Shown here in pieces: positions 1 to 64,000 of a stretch of DNA of 64,000 nucleotides (its first letter is position 1; every line of letters begins with the position of its first letter). This DNA is from Myxococcus xanthus (lineage in GTDB: Bacteria > Myxococcota > Myxococcia > Myxococcales > Myxococcaceae). Made by a program: the position numbers and the translations under genes. The notes under the pieces are model-generated. The model was not told the DNA's origin. It did not search any database and saw only the letters and a list, made by a program, of their open reading frames with translations. The stretch lies in contig NZ_FNOH01000001.1 in the NCBI RefSeq assembly GCF_900106535.1, forward strand, positions 868,001 through 932,000, in the 5' to 3' direction.

Positions 1-6
1 GCGGGC

Positions 7-1230
7 GTGTCCGAGGACGAAGCCGGCCTTTCTTCGACCGACGCGCAGTCACAAGAAGGCGCCTCGTCGGAGCTGCCCGTGCTCTCCACCGAGGATGTGG
101 GGCACGAGGAAGCCGCGCCGAGCATCGCCGACGTCGACACGCATCCGCGCATCCACCGCCCGTCGCGAACCGAACGCCACGACGACACCCAGCCCCGCGT
201 CGCACATAACGCCGACACGGACCCTCGCGTCACCCGCCATGACGACACGCATCCGCGCGTGGTGCTGGACGCAGGCCTCTTCAAAGATGTGGATGGCTCC
301 GAGGACGAGGAGCGGTCCGGCGTCTCCCGGCCCAGGCCTCGGCGGGCCCGGCCATCTTCGCCGGGGATGGCACCGGCCAGCACCGCGCGCAGGACAGGTT
401 CCGTCTCCGCCGTGCGTCCCACCGCGCCCGCCCCCGTCGTGACGGACGAAGAAGAGGACGAAAGCGACGACGATGTCCGCGTCTCCCTCACGCCCAACGA
501 GGAGACGCGGCGCACGACGATGCCCGTCCGCCCGGAGACGCGCTCGGCTGAGCGCATCGCGAAGGAGGACACCCGCCGCACGACGATGCCCGAACGCCCC
601 GAGCGTCGCCGCAAGGGCCCACTGGTGCTCGTGCTGGTGTTGCTGTTCTTCATCCTCGCCGTGGTCGGAGCCTTCTTCCTGGCCCCCCCGGAGCTCCGCG
701 CCCAGGTGCTGAGCCAGTTCATGCCGGAGCAACCCGAAGGGCCGCCGCCCGCGCAGCCCCTGCGTCCCTCCGCTCCCGACGAGGCGCTGGCGGGCAAGGC
801 TGCCAACGAGAACGGCCCGCCTCCGGAGGGGGACGCGGCGCAGGCTCCGGGAACCCCCGCGCCCGACGTCGTGCCGCCAACCGGTGCCACGGAAGGCAGA
901 GGCTCGCTCGACGACTCCTTCCTCGCGCCGCTGGACGCGCAGCAGAAGACCACCGAGGCTCCCGAGAAGCGCGCGGCGCCGGTCCGCAAGATTCGCTCCG
1001 CGCGCTCCCGTCAGCTCACCGTGCTGGAGAGGGAGTGGCGCGAGACGAACGCGCTCTTCAACCAGCTCAACTCGGAGCATTCGTGCGTGGTGCTCGGCCT
1101 CTGGTGCACGCGGTACGCCGAGGTGAAGAGCGAGGTGGAGGCCGCGGGTAGCGGCGAAAACCCGGAAGCGCTGCGCAAGGTCCGGGCGATGAAGCGCTTC
1201 CTGCTGCAGAAGCAGAAGGAGCTGTACTAG
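7..1230 (+). CDS. acidic single-pass membrane protein of unknown function, 5' end possibly cut
   Basis: I do not recognise this 407-residue protein. The first ~200 residues are acidic, low in complexity and probably disordered. They hold four copies of a D-T-x-P-R-[VI] motif between about residues 44 and 85, then two copies of an [ED]-T-R-R-T-T-M-P motif near residues 170-196. A basic stretch leads into one hydrophobic segment at about residues 205-226, so the repeats are probably cytoplasmic. A Pro/Ala-rich linker follows, then a more ordered C-terminal domain of about 75 residues with two cysteines. The frame is open to the window edge, so the GTG at 7 may not be the true start. The ABC ATPase follows 4 bases after the stop, so the two are probably cotranscribed. 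Confidence 0.7.
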   Translation: MSEDEAGLSSTDAQSQEGASSELPVLSTEDVGHEEAAPSIADVDTHPRIHRPSRTERHDDTQPRVAHNADTDPRVTRHDDTHPRVVLDAGLFKDVDGSEDEERSGVSRPRPRRARPSSPGMAPASTARRTGSVSAVRPTAPAPVVTDEEEDESDDDVRVSLTPNEETRRTTMPVRPETRSAERIAKEDTRRTTMPERPERRRKGPLVLVLVLLFFILAVVGAFFLAPPELRAQVLSQFMPEQPEGPPPAQPLRPSAPDEALAGKAANENGPPPEGDAAQAPGTPAPDVVPPTGATEGRGSLDDSFLAPLDAQQKTTEAPEKRAAPVRKIRSARSRQLTVLEREWRETNALFNQLNSEHSCVVLGLWCTRYAEVKSEVEAAGSGENPEALRKVRAMKRFLLQKQKELY

Positions 1231-1234
1231 TCCC

Positions 1235-2017
1235 GTGGAGCCCCTGCTTGTCACCCGGGCGCTGGTCGCGGGCTACGGTCCTCGTCCCATCTTGCATGGT
1301 GTGGCGTGCGAGGTCCGGCCCGGTGAGCTGTGGGCGGTGCTCGGCCCCAACGGCACGGGCAAGAGCACGCTGCTGCGCGCGGTGCTGGGCCTGGGGCCCT
1401 GGACGCGCGGAGAAGTCCGCCTGCTGGGCCGCGAGCGCGCCGCCTGGGAGCCCCGAGCGCTCGCCCGCAAGGTGGCTTGGGTGCCGCAGACCATCGAATC
1501 CACGGAGGGCTTCAGCGGCCTGGAACTGGTGTTGATGGGCCGCAGTCCGCACCTGGGCCTCTGGGGTCTGCCGTCCGCGGCCGACGTGGCGCTCGCGCGG
1601 GAGGTGATGACGGAGCTCGGCATTGCGCACCTGTCCGAGCGGCCCGCGGAGGCCCTCTCTGGAGGCGAGCGCCGGATGTTGATGCTGGCGCGAGGACTGG
1701 TGCAGCAGCCCGAGTTGTTGCTGCTGGATGAGCCCACCGCCTTCCTGGACGTGGCCCACCAGGTGGGCTCGCTCGACCGCGTGCGCGCGCGCGTGGACGC
1801 GGGGCTGGGCGCGGTGGCGGTGCTGCATGACGTGAACCTCGCCGCCGCCTTCGCCACCCACGTGCTGCTCCTCCGGGATGGCCAGGTGCTCGCGCAGGGG
1901 CCGGCGAACGAGGTGCTGGAGCGTGGCTCCCTGGAAACGCTCTACGGGCTGCCCATGGAAACCGCGCTGGCTCCGTCCGGCGCCCGGCTCTTCGCGCCCC
2001 GAGCACCCTCGCGCTGA
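1235..2017 (+). CDS. ABC transporter ATP-binding protein, iron-siderophore/cobalamin type
   Basis: The 260-residue protein is a complete ABC ATPase of the FecE/BtuD/FhuC class. Walker A is GPNGTGKST near residue 34, the signature is LSGGERR, Walker B is LLLLDEPTAFLD, and a switch histidine lies in LHDVN. It would power import of an iron chelate or a corrinoid from the periplasm. No permease or binding protein is visible downstream, so the partner subunits would have to lie before the window or elsewhere. It starts with GTG and follows the previous stop by 4 bases; an AAGGAG lies about 16 bases upstream inside that gene. The substrate cannot be told from this subunit alone. Confidence 0.85.
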   Translation: MEPLLVTRALVAGYGPRPILHGVACEVRPGELWAVLGPNGTGKSTLLRAVLGLGPWTRGEVRLLGRERAAWEPRALARKVAWVPQTIESTEGFSGLELVLMGRSPHLGLWGLPSAADVALAREVMTELGIAHLSERPAEALSGGERRMLMLARGLVQQPELLLLDEPTAFLDVAHQVGSLDRVRARVDAGLGAVAVLHDVNLAAAFATHVLLLRDGQVLAQGPANEVLERGSLETLYGLPMETALAPSGARLFAPRAPSR

Positions 2018-2086
2018 ACCTTCTTCGCCCCCCGGACGCCGGACAGTTGACCGGACGTGCCGGGCGGGAAAGCCTGGACCGCCAAC

Positions 2087-4324
2087 ATGTCCCGCTACGC
2101 CATCGCCATCTTCGCCAGTGCGTTCCTCCTGTTCGGCGTGCAACCCCTGGTGGGGCGCTATTCGCTGCCGTGGTACGGCGGAACGCCCGGCGTGTGGACG
2201 GCGTGCATGTTGTTCTTCCAGGCGGTGCTGCTGGGGGGCTACGCGTACGCGCACGGACTCGCCTCGCGGCTGGCACCTCGCACGCAAGCCCGCGTCCACC
2301 TGGGACTGCTAGCGGTGGCGGTGCTGCTGCTGGGCGCACGTGCGTTGCTGGCGGGCTCGCCGGTGGCACCCGGGCCTGAATGGCGTCCGGAGGGCACCGC
2401 GCTGGCCGTGCCCCGGCTGCTGGCGATGCTGGCGGTCACCATCGGCCTGCCTTTCTTCGTGCTGAGCACCACCGGTCCGTTGCTCCAGTCGTGGTTCGCC
2501 CGCGCGCGGCCGGGCCGCTCGCCCTATCCGCTCTATGCGCTGTCCAACGCGGGCTCGCTGCTGGCGCTGCTCGGCTATCCCTTCCTGGTGGAGCCGTGGG
2601 TGGGACGCGGCGCCCAGGCGTGGGGCTGGGGCGTGGGCTTCGTCTTCTTCGCCGTGGCCTGCGCGGTGTGCGCGCTGGACGTGATGAAGCAGCCGGACAC
2701 GGCGCCCGTCGCCACGGCCGCGCCCGTGACGGCCACGCCGCTGACGGAAGGCGCCGGGGGAGAGGCCGGCGCGGAGGTGGCACGCCCCACCGTGCGCGCC
2801 ACGATGACGTGGCTGGGCCTGAGCACCTGCGCGTCGGTGCTGCTGCTGGCAACGACGAACCAGCTCTCACAGGACGTGGCGGCCGGCCCCTTCCTCTGGG
2901 TGCTGCCCCTGGCCGTCTACCTGCTGACCTTCATCCTCGCCTTCTCCCGCGAGTCCTTCTACTCGCGGACCGTCTACGCGGTGCTGCTCATCGCCTCGGG
3001 CGCGGGCGTGGCGCACGCGCAGACGCAGGGGCCGCAGTCGTCGCTCGCGCTCCAGCTGGCCGCGTACTCCGTGGCCCTCTTCGCGGGCAGCATGGTGTGC
3101 CACGGCGAGCTGTACCGGCTGCGCCCACCGCCGCGCCACCTCAGCGCCTTCTACCTGTGGGTGTCCGCGGGCGGTGTGCTGGGCGGGCTGCTCATCAGCG
3201 TGCTGGCCCCCGCCGTCTTCAGCGCCTACTGGGAGTACCCCTTGTCGCTGGGCGCGTGCTGCGTCGTCGCGTTGGTGGGCATTGCGAAAGAGGCGGGCGA
3301 AGCGACGCGGACGCAGCGGCTGCAGCGCGTCCTGCGCGGCGCCATGCTGCTCCTGGTGGCCGGACACCTGACGTACACCATGGCCCGCGAGCAGGGCCGC
3401 GCGCGCTTCGCCTCGCGCAACTTCTTCGGCGTGGTGCGGGTGATGGAGCAGGGCGTGGGCTCACCGGAGGACCACCGCTTCACGCTGCTGCATGGCGCCA
3501 TCACCCACGGGCTCCAGTACGTGACGCCCGAGCGCAGGGGCGTGCCCACGACGTATTACACGCCAGAGGCGGGCCTGGGACTGGCCATCGCCGAGCATCG
3601 CCGGCTGCGCGAAGCCGTGGGGCTGCCCGCGGGGCTTCGCGTGGGCGTGCTGGGGCTGGGGGTGGGCACCAGCGCCGCGTTGCTCGAGGCGGAGGACACC
3701 GGGCGCTTCTACGAAATCGACCCCGCGGTCATCGCGCTGGCGCAGGGCGAGGGCGGCTACTTCTCCTTCCTGGGAGACACGCCGGCGAAGGTGGAGCTGG
3801 TGGAGGGGGACGCGCGCATCTCCCTGGAGCGGGAGCTGGAGACGGGCGGCGCGCAGGGCTTCGACGTACTCGCGCTGGACACCTTCTCTTCCGACGCGGT
3901 GCCGGTGCACCTGCTCACCCAGGAGGCGGTGGCGCTCTACCGCGCGCACCTGGCGCCCCATGGCGTGCTGGCGCTGCACATCAGCAACGTCCACCTGGAC
4001 CTAGTGCCGCTGACGCTGGCTCACGCGCGGGCCCTGGGGCTGCATGCGGCGCTGGTGGTCAACGAGACGCAAGGGGACGCGCTGCGCAGCAACTGGATGG
4101 TGCTGAGCCCGGACCGCGAGTTCTCCTGGGGACCCACCTTCACCCGGGCCTCCGCGCGCGTGCGCCGGCTGGGCCTGCGGGAGGACCCCGACTTCACGTG
4201 GACGGACGAGAAGAGCAGCGTGCTGCACGTGCTCCGCCGCGGCAGGCCCTCGGCGAGCGTCAAGGACGTGGAGGCGTCCTCCGGCCCGCCTGGCCCCGCG
4301 TCCGCCCAGCCCGGGACGGAGTGA
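2087..4324 (+). CDS. multi-pass membrane protein with C-terminal spermidine-synthase-like domain
   Basis: The first ~430 residues form ten or more hydrophobic segments. The last ~250 residues are a Rossmann methyltransferase/aminopropyltransferase-like domain with the nucleotide loop LGLGVGTSAALLE, an acidic residue in YEIDPAV, and a LALDTFSSDAVP motif where spermidine synthases keep their catalytic aspartate region. Fused spermidine-synthase/transporter-like proteins of this length are common in proteobacteria, but their reaction is mostly unknown. The ATG at 2087 (MSRYAIAIFASAFLLFG) is preferred because it opens directly into the first membrane segment; a GTG at 2057 is an in-frame alternative. 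The gene converges on the next one with one base between stop codons. Polyamine synthesis itself is not shown. Confidence 0.8.
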   Translation: MSRYAIAIFASAFLLFGVQPLVGRYSLPWYGGTPGVWTACMLFFQAVLLGGYAYAHGLASRLAPRTQARVHLGLLAVAVLLLGARALLAGSPVAPGPEWRPEGTALAVPRLLAMLAVTIGLPFFVLSTTGPLLQSWFARARPGRSPYPLYALSNAGSLLALLGYPFLVEPWVGRGAQAWGWGVGFVFFAVACAVCALDVMKQPDTAPVATAAPVTATPLTEGAGGEAGAEVARPTVRATMTWLGLSTCASVLLLATTNQLSQDVAAGPFLWVLPLAVYLLTFILAFSRESFYSRTVYAVLLIASGAGVAHAQTQGPQSSLALQLAAYSVALFAGSMVCHGELYRLRPPPRHLSAFYLWVSAGGVLGGLLISVLAPAVFSAYWEYPLSLGACCVVALVGIAKEAGEATRTQRLQRVLRGAMLLLVAGHLTYTMAREQGRARFASRNFFGVVRVMEQGVGSPEDHRFTLLHGAITHGLQYVTPERRGVPTTYYTPEAGLGLAIAEHRRLREAVGLPAGLRVGVLGLGVGTSAALLEAEDTGRFYEIDPAVIALAQGEGGYFSFLGDTPAKVELVEGDARISLERELETGGAQGFDVLALDTFSSDAVPVHLLTQEAVALYRAHLAPHGVLALHISNVHLDLVPLTLAHARALGLHAALVVNETQGDALRSNWMVLSPDREFSWGPTFTRASARVRRLGLREDPDFTWTDEKSSVLHVLRRGRPSASVKDVEASSGPPGPASAQPGTE

Positions 4325-4325
4325 C

Positions 4326-5096
4326 TCAGGCGCGCGGCATCGCCTGGGGGCCGGAGGTTGCGACGGCGCTCAGGTCGAGCGCCACCAGCATCACCAGCAC
4401 CCCGCAGGGAATCGCCAGGGTGGCCGCGCCGAGCCGGGCGAAGAGCATCGGCCCCAGCGTGCACCCGCCCAGGAAGGCGGAGCCGAGCCCCAGGTGCAGC
4501 CGGGTCCGCTCGAATTCAACAGCGGTGGGCAGCGCCCAGAGACGGCGTCGCAGGCCCAGCAAGCCCTGGCCCCGCGTTCCCTCGCGCAGCCAGGAACCCA
4601 GCCGCACCACCTGGATGCCGATGTCGGTGAGGATGCCGGTGATGTGCGTGGTGCGCACCACGGCGCCAGAGACGCGGGTGACGAGCGCGTTCTGGAGCCC
4701 CATGGCATAGGCCAGGCCCCACATGAGCGTCGGCTCGTGTGTACTGGGGTGGTACGACAGCCAGGCGCCGATGCCGCCCAGCGTGAGCGCCTCCAGCAGC
4801 AGCGCGGAGGAGTGGCGGCCCCGGGGGCGCTGGCGTGAGGCCTCCAGCAGCACCGACGCGGACACGGCGCCCACCACGAAGGACAGCAGGAGCTGCGCGG
4901 CCAGCCAGGCCAGGGCCACGTTGCCCGAGGCCAGGGACTCTCCCAGCGTGGCCATGCTTCCGGACATGTGCGACGTGTGCAGGCCCAGCGCCACGAAGCC
5001 CGTGGTATTCACCAGGCCCGCCACGCCCGCGAGCAGCAGTGACAGCAGTGTGTAGGCTCGCCGGTTCCCGGGAGACGATTCCGATGAGAAGGGCAT
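4326..5096 (-). CDS. YoaK family (DUF1275) membrane protein
   Basis: A 256-residue protein with about six membrane segments. It carries the family's diagnostic T-H-I-T-G-x-L-T-D-I-G stretch near the middle and an early VNTTGFVALG followed by HTSHMSGSMA. The family's function is unestablished; transport has been suggested. The ATG at 5096 gives a short charged N-terminus before the first helix. A GTG at 5117 is an alternative with GAGG three bases upstream. An 8-bp perfect hairpin (5103-5128) lies immediately before the ATG, so the start may be masked in RNA or the GTG may be the real start. Confidence 0.82.
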   Translation of the reverse strand: MPFSSESSPGNRRAYTLLSLLLAGVAGLVNTTGFVALGLHTSHMSGSMATLGESLASGNVALAWLAAQLLLSFVVGAVSASVLLEASRQRPRGRHSSALLLEALTLGGIGAWLSYHPSTHEPTLMWGLAYAMGLQNALVTRVSGAVVRTTHITGILTDIGIQVVRLGSWLREGTRGQGLLGLRRRLWALPTAVEFERTRLHLGLGSAFLGGCTLGPMLFARLGAATLAIPCGVLVMLVALDLSAVATSGPQAMPRA

Positions 5097-5102
5097 CGCA
5101 AT

Positions 5103-5128
5103 GCCCGAGGCTAACACCTGCCTCGGGC
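5103..5128 (-). promoter_or_regulatory. hairpin at the translation start of the YoaK family gene
   Basis: GCCCGAGG at 5103-5110 pairs perfectly with CCTCGGGC at 5121-5128 around a 10-base loop. On the minus strand it lies between the HIT gene stop (5143) and the ATG at 5096, with only six bases between stem and ATG. It could end HIT transcription or control translation of the YoaK gene. There is no U-run after it, so a simple terminator is less likely. Confidence 0.45.
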
Positions 5129-5142
5129 AGAGGGGGGCGGAA

Positions 5143-5493
5143 CTAACCCGGCGGCCAGCCCAGCGGGCGCCCGGCCAGCAGGTGCAGGTGGATGTGGAAG
5201 ACCGTCTGGCCGGCGTGCGCATGGGTGTTCATCACCACCCGGTAGCCGTCGCTCGGGTCCGCGTGCCCGCGCTCCTGGGCCACCTTGGCGGCCGCGATGA
5301 AGAGGTGGCCCACCAACTCGCGGTCCTCCGTCGTGATGTCGTTCACGGTGGGGATGTGCTTGTGGGGGATGAAGAGCACGTGGGTGGGGGCCTGGGGATT
5401 GATGTCCTCGAAGGCCACGCACACGTCGTCGCGGTAGACCACCTTGGCGGGGATGAGCCCGTCGCGAATCTTGCAGAAGAGACAGTCGGACAT
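5143..5493 (-). CDS. HIT family nucleotide-binding protein
   Basis: A 116-residue histidine-triad protein, the usual length for HinT-type enzymes. It starts MSDCLFCKI, with the N-terminal cysteines common in this group, has the FEDINPQAPTHVLFIPHKH segment, and ends with the active triad FHIHLHLLAGR. HinT-type proteins hydrolyse adenosine phosphoramidates and acyl-adenylates in the cytoplasm. The ATG at 5493 is chosen because the homologous part begins there and the longer reading frame upstream looks random. It is divergent from hprK with 192 bases between them. Confidence 0.92.
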   Translation of the reverse strand: MSDCLFCKIRDGLIPAKVVYRDDVCVAFEDINPQAPTHVLFIPHKHIPTVNDITTEDRELVGHLFIAAAKVAQERGHADPSDGYRVVMNTHAHAGQTVFHIHLHLLAGRPLGWPPG

Positions 5494-5685
5494 GTTTTCC
5501 GGCTTACCAGCGGCCGGAGCCCCGCGGAATGGCTTCCGTGGCCTTCCGTTGCCTGCCGGAACCCGCATTTTGCCTCCCGGTGGGGCGGTCGGGCCCCGGG
5601 TCTCCTACCTGGGCCCCTCTCGTTGAGGGCCCAAGGAAGGCAGTCCCCCTCAAAGGGCCCCACCGGTGATATCCACGCCCTGACG

Positions 5686-6651
5686 ATGAAATCCATCCGC
5701 ATCTCCCAACTCCTCGAGGACCGCGACTACGACATGCGGCTCAGTCTCGTCGCCGGCGGCGGCGGGCTGTCGCGCATTGTCGTGTCCTCGCGCATCCAGA
5801 AGCCGGGGCTGGCGCTTGCGGGCTTCACCGAGCACCTGCATCCGCACCGCGTCCAGGTGTTCGGCAACACGGAGATTTCGTACCTGGCCACGCTGCCGGA
5901 AGCGCGGCAGCGCGAGTCGCTGGCGCAGCTCTTCGGCGAGGAGGAGCTGGCGTGCGTGGTGGTGACCAAGGACCTGGACATTCCCCAGGCCCTCGTCTCC
6001 GCGTGTGAAGGCGCGGGGCTGGCGCTGATGAAGACGCCGTTGCTCTCCAGTGACTTCATCATGCGGGTGCAGACCTTCCTGGAAGAGGCCCTCACCGAGT
6101 CCAGCAGCCTGCACGGGGTGTTGATGGACGTGTTCGGCGTGGGCATCTTGCTGCTGGGCAAGAGCGGCATCGGCAAGAGCGAGATTGCCCTGGACCTGGT
6201 GATGCGGGCCCACCGCCTGGTCGCGGACGACATCGTGGACGTCACCCGCCGCAAGGGGGCCGTCTACGGCGCTGGCAACCCGGTCATCAAGCACCACATG
6301 GAGATTCGCGGCCTGGGCATCATCAACATCAAGGACCTGTTCGGCGTGGCCGCCATCCGCGAACAGAAGAAAATCGAGCTGGTCATCGAGCTCCAGGAGT
6401 GGGACCCCCACCAGGAGTATGATCGGCTGGGCGTGGAGGACAGGCATCTGCAGATTGTGGGGGTGGACATCCCCCTGTCGGTGGTGCCCGTTCGTCCGGG
6501 CCGCAACATGGCGACCATCATCGAGGTCGCCGCGCGTAATCAGTTGCTAAAGCTACAGGGCCACCACTCGGCGAGAGAGTTCGCCGAGCGACTCAACCGG
6601 GCCATCGCCGAAGGGGCGATGCGCCGTACCCTGGGAGAAGAGGTCGAGTGA
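5686..6651 (+). CDS. hprK: HPr kinase/phosphorylase
   Basis: A 321-residue protein matching the family's length. The N-terminal regulatory domain is followed by the catalytic domain, with His143 in [10 protein letters not shown], Walker [10 protein letters not shown] at residues 158-166, DDIVD, and the signature [16 protein letters not shown] near residue 207. It phosphorylates and dephosphorylates the conserved serine of HPr in the cytoplasm. A matching HPr is encoded at 41828. ATG 5686 is chosen because the family N-terminus ([12 protein letters not shown]) starts there. The stop overlaps the start of rapZ by four bases, so the two genes are translationally coupled, an order widely conserved in proteobacteria. 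Confidence 0.95.
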
Positions 6652-7511
6652 CCGCCCCCGCGAAACAGATCGTCATCATCACCGGCATGTCCGGGTCCGG
6701 TAAGTCCACCGCCATCCGCGCGTTGGAGGATTCGGGCTTCTTCTGTATCGACAACCTGCCGGTGTTGCTCTTGCCCAAGCTCACGGAGCTGGCGGGCGGC
6801 GGCCACTTCGAGCGCATGGCGCTGGTGGTGGACGTCCGCGAAGGCGTCTTCCTCAAGGACGCGCCTCGCATCCTCGCCGAGGTCCGCCGCGCCGGGCACC
6901 AGGTGGAAGTGCTCTTCCTGGACGCCAGCGACGACAGCCTCATCCGCCGCTTCAGCGAGACGCGCCGCCGCCACCCGCTGGCGCCCAACGGCACCGTCGC
7001 CGAGGGCATCAAGGCGGAGCGCCAGGCGCTGCGTGACTTGCGCGAGCTGGCCGACCAGGTCATCGACTCGTCCACGCTGAACGTGCATGACTTGAAGCGC
7101 ATGGTGCAGGCGCGCTTCAGCCCGGAGCCCGCCGCGGGCCCCAGCCTGTCCATCATGTCGTTCGGCTACCGCTACGGCGTGCCGCCCCAGGCGGACCTCG
7201 TCCTGGACGTGCGCTTCCTGCCCAATCCGTACTTCGTTCCGGAGATGAAGGGGCTCACGGGCAAGGTGCCGAAGGTGGCGGCCTACGTGCTGGAGCGTGA
7301 GGAGACGCAGCAGTTCCTCGAGAAGGTCGTGGACCTCTGCCGCTTCCTCTTCCCTCGCTACCAGAAGGAGGGGAAGGCGTACCTCACCGTGGCCCTGGGC
7401 TGCACCGGTGGCAAGCACCGCTCCGTCGCCATCGCCGCCGAGCTCACCCAGCGCCTGACGGACGAAGACACCCGCGTCCAGCTCTGGGACCGGGACATCG
7501 AGAAGGAATAG
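6648..7511 (+). CDS. rapZ: RapZ family nucleotide-binding protein
   Basis: A 287-residue protein, close to the usual ~285 of the family. Walker [10 protein letters not shown] is near residue 13, followed by the family stretch [12 protein letters not shown]. The C-terminal half has [25 protein letters not shown] and [12 protein letters not shown]. In E. coli RapZ delivers a small RNA to RNase E to control glucosamine-6-phosphate synthase; in myxobacteria the target is unknown. It starts with GTG inside the hprK stop codon. The pairing with hprK ties it to PTS and amino-sugar control. Confidence 0.95.
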
Positions 7512-7585
7512 CGCCGCCAAATTGCAATGTAACTGTGTTGCAGTTTGCTCCAGTTGAATGCTGGACAAGGACTCTGTCAGCTTTT

Positions 7586-7616
7586 GGAGAGGTGGGGATG
7601 AGTCCCCATCCTCTCC
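7586..7616 (+). promoter_or_regulatory. strong stem-loop in the leader of the lipoprotein gene
   Basis: GGAGAGG-TGGGGA (7586-7598) pairs with TCCCCA-CCTCTCC (7603-7616) around a TGAG tetraloop with a single bulged T at 7609, giving 13 base pairs. It lies between rapZ and the ATG at 7633. There is no trailing T-run on the plus strand, so it may control translation or stability of the lipoprotein message, or weakly end rapZ transcription. Confidence 0.5.
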
Positions 7617-7632
7617 GTACTGGAGTCCCGAC

Positions 7633-8235
7633 ATGCGAGTCTTCAAGTCCGCCGTCTGGTGTTGTGCCGCCGTGTCCCTGGCCGCTTGTGGCGCCCCTGA
7701 AGAGGCCCCCGAGCAGGAGGCGCTGGCGCAGCAGGAGGCCGCGCTGGTGACCGGCACCACGCAGGGCTGTACGTACACCATCTCCTCCGTGCCGGTGCCC
7801 GGCTCCATGCCTCCAAGCCTGGACATCGTCGTGACACGCGCGGCGTCCGGCACGTGCGCCCATGGCGCGGGCAGCGTGACGCTGGGAAGGTCCTACAACA
7901 CCCCGTACCTCGCGCTCCTGGCCAACAGCTACGGCGTGGCCACGGCCTTCTCGTACAAGCCCACGCCCAGTGGCAGCTCGATGAATCGCTGTCAGGTGAA
8001 CCACATCGACCCGGCGACGCTCGACATGGTCCGCTCGCATGACATCGTCGTCATGTACGGGACGAACCATGTGAGCTCCTGCGCGCTGGACCAGACGGAC
8101 GGCGGCGCGACGCTGGTCGTCTACGGGACGAAGGGGGGCCCGCTGCCGGGTGAGGTGGGCAACCGCCCCAACTACGTGGCCACGTATTACGACTTCTTCA
8201 CCAGCACCACGCCGCCTGTCTATTACACCTACTGA
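7633..8235 (+). CDS. predicted secreted lipoprotein of unknown function
   Basis: A 200-residue protein with a type II signal peptide: MRVFKSAVWCCAAVSLAACG, lipobox SLAAC. The mature part is acidic at first, then Ser/Thr/Tyr/Gly-rich and mostly beta-like, with four cysteines that could form disulfides. It ends in an aromatic YYTY. I recognise no domain. The ATG at 7633 fits the signal peptide and has CTGGAG eleven bases upstream. It stands alone between rapZ and a convergent gene 21 bases away, behind a strong leader hairpin. Confidence 0.75.
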   Translation: MRVFKSAVWCCAAVSLAACGAPEEAPEQEALAQQEAALVTGTTQGCTYTISSVPVPGSMPPSLDIVVTRAASGTCAHGAGSVTLGRSYNTPYLALLANSYGVATAFSYKPTPSGSSMNRCQVNHIDPATLDMVRSHDIVVMYGTNHVSSCALDQTDGGATLVVYGTKGGPLPGEVGNRPNYVATYYDFFTSTTPPVYYTY

Positions 8236-8256
8236 GACAGGTTCCGGGCGCGCGCC

Positions 8257-9258
8257 TCAGCTCGACTCGCCCAGGCTGAGGCGCTTACTGCCCACGCCGT
8301 TCCTGTCCGCGAAGGACGCCGTGCGCTCGCGGTTGAGGTGGGCCAGGGCGTCACGCTCCTTCTGTCCGCCCACGCCCGTGCGGTTCTCCAGCGCGAAGAT
8401 GCCGCCGCTGCCGTGGTGCTCCTTGCCGGCCTGGACGGCGCTCTCCAAGTCCCTGGCGGACACCCAGTACTCGCCATTGACGGGGTCCTTCACGCGGAAC
8501 AAGTCGTCCGACGTGTCGGCCGTCCCGTTGCTGTTGACGCCGTCGATGGTGACCCAGTGGAGCTGGCCCGGCCCGCCGCGCCGCTGCTCGGGCGCGAGCG
8601 CGCCATTGAGGATGGCATTGGCATCCACGAGCGCCAGGCCGAACTGACCAGCCTTCATCATCTTGCTCGTCGCCGCCGCGTCGAAGTCGGCGAAGCCGTC
8701 CGTGACTTCGATGCCCATGCCCCCCAACGCGGTCGCCATCTCCGTGGGCGTGGCGCCATCATCCAGGTTGACGTCCACCGGGGCGTGGACGGACCGGGCG
8801 CCGCTGACCTGCGACGCGCGCTCGCGGACCGTCTCTCGCTCCTGCTTCTCGCACAGCGTGCCCTTCGTCACGCTGCGGCTCGCCCGGCTCAGGAAGGCCA
8901 GCGTCGCCTCGCCGCAGCCCGTGTCCGAGTTCTGAGCGATGACCGACGCGGTGGGCGCCCAGCCCTTGTCGGCCTGCGCCTGCGCCGCTTCATTCTCTGG
9001 GGCCAGGTCTCGCAGGAAGGGAAGCTCGCTGGTCCCCGTGGCGTCCGGCACCGACAGCCGCGGCACGCCTTTGGCCGCGGGCTTCGTGTCCTGGAAAGTG
9101 TCCCGCTCCGGACGGGGCGTCGCCGGGGCCGGGCTGCTCACCGGCCTGGCGAGCGACGTCTCCATGGGCGTCCTGGCGTCCTTCAACACGACCGGCTGGA
9201 TGGGCTTGGACAGGGCCTGGGGCGCTGAGTTGAACACGGTGGTGACAATCCTGGTCAC
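8257..9258 (-). CDS. candidate papain-like/C39-like cysteine peptidase-type protein
   Basis: A 333-residue protein with a Pro/Ala/Thr-rich, probably disordered first ~90 residues and an ordered C-terminal half. In that half a cysteine in DTGCGEATLAFL, a histidine in LHWVTIDGVN and an aspartate/asparagine in VKDPVNGEYW occur in the order and context of C39/papain-fold peptidases. The fold assignment is inference and activity is unproven. It has no clear signal peptide. GTG at 9258 is the chosen start because GGGAGG lies eight bases upstream on the minus strand; longer reading frames cross that site. It is divergent from the kinase at 9375, sharing a 116-base promoter region. Confidence 0.7.
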   Translation of the reverse strand: MTRIVTTVFNSAPQALSKPIQPVVLKDARTPMETSLARPVSSPAPATPRPERDTFQDTKPAAKGVPRLSVPDATGTSELPFLRDLAPENEAAQAQADKGWAPTASVIAQNSDTGCGEATLAFLSRASRSVTKGTLCEKQERETVRERASQVSGARSVHAPVDVNLDDGATPTEMATALGGMGIEVTDGFADFDAAATSKMMKAGQFGLALVDANAILNGALAPEQRRGGPGQLHWVTIDGVNSNGTADTSDDLFRVKDPVNGEYWVSARDLESAVQAGKEHHGSGGIFALENRTGVGGQKERDALAHLNRERTASFADRNGVGSKRLSLGESS

Positions 9259-9374
9259 GGCGGACCCTCCCGGACTTCCTTCGCCTGTTCGCATTATCGG
9301 CGGCATGTGTGTGTTGTTGCGCGCGAGTCCTTCATGGGCGCAGGGTGTCGCTCGCTTCCCGGTACACTTGCGCA

Positions 9375-12164
9375 ATGGCCAACACCGATGACCGGGGCTC
9401 GGGTGCTGATGATTCGCCAGAGCTGTCCACGCAGGTCGTGTCAGCGGATGTGCAGGGGGCGGTGCCGCGCAGCGCGCCGCATGCGGCGGAGTCTCCCTCC
9501 GCGCGCGACGCGTCTGGGGATTGGCGTTCGCGGAGCCCGCTGGGCCAGCGGGTGGGGCGCTTCATTCCGTTGAAGCTGCTGGGGCAGGGCGGCATGGGCG
9601 CGGTGTTCGCGGCCTATGACCCGGACCTGGACCGCAAGGTGGCGCTCAAGTTGTTGAGCGTGGAGGCCCGCTCCGCGGACGAGGAGGGCGGGCGGGCCCG
9701 GCTGCTGCGCGAGGCGCAGGCCATGGCGCGTGTCTCCCATCCCAATGTCATTCCCATCTACGAGGTGGGCACCTGGGACACGCAGGTCTTCTTCACCATG
9801 GAGTGGGTGGCGGGTGGCACGCTGGCGGACTGGCGGCGCGAGAAGCTCCGTTCCTGGCGCGAGGTGCTGGAGAAGTACCTGCAAGCGGGACGCGGGTTGG
9901 AGGCCGCGCACGCGGCGGGGCTGGTGCACCGCGACTTCAAGCCCGCCAACGTGCTGGTGGGGCGTGACGGGCGCGTCTATGTCACCGACTTCGGCCTGGC
10001 GCGTCCCGTGGACAACCTGCCTCTGGACGAACAGCCCACGCTGGCGCGCGTGCGCGACGCCTCGGAGACGTCGCGCACGCTGCATGACCCGCTCACCGAA
10101 ACGGGCGTCGTCCTGGGCACGCCGCCGTTCATGTCCCCTGAACAGTTCCGCGGCGAGTCCCTGGACCCGCGCTCGGACCAGTTCAGCTTCTGCGCGGCGC
10201 TGTACCGGGCGCTCTACAACCAGCGTCCCTTCGACCCCGACGAGCTCTCTCGGGCCGCGAAGGCGCTGCGGTCCGCACCCGCGAAGGTGACGGCGCCGCT
10301 GGAGCGAGCCGGGCGGGAGCCCTCGCCCATCCACGAGCCGCCCAGCGACGCCCGCGTCCCCGCCTGGGTGCGGCGCGCGGTGATGCGGGGGTTGTCACTG
10401 GAGCCGGAGGCGCGCTTCGCCTCCATGGGGGCGCTGCTGGAGGCGCTGTCGCAAGAGCAGCAGCGCGCACGGGCCCGCAAGGCGGGAGGCATGGCCGCGG
10501 CCACGGTGGCGCTGGTGGGGGCGGTGGGAGGCGGGCTGTGGTTTCAGTCCAGCGTCTGCGCGGGCGCGGAGGGGCTGCTGGCGGACACCTGGGGGGCCGA
10601 GGCGAAGCAGCGACTGTCCTCGGCCTTCGCGGCCACGGGCAGCCCCCTGGCGGGGGACATGGCGGGCCGGGTGGGGCAGGTGTTGGATGCCTATGCCAGC
10701 AGTTGGGCGCAGCAGCACACCGACGCGTGCGAGGCCACGCGCCTGCGCGAGGTGCAGCCGGAGGCGCTGTTCACCCAGCGCGTGGTGTGTCTGGAGCGGC
10801 GGCACAAGGATTTGCGTGCGCTGGTGGGCGCCCTGTCCCAGGTGGACAAGGCGGGCGTGGAGAAGGCGCTGGACGCGGCGTATGCGCTGCCTTCACCCGA
10901 GGACTGCGCGGACGTGGAGTCCCTGGCGAGCCAGCAGCCCCGGCCCGCGGACCCGGCAATGCGCGCGGAGCTGGAGTCATTGGAAGGCGCGCTGTCGGAG
11001 GTGAAGGCGCTGGTGGACACCAGCCGCTATCCCCAGGCGCTGGCGGCGGCGAACGCGGTGGAGTCGCGGGTGTTGGCCGCGCGGTACGCGCCGCTGACGG
11101 CGGAGCTGCGCTTCCACCAGGGATGGCTCCAGGCCGTGCTGGGGGAGAAGGATAGGGGCGCGGGGCTGCTGGAGCAGGCCGTCTATGACGCCACGTCGGG
11201 CCGGGCGGACCGGCTGGAGGTCTCCATTCTCAACAAGTTGCTCTACGTGGAAGGGGAGCGCGAGCGCTTCGAGCACGCCTCTCAATGGGCACGTCTGGGC
11301 AAGGCGACCCTCCAGCGGTTGGGCGGGGACGCGGTGCTGCGGGGCGACCTGCTGGTGAACGAGGCCAACCTCGCGTTGATGCGCGGTCAGACGGACGACG
11401 CCCGGGCGTTGCTGGAGGAAGCCAACACCGTGCTGACGGACGCGCTGGTGCCGGGCCATCCGAAGCGCGCGCGGGTGACGTTCTCACTGGGGCGGGTGCT
11501 GCTGGAGGTGGGGGCCTTCCCGGAGGCCGTGCGGGTGATGGAGGATGCGCTGCGCCAGACGGAGGCGGCGGTGGGGCCTCGGCACCTGGACGTGGCTCGG
11601 CGCCACCAGGGCCTGTCCATGGCGCTGCGCGAGCAGCGAGAGTTCGCGCGGGCCTTGGCGCATGCCCAGGCCTCCGTGGCGCTGCACCGCGAGCTGCTGG
11701 GCGACAGTCACCTGAAGCTGGCGGAGGCGCTCGACGAGGAGGGCATGAGCCTGCTCGCGCTGAGCCGCCACGAAGAGGCGCTGAAAGTCTATGAGGCGGC
11801 GCTGGCGGTGAAGCACGCCCAACTGGGGCCCGACGACGAGGACCTCCAGTACTCCTACGACGGCGTGGGGCAGGCCCTGCTGGGACTGGGGCGCACGCGC
11901 GAGGCGCTGGCGCCGCTGCGCAAGGCGGTTGCCTTCACGGGCGCGCAGGAGGACTCGCTGGGGGAGTCGGGCTTCGCGCTCGCGCGGGCGCTGTGGAAGG
12001 AAGGGCAGGGTGTGGAGGCGCGGACCGAGGCGGCGAAGGCGCGTGAGCGCTTCACGGCCTCGGGCCGGGCGCTCCAGGCCGAGGCGGTGCGGGCGTGGTT
12101 GGACGAGCTGCCTCCGGAGACGAAGGCGAAGCCCGCTCGTCCCCAGCAGCGGAGGCGCCGCTAA
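9375..12164 (+). CDS. membrane Ser/Thr protein kinase with C-terminal TPR domain
   Basis: A 929-residue kinase. After a disordered ~55-residue lead comes a Pkn2-type domain with glycine loop LGQGGMGAVFAAY, ATP lysine VALKLL, catalytic loop VHRDFKPANV and magnesium motif TDFGLA, then GTPPFMSPEQF. A hydrophobic segment at about residues 376-394 anchors it in the inner membrane. The outer part is alpha-helical with recurring TPR-like units rich in Ala/Leu/Glu, one of the layouts common in myxobacterial kinases. It is probably a signalling kinase whose TPR tail senses or docks partners. The ATG at 9375 is chosen because upstream codons look random. Confidence 0.9.
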   Translation: MANTDDRGSGADDSPELSTQVVSADVQGAVPRSAPHAAESPSARDASGDWRSRSPLGQRVGRFIPLKLLGQGGMGAVFAAYDPDLDRKVALKLLSVEARSADEEGGRARLLREAQAMARVSHPNVIPIYEVGTWDTQVFFTMEWVAGGTLADWRREKLRSWREVLEKYLQAGRGLEAAHAAGLVHRDFKPANVLVGRDGRVYVTDFGLARPVDNLPLDEQPTLARVRDASETSRTLHDPLTETGVVLGTPPFMSPEQFRGESLDPRSDQFSFCAALYRALYNQRPFDPDELSRAAKALRSAPAKVTAPLERAGREPSPIHEPPSDARVPAWVRRAVMRGLSLEPEARFASMGALLEALSQEQQRARARKAGGMAAATVALVGAVGGGLWFQSSVCAGAEGLLADTWGAEAKQRLSSAFAATGSPLAGDMAGRVGQVLDAYASSWAQQHTDACEATRLREVQPEALFTQRVVCLERRHKDLRALVGALSQVDKAGVEKALDAAYALPSPEDCADVESLASQQPRPADPAMRAELESLEGALSEVKALVDTSRYPQALAAANAVESRVLAARYAPLTAELRFHQGWLQAVLGEKDRGAGLLEQAVYDATSGRADRLEVSILNKLLYVEGERERFEHASQWARLGKATLQRLGGDAVLRGDLLVNEANLALMRGQTDDARALLEEANTVLTDALVPGHPKRARVTFSLGRVLLEVGAFPEAVRVMEDALRQTEAAVGPRHLDVARRHQGLSMALREQREFARALAHAQASVALHRELLGDSHLKLAEALDEEGMSLLALSRHEEALKVYEAALAVKHAQLGPDDEDLQYSYDGVGQALLGLGRTREALAPLRKAVAFTGAQEDSLGESGFALARALWKEGQGVEARTEAAKARERFTASGRALQAEAVRAWLDELPPETKAKPARPQQRRRR

Positions 12165-12220
12165 GAACTCGTTTCATGACCGCACCGGCAGTTCATCCGG
12201 GACGTACAGCCGAGCAAACG

Positions 12221-12419
12221 GATGCCCATCTGGACGAACTGGGCATGAAGGGGCGCATCGACCGGAGCCACGCCGCGTTTGACTCGAACAGTGTCCGGGC
12301 GAAAAAGGGGGGCCGAAACGGGCAAGAACCCCAGGGACAGAGGGAAGAAGGTCAGCCCGCTGGCAGTGTTGCTCTCTGCGGCCAACGTGCACGACAAGAA
12401 GCGCGCGTTGCCGCTTGAG
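12221..12419 (+). pseudogene. decayed IS5-family transposase fragment
   Basis: The first frame (to about 12313) reads LDELGMKGRIDRSHAAF and then DSNSVRAKKGG. The next frame (from about 12309) reads AETGKNPRDRGKK, then SPLAVLLSAANVHDKK. Together these match the D-x-x-S-V-R-A-K-x-G-G-x-x-T-G-x-N-P-x-D-R-G-K region of IS5-type DDE transposases, split by a frameshift. About ten residues seem deleted between GKK and PLAV. Both ends are missing and no inverted repeats are evident. It fills most of the 361-base gap before the toxin gene and shows that an insertion sequence once sat at this locus. Confidence 0.75.
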
Positions 12420-12525
12420 GGCGAAAGCGCGGAACGCTCTGCGGAACCGGGGCAACTTCACCCCCACGGACTACCCATTCAGAGGAATAGACAACTCAGG
12501 TTGCATCGTGCTTTCGCAGCGCACA

Positions 12526-13170
12526 ATGCCAAGACTGAAATCCAACACTACTCGGGTGTGCTGCCACGCAACCCTGGTGGCACTCCTCTTCGCGGCGTGT
12601 GCTGAAACTCCACTCCCGCGCACGGCCAACGCTGTCCGGAAGTGGGTCGGGCCACCTGTCAACGTGCCTGGGGGCGGCCAGTTCCGAACCGTCATCTACT
12701 ACGGGCCGTGGCAGTGCAGCCGCCAGCTCATGGACTACTGCGCAAACAAGTGCTCAGGGAGCGGCCACGCTCTCCAGGGCTGCATGTGGCTCGCGGACGT
12801 GAAAATGGACTTCCAGGGCACCGTGATGAGGGCCGGAAGCCGCTTTGGAATGACCCACTGTTGCTGCAACTACGGCAAGCTTAGCCCTGACCAGACCGCA
12901 GCAGCCCGTAGCCGCTGGAGCAACGCCCGCCCAGGGTTCCGGGAAGCGTGGGCAAACCGCTTTGGCGCATGGCCCACGGAGCCCAACGGCCGACTCTACG
13001 AAGGGCATCACGTTCGGGACCTTTGGCACGGCGGCAACCCCACCGACTGGGACAACATCATCCCGTTCCCCAAGGACCTGCACACGGAACTCTTCGACCT
13101 CTATAACGAGTGCTACGCCAACGACCCTCCTTGGACCCAGGTGGGCGTGGATTACCCCTACGGAGAGTAG
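12526..13170 (+). CDS. lipoprotein with His-Me finger (HNH/GHH-like) nuclease toxin domain
   Basis: A 214-residue protein with a short type II signal peptide ending LLFAAC (Cys25). A cysteine-rich middle (at least eight Cys, one CCC run) leads to a C-terminal motif GHHVRDLWHGGNPTDWDN, then IIPFPKDLHTELFDLYN. This has the His-His, Asn and final His spacing of HNH/GHH nucleases found as polymorphic toxin tips. The SMI1/KNR4 immunity-type gene starts 4 bases downstream. Lipoprotein toxins with cognate immunity are the SitA/SitI design that myxobacteria transfer by outer-membrane exchange, so this is a SitA-like candidate. A GTG at 12508 is an alternative start. Local G+C is low (29 of 60 bases at 12481-12540). 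Confidence 0.72.
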   Translation: MPRLKSNTTRVCCHATLVALLFAACAETPLPRTANAVRKWVGPPVNVPGGGQFRTVIYYGPWQCSRQLMDYCANKCSGSGHALQGCMWLADVKMDFQGTVMRAGSRFGMTHCCCNYGKLSPDQTAAARSRWSNARPGFREAWANRFGAWPTEPNGRLYEGHHVRDLWHGGNPTDWDNIIPFPKDLHTELFDLYNECYANDPPWTQVGVDYPYGE

Positions 13171-13174
13171 CCCG

Positions 13175-13642
13175 ATGCAAATGCCTGCCTTGCTCGAAGA
13201 GGTGTCCCGCGTTCACCACGCGCGGCCCCCTGCTACGCCCGCTCAAATCGCGGCCTTCGAGCAAAGCGTTGGATGGCGCCTAGACCCAGACCTCCGCGCC
13301 TTCTACCTGCATTGCGATGGCGCAGACCTCTTTGGGACTGTTGACCCCGCCTTCTCCTTCTTTCCGCTCGCGGAGATTCGTCGCGCACGGGTGACCATGA
13401 GGAAGAAGGACACGGACAAGGCCGGTCCCTCGTCTTGGTATGCCCTCTGCGACGTGCGGGACAGCAACTACATCCTGCTCGATGTGAGCCACCAGTTGGA
13501 CGGCCGCTACCCCATTCGCGACGGCTACAACGAAGCGTTTCCGGATCCGGCCTACTGCCGCCAAATCGCGCGCTCTTTCTCGGAGTTTCTAGCGGGCGCG
13601 CTACGCTCCAATGGGCGTTGGTTTTGGCTGCCAGAGCAGTAG
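13175..13642 (+). CDS. SMI1/KNR4 family protein, probable immunity protein
   Basis: A 155-residue cytoplasmic protein with the SMI1/KNR4 pattern: an early RPPATPAQIAAFEQSVGWRL helix, LRAFYLHCDGADLF, a central FFPLAEIRRA, and a late IARSFSEFLAGAL helix. The SMI1/KNR4 superfamily is the most common immunity fold next to bacterial polymorphic toxins. It starts 4 bases after the stop of the nuclease lipoprotein, so it should neutralise that toxin. The gene is followed by a convergent gene 77 bases away. Confidence 0.85.
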   Translation: MQMPALLEEVSRVHHARPPATPAQIAAFEQSVGWRLDPDLRAFYLHCDGADLFGTVDPAFSFFPLAEIRRARVTMRKKDTDKAGPSSWYALCDVRDSNYILLDVSHQLDGRYPIRDGYNEAFPDPAYCRQIARSFSEFLAGALRSNGRWFWLPEQ

Positions 13643-13719
13643 GGCGCGCCGCCCATGGTGGCGCACCCCGTCACCAGTGACAGCCCCCACAGCGGGCCGG
13701 GCTCCACGGAGGGACTGGC

Positions 13720-14364
13720 TCAGTCCGCGGTGAAATACACGTTGTCGAGCAGGAGCGTGTCCGCGGCTGGGCCCGCGCCAGCGATGAAGACGAACGGCGC
13801 CTGCACTGCGTTGAGCTGCAACCCGCCCGCGACGAAGTCCGCCAGCGGAATGGCCAGGTGGTGCCACTGCCCATCATTCGTGTAACCGTACTGTGACGCG
13901 GGCAACTGGACGCTCTGGTCGTCATTCATGCCAATGGACACGTTGGCGAAGCCCGGGTCGGCCGAGTTGAGGCTCACGTGCAACGTCGTCCAGCCATCCA
14001 GGTTGCGCGGGGTGTTCCAGTGCACGCCGAAGCCCAGCCACGTCTTGCCCGCGTGCACCACCAGGTCGGACTGGCGGCCCTCGATGCGCGTGGTGGAGGG
14101 CTCCAGGGAGAGCGTGCCCTCGTAGAGGTAGATGTGCACGGTGGTGTTGTCCACCGGGATGTCCTGGGAGCGGCCCCCTTCGTAGAAACCCACGCCCAGG
14201 CGCCGCTGACCCTCCACATAGGGGTAGGGGCCCGGGAGCACCTCGTCGTTGGGTTCCCCGCCCGCGTCGGGCCGGTTGTAGCCCTGGTCCGTGTAGTCCG
14301 GCACGCCCGGGTCGGGACGGCAGCCCGCCAGGAGCATGAGCACCGCGAAGCCCGCGCGTCTCAT
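13720..14364 (-). CDS. lipoprotein with predicted beta-sandwich carbohydrate-binding-like domain
   Basis: A 214-residue protein with signal peptide MRRAGFAVLMLLAGC (lipobox LLAGC), an acidic linker, then a beta-rich domain with GYTNDGQWHHLAIPLADF and LLLDNVYFTAD. These are the style of galactose-binding/CBM jelly rolls that end in a conserved L-x-x-D-[ND]-[IV]-x-[FW] strand, as does the lipoprotein at 26975. It is the last gene of the beta-glucan operon. Its ATG overlaps the stop of the preceding lipoprotein gene (ATGA). It is probably an outer-membrane glycan-binding protein; this is inference from fold style and context. Confidence 0.75.
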   Translation of the reverse strand: MRRAGFAVLMLLAGCRPDPGVPDYTDQGYNRPDAGGEPNDEVLPGPYPYVEGQRRLGVGFYEGGRSQDIPVDNTTVHIYLYEGTLSLEPSTTRIEGRQSDLVVHAGKTWLGFGVHWNTPRNLDGWTTLHVSLNSADPGFANVSIGMNDDQSVQLPASQYGYTNDGQWHHLAIPLADFVAGGLQLNAVQAPFVFIAGAGPAADTLLLDNVYFTAD

Positions 14365-14915
14365 GGCCGCACCGCCCGGTCTCCGCCGCCAGCCGTGCTC
14401 ATCAACACCCAACCGCCCTGCACCGCGCCTTCCATCTCCACGATGCCCTTGTACGCGGGCGTCGCCAGGTCATAGGCGTAGGTGCCCGTGGCGTCGTACG
14501 TCACCGCGTCCGGGAAGGAATCGAGCATCGTTTGATACGCGCGGATGGCCTGGAGCCGCACTTGCGGCAGGTCCTCCTGACGCGCCTCACCGTTCTGGTA
14601 GATGGCGAGCAGGTTGTTACCCACGTAGAACTGGGCCTCGCCGCCCGGCTCGCGGGCCAGCAACGTGGCCCACGAATAGAACGCGGCCACGTTTCCGGCG
14701 CGGGATTCGATGTCCCACTTCGTCTCCGCGCCGGGCGTGCTGCTTCGGAACGGATTGTTCGGATCGTCCAGAACGGACTGGTCCGGGTAGATGCCGACGT
14801 CCGGGCTGTGGAACTGGAGCGTGAGTCCGTCCAGGGATTCGCCATACACGAAGCTGGCGGGGTCGTAGCAGCCGGTGACGACTCCGGCGCAGGCCAGCAG
14901 AAGCCACGTCTTCAT
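14361..14915 (-). CDS. lipoprotein of unknown function in the glucan operon
   Basis: A 184-residue protein with type II signal peptide MKTWLLLACAGVVTGC (lipobox VVTGC). The mature protein is mainly helical with many aromatic residues (FYSWATLLA, AQFYVGNNLLAIYQNG, IRAYQTMLDSFPD). I do not recognise the family. It starts ten bases after the stop of the GH2-barrel fusion gene and overlaps the next gene by four bases. Its place suggests an outer-membrane partner of that fusion protein. Confidence 0.72.
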   Translation of the reverse strand: MKTWLLLACAGVVTGCYDPASFVYGESLDGLTLQFHSPDVGIYPDQSVLDDPNNPFRSSTPGAETKWDIESRAGNVAAFYSWATLLAREPGGEAQFYVGNNLLAIYQNGEARQEDLPQVRLQAIRAYQTMLDSFPDAVTYDATGTYAYDLATPAYKGIVEMEGAVQGGWVLMSTAGGGDRAVRP

Positions 14916-14925
14916 ACGTCCTCCG

Positions 14926-17900
14926 TTAGAGAGACAGGATGGCATACGCGCCCACCTCGAATTCGCGGCCTTCGAGTCCCTGGTCGAGCGCCGTCTGACT
15001 GAGCCCTTCCGAGTACTGGTCCAGCATGCGCACCAATCCGCGCACGCCGAAGCGCGTCGTCACCGTCCCCATCACCGGGCGCTTGAGGCCGTAGGACAGG
15101 TCCCCACCGAGCTGGATGGGATAGGTGAGGTTGAAGACGCGGTGGTAGTCATACGGGCCCCAGTTGTTGAAGTGGAGCTGCGTGGTCAGCATCAGCGTGT
15201 CCCACAGCACGGAGGCATCCACGCCGAAGCGCCGCACCTGCCGGTCGTCCTCGCCGGAGGACTGGTTGCTGCCGGCGAAGGCGGCGCCGAAGATTTTCAG
15301 CCGCTGCACCGGGTTGGTCACCAATCGCAGCGTGGCCTCCCATTCGTCCCGAGCGGACGGCGCGTTGCCGAAGGCCACCATGCTGCCATCCGCGAGGATG
15401 GCGATGCCCGCGTCACGAGACGTCGGTTGCCGCCGGTACACCAGGTCCAGACCCGCGGCGAAGGGCGCGTCCTCGCGCATGTCGCGGTCCCACTGCCAGA
15501 ACCAGGTGCCGGGCGTGGGGTCGAAGGTGAGGAGCAGCTCGGCGCCCAGCGTCTCGCGGTTGTCCAGGACGGTGAAGGCATCCACCAGCACGTTGCGCGG
15601 ACGCACGCCGGCGAAGTACCGCCCCGACTCCGGGTCGAACGCGTCCTCGATGCGTGGGTTGGGCCCGATGAGGGGCTTCTGGTACAGCAGGTTGGGCGAC
15701 ACCTGGAACGCGCTGCCGACCTGCACCACCGCGCCGGCCTGTCCACCGAAGTGGTTGCCACGGCCGCTCTCGCGCAGGCTCCAGCCCGTCAGCAGGATGC
15801 CCTGCTCCGGACCGCCGTCCGCCACCAGGCCGCGGTAGGAGCCCTGGAGGAACGTTCGCACCGCGCCCAGGTCATACGTGAGGCGTGCCTTCGCACCCAG
15901 GGTGTCGAGCATCCGGATTTCGTCCCGCATCACCTCGTAGCCGCTGTCGAGGTAGCTGGGGCCGTCCGTGGGGCGAGACCAGATGAACTCCTCCCCCACG
16001 CGCTGCGGGGCCGCGAGGATGCCGCCCACCTCCAGTGCCATGGGCCCCTTCGTCCATCCCAGTGACAGCGTGGACCTGCGCGCCACGCGCTCGCGGATGA
16101 CGGAGGCGGTGAGCTGGGTGGAGCCCCGGGCGATGTCCTCCTGGTGCATCAGCGTCAGCGTCACCGGCCCCACGTTCCGGCGGTACTTGGCGACGATGGA
16201 CGGGTTGGCGCCCCAGTAGAGCTCCGGGCCCACCGCCACCTTGAGGCCCTCCAGGTTGTTCTTCCCGGTGAAGACGACGCCGAAGGGGGCGTTGCCCTTG
16301 TAGATGTCCAGGGCGGGGCCGTAGTTCGCCTCACGGTAGAGGCCGAAGAAGTCGCCTTCCTCGCCCCAGTGGTAGTGGGCGGTGCGGTAGAAGCCCTCCA
16401 ACTGGAAGTCCGCGCGGTCCAGCTTGAACTCGGCCTGGTACAGCGCGAGCCGGTCCAGGCCCAGCGGCTGCTGCCCCGCCGGGTTGCCCACGCCGGGCAC
16501 GGGGGCCTGGCCCACGCCGCCGTTGGCCGTGGCAGGCGCGGGGGGCGTGCCGCGGTTCTCATAGAAGATGTTGTTGAGGCGGTTCTGCGCCACGTTGCCC
16601 ACGACGTTGAATGAGGCGCGCCCGTACACGCCCGAGGTCGGCTGGAGCGCCAGGTCGAAGAAGACGGACTCCGTGTGGTCCGCGGCCACCTGGTTGGGCC
16701 GCACCGTGGCGATGCTCCCGCGCGAGAGTGAGCTGTCCATCATCAGGCGCAGGTTGGAGACGCGCACCGCGCTGAGGTCATCCGCCCGGGCCAGCGCGAT
16801 GGACGACTCGTAACCGCGCGACAGTTCCGTGGGGCGGATGGACGCGAAGTGCTCGCGGATGGTGTCGGGATTGGTGGTGGGGGCGTACGGGTCCATGCGG
16901 AAGGCCGCTTGGAGGACGTAGTACGCGGTGCGCGGTTGGATGCGCGCGATGCCGGCCTCGTCCTCGGGGCCCAGCGCGCAGATGCCGAACCACTCCTCAT
17001 TCATATTGTTCTGGCCGGGCACGAAGTCGGATTCGTAGCCGCCGTTGGGCCAGGACGCGGTGGTGTCGTGGATGGAGAGGTTGGCCTCCTGGTTGTACTT
17101 CCACCAGCCGTCCACCCACTGGAACACGAAGCCGCCCAGGGCGTTCTGCGCGCGGCCCTGTCCGTAGGCCTGGGAGTAGATCTCCTCCCACTGCTTGCGC
17201 AGATATTCGGCCTGCGCCACGTGGTCCTCGCGGCCGGCCTTGGCGTCGTAGGCGTCCGCGCCGAACTCGGTGAACATGACGGGCTTGTTCAGCTTGCGCA
17301 GCACTTCGTCGAACAAGTCACGGGCGGAGGGGCCGCGGTAGACGTTGGAGCCCAGGATGTCCAACTCGGGCATCAGCCGCGCGATGAGGTCGATGTACTG
17401 CAAGTCACCGTTGGCGATGGAGACGGGGTGCAGCGTGTCGCGCTGCTTGATGGTCCGCACCGCCTCGCCCATCAGCGAATAGAGGTGCTCCGCGCGGGCG
17501 GTGTCCTCCTGGCCAGGAAGTGCCTCGATTTCGAAGCTGGTCCAGTGCAGGCCGTAGTTGTTCTCGTTGCCCAGCATCCACATCAGCACGCCGGGCACGT
17601 CCCGGTACTTCTCTACCTTCTGCGCCAAATCATTGAGCAGCGCGCGGCGGTGGTTCGGGTTGGAGTAGTCCGTGTTCGGCACCATGACGCCATCCACGTT
17701 CGTGCCGTAGCGGCCCATGAGCGGGTTCACCACGGTGTAGATGCCGTAGTTCTTGTGGATGTACGTCACCCACTGCGGCGGGATGTCGTCGAATTGCCGG
17801 ATGGCGTTGACGCTCATGTCGCGCAGCAGCGTCATCTCGCGGTGCAGCACCGCGCGGATGAAGTCCTCCTTCTCCGTCCACAGCGAGTACCGGTAGTTCT

Positions 17901-18137
17901 CGCCAATGGGCGTGTAGCCCCAGTTCATGCCGAGGATGGGGAAGTCCCGGCCGTTGACCTGGAGCTTGAAGCCGCGCTCGTCCCGGTACACGCGGACGGC
18001 CTGCGCCGCCGCGTTGACGGTGACGGGGGACACCCGCACCACCGGCGCGTCCGACGAAGGCGGGGGCGTCTGGGGCCCGCTGGGCGGCGGCACCTGACCC
18101 AGCGTGAGCGCGAGGCTGGTGACGAGGACGATGGCGT

Positions 18138-18141
<4 letters not shown>
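14926..18141 (-). CDS. GH2-like TIM-barrel glycosidase fused to a predicted outer-membrane beta-barrel
   Basis: A 1071-residue secreted protein. The start is GTG at 18141, overlapping the GH1 stop (GTGA), with signal peptide MNAIVLVTSLALTLGQ. Residues ~45-440 are a glycoside-hydrolase family 2-type catalytic domain with proton donor Glu193 in MWMLGNENN and nucleophile Glu292 in VMFTEFGAD. Residues ~450-1071 have no enzyme motif. They show many short amphipathic strands with alternating aromatic/charged residues (YQAEFKLDRADFQLEGFY; LHFNNWGPYDYHRVFNLTY) and end FEVGAYAILSL, typical of an outer-membrane barrel. I infer a self-anchored surface or periplasm-facing enzyme acting on beta-glucan oligomers. 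The architecture is unknown to me. Confidence 0.8.
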
Positions 18142-19488
<1,347 letters not shown>

Positions 19489-19508
<20 letters not shown>

Positions 19509-20484
19509 TGTCGGAGGCTCCTTTCGAGGATTCGAGATGGCAGCGGACCGTGTGGGCCGCGCCGTGGACGTGAGCTGGGGGGAGGGTGTCGTGGCAGCGC
19601 GCGTCCGCATGGGGACAGCGGGGCGCGAAGGGGCAGCCGAACACCGGCATGGGGCCCGTGGCGGGCCGCACCGGCAGCGGGGTGTTGAGGAAGTCCGCGC
19701 CGTCCGGAACGGCGGACAGGAGCAGCCGGGTGTACGGGTGCCGGGGCGCGGCGAGCACGTCCGCCGTCCTGCCGGACTCCACGACGCTGCCCGCGTACAG
19801 CACCAGGACGCGGTCGGCCATGTGGCGCGCGCTGGCCAGGTCGTGGGTGATGAAGAGGATGCCGATGCCGCGCTCGCGCGTCAGGCCGCGCAGCAGTTGG
19901 AGCACGCCCCGGCGCGTGGACACATCCAGCATGGATGTGGGCTCGTCCGCGATGATGACGTCTGGCTCCACGGCCAGCGCGCGCGCCACCGCCACGCGTT
20001 GCCGCTGGCCGCCGGACAGCTCATGGGGGTAGCGCTGTGCCAGTTGCTCCGCGGGCGTCAGGCCCACGGACTCCAGCAGGGCGTGGACGCGGTCCTCGAG
20101 TCCGGCGCGTGTGGCCCGGCCATGGCGCAGCAGCGGGCGCTCCAGGTGATGGGCCACGGTGTGGACGGGGTTGAGTGAGGCGAAGGGATCTTGGAAGACC
20201 ATCTGCACGCGGCCCCGGTACGCGAGCGATGCGCCGCCGCGCTCCAGGGTGAGCACGTCCTCGCCGCCCAGCCGCAGGCTGCCGGCATCCGGCGTGTCCA
20301 GCCGCGCCAGCACCCGGGCCAGGGTGGACTTTCCGCTGCCGGACTCGCCCACCAGCGCGACGATTTCGCCGCGCTCCAGGGTGAAGGACACGCGGTTGAG
20401 CAAGGTGCGGCGCGAACGGGAGAGGAAGCCGCCCACGGGCACCGTGCGCAGCAGCTCCGTGGCCTCCAGCAGCGGGGCGCTCAT
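19489..20484 (-). CDS. oligopeptide/oligosaccharide ABC transporter ATP-binding protein (OppF/DppF type)
   Basis: A 331-residue ATPase with Walker A GESGSGKST, signature LSGGQRQRV, Walker B VIIADEPTSMLD, and the C-terminal domain of the Opp/Dpp group (GCPFAPRCPHADARC, with cysteines that in relatives bind an iron-sulfur cluster). It energises import through the adjacent permeases. Its ATG overlaps the stop of the permease-ATPase fusion gene by four bases. With GH16, GH1 and ROK neighbours, the likely cargo is a beta-glucan oligosaccharide rather than a peptide, as for Opp-like cellobiose/laminaribiose systems in other bacteria. Confidence 0.9.
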
Positions 20485-22241
20485 CGGCCACCTCCCTGCG
20501 CGGCGGCCTGGGGCGGCGCGCGCTCCGAGCTCGCCAGCGTCACGTCCGCCGGCACTTGCGCGTCCGCCGCGCTCAGGTGCGGGAAGGAGGACAGCAGCAG
20601 GCGCGTGTACGGGTGACGCGCCTCCGTGCGCAGGCGCTCGGCGGTGTCCACCTCCACCAGCTTGCCGCCCTGGAGGACGCCGACGCGGTCCGACAGCGCG
20701 AGCAGCAGTGGCAGGTCATGGGTGATGAAGAGCACCGCGAAGCCCAGCCGCTGCTTCAACTCCAGCACGCGCTGAAGCAGCTCCTTCTGCACCACGACGT
20801 CCAGCGCCGTGGTGGGCTCGTCCATCACTACCAGCCTCGGCTCCAGGGCCAGCGCCAGGGCGATGCCCACGCGCTGCCGCATTCCACCGGAGAGTTGGTG
20901 CGGCCACGCGTCCACCCACTGCGGTGCCAGCCCCACCATGGCCAGCAGCTCCCGTGCTCGGGCATGGGCCGCGGCGCGGGTGGTCCGCCCATGGGCGGCG
21001 AGGGTGTCGTGGAACTGGTCCCCCAGCGTGAGCACCGGGTTGAGCGCGCTCATCGCGCTCTGGAAGACCATGGACACCTGGCTCCAGCGGTATGCGCGCA
21101 GCGCGGTTTCATCCAGCGCCGTGACGTCCGTGCCATCCAGGATGATGCGGCCCTGCGTGATGCTGGCGGCCGGAGGCAGCAGGCGCAGCAGCGCGTATCC
21201 CAGCGTCGACTTGCCGCTACCGGACTCACCCGCAAGTCCAAACACCTCACCGGGCGCGATGTCGAAGGACACCGAGTCCACCACCCGCGCGGGCCCACGC
21301 TCCGTGGCGTACTCGATGCACACGTCTCGGATGCTCAGCAGGGCGCCGGGCGGCGGCGCCGCGTCCGCCGAAGAGGACCGCGCCGAGCGGACCGCCGTGG
21401 TCGCCACTGGCGGCGCCTTCAGCGCCGGGTTGGTCACCTCGTCGATGGCGGAGCTGAGCAGCGTCAGCGAGAAGCCGACCAGCGCGATGCACAAGCCCGT
21501 GGGCACGAAGACCCACCAGGAGCGCGTCAGCAGCGCCGCGTCGTTGCCGGCCCAGTAGAGGTTGGTGCCCCACGTCACCGCGCCCACGTCGCCCAGGCCG
21601 AGGAACTCCAGGCCCACCTGCGCGCCTACCGCGTACAGCGTGTTGCCAATGAACGACGAGCCCAGCAGCGACGCCATGTTGGGCAGCAGCTCCCGGACGA
21701 CGATGCGCGAGCGGCTCTCCCCCGCGACGAACGCGGCGGAGACGAAGTCCCGGTTGCGCAGGGCCATGGCCTCGGCGCGGAAGACACGCGCGTTCCAGGC
21801 CCAGCCGGCCAGCGACAGCACCACCACCATGCGGAAGGGGCCGGAGGGCAGGTAGGCGCCCAGGACGATGGCCAGCGGCAGGCCGGGGATGACGAGGAAG
21901 ACGTTGGTAGTGAGCGTCAGCACGTCATCCACGCGGCGGCCCAGGTACCCGGACGTCACGCCGATGAGCGCGCCCATGAGCGTGACGAGAGCGCCCACCG
22001 CGAAGCCGATGGCCAGCGTCTCTCGCGCGCCCACCACCGTCTGCGCCAGCACGTCCTGGCCCTGGCCCGTGGTGCCGAACCAGTGCGCGGAGGAGGGCGG
22101 CTGGTGGGGACGGCCCACCAGCTCCGTGGGGTCCATCACCAGCCAGGGCCCGATGAGCGCGAGCACGATGAAGCCCAGCAGGATGCTCCCGCCCACCGCC
22201 GCCTTGCGTTGGCGCAGCAGCCGTCGAAGAAGGTCACGCAT
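20481..22241 (-). CDS. fused ABC permease (OppC/DppC) and ATPase (OppD/DppD)
   Basis: A 586-residue protein joining two subunits that are normally separate. Residues 1 to ~270 are an OppC/DppC permease: MRDLLRRLLRQRKAAVGG, then six helices with the EAMALRNRDFVSAA coupling loop. An Ala/Ser-rich linker leads to an ATPase at about residues 300-586 with Walker A GESGSGKST, signature LSGGMRQRV and Walker B LVVMDEPTTALD. The other half-ATPase is the next gene and the other permease precedes it, so the complete importer is OppB + OppC-D + OppF + binding protein. The start overlaps the OppB gene by eight bases. Confidence 0.92.
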   Translation of the reverse strand: MRDLLRRLLRQRKAAVGGSILLGFIVLALIGPWLVMDPTELVGRPHQPPSSAHWFGTTGQGQDVLAQTVVGARETLAIGFAVGALVTLMGALIGVTSGYLGRRVDDVLTLTTNVFLVIPGLPLAIVLGAYLPSGPFRMVVVLSLAGWAWNARVFRAEAMALRNRDFVSAAFVAGESRSRIVVRELLPNMASLLGSSFIGNTLYAVGAQVGLEFLGLGDVGAVTWGTNLYWAGNDAALLTRSWWVFVPTGLCIALVGFSLTLLSSAIDEVTNPALKAPPVATTAVRSARSSSADAAPPPGALLSIRDVCIEYATERGPARVVDSVSFDIAPGEVFGLAGESGSGKSTLGYALLRLLPPAASITQGRIILDGTDVTALDETALRAYRWSQVSMVFQSAMSALNPVLTLGDQFHDTLAAHGRTTRAAAHARARELLAMVGLAPQWVDAWPHQLSGGMRQRVGIALALALEPRLVVMDEPTTALDVVVQKELLQRVLELKQRLGFAVLFITHDLPLLLALSDRVGVLQGGKLVEVDTAERLRTEARHPYTRLLLSSFPHLSAADAQVPADVTLASSERAPPQAAAQGGGR

Positions 22242-23214
22242 GGGCGCGGGTCCTCGGGTCCAACCACAGACACAGCAGGTCCACGGCGAAGTTCGCGGCG
22301 AGCACGGCGAAGGTGATGGTCAGGAAGAGCCCCTGCATCAGGGGGTAGTCCTGATTGCGCACGGCCAGGATGAGCAGGTAGCCGGTGCCCGGGTACGAGA
22401 AGACAATCTCCGTCAGCAGCGAGCCGCTCAGCACGAAGCCCAGCGCCATGCCGAAGCCCGTGACGTTGGGCAGCAGCGCGTTGCGCGCGGCGTAGCGCAG
22501 CATCACCTGCCGGGGCGGGAGTCCCTTCGCGTGCGCCAGCCGGAGCGTGTCCGTGCCCAGCGTGGCCACCATGGTGTTGCGCATGCTCAGCATCCATCCA
22601 CCCAGCGTGGCCACGACGATGGAGGCCGCGGGCAGGAAGGCGTGACGCGCCACGTCCGCCGCGAAGGTGAAGGACAGCGCCGGCTCCAGGTCGTGCGAGT
22701 ACGCGTGCCGCAGCGGGAACCAGCCGAGCCCGAACCCGAAGAGGTACAGGGCCAGCATGGCCAGCCAGAAGTAGGGGAAGGCCCCCAGGAAGGCGAGCGC
22801 CGGCGTCACCGTCGCGTCCAGCCACCCGCCGCGGTTCCACGCGGCCAGCACGCCCAGCAAGGAGCCCACCGTGAAGCTGATGATGACCGCGCACCCGGCC
22901 AGCCCCAGCGTCCACAGCAGGCCGGTGCCAATCACCTCGGACACGCGCGCCGGGTAGTACGCGTAGGACAGGCCCAGGTCGCCGCGCAGCAGGTGCTTCA
23001 GGTACGTGGCGTACTGCACGTACCAGGGCGCCTCCGTGAAGCCGAAGGCGGCACGCAGCGCCACCATGGCCTCGGGCTGCACGCGGCCCTCGAAGCGCGC
23101 GAACATGGCGGACGCCGGGTCACCGGGTGCCAGCCGGGGGATGATGAAGTTGAGCGTCAGCGACGCCCAGGCCGCCAGCAGGTAGAAGCCCAACCTCCGC
23201 AGGACGTAGGCCAT
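22234..23214 (-). CDS. ABC transporter permease (OppB/DppB type)
   Basis: A 326-residue inner-membrane permease with the N-terminal MAYVLRRLGFYLLAAWASLTL helix, the family stretch IPRLAPGDPASAM, about six helices, and the EAA coupling loop (RLAHAKGLPPRQVMLRYAARNAL). It forms the import channel with the permease half of the downstream fusion. It starts five bases after the stop of the binding-protein gene. Confidence 0.93.
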   Translation of the reverse strand: MAYVLRRLGFYLLAAWASLTLNFIIPRLAPGDPASAMFARFEGRVQPEAMVALRAAFGFTEAPWYVQYATYLKHLLRGDLGLSYAYYPARVSEVIGTGLLWTLGLAGCAVIISFTVGSLLGVLAAWNRGGWLDATVTPALAFLGAFPYFWLAMLALYLFGFGLGWFPLRHAYSHDLEPALSFTFAADVARHAFLPAASIVVATLGGWMLSMRNTMVATLGTDTLRLAHAKGLPPRQVMLRYAARNALLPNVTGFGMALGFVLSGSLLTEIVFSYPGTGYLLILAVRNQDYPLMQGLFLTITFAVLAANFAVDLLCLWLDPRTRAHA

Positions 23215-23219
23215 GGCGC

Positions 23220-24860
23220 TCAGGGCTCCCTGGGGGCGAGCGACGTCAGCACCAGCAGGCTGTCGGGCTCGGCATGAGGGGACAGGCGCGCGTAGGGGTT
23301 CTGCTCGGTGGGAAAGCCGGTGAAGCGCCGCGAGTTGGACTCGCCCCAGGACGGGTTGGGGAAGAGGGGGATGGACGGCGCCAGCTCGGAGTAGCGCCGC
23401 TGCACCGCCGCCATCAGCGCGCGCTGCGCGTCCTCGGCGTCCGTGCGCTCGAAGCGCGTCAGCAGCTCGTCCGCCTCCTCATCGCCGAAGCGGTGCCAGT
23501 TGGACGCGGCCACCTCGCCCACCGGGCGCACGGTGCGCGGGGAGAGCTGCCACTTGTAGAAGGTGTACGGCGTGGGGCCGTCCAGGGACCAGGAGATGGC
23601 CAGCTGGAACTCGCCCTTCTGGAGCCGCGCGTACCACGCACCGAACTCGTAGGTGCGCAGCTGCGCCTGCACGCCCAGCTTCCGCAAGTCCCGCGCCACC
23701 ACCTGTCCGGCGCGCACCCAGTCGGACCAGCCGCCCACCACCTCGATGTCCAGCGCGAGCGGCTGGCCATCCGCCTTGCGCCGCAGCCCGTCCGGGCCTT
23801 CCTTCAAGCCCGCCTCGTCCAGCAGCCGCTTCGCCGCCTCCAGGTCGTGCTTCACCCAAGCACCCTGGGCCGCGTCCGCGTCGCGCCACGTGGCGTACGC
23901 GTCGTTGAGCGCGGTGGCGTCCGCCGGCCGCGTGTAGCCGTACATGGCGATCTCCACCAGCCGCTCGCGGTCCAACGCCATGCTCAACGCCTTGCGCACG
24001 CGCACGTCGTCCAGCGGCGGCAGGGTGGTGTTGGGGTAGAGGAAGACGGTGCTGCCGTAGAGTGGGAACCAGCGGCCGTGGTGCGCCGGGTCCCTGGCGA
24101 CGAAGGTGCGGTCCACGGCGGGGACGAAGTTGCCCGCCCAGTCCACTTCCCCTTCCACCAGCGCCAGGTTGGCCTGGTCATTGGTGGGGAAGGCCAAGAA
24201 GCGCAGCGCGGAGACGGCGGGCTTGCCGGGCTGCCAGTAGTACGGGTTGCGGCCCAGCTCGTAGACCTGGTTGCGGAAGACGGTGACCTCGGTGAAGGGC
24301 CCGGTGGCCACCGGCTGCGGGTTGGTGAACGTCACCGGGTCCGCCACCTTCTCCCAGACGTGCCGGGGGACGATGGGCTGCTGCGCCAGCTCCGCGAAGC
24401 CGGGGATGTAGACGCGGGAGAACTGGAAGGCCACCGTGTGCGCGTCCTCCGCGCGCACGTCCTCCACGAAGCGCCACACGCCGCCCGCGTCCAGCGCCGC
24501 GTGCTGCTCGAGCAACTGGAAGGTGAAGGCCACGTCGTCCGCGGTGAAAGGTCTTCCATCGGACCAGCGCACGCCGGGGCGCAGGGTGAAGCGCAGCGTG
24601 CGGCGGTCCTCGGACCACGCGTGGCCGGTGGCCAGCCAGGGCGTCCACTGGCCCACCGCGGGGCTGAAGATTTCAAGGCACTCGTAGACGCCCGCGCGCG
24701 TGGGCCAACGAGCGCCCGCGCCCGCGAACAGCGGGTTGAAGTTGCGCACCCAGGTGCTCTGTTGCTCCACGGAGACGAACAGCACTCCGGGCGGCCGTGG
24801 GCGGGGTTCCACCTTGCAGGCCACCAGCAGGAGTGTCAGCGCCCAGAGCGCGACCCTCAC
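23220..24860 (-). CDS. ABC transporter substrate-binding lipoprotein (family 5, OppA/DppA type)
   Basis: A 546-residue lipoprotein of the peptide/nickel/oligosaccharide-binding family 5. The signal peptide MRVALWALTLLLVAC gives Cys15 as the lipid anchor. Family stretches are RTLRFTLRPGVRWSDGRPFTADDVAFTF (shown in part) and DDVRVRKALSMALDRERLVEIAMYG (shown in part). It captures the substrate for the Opp-like permease. The GTG start at 24860 overlaps the GH16 stop (GTGA), which fixes the start. Placement directly after a laminarinase suggests oligoglucoside binding; peptide binding is not excluded. Confidence 0.9.
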   Translation of the reverse strand: MRVALWALTLLLVACKVEPRPRPPGVLFVSVEQQSTWVRNFNPLFAGAGARWPTRAGVYECLEIFSPAVGQWTPWLATGHAWSEDRRTLRFTLRPGVRWSDGRPFTADDVAFTFQLLEQHAALDAGGVWRFVEDVRAEDAHTVAFQFSRVYIPGFAELAQQPIVPRHVWEKVADPVTFTNPQPVATGPFTEVTVFRNQVYELGRNPYYWQPGKPAVSALRFLAFPTNDQANLALVEGEVDWAGNFVPAVDRTFVARDPAHHGRWFPLYGSTVFLYPNTTLPPLDDVRVRKALSMALDRERLVEIAMYGYTRPADATALNDAYATWRDADAAQGAWVKHDLEAAKRLLDEAGLKEGPDGLRRKADGQPLALDIEVVGGWSDWVRAGQVVARDLRKLGVQAQLRTYEFGAWYARLQKGEFQLAISWSLDGPTPYTFYKWQLSPRTVRPVGEVAASNWHRFGDEEADELLTRFERTDAEDAQRALMAAVQRRYSELAPSIPLFPNPSWGESNSRRFTGFPTEQNPYARLSPHAEPDSLLVLTSLAPREP

Positions 24861-25711
24861 GTGGGCCTCGCGTAGACGCGGACGTAGTCCACCTTCATCT
24901 GCTGCGGGAACACCGTGTCCCGGCCCACCGGGCCCACGAAGTTTCCACCCACCGCGACGTTGAGGATGATGAATTGGGGCTGGTCGAAGACCCAGCGGGC
25001 GCCCTCGGGGAGCTGGGCGGGCGTCGCCTCGAAGAAGGCGGTGCCGTCCAGGAACCAGCGGATGCGGTTCGGCTCCCACTCCACCGCGTAGACGTGGAAG
25101 TCCTCGTTCAGCCGGACGCCGCTGACGACGTAGTCCTGGCCGAGGTTGTTGCCGGCGGAGTACCTCGGCCCGTGCAGCGAGCCCCGGAGGATGGACGGCA
25201 GCTGGCCCCGGTACTCCATGATGTCGATTTCGCCGCACTCCGGCCAATCGACGCTGTGGATGTTCGCGCCCAGCATCCAGAAGGCGGGCCAGATGCCGCG
25301 GCCCACGGGGAGCTGGATGCGCGCCTCGATGCGGCCATACGTGGTTTCGTAGCGGCCCTGCGTCCGGATGCGCCCGGAGGTGTAGTCCCGGCCGTTGTAG
25401 CGCTCGCGGCGCGCGGTGATGACCAGGTTGCCGGCGCCGTCATGCGCGGTGTTCTCGGTCCGGTCGGTGTTGAACTCCTGCTGCTCGTTCCCCCAGCCGT
25501 GCCCCCCCACGTCGTGCACCCACCGCTCGGGTGAGGGCGGCGTCCCCTCCGGTCCATCGAACTCGTCCTGCCACACCAGCTCCCAGTCCGTGCTGGGCTG
25601 CGGGTTGGTGTGGGGTGGCGGGGTGCCAGGGCGGTTCACCCGGTTGGCGGCCGGGTCACAGGCGAGGCCCGTGAGGGCCACGGCCATGGGGAGGAGGCGC
25701 GGGAGCGTCAT
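24857..25711 (-). CDS. GH16 family beta-glucanase lipoprotein (laminarinase-like)
   Basis: A 284-residue family 16 glycoside hydrolase. The signal peptide ends LTGLAC (Cys18), so it is a lipoprotein. The domain opens with WQDEFDG and has GRIEARIQLPVGRGIWPAFW. The catalytic motif GEIDIMEYRG puts the nucleophile at Glu161, the assisting Asp at 163 and the proton donor at Glu166; the extra Met between Ile164 and Glu166 marks the laminarinase-type rather than lichenase-type motif. It ends VDYVRVYARP. It should cut beta-1,3-(1,4)-glucan at the cell surface. Its ATG overlaps the ROK stop by four bases. Confidence 0.93.
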   Translation of the reverse strand: MTLPRLLPMAVALTGLACDPAANRVNRPGTPPPHTNPQPSTDWELVWQDEFDGPEGTPPSPERWVHDVGGHGWGNEQQEFNTDRTENTAHDGAGNLVITARRERYNGRDYTSGRIRTQGRYETTYGRIEARIQLPVGRGIWPAFWMLGANIHSVDWPECGEIDIMEYRGQLPSILRGSLHGPRYSAGNNLGQDYVVSGVRLNEDFHVYAVEWEPNRIRWFLDGTAFFEATPAQLPEGARWVFDQPQFIILNVAVGGNFVGPVGRDTVFPQQMKVDYVRVYARPT

Positions 25712-26934
25712 GCAGGTTTGCCTATGTGTTGGAGAGGGAAGAGGGTTCGGTCACGCAGCGCCGCCTGGAGCACCAGGGTGGCCGCGCCCACGGCGATGGC
25801 GCGGTCTCCCAGCGCGGAGGTGACGATGCGCGTCTCCGCCATGGAGGTGGACAGCGCCCGCTTGCGCACCGACGCGCGGAGCGGGTCCAGCAGCAGGTCT
25901 CCCACCGACGAGATTTCGCCGCCGAGCACGACAATGGCGGGGTTGAGCAGGTTCAGCAGACCGGCCACGGCGATGCCCAGGTAGTGCCCGAGCCCGTCGA
26001 TGACCTGACGTGCGGCGGGCTCACCCGCCCGCGCGCCTTCCACCAGCTCGCGCACCGTGAGGGCGCGCTTGTCCTTGCGGCCCATCAGCTCCCGCGCCCG
26101 TTCCAGCAGGGCCGCGGACCCGATGAGCGTGACGAGGCAGCCGCGCAGGCCGCACACGCACTGCGGTCCGGAGGAGTCCACCGCCATGTGGCTGATTTCG
26201 CCCGCGGTGCCGCCCGCGCCACGGTAGACGTCGCCGTGGATGATGTGGCCGGAGCCGATGCCCGTGGCCAGCTTGATGTACGCCAGGTCCTCGCCGTTGA
26301 CGCCCGCGCCCCAGTAGCACTCCGACAGCGCGCCCAGGTTCGCGTCGTTGTCCACGAACACTGGCAGGCCGAACGCGCTCCGCAGTGACTCCTGCACGTC
26401 GTAGTCGCGCCAGGCCGGCACCAGCAGCGGGGACAGCTTTCCGGGCGCGGACGGGTGGACAGGGCTGGGCACGGCGATGCCCATGCCCGCCACGGAGCGG
26501 CGCGGTACGCGTTCGGCGTCCAGGACCTCCTGGACCAGCTCGCGCACCTTCTGGAGCGTGCCCTTGGGGTCCTCACGGACTGCATGGCTGGCGTGCCGGT
26601 ACGCGCGCACCCGGCCGCGCAGGTCGGTGAGCGCGGCCGTCACGTGGGTGGCACCCATCTCCACGCCGATGAGGCTGAACGCGTCATCGCAGAAGCCGAT
26701 GAGGGTGGGGCGACGGCCGCCCCGGGACACCCCGGCGCCAATGCTGCGCACCAGGCCGGAGCGCTCCAGGTCCGCCACGATGGCGGAGACGGTCGACGGA
26801 CTGAGCTCCGTCCGCCGGGCGATCTCCGCCCGGGAAATCTGACGCTCGCGCCAGATCATGTTGAGCAGCAGGCTGCTGTTCTGCGCGCGCATGCCCGCCG
26901 CATCGACCGTCGTCACCGCCGTTCCCACTCGCAT
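25708..26934 (-). CDS. ROK family transcriptional regulator
   Basis: A 408-residue ROK repressor. The winged HTH (ISRAEIARRTELSPSTVSAIV) at about residues 33-55 is followed by the sugar-kinase-like domain with GVEMGATHV, NDANLGALSE and GTGIGSGHIIHG-like loops, and the zinc motif CVCGLRGCL. It heads the coupled gene series, so it probably senses a glucan-derived sugar and controls the operon including itself. ATG 26934 is chosen because it gives the typical ~25-residue lead before the HTH; a longer frame upstream is not family-like. Confidence 0.93.
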   Translation of the reverse strand: MRVGTAVTTVDAAGMRAQNSSLLLNMIWRERQISRAEIARRTELSPSTVSAIVADLERSGLVRSIGAGVSRGGRRPTLIGFCDDAFSLIGVEMGATHVTAALTDLRGRVRAYRHASHAVREDPKGTLQKVRELVQEVLDAERVPRRSVAGMGIAVPSPVHPSAPGKLSPLLVPAWRDYDVQESLRSAFGLPVFVDNDANLGALSECYWGAGVNGEDLAYIKLATGIGSGHIIHGDVYRGAGGTAGEISHMAVDSSGPQCVCGLRGCLVTLIGSAALLERARELMGRKDKRALTVRELVEGARAGEPAARQVIDGLGHYLGIAVAGLLNLLNPAIVVLGGEISSVGDLLLDPLRASVRKRALSTSMAETRIVTSALGDRAIAVGAATLVLQAALRDRTLFPLQHIGKPA

Positions 26935-26974
26935 CGTCCTCTCGCTCCGTTCCGCCGCGAGGATGGGGTGGGTG

Positions 26975-27736
26975 TCAGTGCCAGTGGATGTCGTCGATGA
27001 AGAAGACGAGCGGAGTCGTCCTTCCATCGGCGGTCCATCCGAAGCCACCCACCACCTGTCCATACCGGACGCGGCTGATGTCGATTGTGTACTGGGTCGG
27101 GGTGGTGGTGAGCGCCACGTTCGCTTCTTTCACCTCGAAACCGTCGGCGGCGTTCATTCCCACCATGAAGGAGACGATTTCGCCGCCCTCCGTGCCCCAG
27201 GCGTAGAAGGACACGGTGTTGGCGCCGTCCGGGACGCGGAAGCCGGGCTCGTCTCCCCAGTTGCCTTCCGGGTACTGCCAGTACACGCCCGCCCAACCGT
27301 CGCTGCCAGGCGTCCAGGTGAACTTGTGGCAGGCGCCCCGCTGCGAACCCGCCCGCCCAGGCAGACACTCGGTGCCGTCGTAGGTGACGCCGCCCCGCGA
27401 GCCGTCGCCCATGTAGCCACTGGGAATCCAGGTGCCGTCCACGGCCAGGGGCAGCGTGGGGACGGTGCCGGCGTCTTCCTCGGTGCCGGCGTCTTCCTCG
27501 GGCTCGGTGCCCGCGTCCGGCTCCGTGCCGGCGTCAGTCTGCGTGCCCGAGTCGGGCTGTGTGCCCGAGTCCGGCTGCGTGCCGGCGTCAGGCCGCGTGC
27601 CTGAATCGGGGTGCTGCTGTCCTGCGTCAGGCGTTGGCGTGGGGTCCTCTTCAGGGTCACATCCCGCCACCAGACCAGACACCGCGAAAACGCCCGCCGC
27701 CACCCACGCCCACGCGAAACGCTTGTTCGGTTGCAT
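26975..27736 (-). CDS. lipoprotein with acidic PDSGT/PDAGT linker and carbohydrate-binding-like domain
   Basis: A 253-residue lipoprotein with signal peptide ending SGLVAGC. A linker of about 55 residues is built from repeats of [TE]-[QE]-P-D-[SA]-G and E-E-D-A-G-T. It is followed by a beta-rich domain with GWAGVYWQYPEGNWGD, VSFYAWGTEGGEIVSFMVG and a final VFFIDDIHW, the pattern of CBM-type jelly rolls. A surface glycan-binding role alongside the GH16 enzyme is likely. ATG 27736 has GGAGGG eight bases upstream. It lies 40 bases ahead of the ROK gene and may be the first gene of that operon. Confidence 0.8.
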   Translation of the reverse strand: MQPNKRFAWAWVAAGVFAVSGLVAGCDPEEDPTPTPDAGQQHPDSGTRPDAGTQPDSGTQPDSGTQTDAGTEPDAGTEPEEDAGTEEDAGTVPTLPLAVDGTWIPSGYMGDGSRGGVTYDGTECLPGRAGSQRGACHKFTWTPGSDGWAGVYWQYPEGNWGDEPGFRVPDGANTVSFYAWGTEGGEIVSFMVGMNAADGFEVKEANVALTTTPTQYTIDISRVRYGQVVGGFGWTADGRTTPLVFFIDDIHWH

Positions 27737-28008
27737 GCGCTGCCCTCCACGGCTGGAAGACTTCATTCCCACTGCGAAGAAACAAGGGTGCTTCGAGAGT
27801 CGTCGTTTACTGGGGCGGCGCGTCGGAAAGGCGTGGAGCAGCCGCGAACGAACGCGAGTTATTTCGAATGGCGAAGAAAGTACCAGCGAGAATCCGGTGA
27901 TTGCAAGTCTGTGGCAGTTCATTCCCTGTGACGCATTGCTGCAAAGGCAGACGGACCACCCTCCGGAGGGAAGGTGGGCCGTGGCGGACGTCAGGTTTGG
28001 ACGTGCTG

Positions 28009-30018
28009 CTATTCGTCGCTGACAGGGTCCAGCAGGTAGCTGATGCGCACCATGAACTCGCGGGAGAAGACAGGCATGGGCGCGTGGCCGCCGTTGTAGG
28101 GCTGGGCGATGCGGAAGTTCGTGCCGGTCAGGTTGTAGACGCCCGCGCCAATCTCCAGCCCGCGCGTGCCCACGTCCTGCGCGCGCACGAAGAGGTTGAG
28201 CAGCAACTGCGTGGGGAGCTCCTCCACCGCCGCGTTGCCCTCGTCATCCGGCACATCCACGGCGTAGCGCTTGCCCACGAGGACGGCGGTGGGGCTGACG
28301 GTGAGCCAGGGCAGGACCTTGATGCTGCCGGTGAGCGCGGCCTTGTGAGTGGGCATGCCCGTGAAGGCGTTGGGCTGTCCGGGGACCTGGTAGTCCTCCA
28401 CGTCATTGCGGCCTGACGGCGTGTAGAACGAATAGTTGAGGGCGGCGCGGCCCCAGCTTCCGCGCACGTGGTAGTCCAGCTCGACGCCGCGGCTGCCCAG
28501 GCGTCCGAGGTTCCGGTAGGCCTCCGTGTTCGTCACCGCGTCGTATGAATAGATGATGGGGTCCGCCACGCCCATGTCGAAGGCGTTGGCGCTCAGTGCG
28601 TGGCCTTCTCCCATGCGCAGCGTGCCCTCCAACTCGAGCACGGTGGTGCGCTCGGGCCGGACGTCGGCGCCCAGGCTGATGTTCTCGATGCTCGGCGCGC
28701 GGAAGGCGCGGCTGAACAGGGCCTTGCCGCTGAACGGCCCGACGCTGCGCAGCAGCACCAGCCGCGGCACGAAGGACTCGCCGAAGGCGCTGTGGTTCTC
28801 CACGCGCGCGCCAGCCACCACGTTGACGAACGGATTGACGGAGAAGGCCTCCACGAAGCCCGCCAGGTTCACGTAGGAGACGCTGTCGGCCTCCTCGGGG
28901 CCGAAGCCCGTCTGGAGGCCCACGCCCACCGGGCCGTTGACCCACCCCTGGTCGGACGTCACATCCACGCCGCCGGTGAGCTGCAGCCAGTCCAGCGCCG
29001 CCCAGCGCGCCAGCGTCCGCCCTCGCAGGCGCAGCACCTGCTTGTCGTAGAAGAAGGGCGAATCCTGGTCCGAGTCACTGAAGGGCTTGGAGAAGGTGAG
29101 GTTGAGGCGGGGGATGATTTCCACCCGCTCGTCCGGGCGGAACCTGTCGCTCAGCTCCGCGTGGAGGGACTCAAAGTTGGTGGGTGCGGGCGCTTCCAAC
29201 ACCTCGTCGAAGGCGACGATGGCGGAGGTGCCATAGCGCTGGTACAGCACGCTGAGCTGCAAGTCCTTGTAGCCCACGCCCGCCTGCACCATCGTCGGGT
29301 CCAGCCGCGAGTTGCCACCCAGTTGCGCGGAGTTGCCGAAGAAGTCCTGGAAGACGCCGTTGCTGCGCTGGGCCTGCGACAGTCCGGCGGACGCGAAGAT
29401 GCTCAGGCCCGGCGCGGACTCGAAGACCTTGCGGCCGGAGACGGTGAGCCCCCGCCGGCCGTTCACGCTGCCCATCTGTCCGTACATGCCGGACACCATC
29501 AGGTCCGTGCTGCCCTGGACGCCGCGCGTGACGACGTTGATGACGGCGAGCTCCGCGTTGCCGCCGTAGATGACGGAGCCGGGGCCGCGCACCACTTCGA
29601 TGCGTTCGATGAGCTCGATGGGGAACTCGTTGCCCAACTGCATCGTGGAGTAGAGCTGCTCGTTCATCTCCTTGCCGTCCACGACGAGCAGCACCTTGCC
29701 CTCGTAGCCCCACAGGCCGCGGAATCCGGGGCCGACCGCGCCCTGGGTGTCCACGCCGAAGAAGAAGCCCGGAATCTGCAGCAGCAGGTCCATCAAGTCG
29801 CGGGCGCCGGAGTTGCGAATCTCCTCCGCGTTCATCGCCGTGACGACGGCGGGGGACTCCTGGAGCCGGGTGACGGCGAAGGAGGCCACCTGGCTGTGAA
29901 CCTCGGGCTCCTCGTCACCCAGGTTCCCCGCGTCGGTGTCCTGGGCGAGCGCGGGACTGGCGCACAGGAGGAGCAGGGCTCCGATTGAAGGTTCGGACCA
30001 CCTACGGCAGCGGCGCAT
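28009..30018 (-). CDS. TonB-dependent outer-membrane receptor
   Basis: A 669-residue receptor with a cleavable signal peptide (ASPALAQ). The plug domain holds SPAVVTAMNAEEIRNSGARDLMDLL and IERIEVVRGPGSVIYGGNAELAVINVVT (both shown in part). A beta-barrel with repeated RVEIIPRLNLTF-type strands ends MVRISYLLDP, consistent with a BAM signal. It imports a large ligand using the proton motive force. It sits 272 bases upstream of the CBM lipoprotein in the same direction, so a glucan oligomer is a plausible ligand, but siderophore or cobalamin uptake cannot be excluded. Confidence 0.92.
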   Translation of the reverse strand: MRRCRRWSEPSIGALLLLCASPALAQDTDAGNLGDEEPEVHSQVASFAVTRLQESPAVVTAMNAEEIRNSGARDLMDLLLQIPGFFFGVDTQGAVGPGFRGLWGYEGKVLLVVDGKEMNEQLYSTMQLGNEFPIELIERIEVVRGPGSVIYGGNAELAVINVVTRGVQGSTDLMVSGMYGQMGSVNGRRGLTVSGRKVFESAPGLSIFASAGLSQAQRSNGVFQDFFGNSAQLGGNSRLDPTMVQAGVGYKDLQLSVLYQRYGTSAIVAFDEVLEAPAPTNFESLHAELSDRFRPDERVEIIPRLNLTFSKPFSDSDQDSPFFYDKQVLRLRGRTLARWAALDWLQLTGGVDVTSDQGWVNGPVGVGLQTGFGPEEADSVSYVNLAGFVEAFSVNPFVNVVAGARVENHSAFGESFVPRLVLLRSVGPFSGKALFSRAFRAPSIENISLGADVRPERTTVLELEGTLRMGEGHALSANAFDMGVADPIIYSYDAVTNTEAYRNLGRLGSRGVELDYHVRGSWGRAALNYSFYTPSGRNDVEDYQVPGQPNAFTGMPTHKAALTGSIKVLPWLTVSPTAVLVGKRYAVDVPDDEGNAAVEELPTQLLLNLFVRAQDVGTRGLEIGAGVYNLTGTNFRIAQPYNGGHAPMPVFSREFMVRISYLLDPVSDE

Positions 30019-30071
30019 ATCGACCTCGATGCGGAAAGGGAGCGCGGCTCGCCGCGCGAACGGCCTTCAGG

Positions 30072-31136
30072 TCAGCGGATGCGGACGGCGGTGCTCTGGT
30101 CCGCCACGACGTCGACGGTCAGCTTCCGCTTCACCACGCCATTGACGCGGACCTCCAGGCGCGCGGGCCCCGCGGGAAGTCCCTGGGCGACGAGCGGCGG
30201 GAAGCCATACGGCCGGTTGTTGATCCACACCTCGCCGTAGAGGCCGGGAGACGTCACATCCAGGCGGCCCTTGCCCGTCGCCGTGGGGGCGGCGGGGGCC
30301 ACGGACGGCTCGGCGGTGGGAGGCGATTCGGCGCGCGTCGCGGTGGCAGCGGGGCTGGTGGCCGCGGGCGCGGCGGCGGGAGGCGGCGCCTCCACGGAGG
30401 CCGGTGCGGTCGCGGCGGGCCTTGGCGCGGGAGCGAGCTCGGCGGTGAGGTCGCGGTTGAGGGAGCGCACGTCGTCCTCGCCCAACGCCACCGTCTCCTC
30501 GGCCAGCGTGCGCTCACCCTGCGCGAGCGCCACGCGGTACGTCCCCGCGCGCAGCGGCAGCCGCGCCGGCGTGAGGTCCATGGGCTTGCCGTCCACCCGC
30601 ACCATCAGCCCGGGGGGCGTGGACGTCACCAGCAGCAACCCGCCGCGTGCCTCGTCCGCGGAAGGGGACTCCTGGCGAGGCTGGGCCCGGGCTGTACCGC
30701 GCGCCGGACGCGTGCGCTGGACGGAGCGGGCGGGAGCCGGCGTGGGCTCGCGTTGGGCGCGGGCCTGCTCGCCTTGCTGACGCGCCTGCTCGCGCGTTCG
30801 CAATTCGGCCGCGATGCGCAGCAGTTCCACGAGGTCGCCCTGGTCGTCCTTGCGCAGCCGCAGCGCCTCCGTGAAGTCGGAGACGGCCGCGTCGTAGTCG
30901 CGGTCCTCCAGGGCGGCCAGTCCCGCGGCGCGACGGGCCCGGGCCAGGCCGTCGTTCGGGTCCTCTCGCGGAGGTTCCTCGGGCGCGGTGGGCGGCGGGG
31001 TGGGCGGCGTGTGGGTGATGGCGCCCGGCGTGGCCTCGGGGGCGCTGTCGCGTCGGCTTCGCACCACGCGGTAGGCCACCGCGTTGGCGGCGAGCGTGCC
31101 CAGGATGATGACGGCAATCCACGTCTTCTGTTTCAT
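30072..31136 (-). CDS. membrane-anchored protein with TPR-like and two PEGA-type domains
   Basis: A 354-residue protein. One N-terminal membrane anchor (residues 5-22) is followed by a Pro/Thr-rich linker, a short TPR-like helical pair (DYDAAVSDFTEALRLRKD), a PEGA-type module (LLVTSTPPGLMVRVDGKPM...LPLRAGTYRVAL), an Ala/Pro-rich linker, and a second PEGA-type module (LDVTSPGLYGEVWINNRPYG...LPAGPARLEVRVNG). Such modules usually sit in the periplasm of myxobacterial signalling proteins. It follows the kinase gene by 42 bases on the same strand, so it may be the kinase's partner or substrate. Confidence 0.8.
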   Translation of the reverse strand: MKQKTWIAVIILGTLAANAVAYRVVRSRRDSAPEATPGAITHTPPTPPPTAPEEPPREDPNDGLARARRAAGLAALEDRDYDAAVSDFTEALRLRKDDQGDLVELLRIAAELRTREQARQQGEQARAQREPTPAPARSVQRTRPARGTARAQPRQESPSADEARGGLLLVTSTPPGLMVRVDGKPMDLTPARLPLRAGTYRVALAQGERTLAEETVALGEDDVRSLNRDLTAELAPAPRPAATAPASVEAPPPAAAPAATSPAATATRAESPPTAEPSVAPAAPTATGKGRLDVTSPGLYGEVWINNRPYGFPPLVAQGLPAGPARLEVRVNGVVKRKLTVDVVADQSTAVRIR

Positions 31137-31178
31137 CAGGGTCTCGTTGCCGCGCCGTCAGCGCCGGGCGGCAGCCGC

Positions 31179-32357
31179 TCAAGGGGCCAGTAACCAGAAC
31201 AGCGCTGTGCCCAGGGCCGCGCAGCCCGCGGCCAGGGCGATTCCCCACGGAAATCCTTGGGCGCTCGTGTCGAGCGGCACCTCCACGGCGCCATGCGCCC
31301 GCGTTGCCGCGGAGGTGCTGCTCAGCTCTCGCTCGGGCTCGGCGCTGGGGGGGGGCGTCCGGCCCGTGGCGGAGTTGCTGCCATGGGAGGTGCTGGAGGC
31401 GGGCAGCGCGGTGGGCGGCTGGCCCGTGATGCTGGGGGGAAACAGCTCGGCGACGAGCGCCGCCATCTCATGCGTTCCAGACGCCCACTGCTGGGCGGCG
31501 CGGAAGCGCTCCAGGTCGTCGCGCAGCTCCCGGGCGCTCTGGTATCGCGCGGAGGGAGCCTTCTGCAGCAGCCGGAGGATGATGCGCTCCAGCTCCGCGG
31601 GGAAGTCGGGCGTCCCCTCGGACGGCGGCGGCACGTTCGCCTGGGACGCGGCCATGATGGTGGCCTCCAGCGTGTCGCGCTTGAACAGGCGGCGCCCGGT
31701 GGCGGCCTCGTAGAGCACGATGCCCAGCGAATACAGGTCGGAGCGGTGGTCCAGCTCCTGGCTGGTGATCTGCTCCGGGGACATGTACGGGTACTTGCCC
31801 TTCACCACCCCGGCGACGGTGCGCTCCGCGTTGACGGCGCTCTTCACGATGCCGAAGTCCGCCAGCTTGATGATGCCGTCGCGCGACACCAGCACGTTGC
31901 CCGGCGTGACGTCGCGGTGCACCAGCATGAGGGGCGTTCCATCCGGCAGCGTCTTCGCGTGCGCGTACGCGAGCGCGTCCGCCACCGCGAGCCCCACGTC
32001 CACCGCCACGCGAGTCCCTACCACCCGGCCGCTCCGGAGGGCCTGCCGCAGCAGCCGGTCCAACGAGTGGCCCTGAATCCACTCCATGGCCAGGTAGTAC
32101 TGGCCGTCCACCCGCCCGAAGTCGAAGACCTGCACGATGTTCGGGTGCGTCAGCAGCGCGGCGACCTTCGCCTCGTCCGCGAACATGCGGCTGAACGACT
32201 CCAGGCTGGCGTACTCCGGCAGGACGCGCTTGATGACGCAGGACTTGGAGAACCCGTCGGGGCCGTCGATGGAGGCCAGATAGAGCTGGGCCATCCCACC
32301 GGTCGCCAGCTGCTGGACAAGCCGGTACTTACCGAAAGAGCTGTCCTCGTTGTCCAA
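31179..32357 (-). CDS. Ser/Thr protein kinase with C-terminal membrane anchor
   Basis: A 392-residue kinase. The domain covers about residues 9-275, with glycine loop LATGGMAQLYLA, ATP lysine CVIKRVL, catalytic loop VHRDVTPGNVLV, LADFGIVK, YMSPEQI and the DLYSLGIVLYE helix. A Ser/Thr/Pro-rich linker leads to a final hydrophobic segment (WGIALAAGCAALGTALFWLL), so the kinase domain faces the cytoplasm with only a short outer tail. In the catalytic loop, Thr replaces the usual Lys of HRDxKxxN, a common variant in this myxobacterial subgroup. It is probably cotranscribed with the PEGA protein. Confidence 0.92.
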   Translation of the reverse strand: MDNEDSSFGKYRLVQQLATGGMAQLYLASIDGPDGFSKSCVIKRVLPEYASLESFSRMFADEAKVAALLTHPNIVQVFDFGRVDGQYYLAMEWIQGHSLDRLLRQALRSGRVVGTRVAVDVGLAVADALAYAHAKTLPDGTPLMLVHRDVTPGNVLVSRDGIIKLADFGIVKSAVNAERTVAGVVKGKYPYMSPEQITSQELDHRSDLYSLGIVLYEAATGRRLFKRDTLEATIMAASQANVPPPSEGTPDFPAELERIILRLLQKAPSARYQSARELRDDLERFRAAQQWASGTHEMAALVAELFPPSITGQPPTALPASSTSHGSNSATGRTPPPSAEPERELSSTSAATRAHGAVEVPLDTSAQGFPWGIALAAGCAALGTALFWLLAP

Positions 32358-32473
32358 CGTCGTCCCCAGGTATTTGCTGGAAAACGAGGAAGATATTGTC
32401 AGTGCCCCTACCCCACAAGTTTCCAGCCAGGTGGCAACTCTGTTGCAACCGCGGGGCTGGAGGCGGCGTGGGC

Positions 32474-33286
32474 TCAGCGGCGCTTGGGCCGGGACTTCTT
32501 GGCGGCTGTCTTCTTCCGGCGGGGCTTGCGCGGCGGCTTCGTCACCTCGGCGAAGCGCGCGCCGGCGATGCCGGCATGCTCCAGGGCCTCCTTGATGCCC
32601 TCGGACACGATGAGGCTCACCGGCCAGCCCCAGGTGCGGAACACCCGGGCGCCGTTCGTCTTCGTGGGATCGACCCGGAGTCCGCGGACGTTGCGGTAGT
32701 GCCCCACGCGCTCGGGGAGTCCGTCCTCGGCGGTGTAGTGGATGACCTCCTCGCAGGCCCGGTCGTCGATGCAGCGCACCAGCCGGGTGGCGACGAGGAT
32801 GAAGTGGGGCTCGTCGCGGTCCTCCACCTCCACGGGCAGCAACTGCACGTCATCGGGGGCCAGCTCCCGGAAGACAGAGGCCACCCGCGCGGAGACGACG
32901 GGGGTGAGCCCCGCGCCCGCGAGCGAGAAGTCCAGCGGCAGTCCGGGCGGCGTCACCGCCAGGCGCAGCTTGCCCACGCTCCGCACCCGGGCGCCGGAGG
33001 TGAAGAGCCAGACGGAGTCCAGCTTCCGGCGGACATCCACCGCCACCGGGTCGCTCAGCTCGGGCCGGCCGGGGATGCGGAAGTCGTCGTGGAGGTCGAA
33101 GTAGCGCGCCAGCCGGGTGGTGCGTGGCGGTGAGCGGCGCGCGGCCGGCTTCTTCGTCCGGGGCCGCCCGTCAGCGGCCACGTCTGAGAGGAGCATCTGC
33201 CGGGGGGCACCCGGCGTGGGGCCGGGGCCGCTTATCGGGGAGCGTCGCGTCAGGACGCGGAGCGCCTCGGTGAGCCGCCTGAACAT
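32474..33286 (-). CDS. Imm11-like (DUF1629) family protein with basic C-terminal tail
   Basis: A 270-residue cytoplasmic protein. Residues ~70-245 show the Imm11/DUF1629 layout: a FDLHDD/FRIPGRPEL start, a mid-region VEVEDRDEPHFILVATRLVRCID, the late pattern LRVDPTKTNGARVFRTWGW, then VSEGIKEALEHAGIAGARFAEV. It ends in a Lys/Arg/Ala-rich tail (KKTAAKKSRPKRR) that could bind nucleic acid. Imm11 domains are often immunity proteins for polymorphic toxins, but no toxin gene adjoins this one. Myxobacteria carry many such orphans, so the role is open. Confidence 0.68.
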   Translation of the reverse strand: MFRRLTEALRVLTRRSPISGPGPTPGAPRQMLLSDVAADGRPRTKKPAARRSPPRTTRLARYFDLHDDFRIPGRPELSDPVAVDVRRKLDSVWLFTSGARVRSVGKLRLAVTPPGLPLDFSLAGAGLTPVVSARVASVFRELAPDDVQLLPVEVEDRDEPHFILVATRLVRCIDDRACEEVIHYTAEDGLPERVGHYRNVRGLRVDPTKTNGARVFRTWGWPVSLIVSEGIKEALEHAGIAGARFAEVTKPPRKPRRKKTAAKKSRPKRR

Positions 33287-33380
33287 TCGCCAATGTTACT
33301 TCCCTTGCCCGCGGTATGGGGGAGGAAGAAGCGGCGGACCGGGCTCCCTGCCGCCTTCCTGCCCGCCCGCGGTCCCGCGG

Positions 33381-34088
33381 CTACCAGGTGGTGTGCAGCG
33401 AGTAGCTCGCGGCCCGGGTGTCCAGGCTGAGGAAGGAGAACTGCCCCTCCGAGCACGTGCCGCTGTTGAGGAACAGCTTGCTGCCGTGCTCCACCCGCAG
33501 GCCCAGGTGGGTGTGGCCGGTGACGACGACGTCCGCGTGATGCGCGTTGGCCCGCGCCATGGCCCAGCGCTGGAAGGTGCACCGCGCCGGGTCCGGCAGC
33601 GCGTTGGTGATTTTCAAGTCCAGCGCCTGGAACCAGCGGAACATCGCCCGCATCCGCATCCGCCGCAGCCACGCCCCGGCCCACACCGCCGCCTCCGACA
33701 GCAGGCGCGCCTTGCGAATCATCCAGTCGTGGTGGTGTCCGTGGGTGAACAGCATCCGCACGCCGTCCGCCTCCAGAATCATCTGGTCGGGCGCCCCCAG
33801 CACGGTGCCCGCCACCAGGTCGTGGTTGCCGTGGATGTAGTGGTAGCGCGGCAGCTCGAAGCGCCGGACGATTTCCGGGTGCGCCGCGCGGGCCGCCAGC
33901 AGCTCGGCCACCTTCCGCCCTGGCGTGCGCGGGGTGAGCGTTTCGAAGATGTCCCCGAGCAGCACGATGCGCTCGAAGTTGCCTTCCAAGAAACGGAGGA
34001 ACCGCAGGAAGCCGGAGTCGTCGTGCCCGAAGTGGTCGGCGGCATCACGCCGCCCGAGATGTAGGTCCGAAATCACCGCGATCCGCAT
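33381..34088 (-). CDS. calcineurin-like metallophosphoesterase (LpxH-like)
   Basis: A 235-residue enzyme with the full set of metal ligands: ISDLHLG, LLGDIFE, IHGNHD, FTHGHHHD and GHTHLG. The order and size resemble LpxH-type UDP-2,3-diacylglucosamine diphosphatases, but the lipid-A assignment is not secure because related phosphodiesterases share the motifs. It has no signal peptide. ATG 34088 starts directly on the first metal motif (MRIAVISDLHLG). It is divergent from the SPFH gene across 344 bases. Confidence 0.85.
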   Translation of the reverse strand: MRIAVISDLHLGRRDAADHFGHDDSGFLRFLRFLEGNFERIVLLGDIFETLTPRTPGRKVAELLAARAAHPEIVRRFELPRYHYIHGNHDLVAGTVLGAPDQMILEADGVRMLFTHGHHHDWMIRKARLLSEAAVWAGAWLRRMRMRAMFRWFQALDLKITNALPDPARCTFQRWAMARANAHHADVVVTGHTHLGLRVEHGSKLFLNSGTCSEGQFSFLSLDTRAASYSLHTTW

Positions 34089-34376
34089 GCGCTCTCCCAA
34101 AGTGCCCCGGAAAGGTAGGGACTGCGTGCGGCGGCGGAATGGTCGGTGCGCGAAAATCTCGCTGCAACCGGATGCCATTCGTGTGTCGCCACGATGCACC
34201 TTTCCTCTTGGCCCGGCATCACTGGCGCCAGATCCGGGGCTCCCGCCACCCTGCGCACGACCGGCGCATTCGTCCATGAGACCTGTGTGCTTTGTGTCGC
34301 CGCGCGGATGAACCGTGATTCGGCACCGGACATCCGCGGGTCCGCACCTCGCGCTTCCGCACATTGACTTGAATTC

Positions 34377-34391
34377 GTGTCCATTGGACAC
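34377..34391. promoter_or_regulatory. perfect 15-bp palindrome, candidate operator 1 of the SPFH/NAD-kinase-like operon
   Basis: GTGTCCA-T-TGGACAC is a perfect 7-1-7 inverted repeat. Its centre (34384) lies 22 bases, two helical turns, before the centre of the second palindrome (34406), and the outer GTGTC/GACAC bases are the same in both. It overlaps the place where a -10 element would lie 17 bases after the TTGACT box at 34364, so a bound dimer would block transcription. Confidence 0.6.
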
Positions 34392-34398
34392 TAACTAT

Positions 34399-34413
34399 GT
34401 GTCTTGAAGACAC
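34399..34413. promoter_or_regulatory. perfect 15-bp palindrome, candidate operator 2 of the SPFH/NAD-kinase-like operon
   Basis: GTGTCTT-G-AAGACAC is a second perfect 7-1-7 inverted repeat sharing GTGTCyw-n-wrGACAC with operator 1. It ends 19 bases before the ATG at 34433 and ahead of the GGAGGG ribosome site. Two like sites two turns apart suggest cooperative binding of a dimeric regulator encoded elsewhere; no regulator gene adjoins. Confidence 0.6.
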
Positions 34414-34432
34414 GAAGAGGGGCGGAGGGCCC

Positions 34433-35398
34433 ATGGTCATCGGCTACATGAAGGCGGCACCGACGACGTACGTGATGCAGTTCGAGGCGGGAAAGGTGGT
34501 CCGGGAGGGGGCGGGGCTCTCGTTCTTCTACTGGAAGCCGTCGGCGACGCTGGTGTCGGTGCCGCTGTCCAGCGCGGACGTGCCCTTCGTCTTCAACGAA
34601 GTCACACGGGACTTCCAGGCGGTGACGCTGCAAGGGCAGCTCACGTGGCGCGTCACCGACCCGCGCCGGCTTGCATCGTTGCTGGACTACTCCTTGGGCC
34701 CCACGGGGCGCTACCACTCGGACGACCCGGAGAAGCTCGAGGAGCGGCTGGTGCAGGTTGCGCAGGTGCGGGCGCGCTCGGTGGTGCAGGGGCTGACGCT
34801 GCGCGAGGTGCTGGTGCGCTCGGACGCCATCGAGCAGCAGGTGCTCGCGGCCCTGGCCGTGGCGGAGCCGGTGAAGGCGCTGGGGGTGGAGGTCATGGCC
34901 TTCTCGCTGCTGTCGGTGAAGCCGGCGCCGGAGATGGCGCGGGCGCTGGAGGCCGAGGCGCGCGAGGCGCTGCAACGCAACGCGGATGAAGCCATCTACG
35001 CGCGCCGCAACGCCGCGGTGGAGCAGGAGCGGCGCATCAAGGAGAGCGAGCTGGCCACGGAGTTGGCGGTGGAGGCGCGGCAGCGGCAGATTCGCGAGGC
35101 GAAGATGGCCGCGGACATCGCCGTGGAGGAGCAGCGCGCCGAGTTGATGACGCGCTGGAGCGACAACGAGCGGCAGGCCGCGGATGCCCGCGCGTACGCG
35201 CTGGAGAAGACGCTGGCCCCCGTGCGCGGGGTGGACTGGAAGACGCTGATGGCCACGTCGGCCAGTGGCGGGGACCCGGCGCTCAACATCGCCCTGGCCT
35301 TCCGGGAGATGGCGGAGAACGCGCAGCGCATCGGCGAGCTGAACGTGTCGCCGGACCTCCTGCACTCGCTGGTGGGCGCGGCGGGCCGCGAGCGCTGA
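34433..35398 (+). CDS. SPFH/band 7 domain protein
   Basis: A 321-residue protein. Residues ~5-190 form an SPFH domain (FVFNEVTRDFQAVTLQGQLTWRVTD in part; VVQGLTLREVLV; VKALGVEVMAFSLLSVKP) followed by a long charged coiled coil (~residues 160-250, with ALQRNADEAIYARRNAAVEQERR in part). It has no N-terminal membrane segment, unlike flotillins and stomatins, so membrane contact would be peripheral. SPFH proteins form oligomeric scaffolds. ATG 34433 has GGAGGG at the right distance; an ATG at 34397 lies inside the second palindrome and is less likely. The NAD-kinase-like gene follows after 16 bases. Confidence 0.88.
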   Translation: MVIGYMKAAPTTYVMQFEAGKVVREGAGLSFFYWKPSATLVSVPLSSADVPFVFNEVTRDFQAVTLQGQLTWRVTDPRRLASLLDYSLGPTGRYHSDDPEKLEERLVQVAQVRARSVVQGLTLREVLVRSDAIEQQVLAALAVAEPVKALGVEVMAFSLLSVKPAPEMARALEAEAREALQRNADEAIYARRNAAVEQERRIKESELATELAVEARQRQIREAKMAADIAVEEQRAELMTRWSDNERQAADARAYALEKTLAPVRGVDWKTLMATSASGGDPALNIALAFREMAENAQRIGELNVSPDLLHSLVGAAGRER

Positions 35399-35414
35399 GG
35401 CCGGGGAGGGGACC

Positions 35415-36335
35415 ATGTACGAGAAAATCGTGCTCGTCACCCGCCGCACGCGCATGGCGGGCCTGGTGGAGCGCTTCAACACCAAGAAGCAGGCGAAGTT
35501 CTACGTGGAGCACGCGGGGCAGGACTTCGATGAGTTCACCCGCGAGGACGAAACCTACCGGTGCAACGTGGACTCGCTGCGGGAGTCGCTGTCCTTCGGG
35601 CTGCCGGTGCAGCAGGTGGACCGGAGCCTGGTGCCCACCTTCCTCTTCACCGGCAAGGAGGTGGTGGTCGTCGCGGGGCAGGACGGGCTGGTGGCGAACG
35701 TGGCGAAGTACGTGGGGGAGCAGCCGCTGGTGGGCGTGAATCCGGACCCGGAGCGCTTCGACGGCGTGCTGTTGCCCCATTCGGTTTCGGGGGCGCGCGG
35801 GGCGGTGCGGCGCGTGTTGGAGGGCAAGGCGGCCTTCAAGCGCGTGACGTTGGCGGAGGCGCGGCTGGATGACGGGCAGCGGCTGCTGGCCTTCAATGAC
35901 TTGTTCATCGGGGCGCGCTCCCACGTGTCCGCGCGCTACCGGCTGCGCACCGGGGACCAGGAGGAGTCCCAGTCCTCCAGCGGCGTGGTGGTGTCCACGG
36001 GTGCGGGCGCCACCGGGTGGCTGTCCTCCATCTTCAACCTGGCGCGAGGCGTGACGGCCCACGCGGGTGGGGTGCCGTGCGCGCCCGTGCGCCTGGGCTG
36101 GGAGGACCCGCAGCTGATTTTCGTGGTGCGCGAACCCTTCGCCAGCCGTCACTCGGGCGCCAGTCTGGTGATGGGCGACGTGACGGAGGAGCGCGAGCTG
36201 GTGCTGGAGTCGCGAATGGCGTCGGAGGGCGTCATCTTCAGCGACGGCGTGGAGGAGGACTTCCTCCGCTTCGGCGCGGGTGCCACCGCTCGCATCCGCC
36301 CCGCGCGGCAGCGCGCCATGTTGGTGGCGGGCTGA
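35415..36335 (+). CDS. NAD-kinase-like fold protein
   Basis: A 306-residue protein with the NAD/diacylglycerol-kinase fold. The usual GGDGT loop is seen as GQDGL at residues 88-92, keeping the key Asp90. The second motif, normally T-P-T-G-S-T-A-Y, reads STGAGATGWLSS. These changes suggest a sugar or nucleotide kinase activity other than ordinary NAD kinase. It is in an operon with the SPFH gene. It ends in the paired hairpins shared with the convergent gene. Substrate unknown. Confidence 0.75.
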   Translation: MYEKIVLVTRRTRMAGLVERFNTKKQAKFYVEHAGQDFDEFTREDETYRCNVDSLRESLSFGLPVQQVDRSLVPTFLFTGKEVVVVAGQDGLVANVAKYVGEQPLVGVNPDPERFDGVLLPHSVSGARGAVRRVLEGKAAFKRVTLAEARLDDGQRLLAFNDLFIGARSHVSARYRLRTGDQEESQSSSGVVVSTGAGATGWLSSIFNLARGVTAHAGGVPCAPVRLGWEDPQLIFVVREPFASRHSGASLVMGDVTEERELVLESRMASEGVIFSDGVEEDFLRFGAGATARIRPARQRAMLVAG

Positions 36336-36391
36336 CGGCGCGCCCCCGCGCGGAAGCGCGGTCCGCGCGAGGCTCGTGTCCTGGCCGTCAG
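36332..36391. terminator. bidirectional hairpin between convergent genes
   Basis: CTGACGGC at 36332-36339 pairs with GCCGTCAG at 36384-36391. Nested inside is CCGCGC-GGAA-GCGCGG (36346-36361), a 6-bp stem with a GNRA-type loop. Both stop codons of the facing genes lie in the outer arms, so the structure can serve both transcripts. T-runs are absent, as is common at this G+C. Confidence 0.6.
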
Positions 36392-36951
36392 GGCGTGACG
36401 GTGACCTCCACCACGGGGCACGGCACTTCCGCCGGGCGGAATCCGCCATTCGGAGCGGGCACCGGTTCGCCTTCCCGGGCGACGTCCATCAGCGGGCCCC
36501 GGAACGCGATGCGGTACGTTCCCGGCGCCTGCAAGTCATAGAAGCGAGCGATGTCCACCCTGCCTTCGACGGACGTGCCGGGGGAGAGGGCGACGTAGCT
36601 GTCGGCCGTGGGCGGCCCGCGCTTCGCCATGGGCCCCCGGTACTCGAGCGAGTCACCGTCACGGGACACGTCGAAGATTTTGTTGCGTACGCCCTCCAGC
36701 GGCGTGTGCCAGCCGAGCACGCGCAGGGATTGCACCGTGGGATTGCTGAGCTCGAACACCAGCTCCACGGGTTCGCCCGCGCGCACCCGCGCCGGGCCGC
36801 TCAGCGTGCACGTCAAGGTCGTTGCCATGGCCGGGGTCTCCTGAGCCGCTTCAGCGGATGGCGCGGCGTCCTGCCGCGCCGCGCACGCGCTGCCCAGCAT
36901 TCCCAGGGACAGCGCCGCGATGCCCCACCGCCTACCGGAAGAGTTGAACAT
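36388..36951 (-). CDS. secreted protein resembling the propeptide of M35 metalloproteases
   Basis: A 187-residue protein with a signal peptide ending LGSAC. Its body matches, from memory, the propeptide region of bacterial deuterolysin-type (M35) peptidyl-Lys metallopeptidases: LVFELSNPTVQSLRVLGWHTPLEG, then a KIFDVSRDGDSLEYRGPMAKRG-type strand, SYVALSPGTSVEG and YDLQAPGTYRIAF. The HExxH catalytic domain is entirely absent. It may be a free inhibitor, a chaperone for a protease encoded elsewhere, or a remnant. ATG 36951 is preferred for the signal peptide. Confidence 0.72.
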   Translation of the reverse strand: MFNSSGRRWGIAALSLGMLGSACAARQDAAPSAEAAQETPAMATTLTCTLSGPARVRAGEPVELVFELSNPTVQSLRVLGWHTPLEGVRNKIFDVSRDGDSLEYRGPMAKRGPPTADSYVALSPGTSVEGRVDIARFYDLQAPGTYRIAFRGPLMDVAREGEPVPAPNGGFRPAEVPCPVVEVTVTP

Positions 36952-37061
36952 GGGCCCACGATAACGCGCCCGGAACGCGCGCAGCCCGGTGTTCTGCGTG
37001 ACGAAGCCGTGGCCGTCCTCCGCGGCGCAATCCCTGCGCACGGAAGCGGTGTGCCGCCACA

Positions 37062-37178
37062 TCACGACGGGTGGGCATAGGTGACGAGCAGCATCACCAC
37101 GCCCACCACCTTCAGGGCTATCAGCAGGCCCATGTTGAGCACCACTTCGTCGAAAAAGTTCTCATCGGGGAACATCAT
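37062..37178 (-). CDS. 38-residue single-pass membrane protein
   Basis: Reading from ATG 37178 gives 38 residues: an acidic start (MMFPDENFFDEV), one hydrophobic helix (LLIALKVVGVVMLLVTY) and a short tail ending HPS. AAGGAG lies eight bases before the first ATG, a well-spaced ribosome site. Codons favour G/C in third position. I know no family. It is divergent from the lipoprotein gene at 37438 and follows no obvious operon. Confidence 0.55.
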   Translation of the reverse strand: MMFPDENFFDEVVLNMGLLIALKVVGVVMLLVTYAHPS

Positions 37179-37437
37179 GACGGCGCTCCTTCCGCCTCGC
37201 GTGTATCGCGAGACAGAAAGACATTGAGCAAGGCCTGGGCCAACGCGCGTCCTCGCACGGCGGAGACGTGCTTCCCGCGTCCATCCCTCTGGGAGCGCCG
37301 GCGCTTTCGCCCAAGTGAAATCACGTGGTGACGCACGCGGTCAGCCGCGTCCGTCCGCGCGTGGGATTCACGCGTGCGGTGCTGGCACCCGTACGAAGCG
37401 TATCGGAGCGCCGTGCGGGCCCCCTAGGATGCGGGCC

Positions 37438-38397
37438 ATGCGAACGCTCATCTCCTCCCTTGTCTGCTTGCTGATGGCGGCGTGTGCCCATGCGCCGGCC
37501 TCCGCTCCCGAATCCGCGCCGCCCGCCGAGGCCCCCGCGGCCACGCCGCCCGCTGAAGCCCCCGCGACACCCACGCCCGCCGCGGGGCTGCCCCACATGG
37601 AGCCGCCCGCCGCGCCGATGCCCGGCTGGATGCAGGTACGCAAGGCGGACGCGTTGTCGCGAGAAGAGAAGTTCGCGGAAGCGCTGGCGCTCTATGAAGA
37701 GGCCCTGGACGCGGGGAATCGGGACCCGAACGCCGCGTACTCCGCGGCGTGTTCGGCGGCCCGGCTCGGACGGAAGGACGTCGCGCTGCGCAGGTTGTCC
37801 CAATCCGTGGAGTTGGGCTTCCGGGACGTGGGGTGGTTGATGCAGGACTCGGACCTGGAGCCGCTGCGCGAGGAGCCGGTGTACCTCGCGCAGGTGGAGC
37901 GCATCACCACGCTCCCGGACCCCCATCCCACCTCGAGTTCAGAGCTGAAGACGCTCTTCGTGGAGGACCAGAGTGACCGTCAGAGGCCGCTCGATGGGGT
38001 GGACGCGTGGAAGCGGGTCGCCGAGCGGGATGCGCAGCGGCGCGAGCGCGTGAAGGCCCTGCTGGCCGAAGGCGCGTTGAAGGAAGGCGCGGACTTCCTG
38101 TCCGCGGGGTTCATCTTCCAGCACGGCAACACGCCGGAGGACTACGCCATGGCAAGGCAGATGGGCGCGGAGGCCGCGAAGCGGGGCCACCCCCGCGGCC
38201 TGTGGCTGGCCGCGGCGGCCTGGGACCGCTGGCTGATGAACGCCAACCTTCCGCAGCGCTTCGGCACCCAGTACCGCTTCAACCCGGAATCGAAGGAGAT
38301 GACGCTCCACCCGGTGGACCCCAACGTCACGGACGAGGAGCGCGCGCGCTGGGGCTTCCCGCCGCTCGCGGAGATTCCGACCGTCCTGCAGCGCTAG
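37438..38397 (+). CDS. lipoprotein with TPR-like repeats
   Basis: A 319-residue lipoprotein with signal peptide ending LLMAAC, then a Pro/Ala/Glu-rich linker of about 45 residues. A helical region (ADALSREEKFAEALALYEEAL; NAAYSAACSAARLGRKDVAL; a following SVELGFRDVGWLMQDSDLEPLR) has the pattern of two TPR units and the ending common in hypothetical TPR proteins. The C-terminal ~120 residues are unrecognised and rich in Trp/Arg. An in-frame ATG at 37429 is an alternative start. It ends in a hairpin shared with the convergent peroxiredoxin gene. Confidence 0.8.
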   Translation: MRTLISSLVCLLMAACAHAPASAPESAPPAEAPAATPPAEAPATPTPAAGLPHMEPPAAPMPGWMQVRKADALSREEKFAEALALYEEALDAGNRDPNAAYSAACSAARLGRKDVALRRLSQSVELGFRDVGWLMQDSDLEPLREEPVYLAQVERITTLPDPHPTSSSELKTLFVEDQSDRQRPLDGVDAWKRVAERDAQRRERVKALLAEGALKEGADFLSAGFIFQHGNTPEDYAMARQMGAEAAKRGHPRGLWLAAAAWDRWLMNANLPQRFGTQYRFNPESKEMTLHPVDPNVTDEERARWGFPPLAEIPTVLQR

Positions 38398-38404
38398 CCG
38401 CGGC

Positions 38405-38436
38405 GGTGCTCCGGGGCACTGGGGCCCGGAGCCACC
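38405..38436. terminator. bidirectional hairpin between convergent genes
   Basis: GCTCCGGG (38408-38415) pairs perfectly with CCCGGAGC (38425-38432); outer GGT/ACC can extend the stem past one bulge. It lies between the stops of the facing lipoprotein (38397) and peroxiredoxin (38456) genes. Confidence 0.55.
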
Positions 38437-38455
38437 TCGCGTGCCCCTCCGCCCG

Positions 38456-38959
38456 CTACTTCGCGGCGGAGGCCGGCGCGCCACCTTCCTGCGCCAGCGC
38501 GCGCACCAACTCGAGCGCGCGCCGTACGTGCTCGCCGACGCGAATCTGCGACTCGAAGCTGTCGCGGACGATGCCCGAACGGTCCACCACGAAGGTCACC
38601 CGTCCGGGCAGCAGGCCCAGGAACGACGAGGACACGCCGAAGGCCTCACGCGCCTCGCCGCGCGCGTCGCTGAGCAGCTTGAAGGGCAGCCGGTGCTTCG
38701 CCGCGAAGCCCTCGTGCGAGCCCACCGAATCACCGCTGATGCCCACCACCTCCGCGCCCGCGGCGACGAAGTCCTCGTACTGGTCCCTCAGTCCACAGGC
38801 CTGCGCCGTGCAACCGGGCGAGTCGTCCTTCGGATAGAAGTAGACGACCAATACCTTCTGACCCACCAGGTCTCGCAGCCGCACCGATTGCCCACCTGCG
38901 CCGGTGAGGGTGATGTCCGGTACCGCATCGCCTTGCTTCAGCAGCTTCGTCTTGGCCAT
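38456..38959 (-). CDS. bcp: thioredoxin-dependent peroxiredoxin, Bcp/PrxQ type
   Basis: A 167-residue peroxiredoxin of normal Bcp length. The active site DSPGCTAQACGLRD gives peroxidatic Cys50 and resolving Cys55, the five-residue spacing typical of PrxQ. The preceding VVYFYPKD and later GISGDSVGSHEGFAAKHRLPFKLLSD (in part) are also family stretches. It reduces hydrogen and organic peroxides in the cytoplasm using thioredoxin. ATG 38959 is selected by family alignment. Confidence 0.95.
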   Translation of the reverse strand: MAKTKLLKQGDAVPDITLTGAGGQSVRLRDLVGQKVLVVYFYPKDDSPGCTAQACGLRDQYEDFVAAGAEVVGISGDSVGSHEGFAAKHRLPFKLLSDARGEAREAFGVSSSFLGLLPGRVTFVVDRSGIVRDSFESQIRVGEHVRRALELVRALAQEGGAPASAAK

Positions 38960-39386
38960 GACGTCCTCGCGTCGCCCCGGAGTCTGGCCGGTGCGTTCAA
39001 CGCCGGGCTCATCCCATCTGGCCCGCCGCATCCCCACAAGTAATCCGCCGTGCTGAAACGGGCGTCAAAGACGACCTCTGGATGCCTGCTTGCCTCTCGA
39101 GCGGTTGATACGGCGCCTAATGATGGGCGTCCTTCGCGACGCACCCTGGAAGTTGCCAGCGCATCTCATAAAGTGTGGGGAAGCGGTGTCGCTCCCCCGT
39201 CCGGCAGGCGACAGCCCTGTGCGCGGCCGGACCCGAAATTTCGGGCACCATCGCTGTGGTCGTCTTAGCTTTCGAGGCGGGAAGAGGCAGCTTAGGTCAG
39301 AGGTCAGGGCGGAAACTTTCGCCGGAGTTGCGCGCCGCACGGTTCAGGCGTAGGACGCAGCTTCGGGGGGTTGGTCAGGAGCGGAC
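38960..39386. other. intergenic region upstream of the PTS operon
   Basis: 427 bases with no supportable gene. It holds a perfect 14-bp palindrome, CCCGAAA-TTTCGGG (39232-39245), and a GGTCAGAGGTCAG direct repeat (near 39295-39307), both between the peroxiredoxin promoter side and the EIIA start. These are candidate control sites for the PTS genes; no adjacent regulator is seen. Confidence 0.5.
39232..39245. promoter_or_regulatory. perfect 14-bp palindrome upstream of the PTS operon
   Basis: CCCGAAATTTCGGG has no mismatch and stands out in A+T from its surroundings. It lies 142 bases before the EIIA start codon. A dimeric regulator site is the simplest reading; a chance palindrome cannot be excluded. 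Confidence 0.35.
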
Positions 39387-39806
39387 ATGGTCGGCCTCGT
39401 CGTCGCAGCGCACGGACGTCTGGCGGAGGAGCTGGTCTCCACCGCGGAGCAGATCGTGGGAGAGCTTCCCGCGGTGGCAGCCTGTAACATCGAGCCTGGG
39501 ACTCCTGTCGAGGACATCCGGGCGAAGATGAAGCAAGCAATCGCCCGCGTGGATGAGGGTGCGGGTGTCATCATCCTGGCCGACCTCTTCGGAGGTACGC
39601 CCTGTAAGGAGTCGCTGATGATGTGTCAGCGAATGAATGTGGAGGTCCTTGCTGGCGTCAACCTGCCCATGCTGCTGAAGGCGAACTCGCTCCGTTCGGA
39701 GCAGTTGTCGCTACCGGAGATGGCCAACCAGCTGGCTTCCCACGGCCAGCGCAACATCACCTGCGCATCCGCCCTGCTTCGCGAGGCACAGCAGCCGCGA
39801 ACTTGA
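39387..39806 (+). CDS. PTS system mannose-family EIIA component
   Basis: A 139-residue EIIA of the mannose/sorbose family. The phospho-accepting His9 is in VVAAHGRLAEEL. DLFGGTPCKESL and AGVNLPMLLKA are the family's later signatures. It takes the phosphate from HPr and passes it to EIIB. It is first in the order EIIA-EIIB-EIIC-EIID-HPr-EI. Stand-alone EIIA in such delta-proteobacterial clusters may also act as a signal protein. Confidence 0.93.
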   Translation: MVGLVVAAHGRLAEELVSTAEQIVGELPAVAACNIEPGTPVEDIRAKMKQAIARVDEGAGVIILADLFGGTPCKESLMMCQRMNVEVLAGVNLPMLLKANSLRSEQLSLPEMANQLASHGQRNITCASALLREAQQPRT

Positions 39807-39839
39807 CGGACCCGCGCGGGTCGGCGATTCGAGACTGCC

Positions 39840-40325
39840 GTGATCACCCTGGTCCGCGTCGACAACCGCCTCATCCATGGTCAGGTCGTCGAGGCCTGGC
39901 TCCCGTTCCTCAAAGTCTCCCGGGTGGTCGTGGCGGATGACGAGGCGGCTTCCAGCCCTCTCATCCGCGCCGCCATGGCCCTGGCCGTCCAGAGCGCCAT
40001 CGAGGTGCAGATTCTGCCCCTGTCCCAGGTGGACTTCGCCGCCCTGTCCAAGGACGGTGTGCGCACCCTGGTGTTGCTGAGGGATGTCGCCTCGGTGCCC
40101 TTCGCGCATGCGCACGGGCTGGCCATGGATGAGCTGAATCTGGGCAACGTCCACTTCGGCACCGGCCGCAGGCAGGTCTCCCCGTCCGTCTTCCTGGCAG
40201 AGGCCGAGCTGACGACGCTCCAGCAGTTGGCCGACCAGGGCGTCCGGGTGGCGGCCCGCGCGGTGCCCGCCGAGAAGCCCGTGGACCTGCCGGACCTCCG
40301 CGAGCGGTGGGCGAAGGCCGGGTGA
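39840..40325 (+). CDS. PTS system mannose-family EIIB component
   Basis: A 161-residue EIIB. It begins with the family motif VRVDNRLIHGQV containing phospho-acceptor His13, and has VADDEAA and LNLGNVHFGTGRRQVSPSVFL (in part). It starts with GTG 33 bases after the EIIA stop and ends 4 bases before EIIC. It transfers phosphate to the sugar crossing EIIC/EIID. Confidence 0.92.
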   Translation: MITLVRVDNRLIHGQVVEAWLPFLKVSRVVVADDEAASSPLIRAAMALAVQSAIEVQILPLSQVDFAALSKDGVRTLVLLRDVASVPFAHAHGLAMDELNLGNVHFGTGRRQVSPSVFLAEAELTTLQQLADQGVRVAARAVPAEKPVDLPDLRERWAKAG

Positions 40326-40329
40326 GCGC

Positions 40330-41046
40330 GTGAGCGTCGTCTGGACCCAGGTGGCGCTTGCGGGACTGTGGGGCGGACTGGTGGCATTGGAACGCAAGGC
40401 GTTCCTCCAGGCCATGATGTCCCGGCCCCTGGTCGCCGCCACGGTCATGGGCGCACTGCTTGATGACGTGGCATCGGGTCTGGCCATTGGCATGCTCCTG
40501 GAGCTGTTCTTCCTGGGCACCGCCAACCTGGGGGCCGCGCTGCCGGAGAACGACACCCTGGCGGCCACCGGCACCAGCGCCGCCGCGGCCACGTTGTCCG
40601 CGGCCACGGGCGCGGGCTCCACGCCGGCCATCTGGTCGCTCGCCGTGCTGCTCTTCATCGGCCTGGGACGCGTGGGCCGCAAGGGTGACCGGCTGCTGGA
40701 GGGCTACACGGCGCGGCTGGCCCGGGTGGCGCTGGCCTCCGCGGAGGCGGGGAACATCACCCGCGCCATGCGGCAGAACCTGTGGGGCATGTGGCCCCAC
40801 TTCGCCGTGTACGGCTCGCTCACCGCGCTCTGCGCGCTGCTGGGCTTCTTCATCGAACCGCTGCTCCAGGCGCTGCCCCCCGTGGTGGTGCGCGGGCTGG
40901 CGTGGGCCTGGCCGGCCATGGCGTCCGTGGCGGCGGCCATCGCGGCGCAGGGCAGCCACGCGCGGCGCGCGCCGCTCTTCGCGGGGCTGGGCGCGGCGGT
41001 GGTGACGGCGTCGGTCGTGTGCGTCATCCTCCTGGAGGGCCGATGA
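40330..41046 (+). CDS. PTS system mannose-family EIIC permease
   Basis: A 238-residue membrane protein with about six or seven helices. WGGLVALERKAFLQAMMSRPLV and LLDDVASGLAIGMLLELFFLG are EIIC-Man motifs (shown in part or whole). It starts with GTG four bases after EIIB, and its stop overlaps the EIID start by four bases. It forms the sugar channel together with EIID. The sugar cannot be told from sequence. Confidence 0.9.
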   Translation: MSVVWTQVALAGLWGGLVALERKAFLQAMMSRPLVAATVMGALLDDVASGLAIGMLLELFFLGTANLGAALPENDTLAATGTSAAAATLSAATGAGSTPAIWSLAVLLFIGLGRVGRKGDRLLEGYTARLARVALASAEAGNITRAMRQNLWGMWPHFAVYGSLTALCALLGFFIEPLLQALPPVVVRGLAWAWPAMASVAAAIAAQGSHARRAPLFAGLGAAVVTASVVCVILLEGR

Positions 41047-41810
41047 GCGCGCCCCCGGCCGCGCTGCCCTTCGGCGTGCTGCTGCGCGTCTTCCTTCGCT
41101 CGCTCTTCCTCCAAGCCTCGTGGAACCCCAAGGGCATGCAGAACCTGGGGCTGGCCTACGCCGTCTATCCCGCGCTGGAGGCGCTGTACCCACAGGGGCC
41201 CGCGCGCGAGGAGGCGGTGCGCCGGCATCTCGTCTTCTTCAACACGCACCCCTACGTCGCGGCGGCGATTGTCGGCGGCGTCATCAACCACGAGGAGCGC
41301 ATTGCCCGGGGGGAGGAGACGCCGGACAAGGTGGTGGCCTTCAAGGCCGCGCTCATGGGGCCCCTGGCCGCGCTGGGGGACGGCTTCTTCTGGCTGTCCC
41401 TCAAGCCCGCGACGGGGGCGGTGAGCGCCGCGCTGGTTCCGCTGCTGGGCGTGTGGGCGGTGCCGCTGTTCCTGGTGCTCTACAATCTGGTGCACCTGCT
41501 GCTGCGGGTGCGCCTGTACTGGCTGGGCCTGACGCTGGGCGACAGGCTGGTGGAAGCAGTGGCTCGCGCCAACCTCCCCGCGCGGGGGGCCCGGCTGCGG
41601 GCGGTGGCGGCGGCGAGCGCGGGCGGTGTGGCCGCCTGGCTCGCGGTGTCATTCGGGGCCAACGCGGGTGGGCTGTATGCGCCCCTGCTGGCGGCCGGAT
41701 GCCTGGCCCTGGGGGTGGCGTCCTACGTGCTGGTCAGCCGTCGGGTGCCGAACTACGTGGTGCTCTATGTCGCGGCGGGCCTGGCCTGCGTGGCGGGAGC
41801 ATTCCTCTAA
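41043..41810 (+). CDS. PTS system mannose-family EIID component
   Basis: A 255-residue EIID. LRVFLRSLFLQASWNPKGMQ and the following GLAYAVYPAL, FFNTHPYVAAAIVGG and the helix FKAALMGPLAALGDGFFW are family signatures, followed by C-terminal membrane segments. ATG 41043 overlaps the EIIC stop (ATGA), so the two are coupled. It completes the EII complex. HPr follows after 17 bases. Confidence 0.93.
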   Translation: MSAPPAALPFGVLLRVFLRSLFLQASWNPKGMQNLGLAYAVYPALEALYPQGPAREEAVRRHLVFFNTHPYVAAAIVGGVINHEERIARGEETPDKVVAFKAALMGPLAALGDGFFWLSLKPATGAVSAALVPLLGVWAVPLFLVLYNLVHLLLRVRLYWLGLTLGDRLVEAVARANLPARGARLRAVAAASAGGVAAWLAVSFGANAGGLYAPLLAAGCLALGVASYVLVSRRVPNYVVLYVAAGLACVAGAFL

Positions 41811-41827
41811 GGAGAGTGGGAGTCGCG

Positions 41828-42106
41828 ATGGCAAGCGTGGTCGAAGGGACATACGAGATCATCAACGCGCTGGGGCTGCACGCCCGGGCCGCGGCGCAGA
41901 TGGTCAAGGTGGCCAACCGGTTCAAGAGCGAGGTCACCATCGAAGCCCAGGGACAGCGGGCCAATGCCAAATCCATCATGGGCGTGCTGATGCTCGCCGC
42001 CGCCCAGGGCACCCAGGTGAAGCTCACCTGCAAGGGCGACGACGCGGATGCCTGTCTCCAGGAGCTGGCGAAGCTCATTGGTGACCGTTTCGGCGAGGCG
42101 CAGTGA
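41828..42106 (+). CDS. phosphocarrier protein HPr
   Basis: A 92-residue HPr of usual length. The phospho-histidine is His18 in NALGLHARAAAQ. The regulatory serine is Ser49 in NAKSIMGVLML, the HPr-kinase target loop. It carries phosphate from EI to EIIA. The retained Ser together with hprK in this window indicates a second, ATP-dependent control of HPr. GGAGAG upstream is a good ribosome site for ATG 41828. Confidence 0.96.
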   Translation: MASVVEGTYEIINALGLHARAAAQMVKVANRFKSEVTIEAQGQRANAKSIMGVLMLAAAQGTQVKLTCKGDDADACLQELAKLIGDRFGEAQ

Positions 42107-42152
42107 AGGGTTGGTCGGAAAACGCGGTAGACGAACAGGATTGGAAGGAACC

Positions 42153-44006
42153 GTGAGCAGCCAGGCCACCCCCACTCTGAGGTTGTTGGGCATCGGCGCC
42201 TCTCCCGGCGTGGCGGTGGGGCACGCCTTCATCCTGGACCGCAAACGCATCCGCACACCCAAGCTGCGGCTGGCGGAGGCGGAGGTCGAGCCCGAGCGGA
42301 TGCGGATGAAGACAGCCATTGACCTGTCCGACCGCCAGCTCGCCGAGCTGAAAGAACAGATTACGCGCACCGAGGGCAGCGACCACGCCCTCATCCTCGA
42401 GGCGCACCGGTTGATGCTCCACGACCCCATGCTCGTGGACGAGGTGAACCGGCTCATCATCGAGGACCGCATCAACGCCGAGTGGGCCGTCCGGCGCGTG
42501 GCGCGCAAAATCAAGCACCTGTTCGACAACATCCCCGACGAGTACTTCCGCGAGCGCCGCTCGGACGTGGACTACGTCGCGGACCGAATCATCCGCAACC
42601 TGATGGGGCAGGTGGTGGATGAGGAAGTGGAAGTCCCCGCGGAGGCCATCGTCGTCGCGCATGACTTGTCTCCGGCGGACGCGGCGCTGATGGCGCGCAG
42701 CGGCCGGGTGGGCGGCTTCGTGACGGACCTGGGCGGCCAGACGAGCCACACCGCCATTGTCGCCCGCGCGCGGGAGACGCCCGCGGTGGTGGGCGCCGGG
42801 CGGGCCAGCGAACAGATTTCGCCGGGCGACCTGGTGGCCATGGATGGCATCCGGGGCGTGGTGCTGGTGAACCCCTCGGACGAGCAGCTCGCCGTCTTCC
42901 GCGAGGAGCAGCGCCGCTACCAGGAGAGCGAGCGGCTGGCCCTGGCGACCAAGGACCTGCCCGCCGTCAGCACCGACGGCTTCCAGATTCGCCTCAACGG
43001 CAACATCGAATTCCTGGAGGAAATCCCCTCGCTGCTGGCGCACGGCGCGGAGGGCATTGGCCTGTACCGCACCGAGTTCATGTTCCTGGACCGGAAGACG
43101 GCGCCCACCGAGGAGGAGCACTACCGCGCCTACCGCCAGGTGTTGGAGGCCATGGGCGGGCGCCCCGTCACCATCCGCACGTTGGATTTGGGCGGCGACA
43201 AGGTGCCGGGCAAGACGAAGCACGAGAAGGAACCCAATCCGGCCATGGGCCTGCGGGCCATCCGGTACTGCCTGTCCAACCGGGAGCTGTTCCGCACGCA
43301 GTTGCGCGCCCTGTTGCGCGCCAGCGTGCACGGCAACTTGCGGCTGATGTTCCCCCTCATCTGCGGGGTGAGTGAGCTGCGTGAGGCCCGCAGCGAGCTG
43401 GAGGCCTGCCGCACGGAGCTGGGCCGCGCGGGTGTCCCCGTGGGCAAGCGCTTCCCCGTGGGCATCATGGTGGAGACGCCCAGCGCGGCCACCATCGCCG
43501 ACCGGCTGGCCCAGGAGGCGGACTTCTTCTCGGTGGGGACCAACGACCTCATCCAGTACTCGCTGGCCATCGACCGCCAGAACCGTGAGGTCGCCTACCT
43601 CTACCGGCCTCTCCACCTGTCCGTGCTCCGGCAACTGCGCGGCATCATCGACGCGGGCCGGGCGGCCAACATCCCCGTGTCCATGTGTGGGGAAATGGCG
43701 GGAGATCCGCTCTACACGCTGGTGCTGCTGGCGCTGGGCTTCGACGAGCTGTCCATGACGTCGGGGCAGATTCCGGTGGTGAAGCGCTTCCTGCGCCGGG
43801 TGAGCCGCGTGGACGCCATGGAGTTGCTGCAGAACGCCATGGAGCTGACCACGGCGGAGGAAATCGAGCGCTACGTGCGCACGGAGATGGACCGCCGCTT
43901 CAGTGAGACGATGGAGCCGGGCGCGCCGGGAGTCGGCAACGCGGAGCCCGCGGACCACGAGCCCTCCGAGCATGGGGCTTCGCCCTCGGGGCGGAACACG
44001 GCCTGA
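42153..44006 (+). CDS. ptsI: phosphoenolpyruvate-protein phosphotransferase (PTS enzyme I)
   Basis: A 617-residue enzyme I. The N-terminal GIGASPGVAVG, phospho-His199 in GGQTSHTAIVAR, the PEP-binding region EGIGLYRTEFMF, and the C-terminal FSVGTNDLIQY and MCGEMAGD are all intact. It moves phosphate from PEP to HPr. The GTG start at 42153 has GGAAGGAA just upstream. The last ~40 residues are a Pro/Glu/Ala-rich tail beyond the usual length (about 575). Confidence 0.96.
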   Translation: MSSQATPTLRLLGIGASPGVAVGHAFILDRKRIRTPKLRLAEAEVEPERMRMKTAIDLSDRQLAELKEQITRTEGSDHALILEAHRLMLHDPMLVDEVNRLIIEDRINAEWAVRRVARKIKHLFDNIPDEYFRERRSDVDYVADRIIRNLMGQVVDEEVEVPAEAIVVAHDLSPADAALMARSGRVGGFVTDLGGQTSHTAIVARARETPAVVGAGRASEQISPGDLVAMDGIRGVVLVNPSDEQLAVFREEQRRYQESERLALATKDLPAVSTDGFQIRLNGNIEFLEEIPSLLAHGAEGIGLYRTEFMFLDRKTAPTEEEHYRAYRQVLEAMGGRPVTIRTLDLGGDKVPGKTKHEKEPNPAMGLRAIRYCLSNRELFRTQLRALLRASVHGNLRLMFPLICGVSELREARSELEACRTELGRAGVPVGKRFPVGIMVETPSAATIADRLAQEADFFSVGTNDLIQYSLAIDRQNREVAYLYRPLHLSVLRQLRGIIDAGRAANIPVSMCGEMAGDPLYTLVLLALGFDELSMTSGQIPVVKRFLRRVSRVDAMELLQNAMELTTAEEIERYVRTEMDRRFSETMEPGAPGVGNAEPADHEPSEHGASPSGRNTA

Positions 44007-44139
44007 CCCCGCGCCCGTGAGGGCGGGGCGGACGGCGGTGGCTTGCCAACATGGCTACCGGACCCGAAGGGGATTCCGGATGCGAGCCGTCGTGTGCAAC
44101 TTGCCGGGACGAGCACAGGGGCTCGCCCCAGGAGCAAGC

Positions 44140-44586
44140 ATGTTCAATCCCGCCAACATCCAGATGGGTATGACCGCGAGAGACCGGGACGGTGAGAAGG
44201 TGGGCACCATCATCGCCGCGGACGCGGCGGGTTTCTTTATCGGCAGGGGGCGCCTCTTCATGCGCGACTGCCGGCTGTCCTTCTCGGATGTGGCGGACAT
44301 CGACGGGGAGGACGTCTACCTGCGTGAGGAGTTGTCTCACCTGCCGGACCTCAAGCCGGAGGCCCTGGCACCCGCGCGGCGGACCTCCACCACGGCGGGC
44401 CTGCCGCTCCAGCACGATTTGACGGGCGGACTGGGTTGGGCGGACGACGACACCGACGAAGAGGCCCAGGTATCGTCTCCGGCGCGGGAGTCCTCCGGCA
44501 TGCAGCAGTGGGCCAGCGGGGAGGGAGAAGCGGCGCCTCGTCGCGAGGCGCCTTCCGCGGATGCGCGGCGGTACACGCGCCACTGA
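44140..44586 (+). CDS. PRC-barrel/DUF2171-like protein of unknown role
   Basis: A 148-residue protein. Residues 5-65 resemble the DUF2171/PRC-barrel type: IQMGMTARDRDGEKVGTIIAAD, FFIGRGRLFMRDCRLSFSDV, IDGEDVYLREEL. The remainder is acidic, Ser/Ala-rich and likely disordered. ATG 44140 has AGGAG eight bases upstream. It sits alone after ptsI, convergent with rpsN. Confidence 0.75.
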   Translation: MFNPANIQMGMTARDRDGEKVGTIIAADAAGFFIGRGRLFMRDCRLSFSDVADIDGEDVYLREELSHLPDLKPEALAPARRTSTTAGLPLQHDLTGGLGWADDDTDEEAQVSSPARESSGMQQWASGEGEAAPRREAPSADARRYTRH

Positions 44587-44607
44587 GCGCCCCCGCCGCG
44601 GTGTTGC

Positions 44608-44913
44608 TCACCAGCTCGACTTGATGACGCCGGGAATCTCTCCCCGGAGCGCCTTCTCACGGAACGCGATGCGAGACAGGCCGAAGCGCCTCAGATTGCC
44701 CCGAGGCCTTCCCGTCAGCGCGCAGCGGTTCGTCACGCGGTTGGGGTTCGAGTCGCGGGGCAGTGACGCCAGCGCGTCCTGCGCCGCGCGCCTTTCTTCA
44801 TAGGACAGGGTGCGGTCGCGGATGCGCGCCTTCAGCGCCGCGCGGCGCTTCGCGTACTTCGCGACCAGGGCCTTGCGCTGCGCATTGCGCGCGACCTTGC
44901 TCTTCTTCGCCAT
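44608..44913 (-). CDS. rpsN: ribosomal protein S14, zinc-independent form
   Basis: A 101-residue S14 with intact RNSNP-type [22 protein letters not shown] and the ending [11 protein letters not shown]. It has only one cysteine, so it cannot form the zinc ribbon of C+ S14 proteins. It is last in the minus-strand series with L28, a COG0523 GTPase and cysteine-free L33, the grouping usual for Zur-controlled ribosomal paralogues used when zinc is scarce. Confidence 0.94.
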
Positions 44914-44930
44914 GGCTGTGTCTTTCTTGC

Positions 44931-45107
44931 TCAGGGGGGCGGGGGACGGACGACGTTCAGGTGGGACGGCGGCGCCGGGGATTCGTCCGCGTCGTCCGCC
45001 CCGACGTCGACGAGCAGCGGGGGCGCGAACTCACGGCCATGAAGCCGGTGCCGCGCTGCGGCCCGAAGGCGGAGCGGCCGGGTGGGGCGTCCATCGCGGC
45101 GGCGCAT
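44931..45107 (-). CDS. possible 58-residue coupled small protein
   Basis: Low-confidence ORF. The ATG at 45107 shares a base with the rpmB stop (TGATG), GGAGGG lies about 12 bases upstream, and the stop leaves 17 bases to rpsN. The spacing is what a real gene in this operon would show. The product ([20 protein letters not shown]..., acidic/Pro-rich end) is low in complexity and matches nothing I know, so it could be a chance open frame. Confidence 0.3.
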
Positions 45108-45343
45108 CAGAGCTTCACTCCCTCCGCGAGCAGCTCCCGCACCACGCGGTCGATGCCGCGCTGGTTGATGATGCGGATGCCGTGCGTGCTCACCCGCAGC
45201 TTCACGAAGCGGTTCATGCTGGGCACCCAGAAGCGGTGCCACTGGAGGTTCGGCAGCGAGCGCCGCTTGTGCCGGTTGTTGGCGTGGGAGACGGTGTTGC
45301 CGACGAGCGGCCGTTTCCCGGTGACCTGACAGACCTTCGACAT
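45107..45343 (-). CDS. rpmB: ribosomal protein L28, zinc-independent form
   Basis: A 78-residue L28 with the family start [23 protein letters not shown], written here in part, then [13 protein letters not shown] and [16 protein letters not shown] single cysteine means no zinc ribbon. It lies between the DUF1826 gene and rpsN on the minus strand. It is a candidate replacement subunit under zinc limitation. Confidence 0.94.
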
Positions 45344-45354
45344 GGTGGGGTCCT

Positions 45355-45986
45355 CTAGAGTGCTTCGATGGAGAGAAAGAGCCGCCGCCGGCCACTGCTG
45401 GCGATGGCGGGGGAGCGGTGCACGGCGCCGTTGCCCTGATTGCCGGGCCAGGACTCGCCCTTGAGGAGCGCCACGTCGAAGCGCTCCAGCGCGTGGACGG
45501 GCGCGCCGGGCCGCGTGACGTCACCCGAGGCGCCCAATGCGCCGCGCGCGACGTGCGCGTTCTCCAGCCATTCGGTGGCCGGCCCCGCGTAGGTGCAGAG
45601 CAGCCGGACGCCTACGCGGTCCACGTGGAAGCGCGGGCACATGTCGCTGGCCAGGATGTGAAGGCGTACGCCCAGCTCCGCCGCGCCGAACAGGTCCGCG
45701 TAGAGGTGCAGCAGGAAGTGCACGTCCGTGAGCCAGGCCTCGAACGGGGGCCCCTGGGGCAGCCCATCCAACCGGCGCCGCAAATCTGGCGCGTCGCCCC
45801 GTACGCGGGCGATGACGTCCAGCTCGCGGGTGGCCGCCACGTCGCTGAGCCAGTGCGCCAGCGGCGTGTCCAGGCCCCGGCGCCACACGCAGAGGTTGAG
45901 GTCCTCGCGGTAGATGCCCGCGAGCGCCTCGGGCGTCCATACGAAGGCATGGGCGGGCGGAGCGAGGGCGCGGAGGGCAGGCTGCA

Positions 45987-45987
<1 letters not shown>
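45355..45987 (-). CDS. DUF1826 family protein
   Basis: A 210-residue protein. [17 protein letters not shown] at the start and the middle run [27 protein letters not shown] (in part) with CPRFHVD are DUF1826 features, and it ends [20 protein letters not shown] (in part). The fold may be a 2-oxoglutarate dioxygenase-like barrel, with His/Asp in HVD. DUF1826 genes are regularly found next to COG0523 GTPases in Zur regulons. Its ATG shares one base with the GTPase stop (TGATG). Confidence 0.82.
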
Positions 45988-47230
<1,243 letters not shown>

Positions 47231-47234
<4 letters not shown>

Positions 47235-47395
47235 GGCTTGCCCTCCACGAACAGCACATGCTTGCGCACGCGCGGGTCGTACTTCCTGAGCTGGAGCTTC
47301 TCCTGCGACTTCCGCTTGTTCTTCGTCGTTGTGTAGACGTAGCCAGTCCCCGCCGACGACACGAGATGGATGATGGTGCGGTTTCCCTTGGGCAT
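47231..47395 (-). CDS. rpmG: ribosomal protein L33, zinc-independent form
   Basis: A 54-residue L33 ([20 protein letters not shown]..., [19 protein letters not shown]) with no cysteine at all, the C-minus form. It is first of the zinc-starvation series: rpmG, GTPase, DUF1826, rpmB, rpsN. A promoter and any Zur site should lie in the 162 bases between it and mgtC. Confidence 0.95.
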
Positions 47396-47501
47396 GGTGG
47401 GCTCCAGCCTCGCGGACATGACAGGGCACGGCGCGGCGATGCGCTGCCGCGGAGTCACGTCGGGACGGCGGTGTTGATGTGTTGGGTGCTGTTGTATCTG
47501 A

Positions 47502-47524
47502 GTTGCGTTTGTGGCGCAAGCAAC
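47502..47524. promoter_or_regulatory. inverted repeat upstream of rpmG, possible operator
   Basis: GTTGC at 47502-47506 and GCAAC at 47520-47524 form an inverted repeat across 23 bases, and the next bases are partly symmetric. It lies about 107 bases before the rpmG start. The length equals that of Zur boxes, but the sequence does not match any Zur consensus I know. Tentative. Confidence 0.22.
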
Positions 47525-47557
47525 TGCGCGGGCTGGACGTCCGGGGAGCGCGCGCTG

Positions 47558-48052
47558 CTAAGCCTCGGCGTCTTCGTCCACGTCCGGGGCGCGAGTCGCG
47601 CTGCGCCGCTTCCGGTAACGCCTGATGGCGCGCTCCAGGGGACGCAGGCCCGCCAGGCACAGCAGGGCAATGGTCATGGTGGTGACGGCGGCGAAGTAGA
47701 AGCCCAGGCCGGCGGCCAGGCCCACGGACGCGGTGAGCCAGAGGTTGGCCGCCGTCGTCAGGCCCTTCACCTGGCCGTTGTGGCGCAGGATGACGCCCGC
47801 GCCCAGGAAGCCGATGCCCACCACCACCTGGCTGGCGATGCGGCTGATGTCACCCCGGGTACCCTCTGGGGTGTCAGGGCCCAACGCCACTTCGATGAAG
47901 ACGCTGGCCAGCGTGAAGCAGCACGCGCCCAGGGAGACGAGGATGTGGGTGCGCAGCCCGGCCGCCTGGCCGCGCACCTCACGCTCCAGGCCCAGCACGC
48001 CCCCCAGCAGGGCGGCCAGGGCCAATCTCAGCGCGACAATCTGCTCATCCAC
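47558..48052 (-). CDS. MgtC/SapB family membrane protein
   Basis: A 164-residue protein. It has the MgtC N-terminal motif [20 protein letters not shown], the [14 protein letters not shown] motif, and [11 protein letters not shown] plus [17 protein letters not shown], within four or five helices. It is short, lacking the ACT-like tail of long MgtC forms. Family members affect magnesium or phosphate homeostasis and F-ATPase. It starts with GTG. Confidence 0.92.
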
Positions 48053-48063
48053 GAACGGGGAGC

Positions 48064-48660
48064 CTACTCACCCAGCTCGATTTTCTCGTCCTTGTCCGCT
48101 TCGCTCAGTTCGGGATTGGGCAAGGTGGCCAGCGTGGCCGTCAGCAGCTTGCTGGATGGCACCACGTAGGGCGCCACTTCTTCACCCAGCTCCTGGACGT
48201 ACTGACCCACGCGCTGCTCGTAGTCCTCGTCCTTGGAGTTCCAGCTCCCGGCGGCGTCGGCGGACCAGACCTCTTCACCGTCGCGGCAGCGCACCAGCTT
48301 CGCGCTCACCGCGGCCTCCGCGCCGCTGCCCCGGAGCTGAATCTGGGGAGACAGCCAGAGCACGCCCTCCAGCCCCTCCACGCACAGCGTCTTGAACGTG
48401 GCGTCCGTGGGCACGTCGGGCAGCGCCGCGCTCTCCTTCACCAGGAAGTCGCGGTTCTGGTTCACCCACTGGCGGGCGATGAGGCTCCACAGCTCGCCCA
48501 CGGCGACCTTGCCGTCGGGCAGCGGCTGCGTCACCACCACCAGTCGCTTCACCTGGTGCTTGTCCACCGTGTCGTAGTCACTGCGCAGCCGCTGATTCTT
48601 CACCGCGGAGCATCCGGACAGCAGGCCCAGCCCGAGCACGGGCAACAGTCGCTTCATCAT
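48064..48660 (-). CDS. lipoprotein of the envelope/lipid-transport series
   Basis: A 198-residue lipoprotein with lipobox LLSGC in MMKRLLPVLGLGLLSGC; the ATG at 48657 is equally possible. From memory it resembles a myxobacterial/leptospiral lipoprotein family named MXAN_6521/LA_1396; I could not check this. It has TQPLPDGKVAVGELWSLIARQW and LVRCRDGEEVWSADAAGSW. It follows the RND gene by 69 bases on the same strand. Function unknown. Confidence 0.78.
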   Translation of the reverse strand: MMKRLLPVLGLGLLSGCSAVKNQRLRSDYDTVDKHQVKRLVVVTQPLPDGKVAVGELWSLIARQWVNQNRDFLVKESAALPDVPTDATFKTLCVEGLEGVLWLSPQIQLRGSGAEAAVSAKLVRCRDGEEVWSADAAGSWNSKDEDYEQRVGQYVQELGEEVAPYVVPSSKLLTATLATLPNPELSEADKDEKIELGE

Positions 48661-48729
48661 GATGTCCCTCTCCCGGCCCCCTTCCGCGGGAAGGGGGCCT
48701 CCTTCAGGTGCATGCCCGGGCCAGACGGC

Positions 48730-51414
48730 TCAGGCCGCCTTCGGCTCGGAGTCCTTGCCACCGCCAGTCGAGCCGCCCTCACCGGAGGACGCGCCCGACT
48801 CGCGCTGACGCCGGTCGTACATGAGCTGCATCACCGCGGCCAGCACCGTGAAGGACACCACCAGCGTGGTGATGAGGCCAATGCACGCTACCAGACCCAT
48901 GGAGCGCAGGCCGTTGTGGGCCGCGGCCAGCAGCGCCGCGAAGGCCACCACGGCAGTGAGCGTGGAGGACGCGACGGCCGCGCCCACGCTGCGCAGGGCC
49001 ACCAGGGGGGATGTGCCCTCCAGGAAGCGATGGAGCAGGTAGAGGCCGTGACTCACCCCGAAGCCCAGGAGGATGGGCAGGATGATGATGTTCATGAAGT
49101 TCAGGCGCAGCCCCGTCAGCGCCATGATGCCCAGCATCATCGCCACGCCCACGCCGAGCGGAATCACGGACGCCAGCGCCAGCTTCACGTTGCGGAAGTC
49201 CAGGAAGTGCATGGCCAGAATCCAGATCGCGGTGAGCACCACGGTGACCTTGCCGTCCCAGAGGACGATGCGCGCCAGCCGCGCGTAGAGCTGCGTGGCG
49301 CCCGCGGCGCGGAACTCCTTCTCCACCGTGGGGGCCTTGGGGTCCCACGCGTCCTGGTCGAACTTGCCCGGCGTGTACGCGGCCTTGATGACCTTCGTCT
49401 CGTCGGAGAACTTCAGCATCTTCTGGCCGTCCATCAGGTCCACGCTCGCGTAGATGTACGTGAGGTAGCCGTGGTTCTCCGGCTTCGCGGAGGGCAGGTT
49501 GCGGAACTGCGCGGTGTAGTTGGCCGGGACGCCGTGGACGTCGAAGGGCTTGGCGTCCAGCACCTTCTTGAAGAAGTCCGCGTTGGCCTGCATCTCCGGC
49601 GGCAGCGCGGCGACGGAGAAGCCCTCGTCCTCCAACTGCTGCATCTCCGCCTTCCACTCCTCCAGCACCTTGGCGTTGGCCGCGGCCGTCTCCGCCGGGG
49701 GCACGAAGGTGAAGATGCTCACCACCTGGTCGATGGAGGGGTACTTGTGCGCGTTCTGCGTCAGCTCCCGGTACACACCTTCGGCCTCGTCCAGGTCCTT
49801 GGTGTAGATGGCCATCGGGTCGCTGGAGATGTTGAAGCGCTCGTTGATTTCGTCCTGGAGCAGCACGGACGACATGCCGTCGGGGATGAGCGCGCGGGTG
49901 TTGTAGTTGAAGCTCACGCCGTACTTGAGGCGCTCGAAGAAGCCCAGCTCCACGCCCTTGGGCGGCTCCTCCGAACCGGCCCAGGGCACCGCGGCGGCGC
50001 AGATGAGCGCGACGATGGCCGTGCTGATGCCCAGCACCATCTTCGGCTTGGGGATGCGCAGCTCCTTGCCGGTGGTGGCGGAGTTGGTGGGCGGCGGCTT
50101 CATCACGCCGATGAGCTTCTGGGGCAGCTCCGGGTTGATGCGGCCGGCCAGCGCCAGGATGGCCGCGCTCCAGCAGAACAGCGTCAGGCCCAGGATGAGC
50201 GTGCCCATGCCGGCCAGGAAGCCGAACTGGCTGAAGCCGCGGAACTCGCTGACCATCAGCACGAAGAAGGAGCCCGCCGTCACCACCGCGGCCACCGCGG
50301 CCGGACGGCCCGCGTTCATCACCGCGTCCCGGATGGCCACGTCGTACGGCTTGCCCGCGCCCAACTCCAGCCGCGTGCGGAAGACGAAGTGGATGCCGTA
50401 GTCGATGCCGAAGCCGAGCAGGATGCCGCCCAGGATGGACGTAATCATGTTCAGCTCGCCCACCGTCGCGTAGGTGAACCCGAGCGTATAAATCGTGCCC
50501 ACCACCGTGCCGATGACGACCAGGAAGGTCGGCGCCAGCTTGCGGAAGAAGATGATGGTGATGAGGAAGATGGAGCCCAGGGCGATGAGCGTCACCGGCT
50601 CCAGCGACTCTTCAATCGCGAAGGAGTCATCCACCGTCGTCTTGTAGGAACCGGTGAAGCCGTAGGCGATGGTCTTCCCATCACCCATCAGCTTGTAGTC
50701 CTCCACCAGCTTCACCTTGCCCGGCTGCGCGGAGTACGCGTCAATCTGGCCCTTGAGCCGCTCGAGATAGTCCTTCGTCTTGCCGATTTCGGTGTTGTCC
50801 CACATCGGCTTGACGAGCAGCATCAACATCTTCTTGTCGTTGGAGATGTTGTAGTCGTCGCGGATGCTCTTCTTGCCAATGGAAGAGTACTTGTCGACCA
50901 GGTCCTGCATGTCGAGCTCGACGGGCTTGGAGCCGCCCAGGTCGATGAAGAACGGGTTGCTGCGCTTCAGCTTGTCGCGCAGGAACGCCATGATGCGGCG
51001 CTTGCCCTCGACCAGGTCCTCCGTCTTCACGAAGAGGACCATGTTCTGCTGGATGAACTCGACGGGCAGCTTGTAGGAGACGTTGCGGACGTTCTCCTTG
51101 TCGTCCTGCATGATTTTCGCGAGATCGTCGGCGGTGCGCTTGAGCGCGGCCTCGTCCTCCGAGCGCAGGGCGACCATGAGGAAGCCGCTGCCGCCCACCA
51201 TGTCGATGACCTGCTTGACGTCCTTCACCTCTTCCAGGTCCTGGGAGATGAGGTCGAGCTGGTTGGAGTTGATGTGAAGCTTCGACGTCCCCCACAGCGA
51301 CACGGCCAGCAGGGCCAGCATCACCAGGAGGACCGCCCCGGGCCTGCGGACCAGCAGTCCGGCAAAGGCGTGGGCGAAACGGGAGTGGGAGTTCGGATTT
51401 CTATCGCCGCTCAT
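48730..51414 (-). CDS. RND/MMPL family exporter
   Basis: An 894-residue transporter with the two-fold RND repeat: a helix near residue 30, a large periplasmic loop to ~residue 260, a bundle of five or six helices (FLITIIFFRKLAPTFLVV; ILGGILLGFGIDYGIHFVF with the GxDYG motif), a second loop, and a second bundle with LGFGVSHGLYLLHRFL. It fits the hydrophobe/hopanoid-type MMPL branch (HpnN-like) rather than AcrB by length. It likely moves a lipid or hydrophobic compound to the outer membrane. Confidence 0.9.
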   Translation of the reverse strand: MSGDRNPNSHSRFAHAFAGLLVRRPGAVLLVMLALLAVSLWGTSKLHINSNQLDLISQDLEEVKDVKQVIDMVGGSGFLMVALRSEDEAALKRTADDLAKIMQDDKENVRNVSYKLPVEFIQQNMVLFVKTEDLVEGKRRIMAFLRDKLKRSNPFFIDLGGSKPVELDMQDLVDKYSSIGKKSIRDDYNISNDKKMLMLLVKPMWDNTEIGKTKDYLERLKGQIDAYSAQPGKVKLVEDYKLMGDGKTIAYGFTGSYKTTVDDSFAIEESLEPVTLIALGSIFLITIIFFRKLAPTFLVVIGTVVGTIYTLGFTYATVGELNMITSILGGILLGFGIDYGIHFVFRTRLELGAGKPYDVAIRDAVMNAGRPAAVAAVVTAGSFFVLMVSEFRGFSQFGFLAGMGTLILGLTLFCWSAAILALAGRINPELPQKLIGVMKPPPTNSATTGKELRIPKPKMVLGISTAIVALICAAAVPWAGSEEPPKGVELGFFERLKYGVSFNYNTRALIPDGMSSVLLQDEINERFNISSDPMAIYTKDLDEAEGVYRELTQNAHKYPSIDQVVSIFTFVPPAETAAANAKVLEEWKAEMQQLEDEGFSVAALPPEMQANADFFKKVLDAKPFDVHGVPANYTAQFRNLPSAKPENHGYLTYIYASVDLMDGQKMLKFSDETKVIKAAYTPGKFDQDAWDPKAPTVEKEFRAAGATQLYARLARIVLWDGKVTVVLTAIWILAMHFLDFRNVKLALASVIPLGVGVAMMLGIMALTGLRLNFMNIIILPILLGFGVSHGLYLLHRFLEGTSPLVALRSVGAAVASSTLTAVVAFAALLAAAHNGLRSMGLVACIGLITTLVVSFTVLAAVMQLMYDRRQRESGASSGEGGSTGGGKDSEPKAA

Positions 51415-51526
51415 GCGGCGGCGACCCTACTGGCAAACGCCCTGACCCGAAAGGCAAAGCCCGGCCGCCCGGTCGCTGCCCTGCCACGGACGCCCGCGTC
51501 ATGGCGGGGCGCCCCAGAGCCCGCCC

Positions 51527-53665
51527 TCAGTGGGCGGGCGGCGCGGAGACCCGCAGCACGTCGTTTTCCGGTTCCTTGGGAGGTAAAAGGAACGAGCGCG
51601 GGTGCTTCACCAGGTGCGAGAGCACGGCGCGCAGGAAGGGCAGGGCCTCGCGGGCCGGGACGTCGCGGGCGCGGACGGCCACCCCCAGCGCCAGCGAGAA
51701 GGACACCCCGAAGTTGATGAGGCCGGTGAAGGCCATGCCCGCCAGCGCGGCCAGGAACTCCGGCTGGAGCACCGCGCCGGGCCCCATCGCCGTGCCCGCC
51801 AGGGAAATCAAGCCGAGCACGAAGGTGACGTGGCGCACGTCCAGCCCCAGCCCGAAGAAGCCGCCCACCAACGGTCCCAGGACCAGCAGGAAGCCCAGTG
51901 TCACGTTGGCCCCCAGGCCAGATGCCGCGTGCTGGAAGGTATCCGCCAGGCGCCGGGCGCGGGCCTCCCCCAGAAGCCGCCGCAGCACGCGGTGGTGGGC
52001 CAGCGCCTCGGGCAGCCGCCGGTACACCACGAAGTTCTCCAGCCAACCGCCCGCCACGCTGCTCATCCACAGAAAAACGCCCGTGATGGCGGCGAATATC
52101 AACGTGCCGCTCTTCCACGGATGCAGCGAGGCCAACGTGGCCTGGGCCTTGGCCGGGCTCATGAAGGTGTGGCCGGTGATGAACTCGTACCCCAGCGCGA
52201 ACACGATGGCCGTCGGGGCCACCACGCCCAGGTTGCCCATGAAGGCCGCCAACTGGGAACGGGTGATTCGCGGGATGAGCTCCACCAGGCTCGCCAGCCG
52301 CTGCCCCCGGGCACCTTCCCCCACCGCGCCCGCCAGCGTGGCCGCCGTCACGGACGGCTGCTTGGTGGCCAGGGTGAAGCCCAGCGCTTGGATGAGGAGG
52401 AAGGCCAGGGCGTAGTTGAGGCCCACGGCCAGGAAGGAGAAGAAGGGCGCCAGCATCAGGCCCGACAGGAACGTCTTGGTGACCACCGCGATCGCCGTCA
52501 CCAGCCCGCCGCCCGCCGCGGAGTGCACCATCGCGTGGAAGCCCTCGCGAGTGCTGGTGATGTAGTGCTCGCCGGAGTGCCCCGCGCGTTCGATGATTTT
52601 GCGCGCCAGCATCCGCATGTTGCGCTTCACCAGCTCCACCACGGAGCGGTCCGCGTGCGCGCGCCGCAGCAGGTCCGACACCAGCGTCATGGCCTCGCGC
52701 CAGCGCGCTTCGCCTCGAGGGGCCCCCAGCACTCGGGCAATGGCCTCCATGCGCTCCAGGCCCCGGCGGATGCGCTCCAGCCGGTACACCAGGTCCACGC
52801 TGACGCCCGAGTCCTCCAGGTGGCGTGACACGCTGGCCACCACCTGGCGGCAGTCGGCCACGCATTGCGATAAATCCCGCAGCGTGTCCGCCGCCGCGTC
52901 GCGCGCCAGGACCGCGTCACAGACCAGCCGCATCCGCAGGAAGGGCGAGGCGCGGAAGGACGTCTCCGGGCTGCGGTCGCGCACGTCCTCGGCGATGCCC
53001 AGGGCCGCCACCTGCACCGCCAGCAGCAGCAGCGCGTCCATCAAATCCGCGCGCACGCGGGCGGCGGGCATGGGCTCTGGCGACGCGGGTTCGCCGACCA
53101 GCGCCGCGAGCTGCGCGAGCCGTGCGGGGGACAGCCGTGCCAGCCAATCCGCGTCGTCCGGGTTCGGGCACAGGCGCAGCAGCAGCTCCGACAGCTTGCC
53201 GCGCTCCGGAGGGGCGGGCAGCAGCGAACGGGCGAGCCGGTCCGACGCCTCCGCGAAGAAGCCCTGTCCGGCGGGCAGCCCTACCTGGGCGAAGAGCTTG
53301 AGGCCCCGGCTGCCCTCGAACACGGCGGCCACCAGCCGCGTGAGGGCGGCGCGCATGGCGGGCTCGCCTTCGAGCACGCGCACCATCAGGGCCAGCCGGC
53401 TGTCGGCGGCGGAGACCTCGGGTTCGGAGGCGTCCACCAGCGCGTGGGCGGGGATGCGCTCGCGCAGCCACTGCATCCAGCGCTCCACCCATTGGAGCCG
53501 GTCCTCCAGGCCGCCCTCGGGCACGTCGCACAGCAGCCGGTACAAATCCCGCACGGCGGAGTGGCCCGGCGCCCGGGGCGCGTACTGCATGCAGAACGCG
53601 TCCACTTCGCGGGCGGAGGGTTGCTGCCTGGGGGCGGGGGACGGCACGGGGGCGGGGTCGGTCAT
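51527..53665 (-). CDS. COG4389 family membrane protein (misnamed site-specific recombinase)
   Basis: A 712-residue protein. The N-terminal ~370 residues are helical and soluble; the rest has about six membrane segments, with LIQALGFTLATKQPSVTAATLAG and FMGNLGVVAPTAIVFALGYEF. This matches the family labelled Gcr/site-specific recombinase, but no recombinase motif is present, so that label should not be used. It sits between mlaC-like and RND genes in one direction, suggesting an envelope role. Confidence 0.82.
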   Translation of the reverse strand: MTDPAPVPSPAPRQQPSAREVDAFCMQYAPRAPGHSAVRDLYRLLCDVPEGGLEDRLQWVERWMQWLRERIPAHALVDASEPEVSAADSRLALMVRVLEGEPAMRAALTRLVAAVFEGSRGLKLFAQVGLPAGQGFFAEASDRLARSLLPAPPERGKLSELLLRLCPNPDDADWLARLSPARLAQLAALVGEPASPEPMPAARVRADLMDALLLLAVQVAALGIAEDVRDRSPETSFRASPFLRMRLVCDAVLARDAAADTLRDLSQCVADCRQVVASVSRHLEDSGVSVDLVYRLERIRRGLERMEAIARVLGAPRGEARWREAMTLVSDLLRRAHADRSVVELVKRNMRMLARKIIERAGHSGEHYITSTREGFHAMVHSAAGGGLVTAIAVVTKTFLSGLMLAPFFSFLAVGLNYALAFLLIQALGFTLATKQPSVTAATLAGAVGEGARGQRLASLVELIPRITRSQLAAFMGNLGVVAPTAIVFALGYEFITGHTFMSPAKAQATLASLHPWKSGTLIFAAITGVFLWMSSVAGGWLENFVVYRRLPEALAHHRVLRRLLGEARARRLADTFQHAASGLGANVTLGFLLVLGPLVGGFFGLGLDVRHVTFVLGLISLAGTAMGPGAVLQPEFLAALAGMAFTGLINFGVSFSLALGVAVRARDVPAREALPFLRAVLSHLVKHPRSFLLPPKEPENDVLRVSAPPAH

Positions 53666-53772
53666 CGGCCAGGCACGAGGGGAAGGGCGACTCTACGCGA
53701 AGCACGGACCCCGCGAAAACAACAGTGGTGCGGCCGGGAAGCCTGGTGGCCCGGCCGCCGGGCAGGTGCGGG

Positions 53773-54348
53773 CTACTTCTTCTTCACCTTCGCCAGCTCC
53801 GTGCGCATGCGCTCCAGCAACAGGTCCCAGCCGCCCTTCTCCATCAGCGGCTTCACCTGCGTGTCCCGGATGTCCTGGAGCATGGACGAGCCCAGCACCG
53901 TCACGTCCACGACCTTCCAGGCGGCGGCTTCCTTCACCAGCCGATACTTGAGCTTCATCTCCTGCGTCTTCAGCGGGTGCTTGATGAAGACGGTGGAGGC
54001 CACCGTGGCCTCGGGGCCCTGCACCTGCGAGGGCTCGTAGGTGATGCTGTCCAGGTTCTTGAAGTTCTCCCGCACGCGGGGGAAGGCGATGTTCGCGAAG
54101 AGGTCCTGGAACAGCGTGACGAACTCCTTGCGCTGCGCATCGGTGCCCTTGTCCCAGTTATCGCCGAGCAGGAACTTTCCCTGCTCCTGGCTGCCGAAGT
54201 GCTTGAGGGCCAGGGCGTCGCGCTCGTAGCGCACGGACTGCACCACGGTCTTCACCGGCTTGGCGATGGGGTCTTCCTTCGCGGCGAGCGCGGGGAGGGC
54301 GAAGGCGAAGGTGGCCAGGAAGGCGAGGGTACGGAAGCGGGCGTTCAT
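53773..54348 (-). CDS. MlaC/Ttg2D family phospholipid-binding protein
   Basis: A 191-residue periplasmic protein with signal peptide ending LPALAA. The MlaC region has GDNWDKGTDAQRKEFVTLFQDLF and YRLVKEAAAWKVVDVTVLGSSM (in part). MlaC-type proteins carry phospholipids or other lipids across the periplasm. Only the carrier is here; no MlaBDEF ABC genes adjoin. It is first in the minus-strand order MlaC, COG4389, RND, lipoprotein. Confidence 0.9.
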   Translation of the reverse strand: MNARFRTLAFLATFAFALPALAAKEDPIAKPVKTVVQSVRYERDALALKHFGSQEQGKFLLGDNWDKGTDAQRKEFVTLFQDLFANIAFPRVRENFKNLDSITYEPSQVQGPEATVASTVFIKHPLKTQEMKLKYRLVKEAAAWKVVDVTVLGSSMLQDIRDTQVKPLMEKGGWDLLLERMRTELAKVKKK

Positions 54349-54517
54349 GTCGGGCTGTTCCTCCAGAGCGGATGCGCGGACGTCTGTTAGCCCAAGGGAA
54401 CGTCCGGCGCCTCGCGAAATTCATGCTGGGGTGGGAGGCGGACATCCGGTCGTAGTTGCCTGGTCGCTGTTCGCTGGCGGATTCCGAAAAGTTGAATGAT
54501 GCGGCCCTCTTGCGCGT

Positions 54518-54547
54518 TTGACTCCTCTAGGACGCCACGTCTAGTGT
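54518..54547 (+). promoter_or_regulatory. candidate promoter of metK
   Basis: TTGACT (54518-54523) resembles a housekeeping -35 box. After 18 bases comes TAGTGT (54542-54547) as a weak -10. This places transcription start about 33 bases before the metK ATG. No SAM riboswitch pattern is seen in this leader. Confidence 0.35.
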
Positions 54548-54586
54548 CCGGCCTTCGCGCACTGTCAGCGCAGCCTCTGAGACGAC

Positions 54587-55777
54587 ATGCCTACCGACTT
54601 CCTGTTCACGTCTGAATCCGTCACTGAAGGCCACCCGGACAAGATCGCCGACCAGATCTCCGACGGTGTGCTGGATGCCATCATCGCCAAGGACCCTCAG
54701 GCGCGCGTCGCCGTGGAGACGCTCGTCAAGACGGGCCTCGCCATCGTCGCGGGTGAGGTGACGACGAACTGTTACGTGGACATCCCGAAGCTCGTCCGCA
54801 GCACCATCTGCCGCATCGGGTACACCGACAGCTCCATGGGCTACGACGGCAACACCTGCGGCGTCATGGTGGCCATCGAAGGCCAGAGCCAGGACATCGC
54901 CCGGGGTGTCGACAACAAGAAGGACCAGGGCGCCGGCGACCAGGGCATGATGTTCGGCTTCGCCTGCGACGAGACGCCGGAGCTGATGCCGGCTCCCATC
55001 CACTACGCGCACGCCATCACCCGCCGCCTGGCGGATGTGCGTCGCAAGCAGCACCCGTGGATCCGCCCGGACGGCAAGAGCCAGGTGACGGTGGAGTACC
55101 GCGACGGCCGCCCCGCCCGCATCGACGCGGTGGTGGTGTCCACGCAGCACTCCGATGAGGTCTCCAACAAGAAGATCCAGGAGGCCATCCGCGAGGACGT
55201 CATCGCGAAGGCGCTGCCCAAGAAGCTCATCGACAACAAGACGAAGTTCTTCATCAACCCCACCGGTCGCTTCGTGGTGGGTGGCCCCATGGGTGACTCC
55301 GGCCTGACGGGCCGGAAGATCATCGTGGACACCTACGGCGGCATGGGCCGTCACGGTGGCGGCGCGTTCAGTGGCAAGGACCCGTCCAAGGTGGACCGCT
55401 CGGCCGCGTACATGGGCCGTCACATCGCCAAGACGGTGGTGGCCGCGGGCCTGGCCCGGCGCTGCGAGGTGCAGGTGTCCTACGCCATCGGCGTGGCCGA
55501 GCCCGTCAGCGTCATGGTGGAGACCTTCGGCACCGCCACGGTTCCGGAAGAGCGCATCGCCCTGGCCGTCCGCAAGACGTTCGGCCTGCGTCCGCGCGAA
55601 ATCACCGAGTACCTGAACCTGCTGCGGCCCATCTACCAGAAGACCGCCGCCTACGGTCACTTCGGCCGCACGGAGAAGGAGTTCACCTGGGAGCGCGTCG
55701 AGGAGAAGAAGGACGCGCTGCGGGATGCCGCCAAGAGCGCCACGCCGTCAGGTGGCCGCCGCCTGAAGGCCGTCTGA
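54587..55777 (+). CDS. metK: S-adenosylmethionine synthetase
   Basis: A 396-residue enzyme of standard length. It begins [20 protein letters not shown], contains [16 protein letters not shown] and [16 protein letters not shown], and ends with the family's [13 protein letters not shown]. It makes SAM from methionine and ATP in the cytoplasm. It converges on ahcY, whose product handles the SAH left after methylation. No tail or insertion is odd. Confidence 0.98.
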
Positions 55778-55835
55778 GACAGGGCGCTTCGATTCGGCCC
55801 CCACGCTGCCTCACCGGCGCGTGAGGGCCCGCAAG

Positions 55836-55876
55836 CACACGGGCCGCTTCCCAGGAAGGGAGGCGGCCCGTTGTGT
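55836..55876. terminator. bidirectional terminator between metK and ahcY
   Basis: ACGGGCCGC (55839-55847) pairs with GCGGCCCGT (55863-55871) around a 15-base loop; outer CAC/GTG can extend it past a bulge. TTGTGTTTCT follows on the plus strand, giving a weak T-run. It lies between the convergent metK stop (55777) and ahcY stop (55981). Confidence 0.75.
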
Positions 55877-55980
55877 TTCTGCCTGGGCGCTTCGCTGGCG
55901 CGCGAGCCCGGCGTGCTCGAGGCTTCGTCGCGGCCAAGCCCTCGCCCCGGTGCAGGCGGGCGAGGGCGACAGCGGACCGC

Positions 55981-57411
<1,431 letters not shown>

Positions 57412-57472
57412 GGCAATGGCTCCTGGTCCAGCGGGCGCGGCGTTCCGGGCTCGGGGAAGTTCGGTGTGGATG

Positions 57473-57496
57473 CTTGCGACGACTCACCCTCGCAAG
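57473..57496 (-). promoter_or_regulatory. ahcY: expression-platform hairpin of the SAH riboswitch (candidate)
   Basis: CTTGCGA and TCGCAAG (57490-57496 and 57473-57479 on the minus strand) form a perfect 7-bp stem. Its loop holds GGTGAG, exactly complementary to the CTCACC of the aptamer at 57509-57514. Pairing of loop with aptamer when SAH is absent is a possible switch. It is upstream of the ahcY ATG by about 60 bases. Confidence 0.45.
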
Positions 57497-57499
57497 AGA

Positions 57500-57580
57500 C
57501 GCGTACAGGTGAGCGCCGTTGGGTGATTCCGCTTCGAGCCTGGGGCCGGGTCCGGCCTCGCAGCGCTCCTCGAAGTCAGC
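57500..57580 (-). ncRNA. SAH riboswitch (S-adenosylhomocysteine aptamer)
   Basis: Minus-strand conserved core: CGAGGAGCGCTGC, then CCAGGCTCG, then AACGGCGCTCACC, as in known SAH riboswitches. P1 is CTTCGAG (57569-57575) with CTCGAAG (57532-57538). P2 is capped by GGCCG-GACC-CGGCC (57543-57556). GAGCGC can form the pseudoknot with GCGCTC. It lies 89 bases before ahcY. SAH binding normally turns the gene on. Confidence 0.93.
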
Positions 57581-57675
57581 GGGGAACCTACGAAAAGGAC
57601 CCCTTCATTTCAACGAGAGACTGCCGCCCCCGGGGGCAGGCGGACAGCCTGCTCCATCCACTTCCAGACGCCCAC

Positions 57676-58146
57676 CTAGCGAGGGAACGTGGCGAGCGTG
57701 AGGGACTCGGGAGGGACGGCCAGCTCCTTGGGCGCCAGCGCCACGCCGGACAGGTAGCGCCAGCCGGTGCCGTCGTGCCGGAAGTCGGAGCGCTCCACGA
57801 AGGAGCGGTCCTTTCCCTTCTCGAACACCTTGGCGAAGAAGAGCACCTGCGCCAGGCCGTCCGCGTCCGGTTCCCGGCGGTCCATCACCACCAGCTTCGG
57901 GTACTGGTGCGCCTGGGCGAAGGCGCGCAGCTCGCGCAGCACCTCGTCCTGGGGCCGCGCGCGGTCCGGGTGGTGGGGGTGCAGCGTCTTCCACAGCCAG
58001 GCCACTTCGCGCAGGGCGAAGGCGCTGTAGCGGCTGCGCATGAGGCGCTCGGCGTCGGGCGGCTCGGCCTCGCCTCGGTGGAAGGGCGCGCAGCACTCGC
58101 GGTAGCGCAGGCCGGAGGAGCAGGGACAGAGGGGGGCAGGGGGCAT
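57676..58146 (-). CDS. YchJ family SEC-C motif protein
   Basis: A 156-residue protein with the N-terminal metal-binding motif CPCSSGLRYRECCAPFH, followed by RLMRSRYSAFALREVAWLWKTLHP (in part) and a NTF2-like C-terminal half ending ALAPKELAVPP. This is the YchJ/UPF0225 type, of unknown function. ATG 58146 begins just ahead of the cysteines (MPPAPLCPCSSG). The gene ends 96 bases upstream of the riboswitch and is divergent from uppP. Confidence 0.88.
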   Translation of the reverse strand: MPPAPLCPCSSGLRYRECCAPFHRGEAEPPDAERLMRSRYSAFALREVAWLWKTLHPHHPDRARPQDEVLRELRAFAQAHQYPKLVVMDRREPDADGLAQVLFFAKVFEKGKDRSFVERSDFRHDGTGWRYLSGVALAPKELAVPPESLTLATFPR

Positions 58147-58260
58147 GGTGCGGTCCGAGCCTACCCGTCCCGCGCGGGCCGTGGGTGTTCGTGCGTACAG
58201 AGGCGGTGGAACACCCTTGCTGGGCGGGGAGAGCGGGCATACATCCGGGGGCCGCACCCT

Positions 58261-59154
58261 ATGAGCCTCCTCGAAGCCATCGTCCTGGGTCTGGTCCAGG
58301 GTCTCACGGAGTTCCTTCCCATCAGCTCCACGGCGCACTTGCGCATCGCGCCGGAGCTGTTCGGCTGGAGGGACCCGGGCGCGGCGTACTCGGCGGTCAT
58401 CCAGTTGGGCACGGTGGCGGCCGTGCTCATCTACTTCCGCAAGGACATCGTGTCGCTGGTGGCGGCCTTCTTCCGGGGGTTGGCGCGGCGCGAGCCCTTC
58501 GGCACGCTGGAGGCGCGGCTGGCGTGGTTCGTCCTGGTGGGCACGCTGCCTGTCGGTATCGCCGGGCTGACGTTGAAGAAGTTCATCGAGAACGAGTTCC
58601 GCTCGCTCTACGTCATCTCCGGAAGCCTCATCGTGCTGGCCCTCATCCTCCTCGTGGTGGAGAAGCGGGCCTCGCACCAGCGGACGCTGGCGGACATGCG
58701 GTGGAAGGATGGCATCCTCATCGGCATGTGGCAGGCGCTGGCGCTGATTCCGGGTGCGTCTCGCTCTGGCACGACGCTGACGGGCGGCCTGTCGCTGGGG
58801 CTCAAGCGCGAGGATGCGGCACGCTACTCGTTCCTGCTGTCCATCCCGGCCACCACGCTGGCGGGCGTCTTCGAGCTCAAGCACCTGCTGGAGGCGGAGA
58901 CGCGGCCTTCCGCGATGGCGCTCTGGGTGGGGACGCTGGTGGCCTTCGCGTCGGGCATGGCGGCCATCGCGTGGCTGTTGCGCTTCCTGCGCACGCGGAC
59001 GACGTTGGTGTTCGTGGTGTACCGCGTGGCGCTGGGCGTGCTGCTGCTGGTGCTGCTCCAGACGGGGAAGCTGAGCCCGATGTCGGGAGTGGAGAACGTG
59101 GAGGTCCCTGGCGAGCCAGGGGCTCCGCCGGTGGAGAAGCAGATTACCGACTAG
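58261..59154 (+). CDS. uppP: undecaprenyl-diphosphatase
   Basis: A 297-residue membrane enzyme. ATG 58261 gives MSLLEAIVLGLVQGLTEFLPISSTAHL (in part) with the catalytic Glu in the first motif. The second motif is ALIPGASRSGTTLTGG. About eight helices are present. It recycles undecaprenyl diphosphate in the cell envelope for peptidoglycan and polysaccharide carriers. A Pro/Glu-rich tail follows the last helix. The Nudix gene starts 18 bases downstream. Confidence 0.97.
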   Translation: MSLLEAIVLGLVQGLTEFLPISSTAHLRIAPELFGWRDPGAAYSAVIQLGTVAAVLIYFRKDIVSLVAAFFRGLARREPFGTLEARLAWFVLVGTLPVGIAGLTLKKFIENEFRSLYVISGSLIVLALILLVVEKRASHQRTLADMRWKDGILIGMWQALALIPGASRSGTTLTGGLSLGLKREDAARYSFLLSIPATTLAGVFELKHLLEAETRPSAMALWVGTLVAFASGMAAIAWLLRFLRTRTTLVFVVYRVALGVLLLVLLQTGKLSPMSGVENVEVPGEPGAPPVEKQITD

Positions 59155-59172
59155 CGTGAGAGGACGTGGGCC

Positions 59173-59766
59173 GTGAGTGTGGAGGCGCTGTTCCAGACAC
59201 TGGAGTCACGGCTGTCCTCTCGGCCGGCGCGTGAGGTGCACCTGCCGGGGTGGACCCTGCGGGAGGCCTCGGTGCTGGTGCCGGTGTTCGAGCGGGACGG
59301 CGTGCCCCACGTGCTCTTCACGCGCAGGCCCGCGACGCTGCGGACGCATGCGGATCAGTACAGCTTCCCGGGGGGAGGCCGCGACCCCGAGGACGCGACG
59401 CCCCTGCACACGGCGCTGCGCGAGACGGAAGAGGAACTGGGCATCGACCGGCGCGGCGTGCGGGTGCTGGGGATGCTGGATGAGGTGCCCACGATTTCGC
59501 AGTACCGGGTGCGGCCCTTCGTGGGCGTGATTCCCGGGGACGGGAAGTACCGGCCGAGCGCGGAGGAGGTGGCCTTCATCCTGGAGGTGCCACTGTCGGG
59601 GCTGTTGGACCCGTCCATCCTCCGCGTGGAGCAGAAGGAAATCATGGGGGCGGAGCGGGACCTGTACTTCTACACGTATGGGACGCACGTCATCTGGGGC
59701 GCGACGGCGCGCATCCTGCGCGACTTCCTGAACCACGTGACGCAGGTGCCTGGCGGGGCGGGGTAG
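59173..59766 (+). CDS. Nudix hydrolase, CoA pyrophosphatase type
   Basis: A 197-residue Nudix enzyme. The NuCoA-type lead LFTRRPATLRTHADQYSFPGG is followed by the Nudix box GGGRDPEDATPLHTALRETEEELG. The PISQYRVRPFVG-type strand is also as in CoA pyrophosphatases. It probably hydrolyses CoA or acyl-CoA to adenosine 3',5'-bisphosphate and phosphopantetheine derivatives. GTG start 18 bases after uppP. Confidence 0.92.
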   Translation: MSVEALFQTLESRLSSRPAREVHLPGWTLREASVLVPVFERDGVPHVLFTRRPATLRTHADQYSFPGGGRDPEDATPLHTALRETEEELGIDRRGVRVLGMLDEVPTISQYRVRPFVGVIPGDGKYRPSAEEVAFILEVPLSGLLDPSILRVEQKEIMGAERDLYFYTYGTHVIWGATARILRDFLNHVTQVPGGAG

Positions 59767-59778
59767 GGCGCCGTCGCG

Positions 59779-60327
59779 TCAGACCAGTCGGGTCCGGAAC
59801 TGGAGCCAGGGGACGAGCTCCGGGTGCTTCTGCTCCACCTGTGTATTGTGCAGGGCGTGGGCCAGGGTGTTGAGCCCGTGCTTGAGTCTTCGCATGGCGC
59901 GGAGCTTCTCGATGGGAACTGCGTGAAGGTCTCCCAGGGCTATCCAGTGGGCTGCTTCCTCTAGCGGCATTATTGTGAGGCGCTGGACCCACTCGACGAT
60001 GGGTTCGGAGTCGAGGACGAAGTCACCTTCGCGTTCGCCAAGCTCTGCAATCATCCATGCGCGCAGGCTCATCTCGGAGAGGCTGAAGGAGTATTCCTCC
60101 TCGTCGGAATGGCGTTGTGCGAGCACCCCGTAAACGAGCAGCGCGATGTGGGCCCAACCCAGGCTCCGTTCTTGCCGGGCGCGGAGCGCGAGAGCGTAGG
60201 CAAATCCATGCCAATTGAAGTGCGTGCCGTCGACGGGCTCTCCGATGGAAAGACCGTCAAGCCACTCCCTGATTTTGGGGAGCGGCCACTTCAAGACGGT
60301 TTGGACCAACGAGGAGTTTGCTTCCAT
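59779..60327 (-). CDS. putative immunity protein for the SitA-like toxin
   Basis: I do not recognise this 182-residue protein. It is mostly helical, without a signal peptide or membrane segment, acidic with several Trp (FNWHGFAYALALRARQERSLGW; SLSEMSLRAWMIAELGERE; IEKLRAMRRLKHGLNTLAHAL). It starts 9 bases after the stop of a SitA-like toxin gene on the same strand, the place of an immunity gene in such cassettes. Its own G+C is lower than the genome's ordinary genes, which fits acquisition with the toxin tip. Confidence 0.68.
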   Translation of the reverse strand: MEANSSLVQTVLKWPLPKIREWLDGLSIGEPVDGTHFNWHGFAYALALRARQERSLGWAHIALLVYGVLAQRHSDEEEYSFSLSEMSLRAWMIAELGEREGDFVLDSEPIVEWVQRLTIMPLEEAAHWIALGDLHAVPIEKLRAMRRLKHGLNTLAHALHNTQVEQKHPELVPWLQFRTRLV

Positions 60328-60336
60328 GGCCTCGCA

Positions 60337-61701
60337 TTATGGGGGAAAGGTGATTCCATATTGAGCGAAGGCTTTTCGGCCAAGCTCAACGACTCGCCTG
60401 CTCATGGCTTCCGATGCTCCTTTGAGGTAATGGCCACTCTGAGGGGTGATTCGGATACCAAAATAAGTGGTCCCGTGGACGGCCAGTTCTGCTTCACCCG
60501 CTGCCACCACAGGTTTTCCTCCGCTGGCGACGGCATGGGAGATTTCTACTTCGCTCCACCTGTGTGGAACGATTCGGAGCTGTCCCTCTTGAGTGAGTAC
60601 CCACTTCACTCGTTCCCCTCGGGCATAACGCGCGAACTGAGCTGAATCTACGCTGACTGGCTGGACCCCCAGACTGCTAGCTATTTCAAGCTCTTCAGGG
60701 AGTAGGTCGGGTAGTTGGTTGGTGAGTATCTGCTCGGATGAAGTGCTGTCCGTCCGGGGCGATTTCTCACTTCCTGGACCGCGAGCCGTCATGGCGACCG
60801 CATGGGGCGCGAGGCCCACGGTCATGACTCCCTCTGCCACGGTGATGGAGCGCACTCCTCCTGCCATCGCCGCGGACAGCCGGAATCCCGCCTGCGCCTC
60901 CGCGGCCAATGCCGCGCTGGCGAAGCCGGGCAGCGTCGGTCCCTTGGAGGCCATGCTCGCCGCCCCACCACTCAGCGCCGCCGTCAGCGCAAGGATGAGC
61001 ACGCGCGCTCCGTTTTCTCCCATGACTCGGCCGAAGCGGTGCCCCGCGTACTCCAACTCCCGGAACGACTCCGCGCGGTCAGCGTCCGCCGACAGTCTCT
61101 GCCAGCCCTCCACGAGGCCCATGAATGCGTCCACGCCGAGGTAGGCGAGGACGAAGGTCGTCAGTGCGACGGCGACGACCTTGGTTACGGGCTCCGGCGC
61201 GACGATGAGGAACATGTACGCGGCCATCGCCGACGTCAGCATTGCCTTGAGCGCGAGCGGGTTGACGACCTCCTTCACGGCGTCCTGTACGCCGTCCCAC
61301 ACGCCATCCCAGGCGAAGGCGAGCGCCATCTGTCGGCGCGCCTTGGCATCCAGGAAGGAGAAGCCACCCTCCAGGAGCGTGAGGCACTCGCCAGGACTGT
61401 CCTGTCGGGAGCACCAGTCGCCATAGTCGCTTCCGGCACTCTGGGGCCCCGAGTCCCACGAAGCGAGCCGAACCCGTGGTCGCTCCGCGGCCCCGTCGTG
61501 GAGGGAGAAGCGCATGTCCAGCACGAGCCGGGTCATCACCCGCCGGAACGCGTCTTCGTCCACCTCGACCGGCTTTGCGCTCTTCGGCGGGAGGTAGACG
61601 ATGGGCTCGCCCTGTCCCGTATCCAGGCGCACGACACGCGGTGTCGCGCAGCCCACGAGAAGCACGCTCAAGAGCAGTGCACCTGCTCCACGCAACGTCA
61701 T
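60337..61701 (-). CDS. SitA-like polymorphic lipoprotein toxin
   Basis: A 454-residue lipoprotein with signal MTLRGAGALLLSVLLVGC (Cys18). Its ~300-residue N-terminal and central part (VRLDTGQGEPIVYLPP; AWDGVWDGVQDAVKEVVNPL and two hydrophobic segments AMLTSAMAAYMFLIVAP, VTKVVAVALTTFVLAYLG) is, from memory, shared by a family of myxobacterial SitA-type toxins delivered by outer-membrane exchange. The last ~100 residues, with GHYLKGASEAMSRRVVELGRKAF (in part), are the probable toxin tip. G+C falls from about 70% in the central part to 50-58% in the tip. ATG 61701 is set by the signal peptide. Confidence 0.78.
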   Translation of the reverse strand: MTLRGAGALLLSVLLVGCATPRVVRLDTGQGEPIVYLPPKSAKPVEVDEDAFRRVMTRLVLDMRFSLHDGAAERPRVRLASWDSGPQSAGSDYGDWCSRQDSPGECLTLLEGGFSFLDAKARRQMALAFAWDGVWDGVQDAVKEVVNPLALKAMLTSAMAAYMFLIVAPEPVTKVVAVALTTFVLAYLGVDAFMGLVEGWQRLSADADRAESFRELEYAGHRFGRVMGENGARVLILALTAALSGGAASMASKGPTLPGFASAALAAEAQAGFRLSAAMAGGVRSITVAEGVMTVGLAPHAVAMTARGPGSEKSPRTDSTSSEQILTNQLPDLLPEELEIASSLGVQPVSVDSAQFARYARGERVKWVLTQEGQLRIVPHRWSEVEISHAVASGGKPVVAAGEAELAVHGTTYFGIRITPQSGHYLKGASEAMSRRVVELGRKAFAQYGITFPP

Positions 61702-61811
61702 GTCGTCCCCCTGGCGTGTGCTCCGAACCCGTGGGAGCACTCGTCAGGAACTAGCACCTGCCTCTGACGCCCTGAGGAGGTCCGGAGGCACCGGACCCCC
61801 TCCGTTGCGAC

Positions 61812-62246
61812 TCACGCCTTCTGCTTCTGCTCCAACTCCGCGCGCAGCTTCTCTTCCTGCGCGCGCAACTCCGGGGTGAACTCGGCGCCGAAGTCCTCGG
61901 CCTCGAAGACGGGGCGAATCTCCAGCTCCGACTCCTCGCCGGGCATGGGGGGCGGGCAGCGGCGCGCCCACTCCACGGCCTCTTCCATCGACTTCACCTG
62001 CCAGATCCAATAGCCGGCGATGAGCTCCTTCGTCTCCGCGAACGGACCGTCGATGACGCTCTTCTTCCCGTCCGCGAACCGGATGCGTTTGCCCTTGGTG
62101 CTCGGGTGGAGACCGTCACCGGCCAGGAGCACGCCCGCCTTCATCAGCTCCTCGTTGTACTTGCCCATCTCGGTCATCAGCTGCTCGCCGGGCATCACAC
62201 CGGCCTCGGAGTTCTTCGTCGCCTTCACAATGACCATGACGCGCAT
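61812..62246 (-). CDS. YCII-related (DGPF) domain protein
   Basis: A 144-residue cytoplasmic protein. MRVMVIVKATKNSEAG begins the ferredoxin-like fold and VIDGPFAETKELIAGYWIWQV carries the DGPF motif with a conserved aspartate. These proteins are often encoded beside ECF sigma factors, but none adjoins here. A charged helix tail (RAQEEKLRAELEQKQKA) is added. The function is unknown. Confidence 0.9.
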   Translation of the reverse strand: MRVMVIVKATKNSEAGVMPGEQLMTEMGKYNEELMKAGVLLAGDGLHPSTKGKRIRFADGKKSVIDGPFAETKELIAGYWIWQVKSMEEAVEWARRCPPPMPGEESELEIRPVFEAEDFGAEFTPELRAQEEKLRAELEQKQKA

Positions 62247-62683
62247 CGGTTCTTCCTTTCGGTTCGGGAGGCGCTGCGTCCTCGTTCAAAATGGCGACGA
62301 ATAAGCTCGAAGCGGATCGACACGAGGCGAAAAATCGCGAGGCAGGCTGGCTCGCGCCTCAGGGAGGCCCCAAGAGTCCAAGAAATATCAAGGGGTTGCG
62401 TGAGTCGTCGGGCCGACTGAGTGGCTGCGAACCTCGCCCATGGCGCAACGCGAGCGATGCGTGAGGCTCAGCCCACCGCGCCGAGGGCTGCGTCCCGTGG
62501 GCCCTTGCATCGCCTCTCCGCCATGACGCTCGTGCCGCCCGCTCCATGTCGGCCCAGGGGCTTGCGGCGGCCGGGCCCAGCGAGCCCTCTACGCGCACCT
62601 CCCATGCGGCGTTGTAAAGCGTTGATGCCGACCTCACCGTCCCGAGAGGCGCCGCCATTGCGGGGGCGCGCCTGGAGCCGGAC
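62247..62683. other. intergenic region upstream of the HAD phosphatase gene
   Basis: 437 bases with no gene I can support. A 57-residue open frame from ATG 62291 is present, but it has no ribosome site or recognisable product. The right end carries GGAG six bases before the HAD start codon. No repeats, tRNA or attachment-like element is evident. Confidence 0.5.
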
Positions 62684-63700
62684 ATGGTACGGGGCGCACG
62701 GAATGAAGGGGGCAGGCTGTTTGGCGCACTCTCGCGCTTGATGGCGATGCCTCTCCATGCACTGGCCGCGGACGCGCTGCCGTCGTGGAACGAAGGGCCC
62801 GTGAAGCAGGCCATCATCGACTTCGTCGCCCGCGCCACCACCAAGGGTGGGGCCGGCTTCGTTCCGCCCGAGGCGCGCATCGCCACCTTCGACAACGATG
62901 GCACGCTCTGGCCGGAGCAGCCGCTCGTACAGGGCGCTTTCATGCTGAAGCCGCTCCGTTCCCGCGTGAAGGAGGACCCGTCGCTCGCGAAGCGGCAGCC
63001 GTTCAAGGCGATCCTGGAGGGGGACCTCTCCGAACTCTCCACCATGGACAAGTCCAAGCTGATGAAGGTGCTGGGAGTGACCCATGCCGGCATGACCGAA
63101 GAGGCGTTCATCCGCAAGGTCCGCGCGTTCTTCCAACACGCTCGCCACCCCAGGTGGAGCGTTCCGTACAACCAACTGGCCTACGCCCCCATGCTGGAGT
63201 TGCTCCGGTACCTGCGCGCGAACGGTTTCCAGACCTGGCTCGCCTCGGCGGGGGGCATCGACTTCATGCGTGTCATCTCCGAGGACACCTACGGCATCCC
63301 GCCCCAGCAGGTCATCGGCAGCCATCTGAAGAAGACCTTCGACGACGCGCACGCTCCCTCGGTCCTGCGCCGAGAGGCGCGCGTCGCCCACGTCAATGAC
63401 AAGGCGGGCAAACCGGTGGGCATCGACGAGCACATCGGCCGGCGGCCCGTCTTCGCGGCGGGCAACGTGCGCTCCGGCGGCGACATCCAGATGCTCCAGT
63501 ACACGCGAAAGCGCCCGCGCCCAGGCTTCGCCTTGCTCATCCACCACGACGACGCGGCGCGCGAGTTCGCCTACGAGGAGAAGGACGGCGCGTCATTGAA
63601 GGCCGCGCGAGAGGGCGGCTGGGCCGTGGTCAGCATGCGGCGGGATTGGAGGCGCATCTTCGATGAAACGCGAGCACGGACTGGGAACGGGAGGGGATGA
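62684..63700 (+). CDS. HAD family phosphatase, possibly exported
   Basis: A 338-residue HAD enzyme. Motif I is ATFDNDGTLW with nucleophile Asp, motif II is in WLASAGGIDFM, and the later GNVRSGGDIQMLQY stands where the Mg-binding acidic motif is usual. Homologues often have a signal peptide; here LFGALSRLMAMPLHALAAD is signal-like but poorly formed. ATG 62684 has GGAG six bases upstream; ATG 62744 or 62750 would shorten it. The ThrE-like gene overlaps its 3' end by 38 bases. Confidence 0.87.
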   Translation: MVRGARNEGGRLFGALSRLMAMPLHALAADALPSWNEGPVKQAIIDFVARATTKGGAGFVPPEARIATFDNDGTLWPEQPLVQGAFMLKPLRSRVKEDPSLAKRQPFKAILEGDLSELSTMDKSKLMKVLGVTHAGMTEEAFIRKVRAFFQHARHPRWSVPYNQLAYAPMLELLRYLRANGFQTWLASAGGIDFMRVISEDTYGIPPQQVIGSHLKKTFDDAHAPSVLRREARVAHVNDKAGKPVGIDEHIGRRPVFAAGNVRSGGDIQMLQYTRKRPRPGFALLIHHDDAAREFAYEEKDGASLKAAREGGWAVVSMRRDWRRIFDETRARTGNGRG

Positions 63701-64000
63701 AGAGGCGGCGTCCCGCTTCCTGCTGGACCTGGCCAGGGCACTGCACCTGGCCTATCAACCCTCGCTCCTGGTGGAATCGCGCGTGCGCCGGGCGGCGAGG
63801 GCCTGGGGGCTGAGCACGGAGGTCTTCACGGTCCAGAGCCTGGCCATGACGCAGGTGGTGGCCCCTCGACGGTCGCCCGCCGACTTCGCGCGGCTGCCCT
63901 TCAACCCGCACTGGAACCTGGGCCGTGCGGCGAGGCTCCTCCAACTGACGGATGACATCGCGGCGGGAGGCGTGGGCCTGCCGGAGGCCCGTGCGAGGTT
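63663..64000 (+). CDS. ThrE-like threonine/serine exporter, N-terminal part (cut by window edge)
   Basis: The frame is open from ATG 63663 to the window end (112 whole codons). The product (ASRFLLDLARALHLAYQPSL; RRAARAWGLSTEVFTVQSLA; LGRAARLLQLTDDIAAGGVG) resembles the cytosolic N-terminal domain of ThrE/DUF1212 exporters, which precedes the membrane part. GGAGG lies ten bases before the ATG. It overlaps the HAD gene by 38 bases in another frame. Confidence 0.7.
   Translation, partial: MKREHGLGTGGDEEAASRFLLDLARALHLAYQPSLLVESRVRRAARAWGLSTEVFTVQSLAMTQVVAPRRSPADFARLPFNPHWNLGRAARLLQLTDDIAAGGVGLPEARAR

Follow-up and report, generated by a model that had tools for sequence, protein, structure and literature searches.

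NrtR-family repressors combine a Nudix domain with an NrtR winged-helix domain (NrtR_WHD), and ADP-ribose has been reported as the ligand of the Shewanella and Mycobacterium members, SoNrtR and MsNrtR (PMC4666351, PMC6800001). Bacteroides AraR (BtAraR; 5ddg, 5bs6) differs in having arabinose as effector, arabinose targets and an inactive Nudix domain. It was crystallised on a 27-bp oligonucleotide containing GTGT-TACTTTT-ACAC, a motif set by Lys179, Arg180, Asn181, Lys184 and wing residues, and on a tandem site it gave two EMSA bands that the authors read as one and two dimers (PMC4666351). Aravind and colleagues predicted ARG-centred ADP-ribose conflict systems under Nudix or WYL regulators, described as single neighbourhoods around an ADP-ribosylglycohydrolase (PMC9503650).

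The locus analysed here, positions 34377-34413 of a 64,000-nt stretch of Myxococcus DNA (the window), is very probably the twin operator of an NrtR-family repressor encoded elsewhere in the genome (G000:C1:184889-185587), which would control an SPFH–NAD-kinase-like (SPFH-NADK) operon through an NAD-derived ligand. Computation established the sites, their conservation, the promoter geometry, the match in recognition helix, the joint occurrence of the sites with the regulator, and the make-up of the regulon, and the reading draws on these.

Like SoNrtR and MsNrtR, the candidate regulator has Nudix and NrtR_WHD domains, a site upstream of its own gene and NAD-related targets. However, in place of nadABC or nadM the predicted targets comprise SPFH-NADK, PP2C/kinase and nicotinamidase-like genes, and the promoters carry two operators each, unlike those of SoNrtR and MsNrtR (MsNrtR motif, GTTTTCGA-N7-TCGAAAAC). 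The Nudix signature is complete in the Myxococcus protein, whereas that of MsNrtR is mutated (PMC6800001) and that of SoNrtR looks degenerate in our alignment. With Bacteroides AraR the system shares a DKRNFRK helix, a GTGT-N7-ACAC site and tandem operators, although the operators lie 22 bp apart from centre to centre and those of AraR 24 bp (3 bp between 21-bp sites). A Nudix transcription factor, a phosphatase, a vWA-type chaperone and Macro/NADAR accessories are shared with the ARG-centred systems (PMC9503650), but in Myxococcus one chromosomal regulator would serve dispersed operons, with SPFH-NADK as the main remote target.

NrtR regulons, GTGT-reading members, tandem operators and predicted Nudix-regulated ADP-ribose conflict operons are already known. 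A literature search that covered few subscription papers found no description of NrtR in Myxococcus or of an SPFH-NAD-kinase operon. As far as that literature goes, what is new is the regulon in myxobacteria, with SPFH-NADK as the chief remote target, the promoter geometry, and the presence of this operator at NADase and PARG genes. The analysis gives an orphan DNA motif a named candidate regulator, predicted contact bases and a regulon that can be tested, and would connect a functionally unassigned SPFH-NADK pair with the sensing of NAD/ADP-ribose.

Paired sites over the predicted SPFH-NADK promoter

The first-pass annotation had described two perfect 15-bp palindromes with shared ends and 22 bp between centres, and its positions were exact: GTGTCCATTGGACAC is centred on 34384 and GTGTCTTGAAGACAC on 34406. 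Its placing of the pair at the promoter of an SPFH/NAD-kinase-like operon also held, with one operator in the predicted spacer and the other over the predicted start. The features of the region are listed below, the promoter elements and start position being predictions from the sequence.

34369..34374, + strand: -35-like element TTGAAT, included in the composite-pattern matches
34377..34391, unstranded: operator 1, GTGTCCATTGGACAC, GTGT-N7-ACAC, occupying 15 bp at the downstream end of the 17-bp -35/-10 spacer
34392..34397, + strand: putative -10-like element TAACTA, weak, lacking the final T (the sister operator has TATGTT)
34399..34413, unstranded: operator 2, GTGTCTTGAAGACAC, GTGT-N7-ACAC, over the predicted transcription start at about 34403-34405
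34424..34428, + strand: ribosome-binding-site-like GGAGG, preceding the start codon at 34433
34433..35398, + strand: SPFH/Band 7 protein, 321 aa, operon gene 1 (PF01145, 74.1 bits; cut-off 23.6)
35415..36335, + strand: NAD-kinase-like protein, 306 aa, operon gene 2 (PDB and Foldseek matches to NADK2)

Exact matches to GTGTC-N5-GACAC within the window were confined to these two sites. A lone perfect 7-1-7 palindrome is a chance-level event there, with 11 observed against a mean of 10.1 expected from 200 Markov-1 simulations. The pair is not: no simulation (0/200, Markov-1) produced two 7-1-7 palindromes at most 60 bp apart with common 5-nt ends, and the genome-wide search gave 12 GTGTC-N5-GACAC matches versus 2 for the reversed control pattern. 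Ten of these 12 lay outside the window operon, the majority within open frames of coding-like composition, and one (L002) adjoins nrtR. Pairs of GTGT-N7-ACAC with a 4-8 bp gap numbered 2 in the same genome versus 0 in the control.

The 7-1-7 description was upheld for the two window copies, both perfect, and fell for the conserved motif. In a set of 60 operators taken from 30 different SPFH promoters, the three inner base pairs were complementary in 24, 9 and 22 cases; pairing of the inner bases is therefore not kept, and what is conserved is GTGT-N7-ACAC, with C/G preferred next to the arms. The GTGT/ACAC ends were fixed by selection in this tally, and unselected SPFH upstream regions have the same ends. 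The perfect inner pairing of the window palindromes is incidental, and perfect 7-1-7 symmetry was rejected as a signal on its chance-level count and on the inner pairs not being kept.

A composite promoter-operator pattern, TTG-N5-GTGT-N7-ACAC-TA, matched twice in the genome (the window and the nrtR cluster) and in 27/27 genus genomes, with 0 matches for the reversed control. An in-frame upstream ATG at 34397 was rejected as the SPFH start, since orthologues differ in how far their conserved ATG lies from operator 2. A calcineurin-like phosphoesterase gene (33381-34088, minus strand) diverges from the operon and has no GTGT pair on its promoter side.

The second gene product matched PDB 7r4j by sequence (E=2.2e-8), and its AlphaFold2 model (pLDDT 92.6) had 7r4m as top Foldseek match (E=4.2e-19), which indicates an NAD-kinase fold; judged from this model and the sequence, it is nearest to human mitochondrial NADK2. 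It had no Pfam match at 0.001. NAD kinases carry a GGDG motif; the corresponding GQDG segment, in which Asp is kept and the second Gly replaced, was invariant in 40 aligned sequences. PADLOC gave no match for the SPFH or the NADK protein.

An SPFH orthologue was present in 72/96 family genomes (E <= 1e-20), and all fetched Myxococcus/Pyxidicoccus SPFH loci showed TTG...GTGT-N7-ACAC-TA...GTGT-N7-ACAC upstream. GTGT-N7-ACAC pairs at window-like spacing occurred in 65/96 family genomes, with none for the reversed control. The location tally took in 127 tandem sites among the matches listed; the SPFH genomes G100 and G101, whose sites were not among these, do not enter the SPFH count. Of these, 53 lay just upstream of SPFH, 68 lay at most 8 kb from an nrtR gene and 6 were elsewhere; among the last, 3 precede the usual PP2C or nicotinamidase-like genes (two in G065, one in G099). 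Tandem sites without an explained target, again among the matches listed, were those of G067, G080-C2 and G096-9885815. Absence of the motif upstream of orthologues, which the annotation had set against its own reading, was looked for, and the motif was present at 53/53 SPFH genes tallied. Spacing among the 127 matches listed was 22 bp in 119, 23 bp in 7 and 19 bp in 1.

Two records from further afield were also noted. One, labelled Comamonas sp. KCTC 72670, is probably a mislabelled myxobacterium, as its SPFH protein is 93% identical and stands behind Myxococcus-type operators. In a Thioploca MAG, SPFH and NADK are again paired, with about 50% and 44% identity to the window proteins, and these operators are absent.

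The candidate regulator and its co-occurrence with the sites

The operon has no adjacent regulator gene, as had been remarked earlier, and the candidate NrtR-family gene (G000:C1:184889-185587) lies 717 kb away. The genome's only other tandem site is just downstream of this gene, before PP2C and kinase genes, and a single GTGT-N7-ACAC lies upstream of nrtR. The protein has an N-terminal Nudix domain (NUDIX PF00293, 78.1 bits; cut-off 21.1) and a C-terminal NrtR winged helix (NrtR_WHD PF21906, 104.7 bits; cut-off 27), the architecture of the NrtR family. Its AlphaFold2 model (pLDDT 88.4) gave BtAraR 5bs6 (E=1.2e-24) and SoNrtR-DNA 3gz6 (E=8.4e-20) as top PDB matches.

Alignment revealed that the recognition helix DKRNFRK is identical to BtAraR Asp178-Lys184. 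The BtAraR contacts Lys179, Arg180, Asn181 and Lys184 are all kept in the Myxococcus protein, as is wing Arg205, and wing Lys204 is replaced by His. Of the 63 genomes with this NrtR, 34 were read, and all 34 had the same helix and a complete Nudix signature (GX5EX7REUXEEXGU). All nrtR-linked operators were GTGT-N7-ACAC, which, like the BtAraR oligonucleotide, fits the GT-N7-AC core reportedly assigned to palindromic NrtR-family sites by Rodionov in 2008. The protein scored 176.9 bits against NF050029, the NCBIfam equivalog for ADPR-responsive repressors, below the cut-off of 400, so its ligand may differ from ADP-ribose. PADLOC gave a weak match in the Nudix region only.

With this NrtR defined at E <= 1e-130, tandem GTGT sites were present in 63/63 family genomes that encode it versus 2/33 that do not, a count that is not a probability because the genomes share ancestry. 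One of the two exceptions, G015, is a draft of 1010 contigs with the SPFH twin site, in which NrtR was not found (best match E=1e-19); the other, G067, has odd tandem spacing and no plausible target. Outside the family but within the order, G042 and G057 combine a DKRNFRKK NrtR with tandem sites; G056 also encodes a DKRNFRKK NrtR and carries composite sites. The tandem site of G042 precedes a nicotinamidase-like gene, and the sites of G057 precede SPFH and a NADAR-PP2C-kinase operon. The promoter-operator pattern lay upstream of nrtR itself in 17/40 further genomes.

We weighed three other readings of the sites. Operator 1 lies wholly inside the 17-bp spacer, the position expected of a MerR-type site, where an activator would untwist the promoter, but the spacer length is normal, a second matching operator lies downstream, and no MerR-family gene was seen adjoining the operon among open reading frames or Pfam matches. 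MerR proteins normally bind one site, and we regard this reading as extremely improbable. A different, unlinked repressor with GTGT-N7-ACAC specificity, having nrtR merely among its targets, would account for the distance between the NrtR gene and the window operon and for G015, which has the site and in which NrtR was not found. Against it, NrtR shares its recognition helix with BtAraR, which was crystallised on GTGT-N7-ACAC, sites and NrtR co-occur in all 63 genomes, and the sites upstream of nrtR in the further genomes fit a prediction of autoregulation; such a repressor is unlikely.

The host and the MrpC motif TGTY-N8-RAC, whose half-site letters are the same (PMC4320627), would fit binding by MrpC, which is a CRP-like regulator of development in Myxococcus, or by another CRP-like protein. 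The gap here is TGTC-N5-GACA, fixed and three bases shorter, and MrpC was rejected on this half-site spacing (N5 vs N8). Moreover, MrpC targets number hundreds, whereas the tandem pattern occurs at only two places in the genome, and NrtR accounts for both; a CRP-like protein is thus very improbable, and the NrtR-family repressor is the preferred reading. Points that weigh against the NrtR reading are G015, the three listed tandem sites lacking an explained target, His in place of wing Lys204, the weak -10 of the window promoter, the NF050029 score below its cut-off, and the differing helix and missing GTGT site in G031.

Gene linkage at two loci with other helix sequences was counted in favour of the NrtR reading. 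In G031, nrtR adjoins SPFH-NADK, the helix is NKDSFRR, which differs, and no GTGT site was found beside these neighbours. G106 (L119, 6425-10510) has a cluster of nrtR, a NADAR-Macro fusion, DUF4291 and an SPFH relative; its NrtR helix is DIRNFRKR and the cluster has no GTGT pair.

Regulon content and proposed mechanism

Among the 59 genus composite matches listed, SPFH and the nrtR cluster each accounted for 26, 1 lay upstream of nrtR, and 6 were at other places. Of the 99 matches listed for the 40 further genomes, 46 stood downstream of nrtR and 17 upstream of it, 27 belonged to SPFH, and 9 were at other places, 4 of these 9 preceding the usual PP2C or nicotinamidase-like genes. The matches listed thus left 11 extra targets (6 genus, 5 further genomes), located by the pattern without use of knowledge of NAD genes.

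Behind these composite sites were four RES-domain genes (G017, G018, G023, G085), two PARG genes (G002, G009), a NADAR operon (G057) and SIR2-like genes in G096 (L214 locus; Pfam, 81 bits) and G078 (L212; PADLOC only, 41 bits, in an early-stopping frame). The remaining two targets were, in G077, a DUF2971 gene and, in G007, a gene that matched no Pfam family. Genes of NAD+ or ADP-ribose metabolism accounted for 9/11 extra targets in four or five gene families, as a raw count. RES toxins break down NAD+ (PMC11535050). The targets examined included no arabinose-utilisation genes, which would mark the AraR subgroup. The name nicotinamidase-like is tentative because the Pfam score of 20.2 is under the cut-off of 27, and the protein had no PDB match. 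At the four RES loci (L202, L206, L207 and L213), HEPN-RES and RES-domain (NADase-type) genes stood directly behind the promoter-operator, and one of the SIR2-like genes at L214 and L212 had a ThsA-like PADLOC match (95 bits).

From these sequences we infer how NrtR binding, repression, effector response and cooperativity might work. One NrtR dimer would bind each GTGT-N7-ACAC site, the first inside the -35/-10 spacer and the second over the start point; two dimers placed two helical turns apart on the same DNA face would switch the SPFH-NAD-kinase operon off. Dimer binding and cooperativity are suggested by the fixed spacing (22 bp in 119/127 matches listed) and by analogy with BtAraR. An NAD-derived ligand, most likely ADP-ribose, would be bound by the Nudix domain, causing the winged helices to turn away and freeing the promoter. 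Breakdown of NAD+ would then raise SPFH-NADK, the PP2C/kinase operon, the nicotinamidase-like/vWA-like operon and NrtR together. Since the Nudix signature is complete, the sensor may also destroy its own inducer.

More tentatively, the regulon might form a chromosome-wide NAD-breakdown alarm in myxobacteria, a reading that we consider possible without favouring it. One ADP-ribose-type sensor, able in principle to destroy its inducer and reset, would act through an operator shared by effectors that destroy NAD+ (RES, SIR2/ThsA-like), enzymes that erase ADP-ribose (PARG, NADAR) and genes for NAD(P) recovery (nicotinamidase-like, and an NADK2-type kinase scaffolded by SPFH). If this is true, NAD depletion, for example by phage attack, would both amplify defence and prime recovery. 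The target list suggests that defence-type NADases in myxobacteria have taken on a metabolic sensor's operator; if so, coupling between NAD depletion and recovery is directly testable in a laboratory organism.

Relatives with GAGT-N7-ACTC operators

In genera g5, g29 and some others, which lack this NrtR, SPFH-NADK is preceded by GAGT-N7-ACTC, in which the second base of each arm is changed. In AraR, the second arm base lies at the step entered by Arg180 (PMC4666351). The tandem GAGT form was present in 6/96 family genomes, all at SPFH, and exact GAGTC-N5-GACTC was present at 10/14 SPFH loci fetched from g5/g29 relatives. The sole NrtR-like protein of these relatives has the helix DPGNFRR, and a GAGT site beside its gene was looked for and not found.

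GAGTC-N5-GACTC stood in place of GTGTC-N5-GACAC at L121, L123, L125, L127, L129, L131, L134, L138, L141 and L145, and several of these loci have two copies about 31-33 bp apart. Other GAGT loci included a nicotinate-phosphoribosyltransferase-like gene (G070) and a 2OG-oxygenase/OCD pair (G068, G069).
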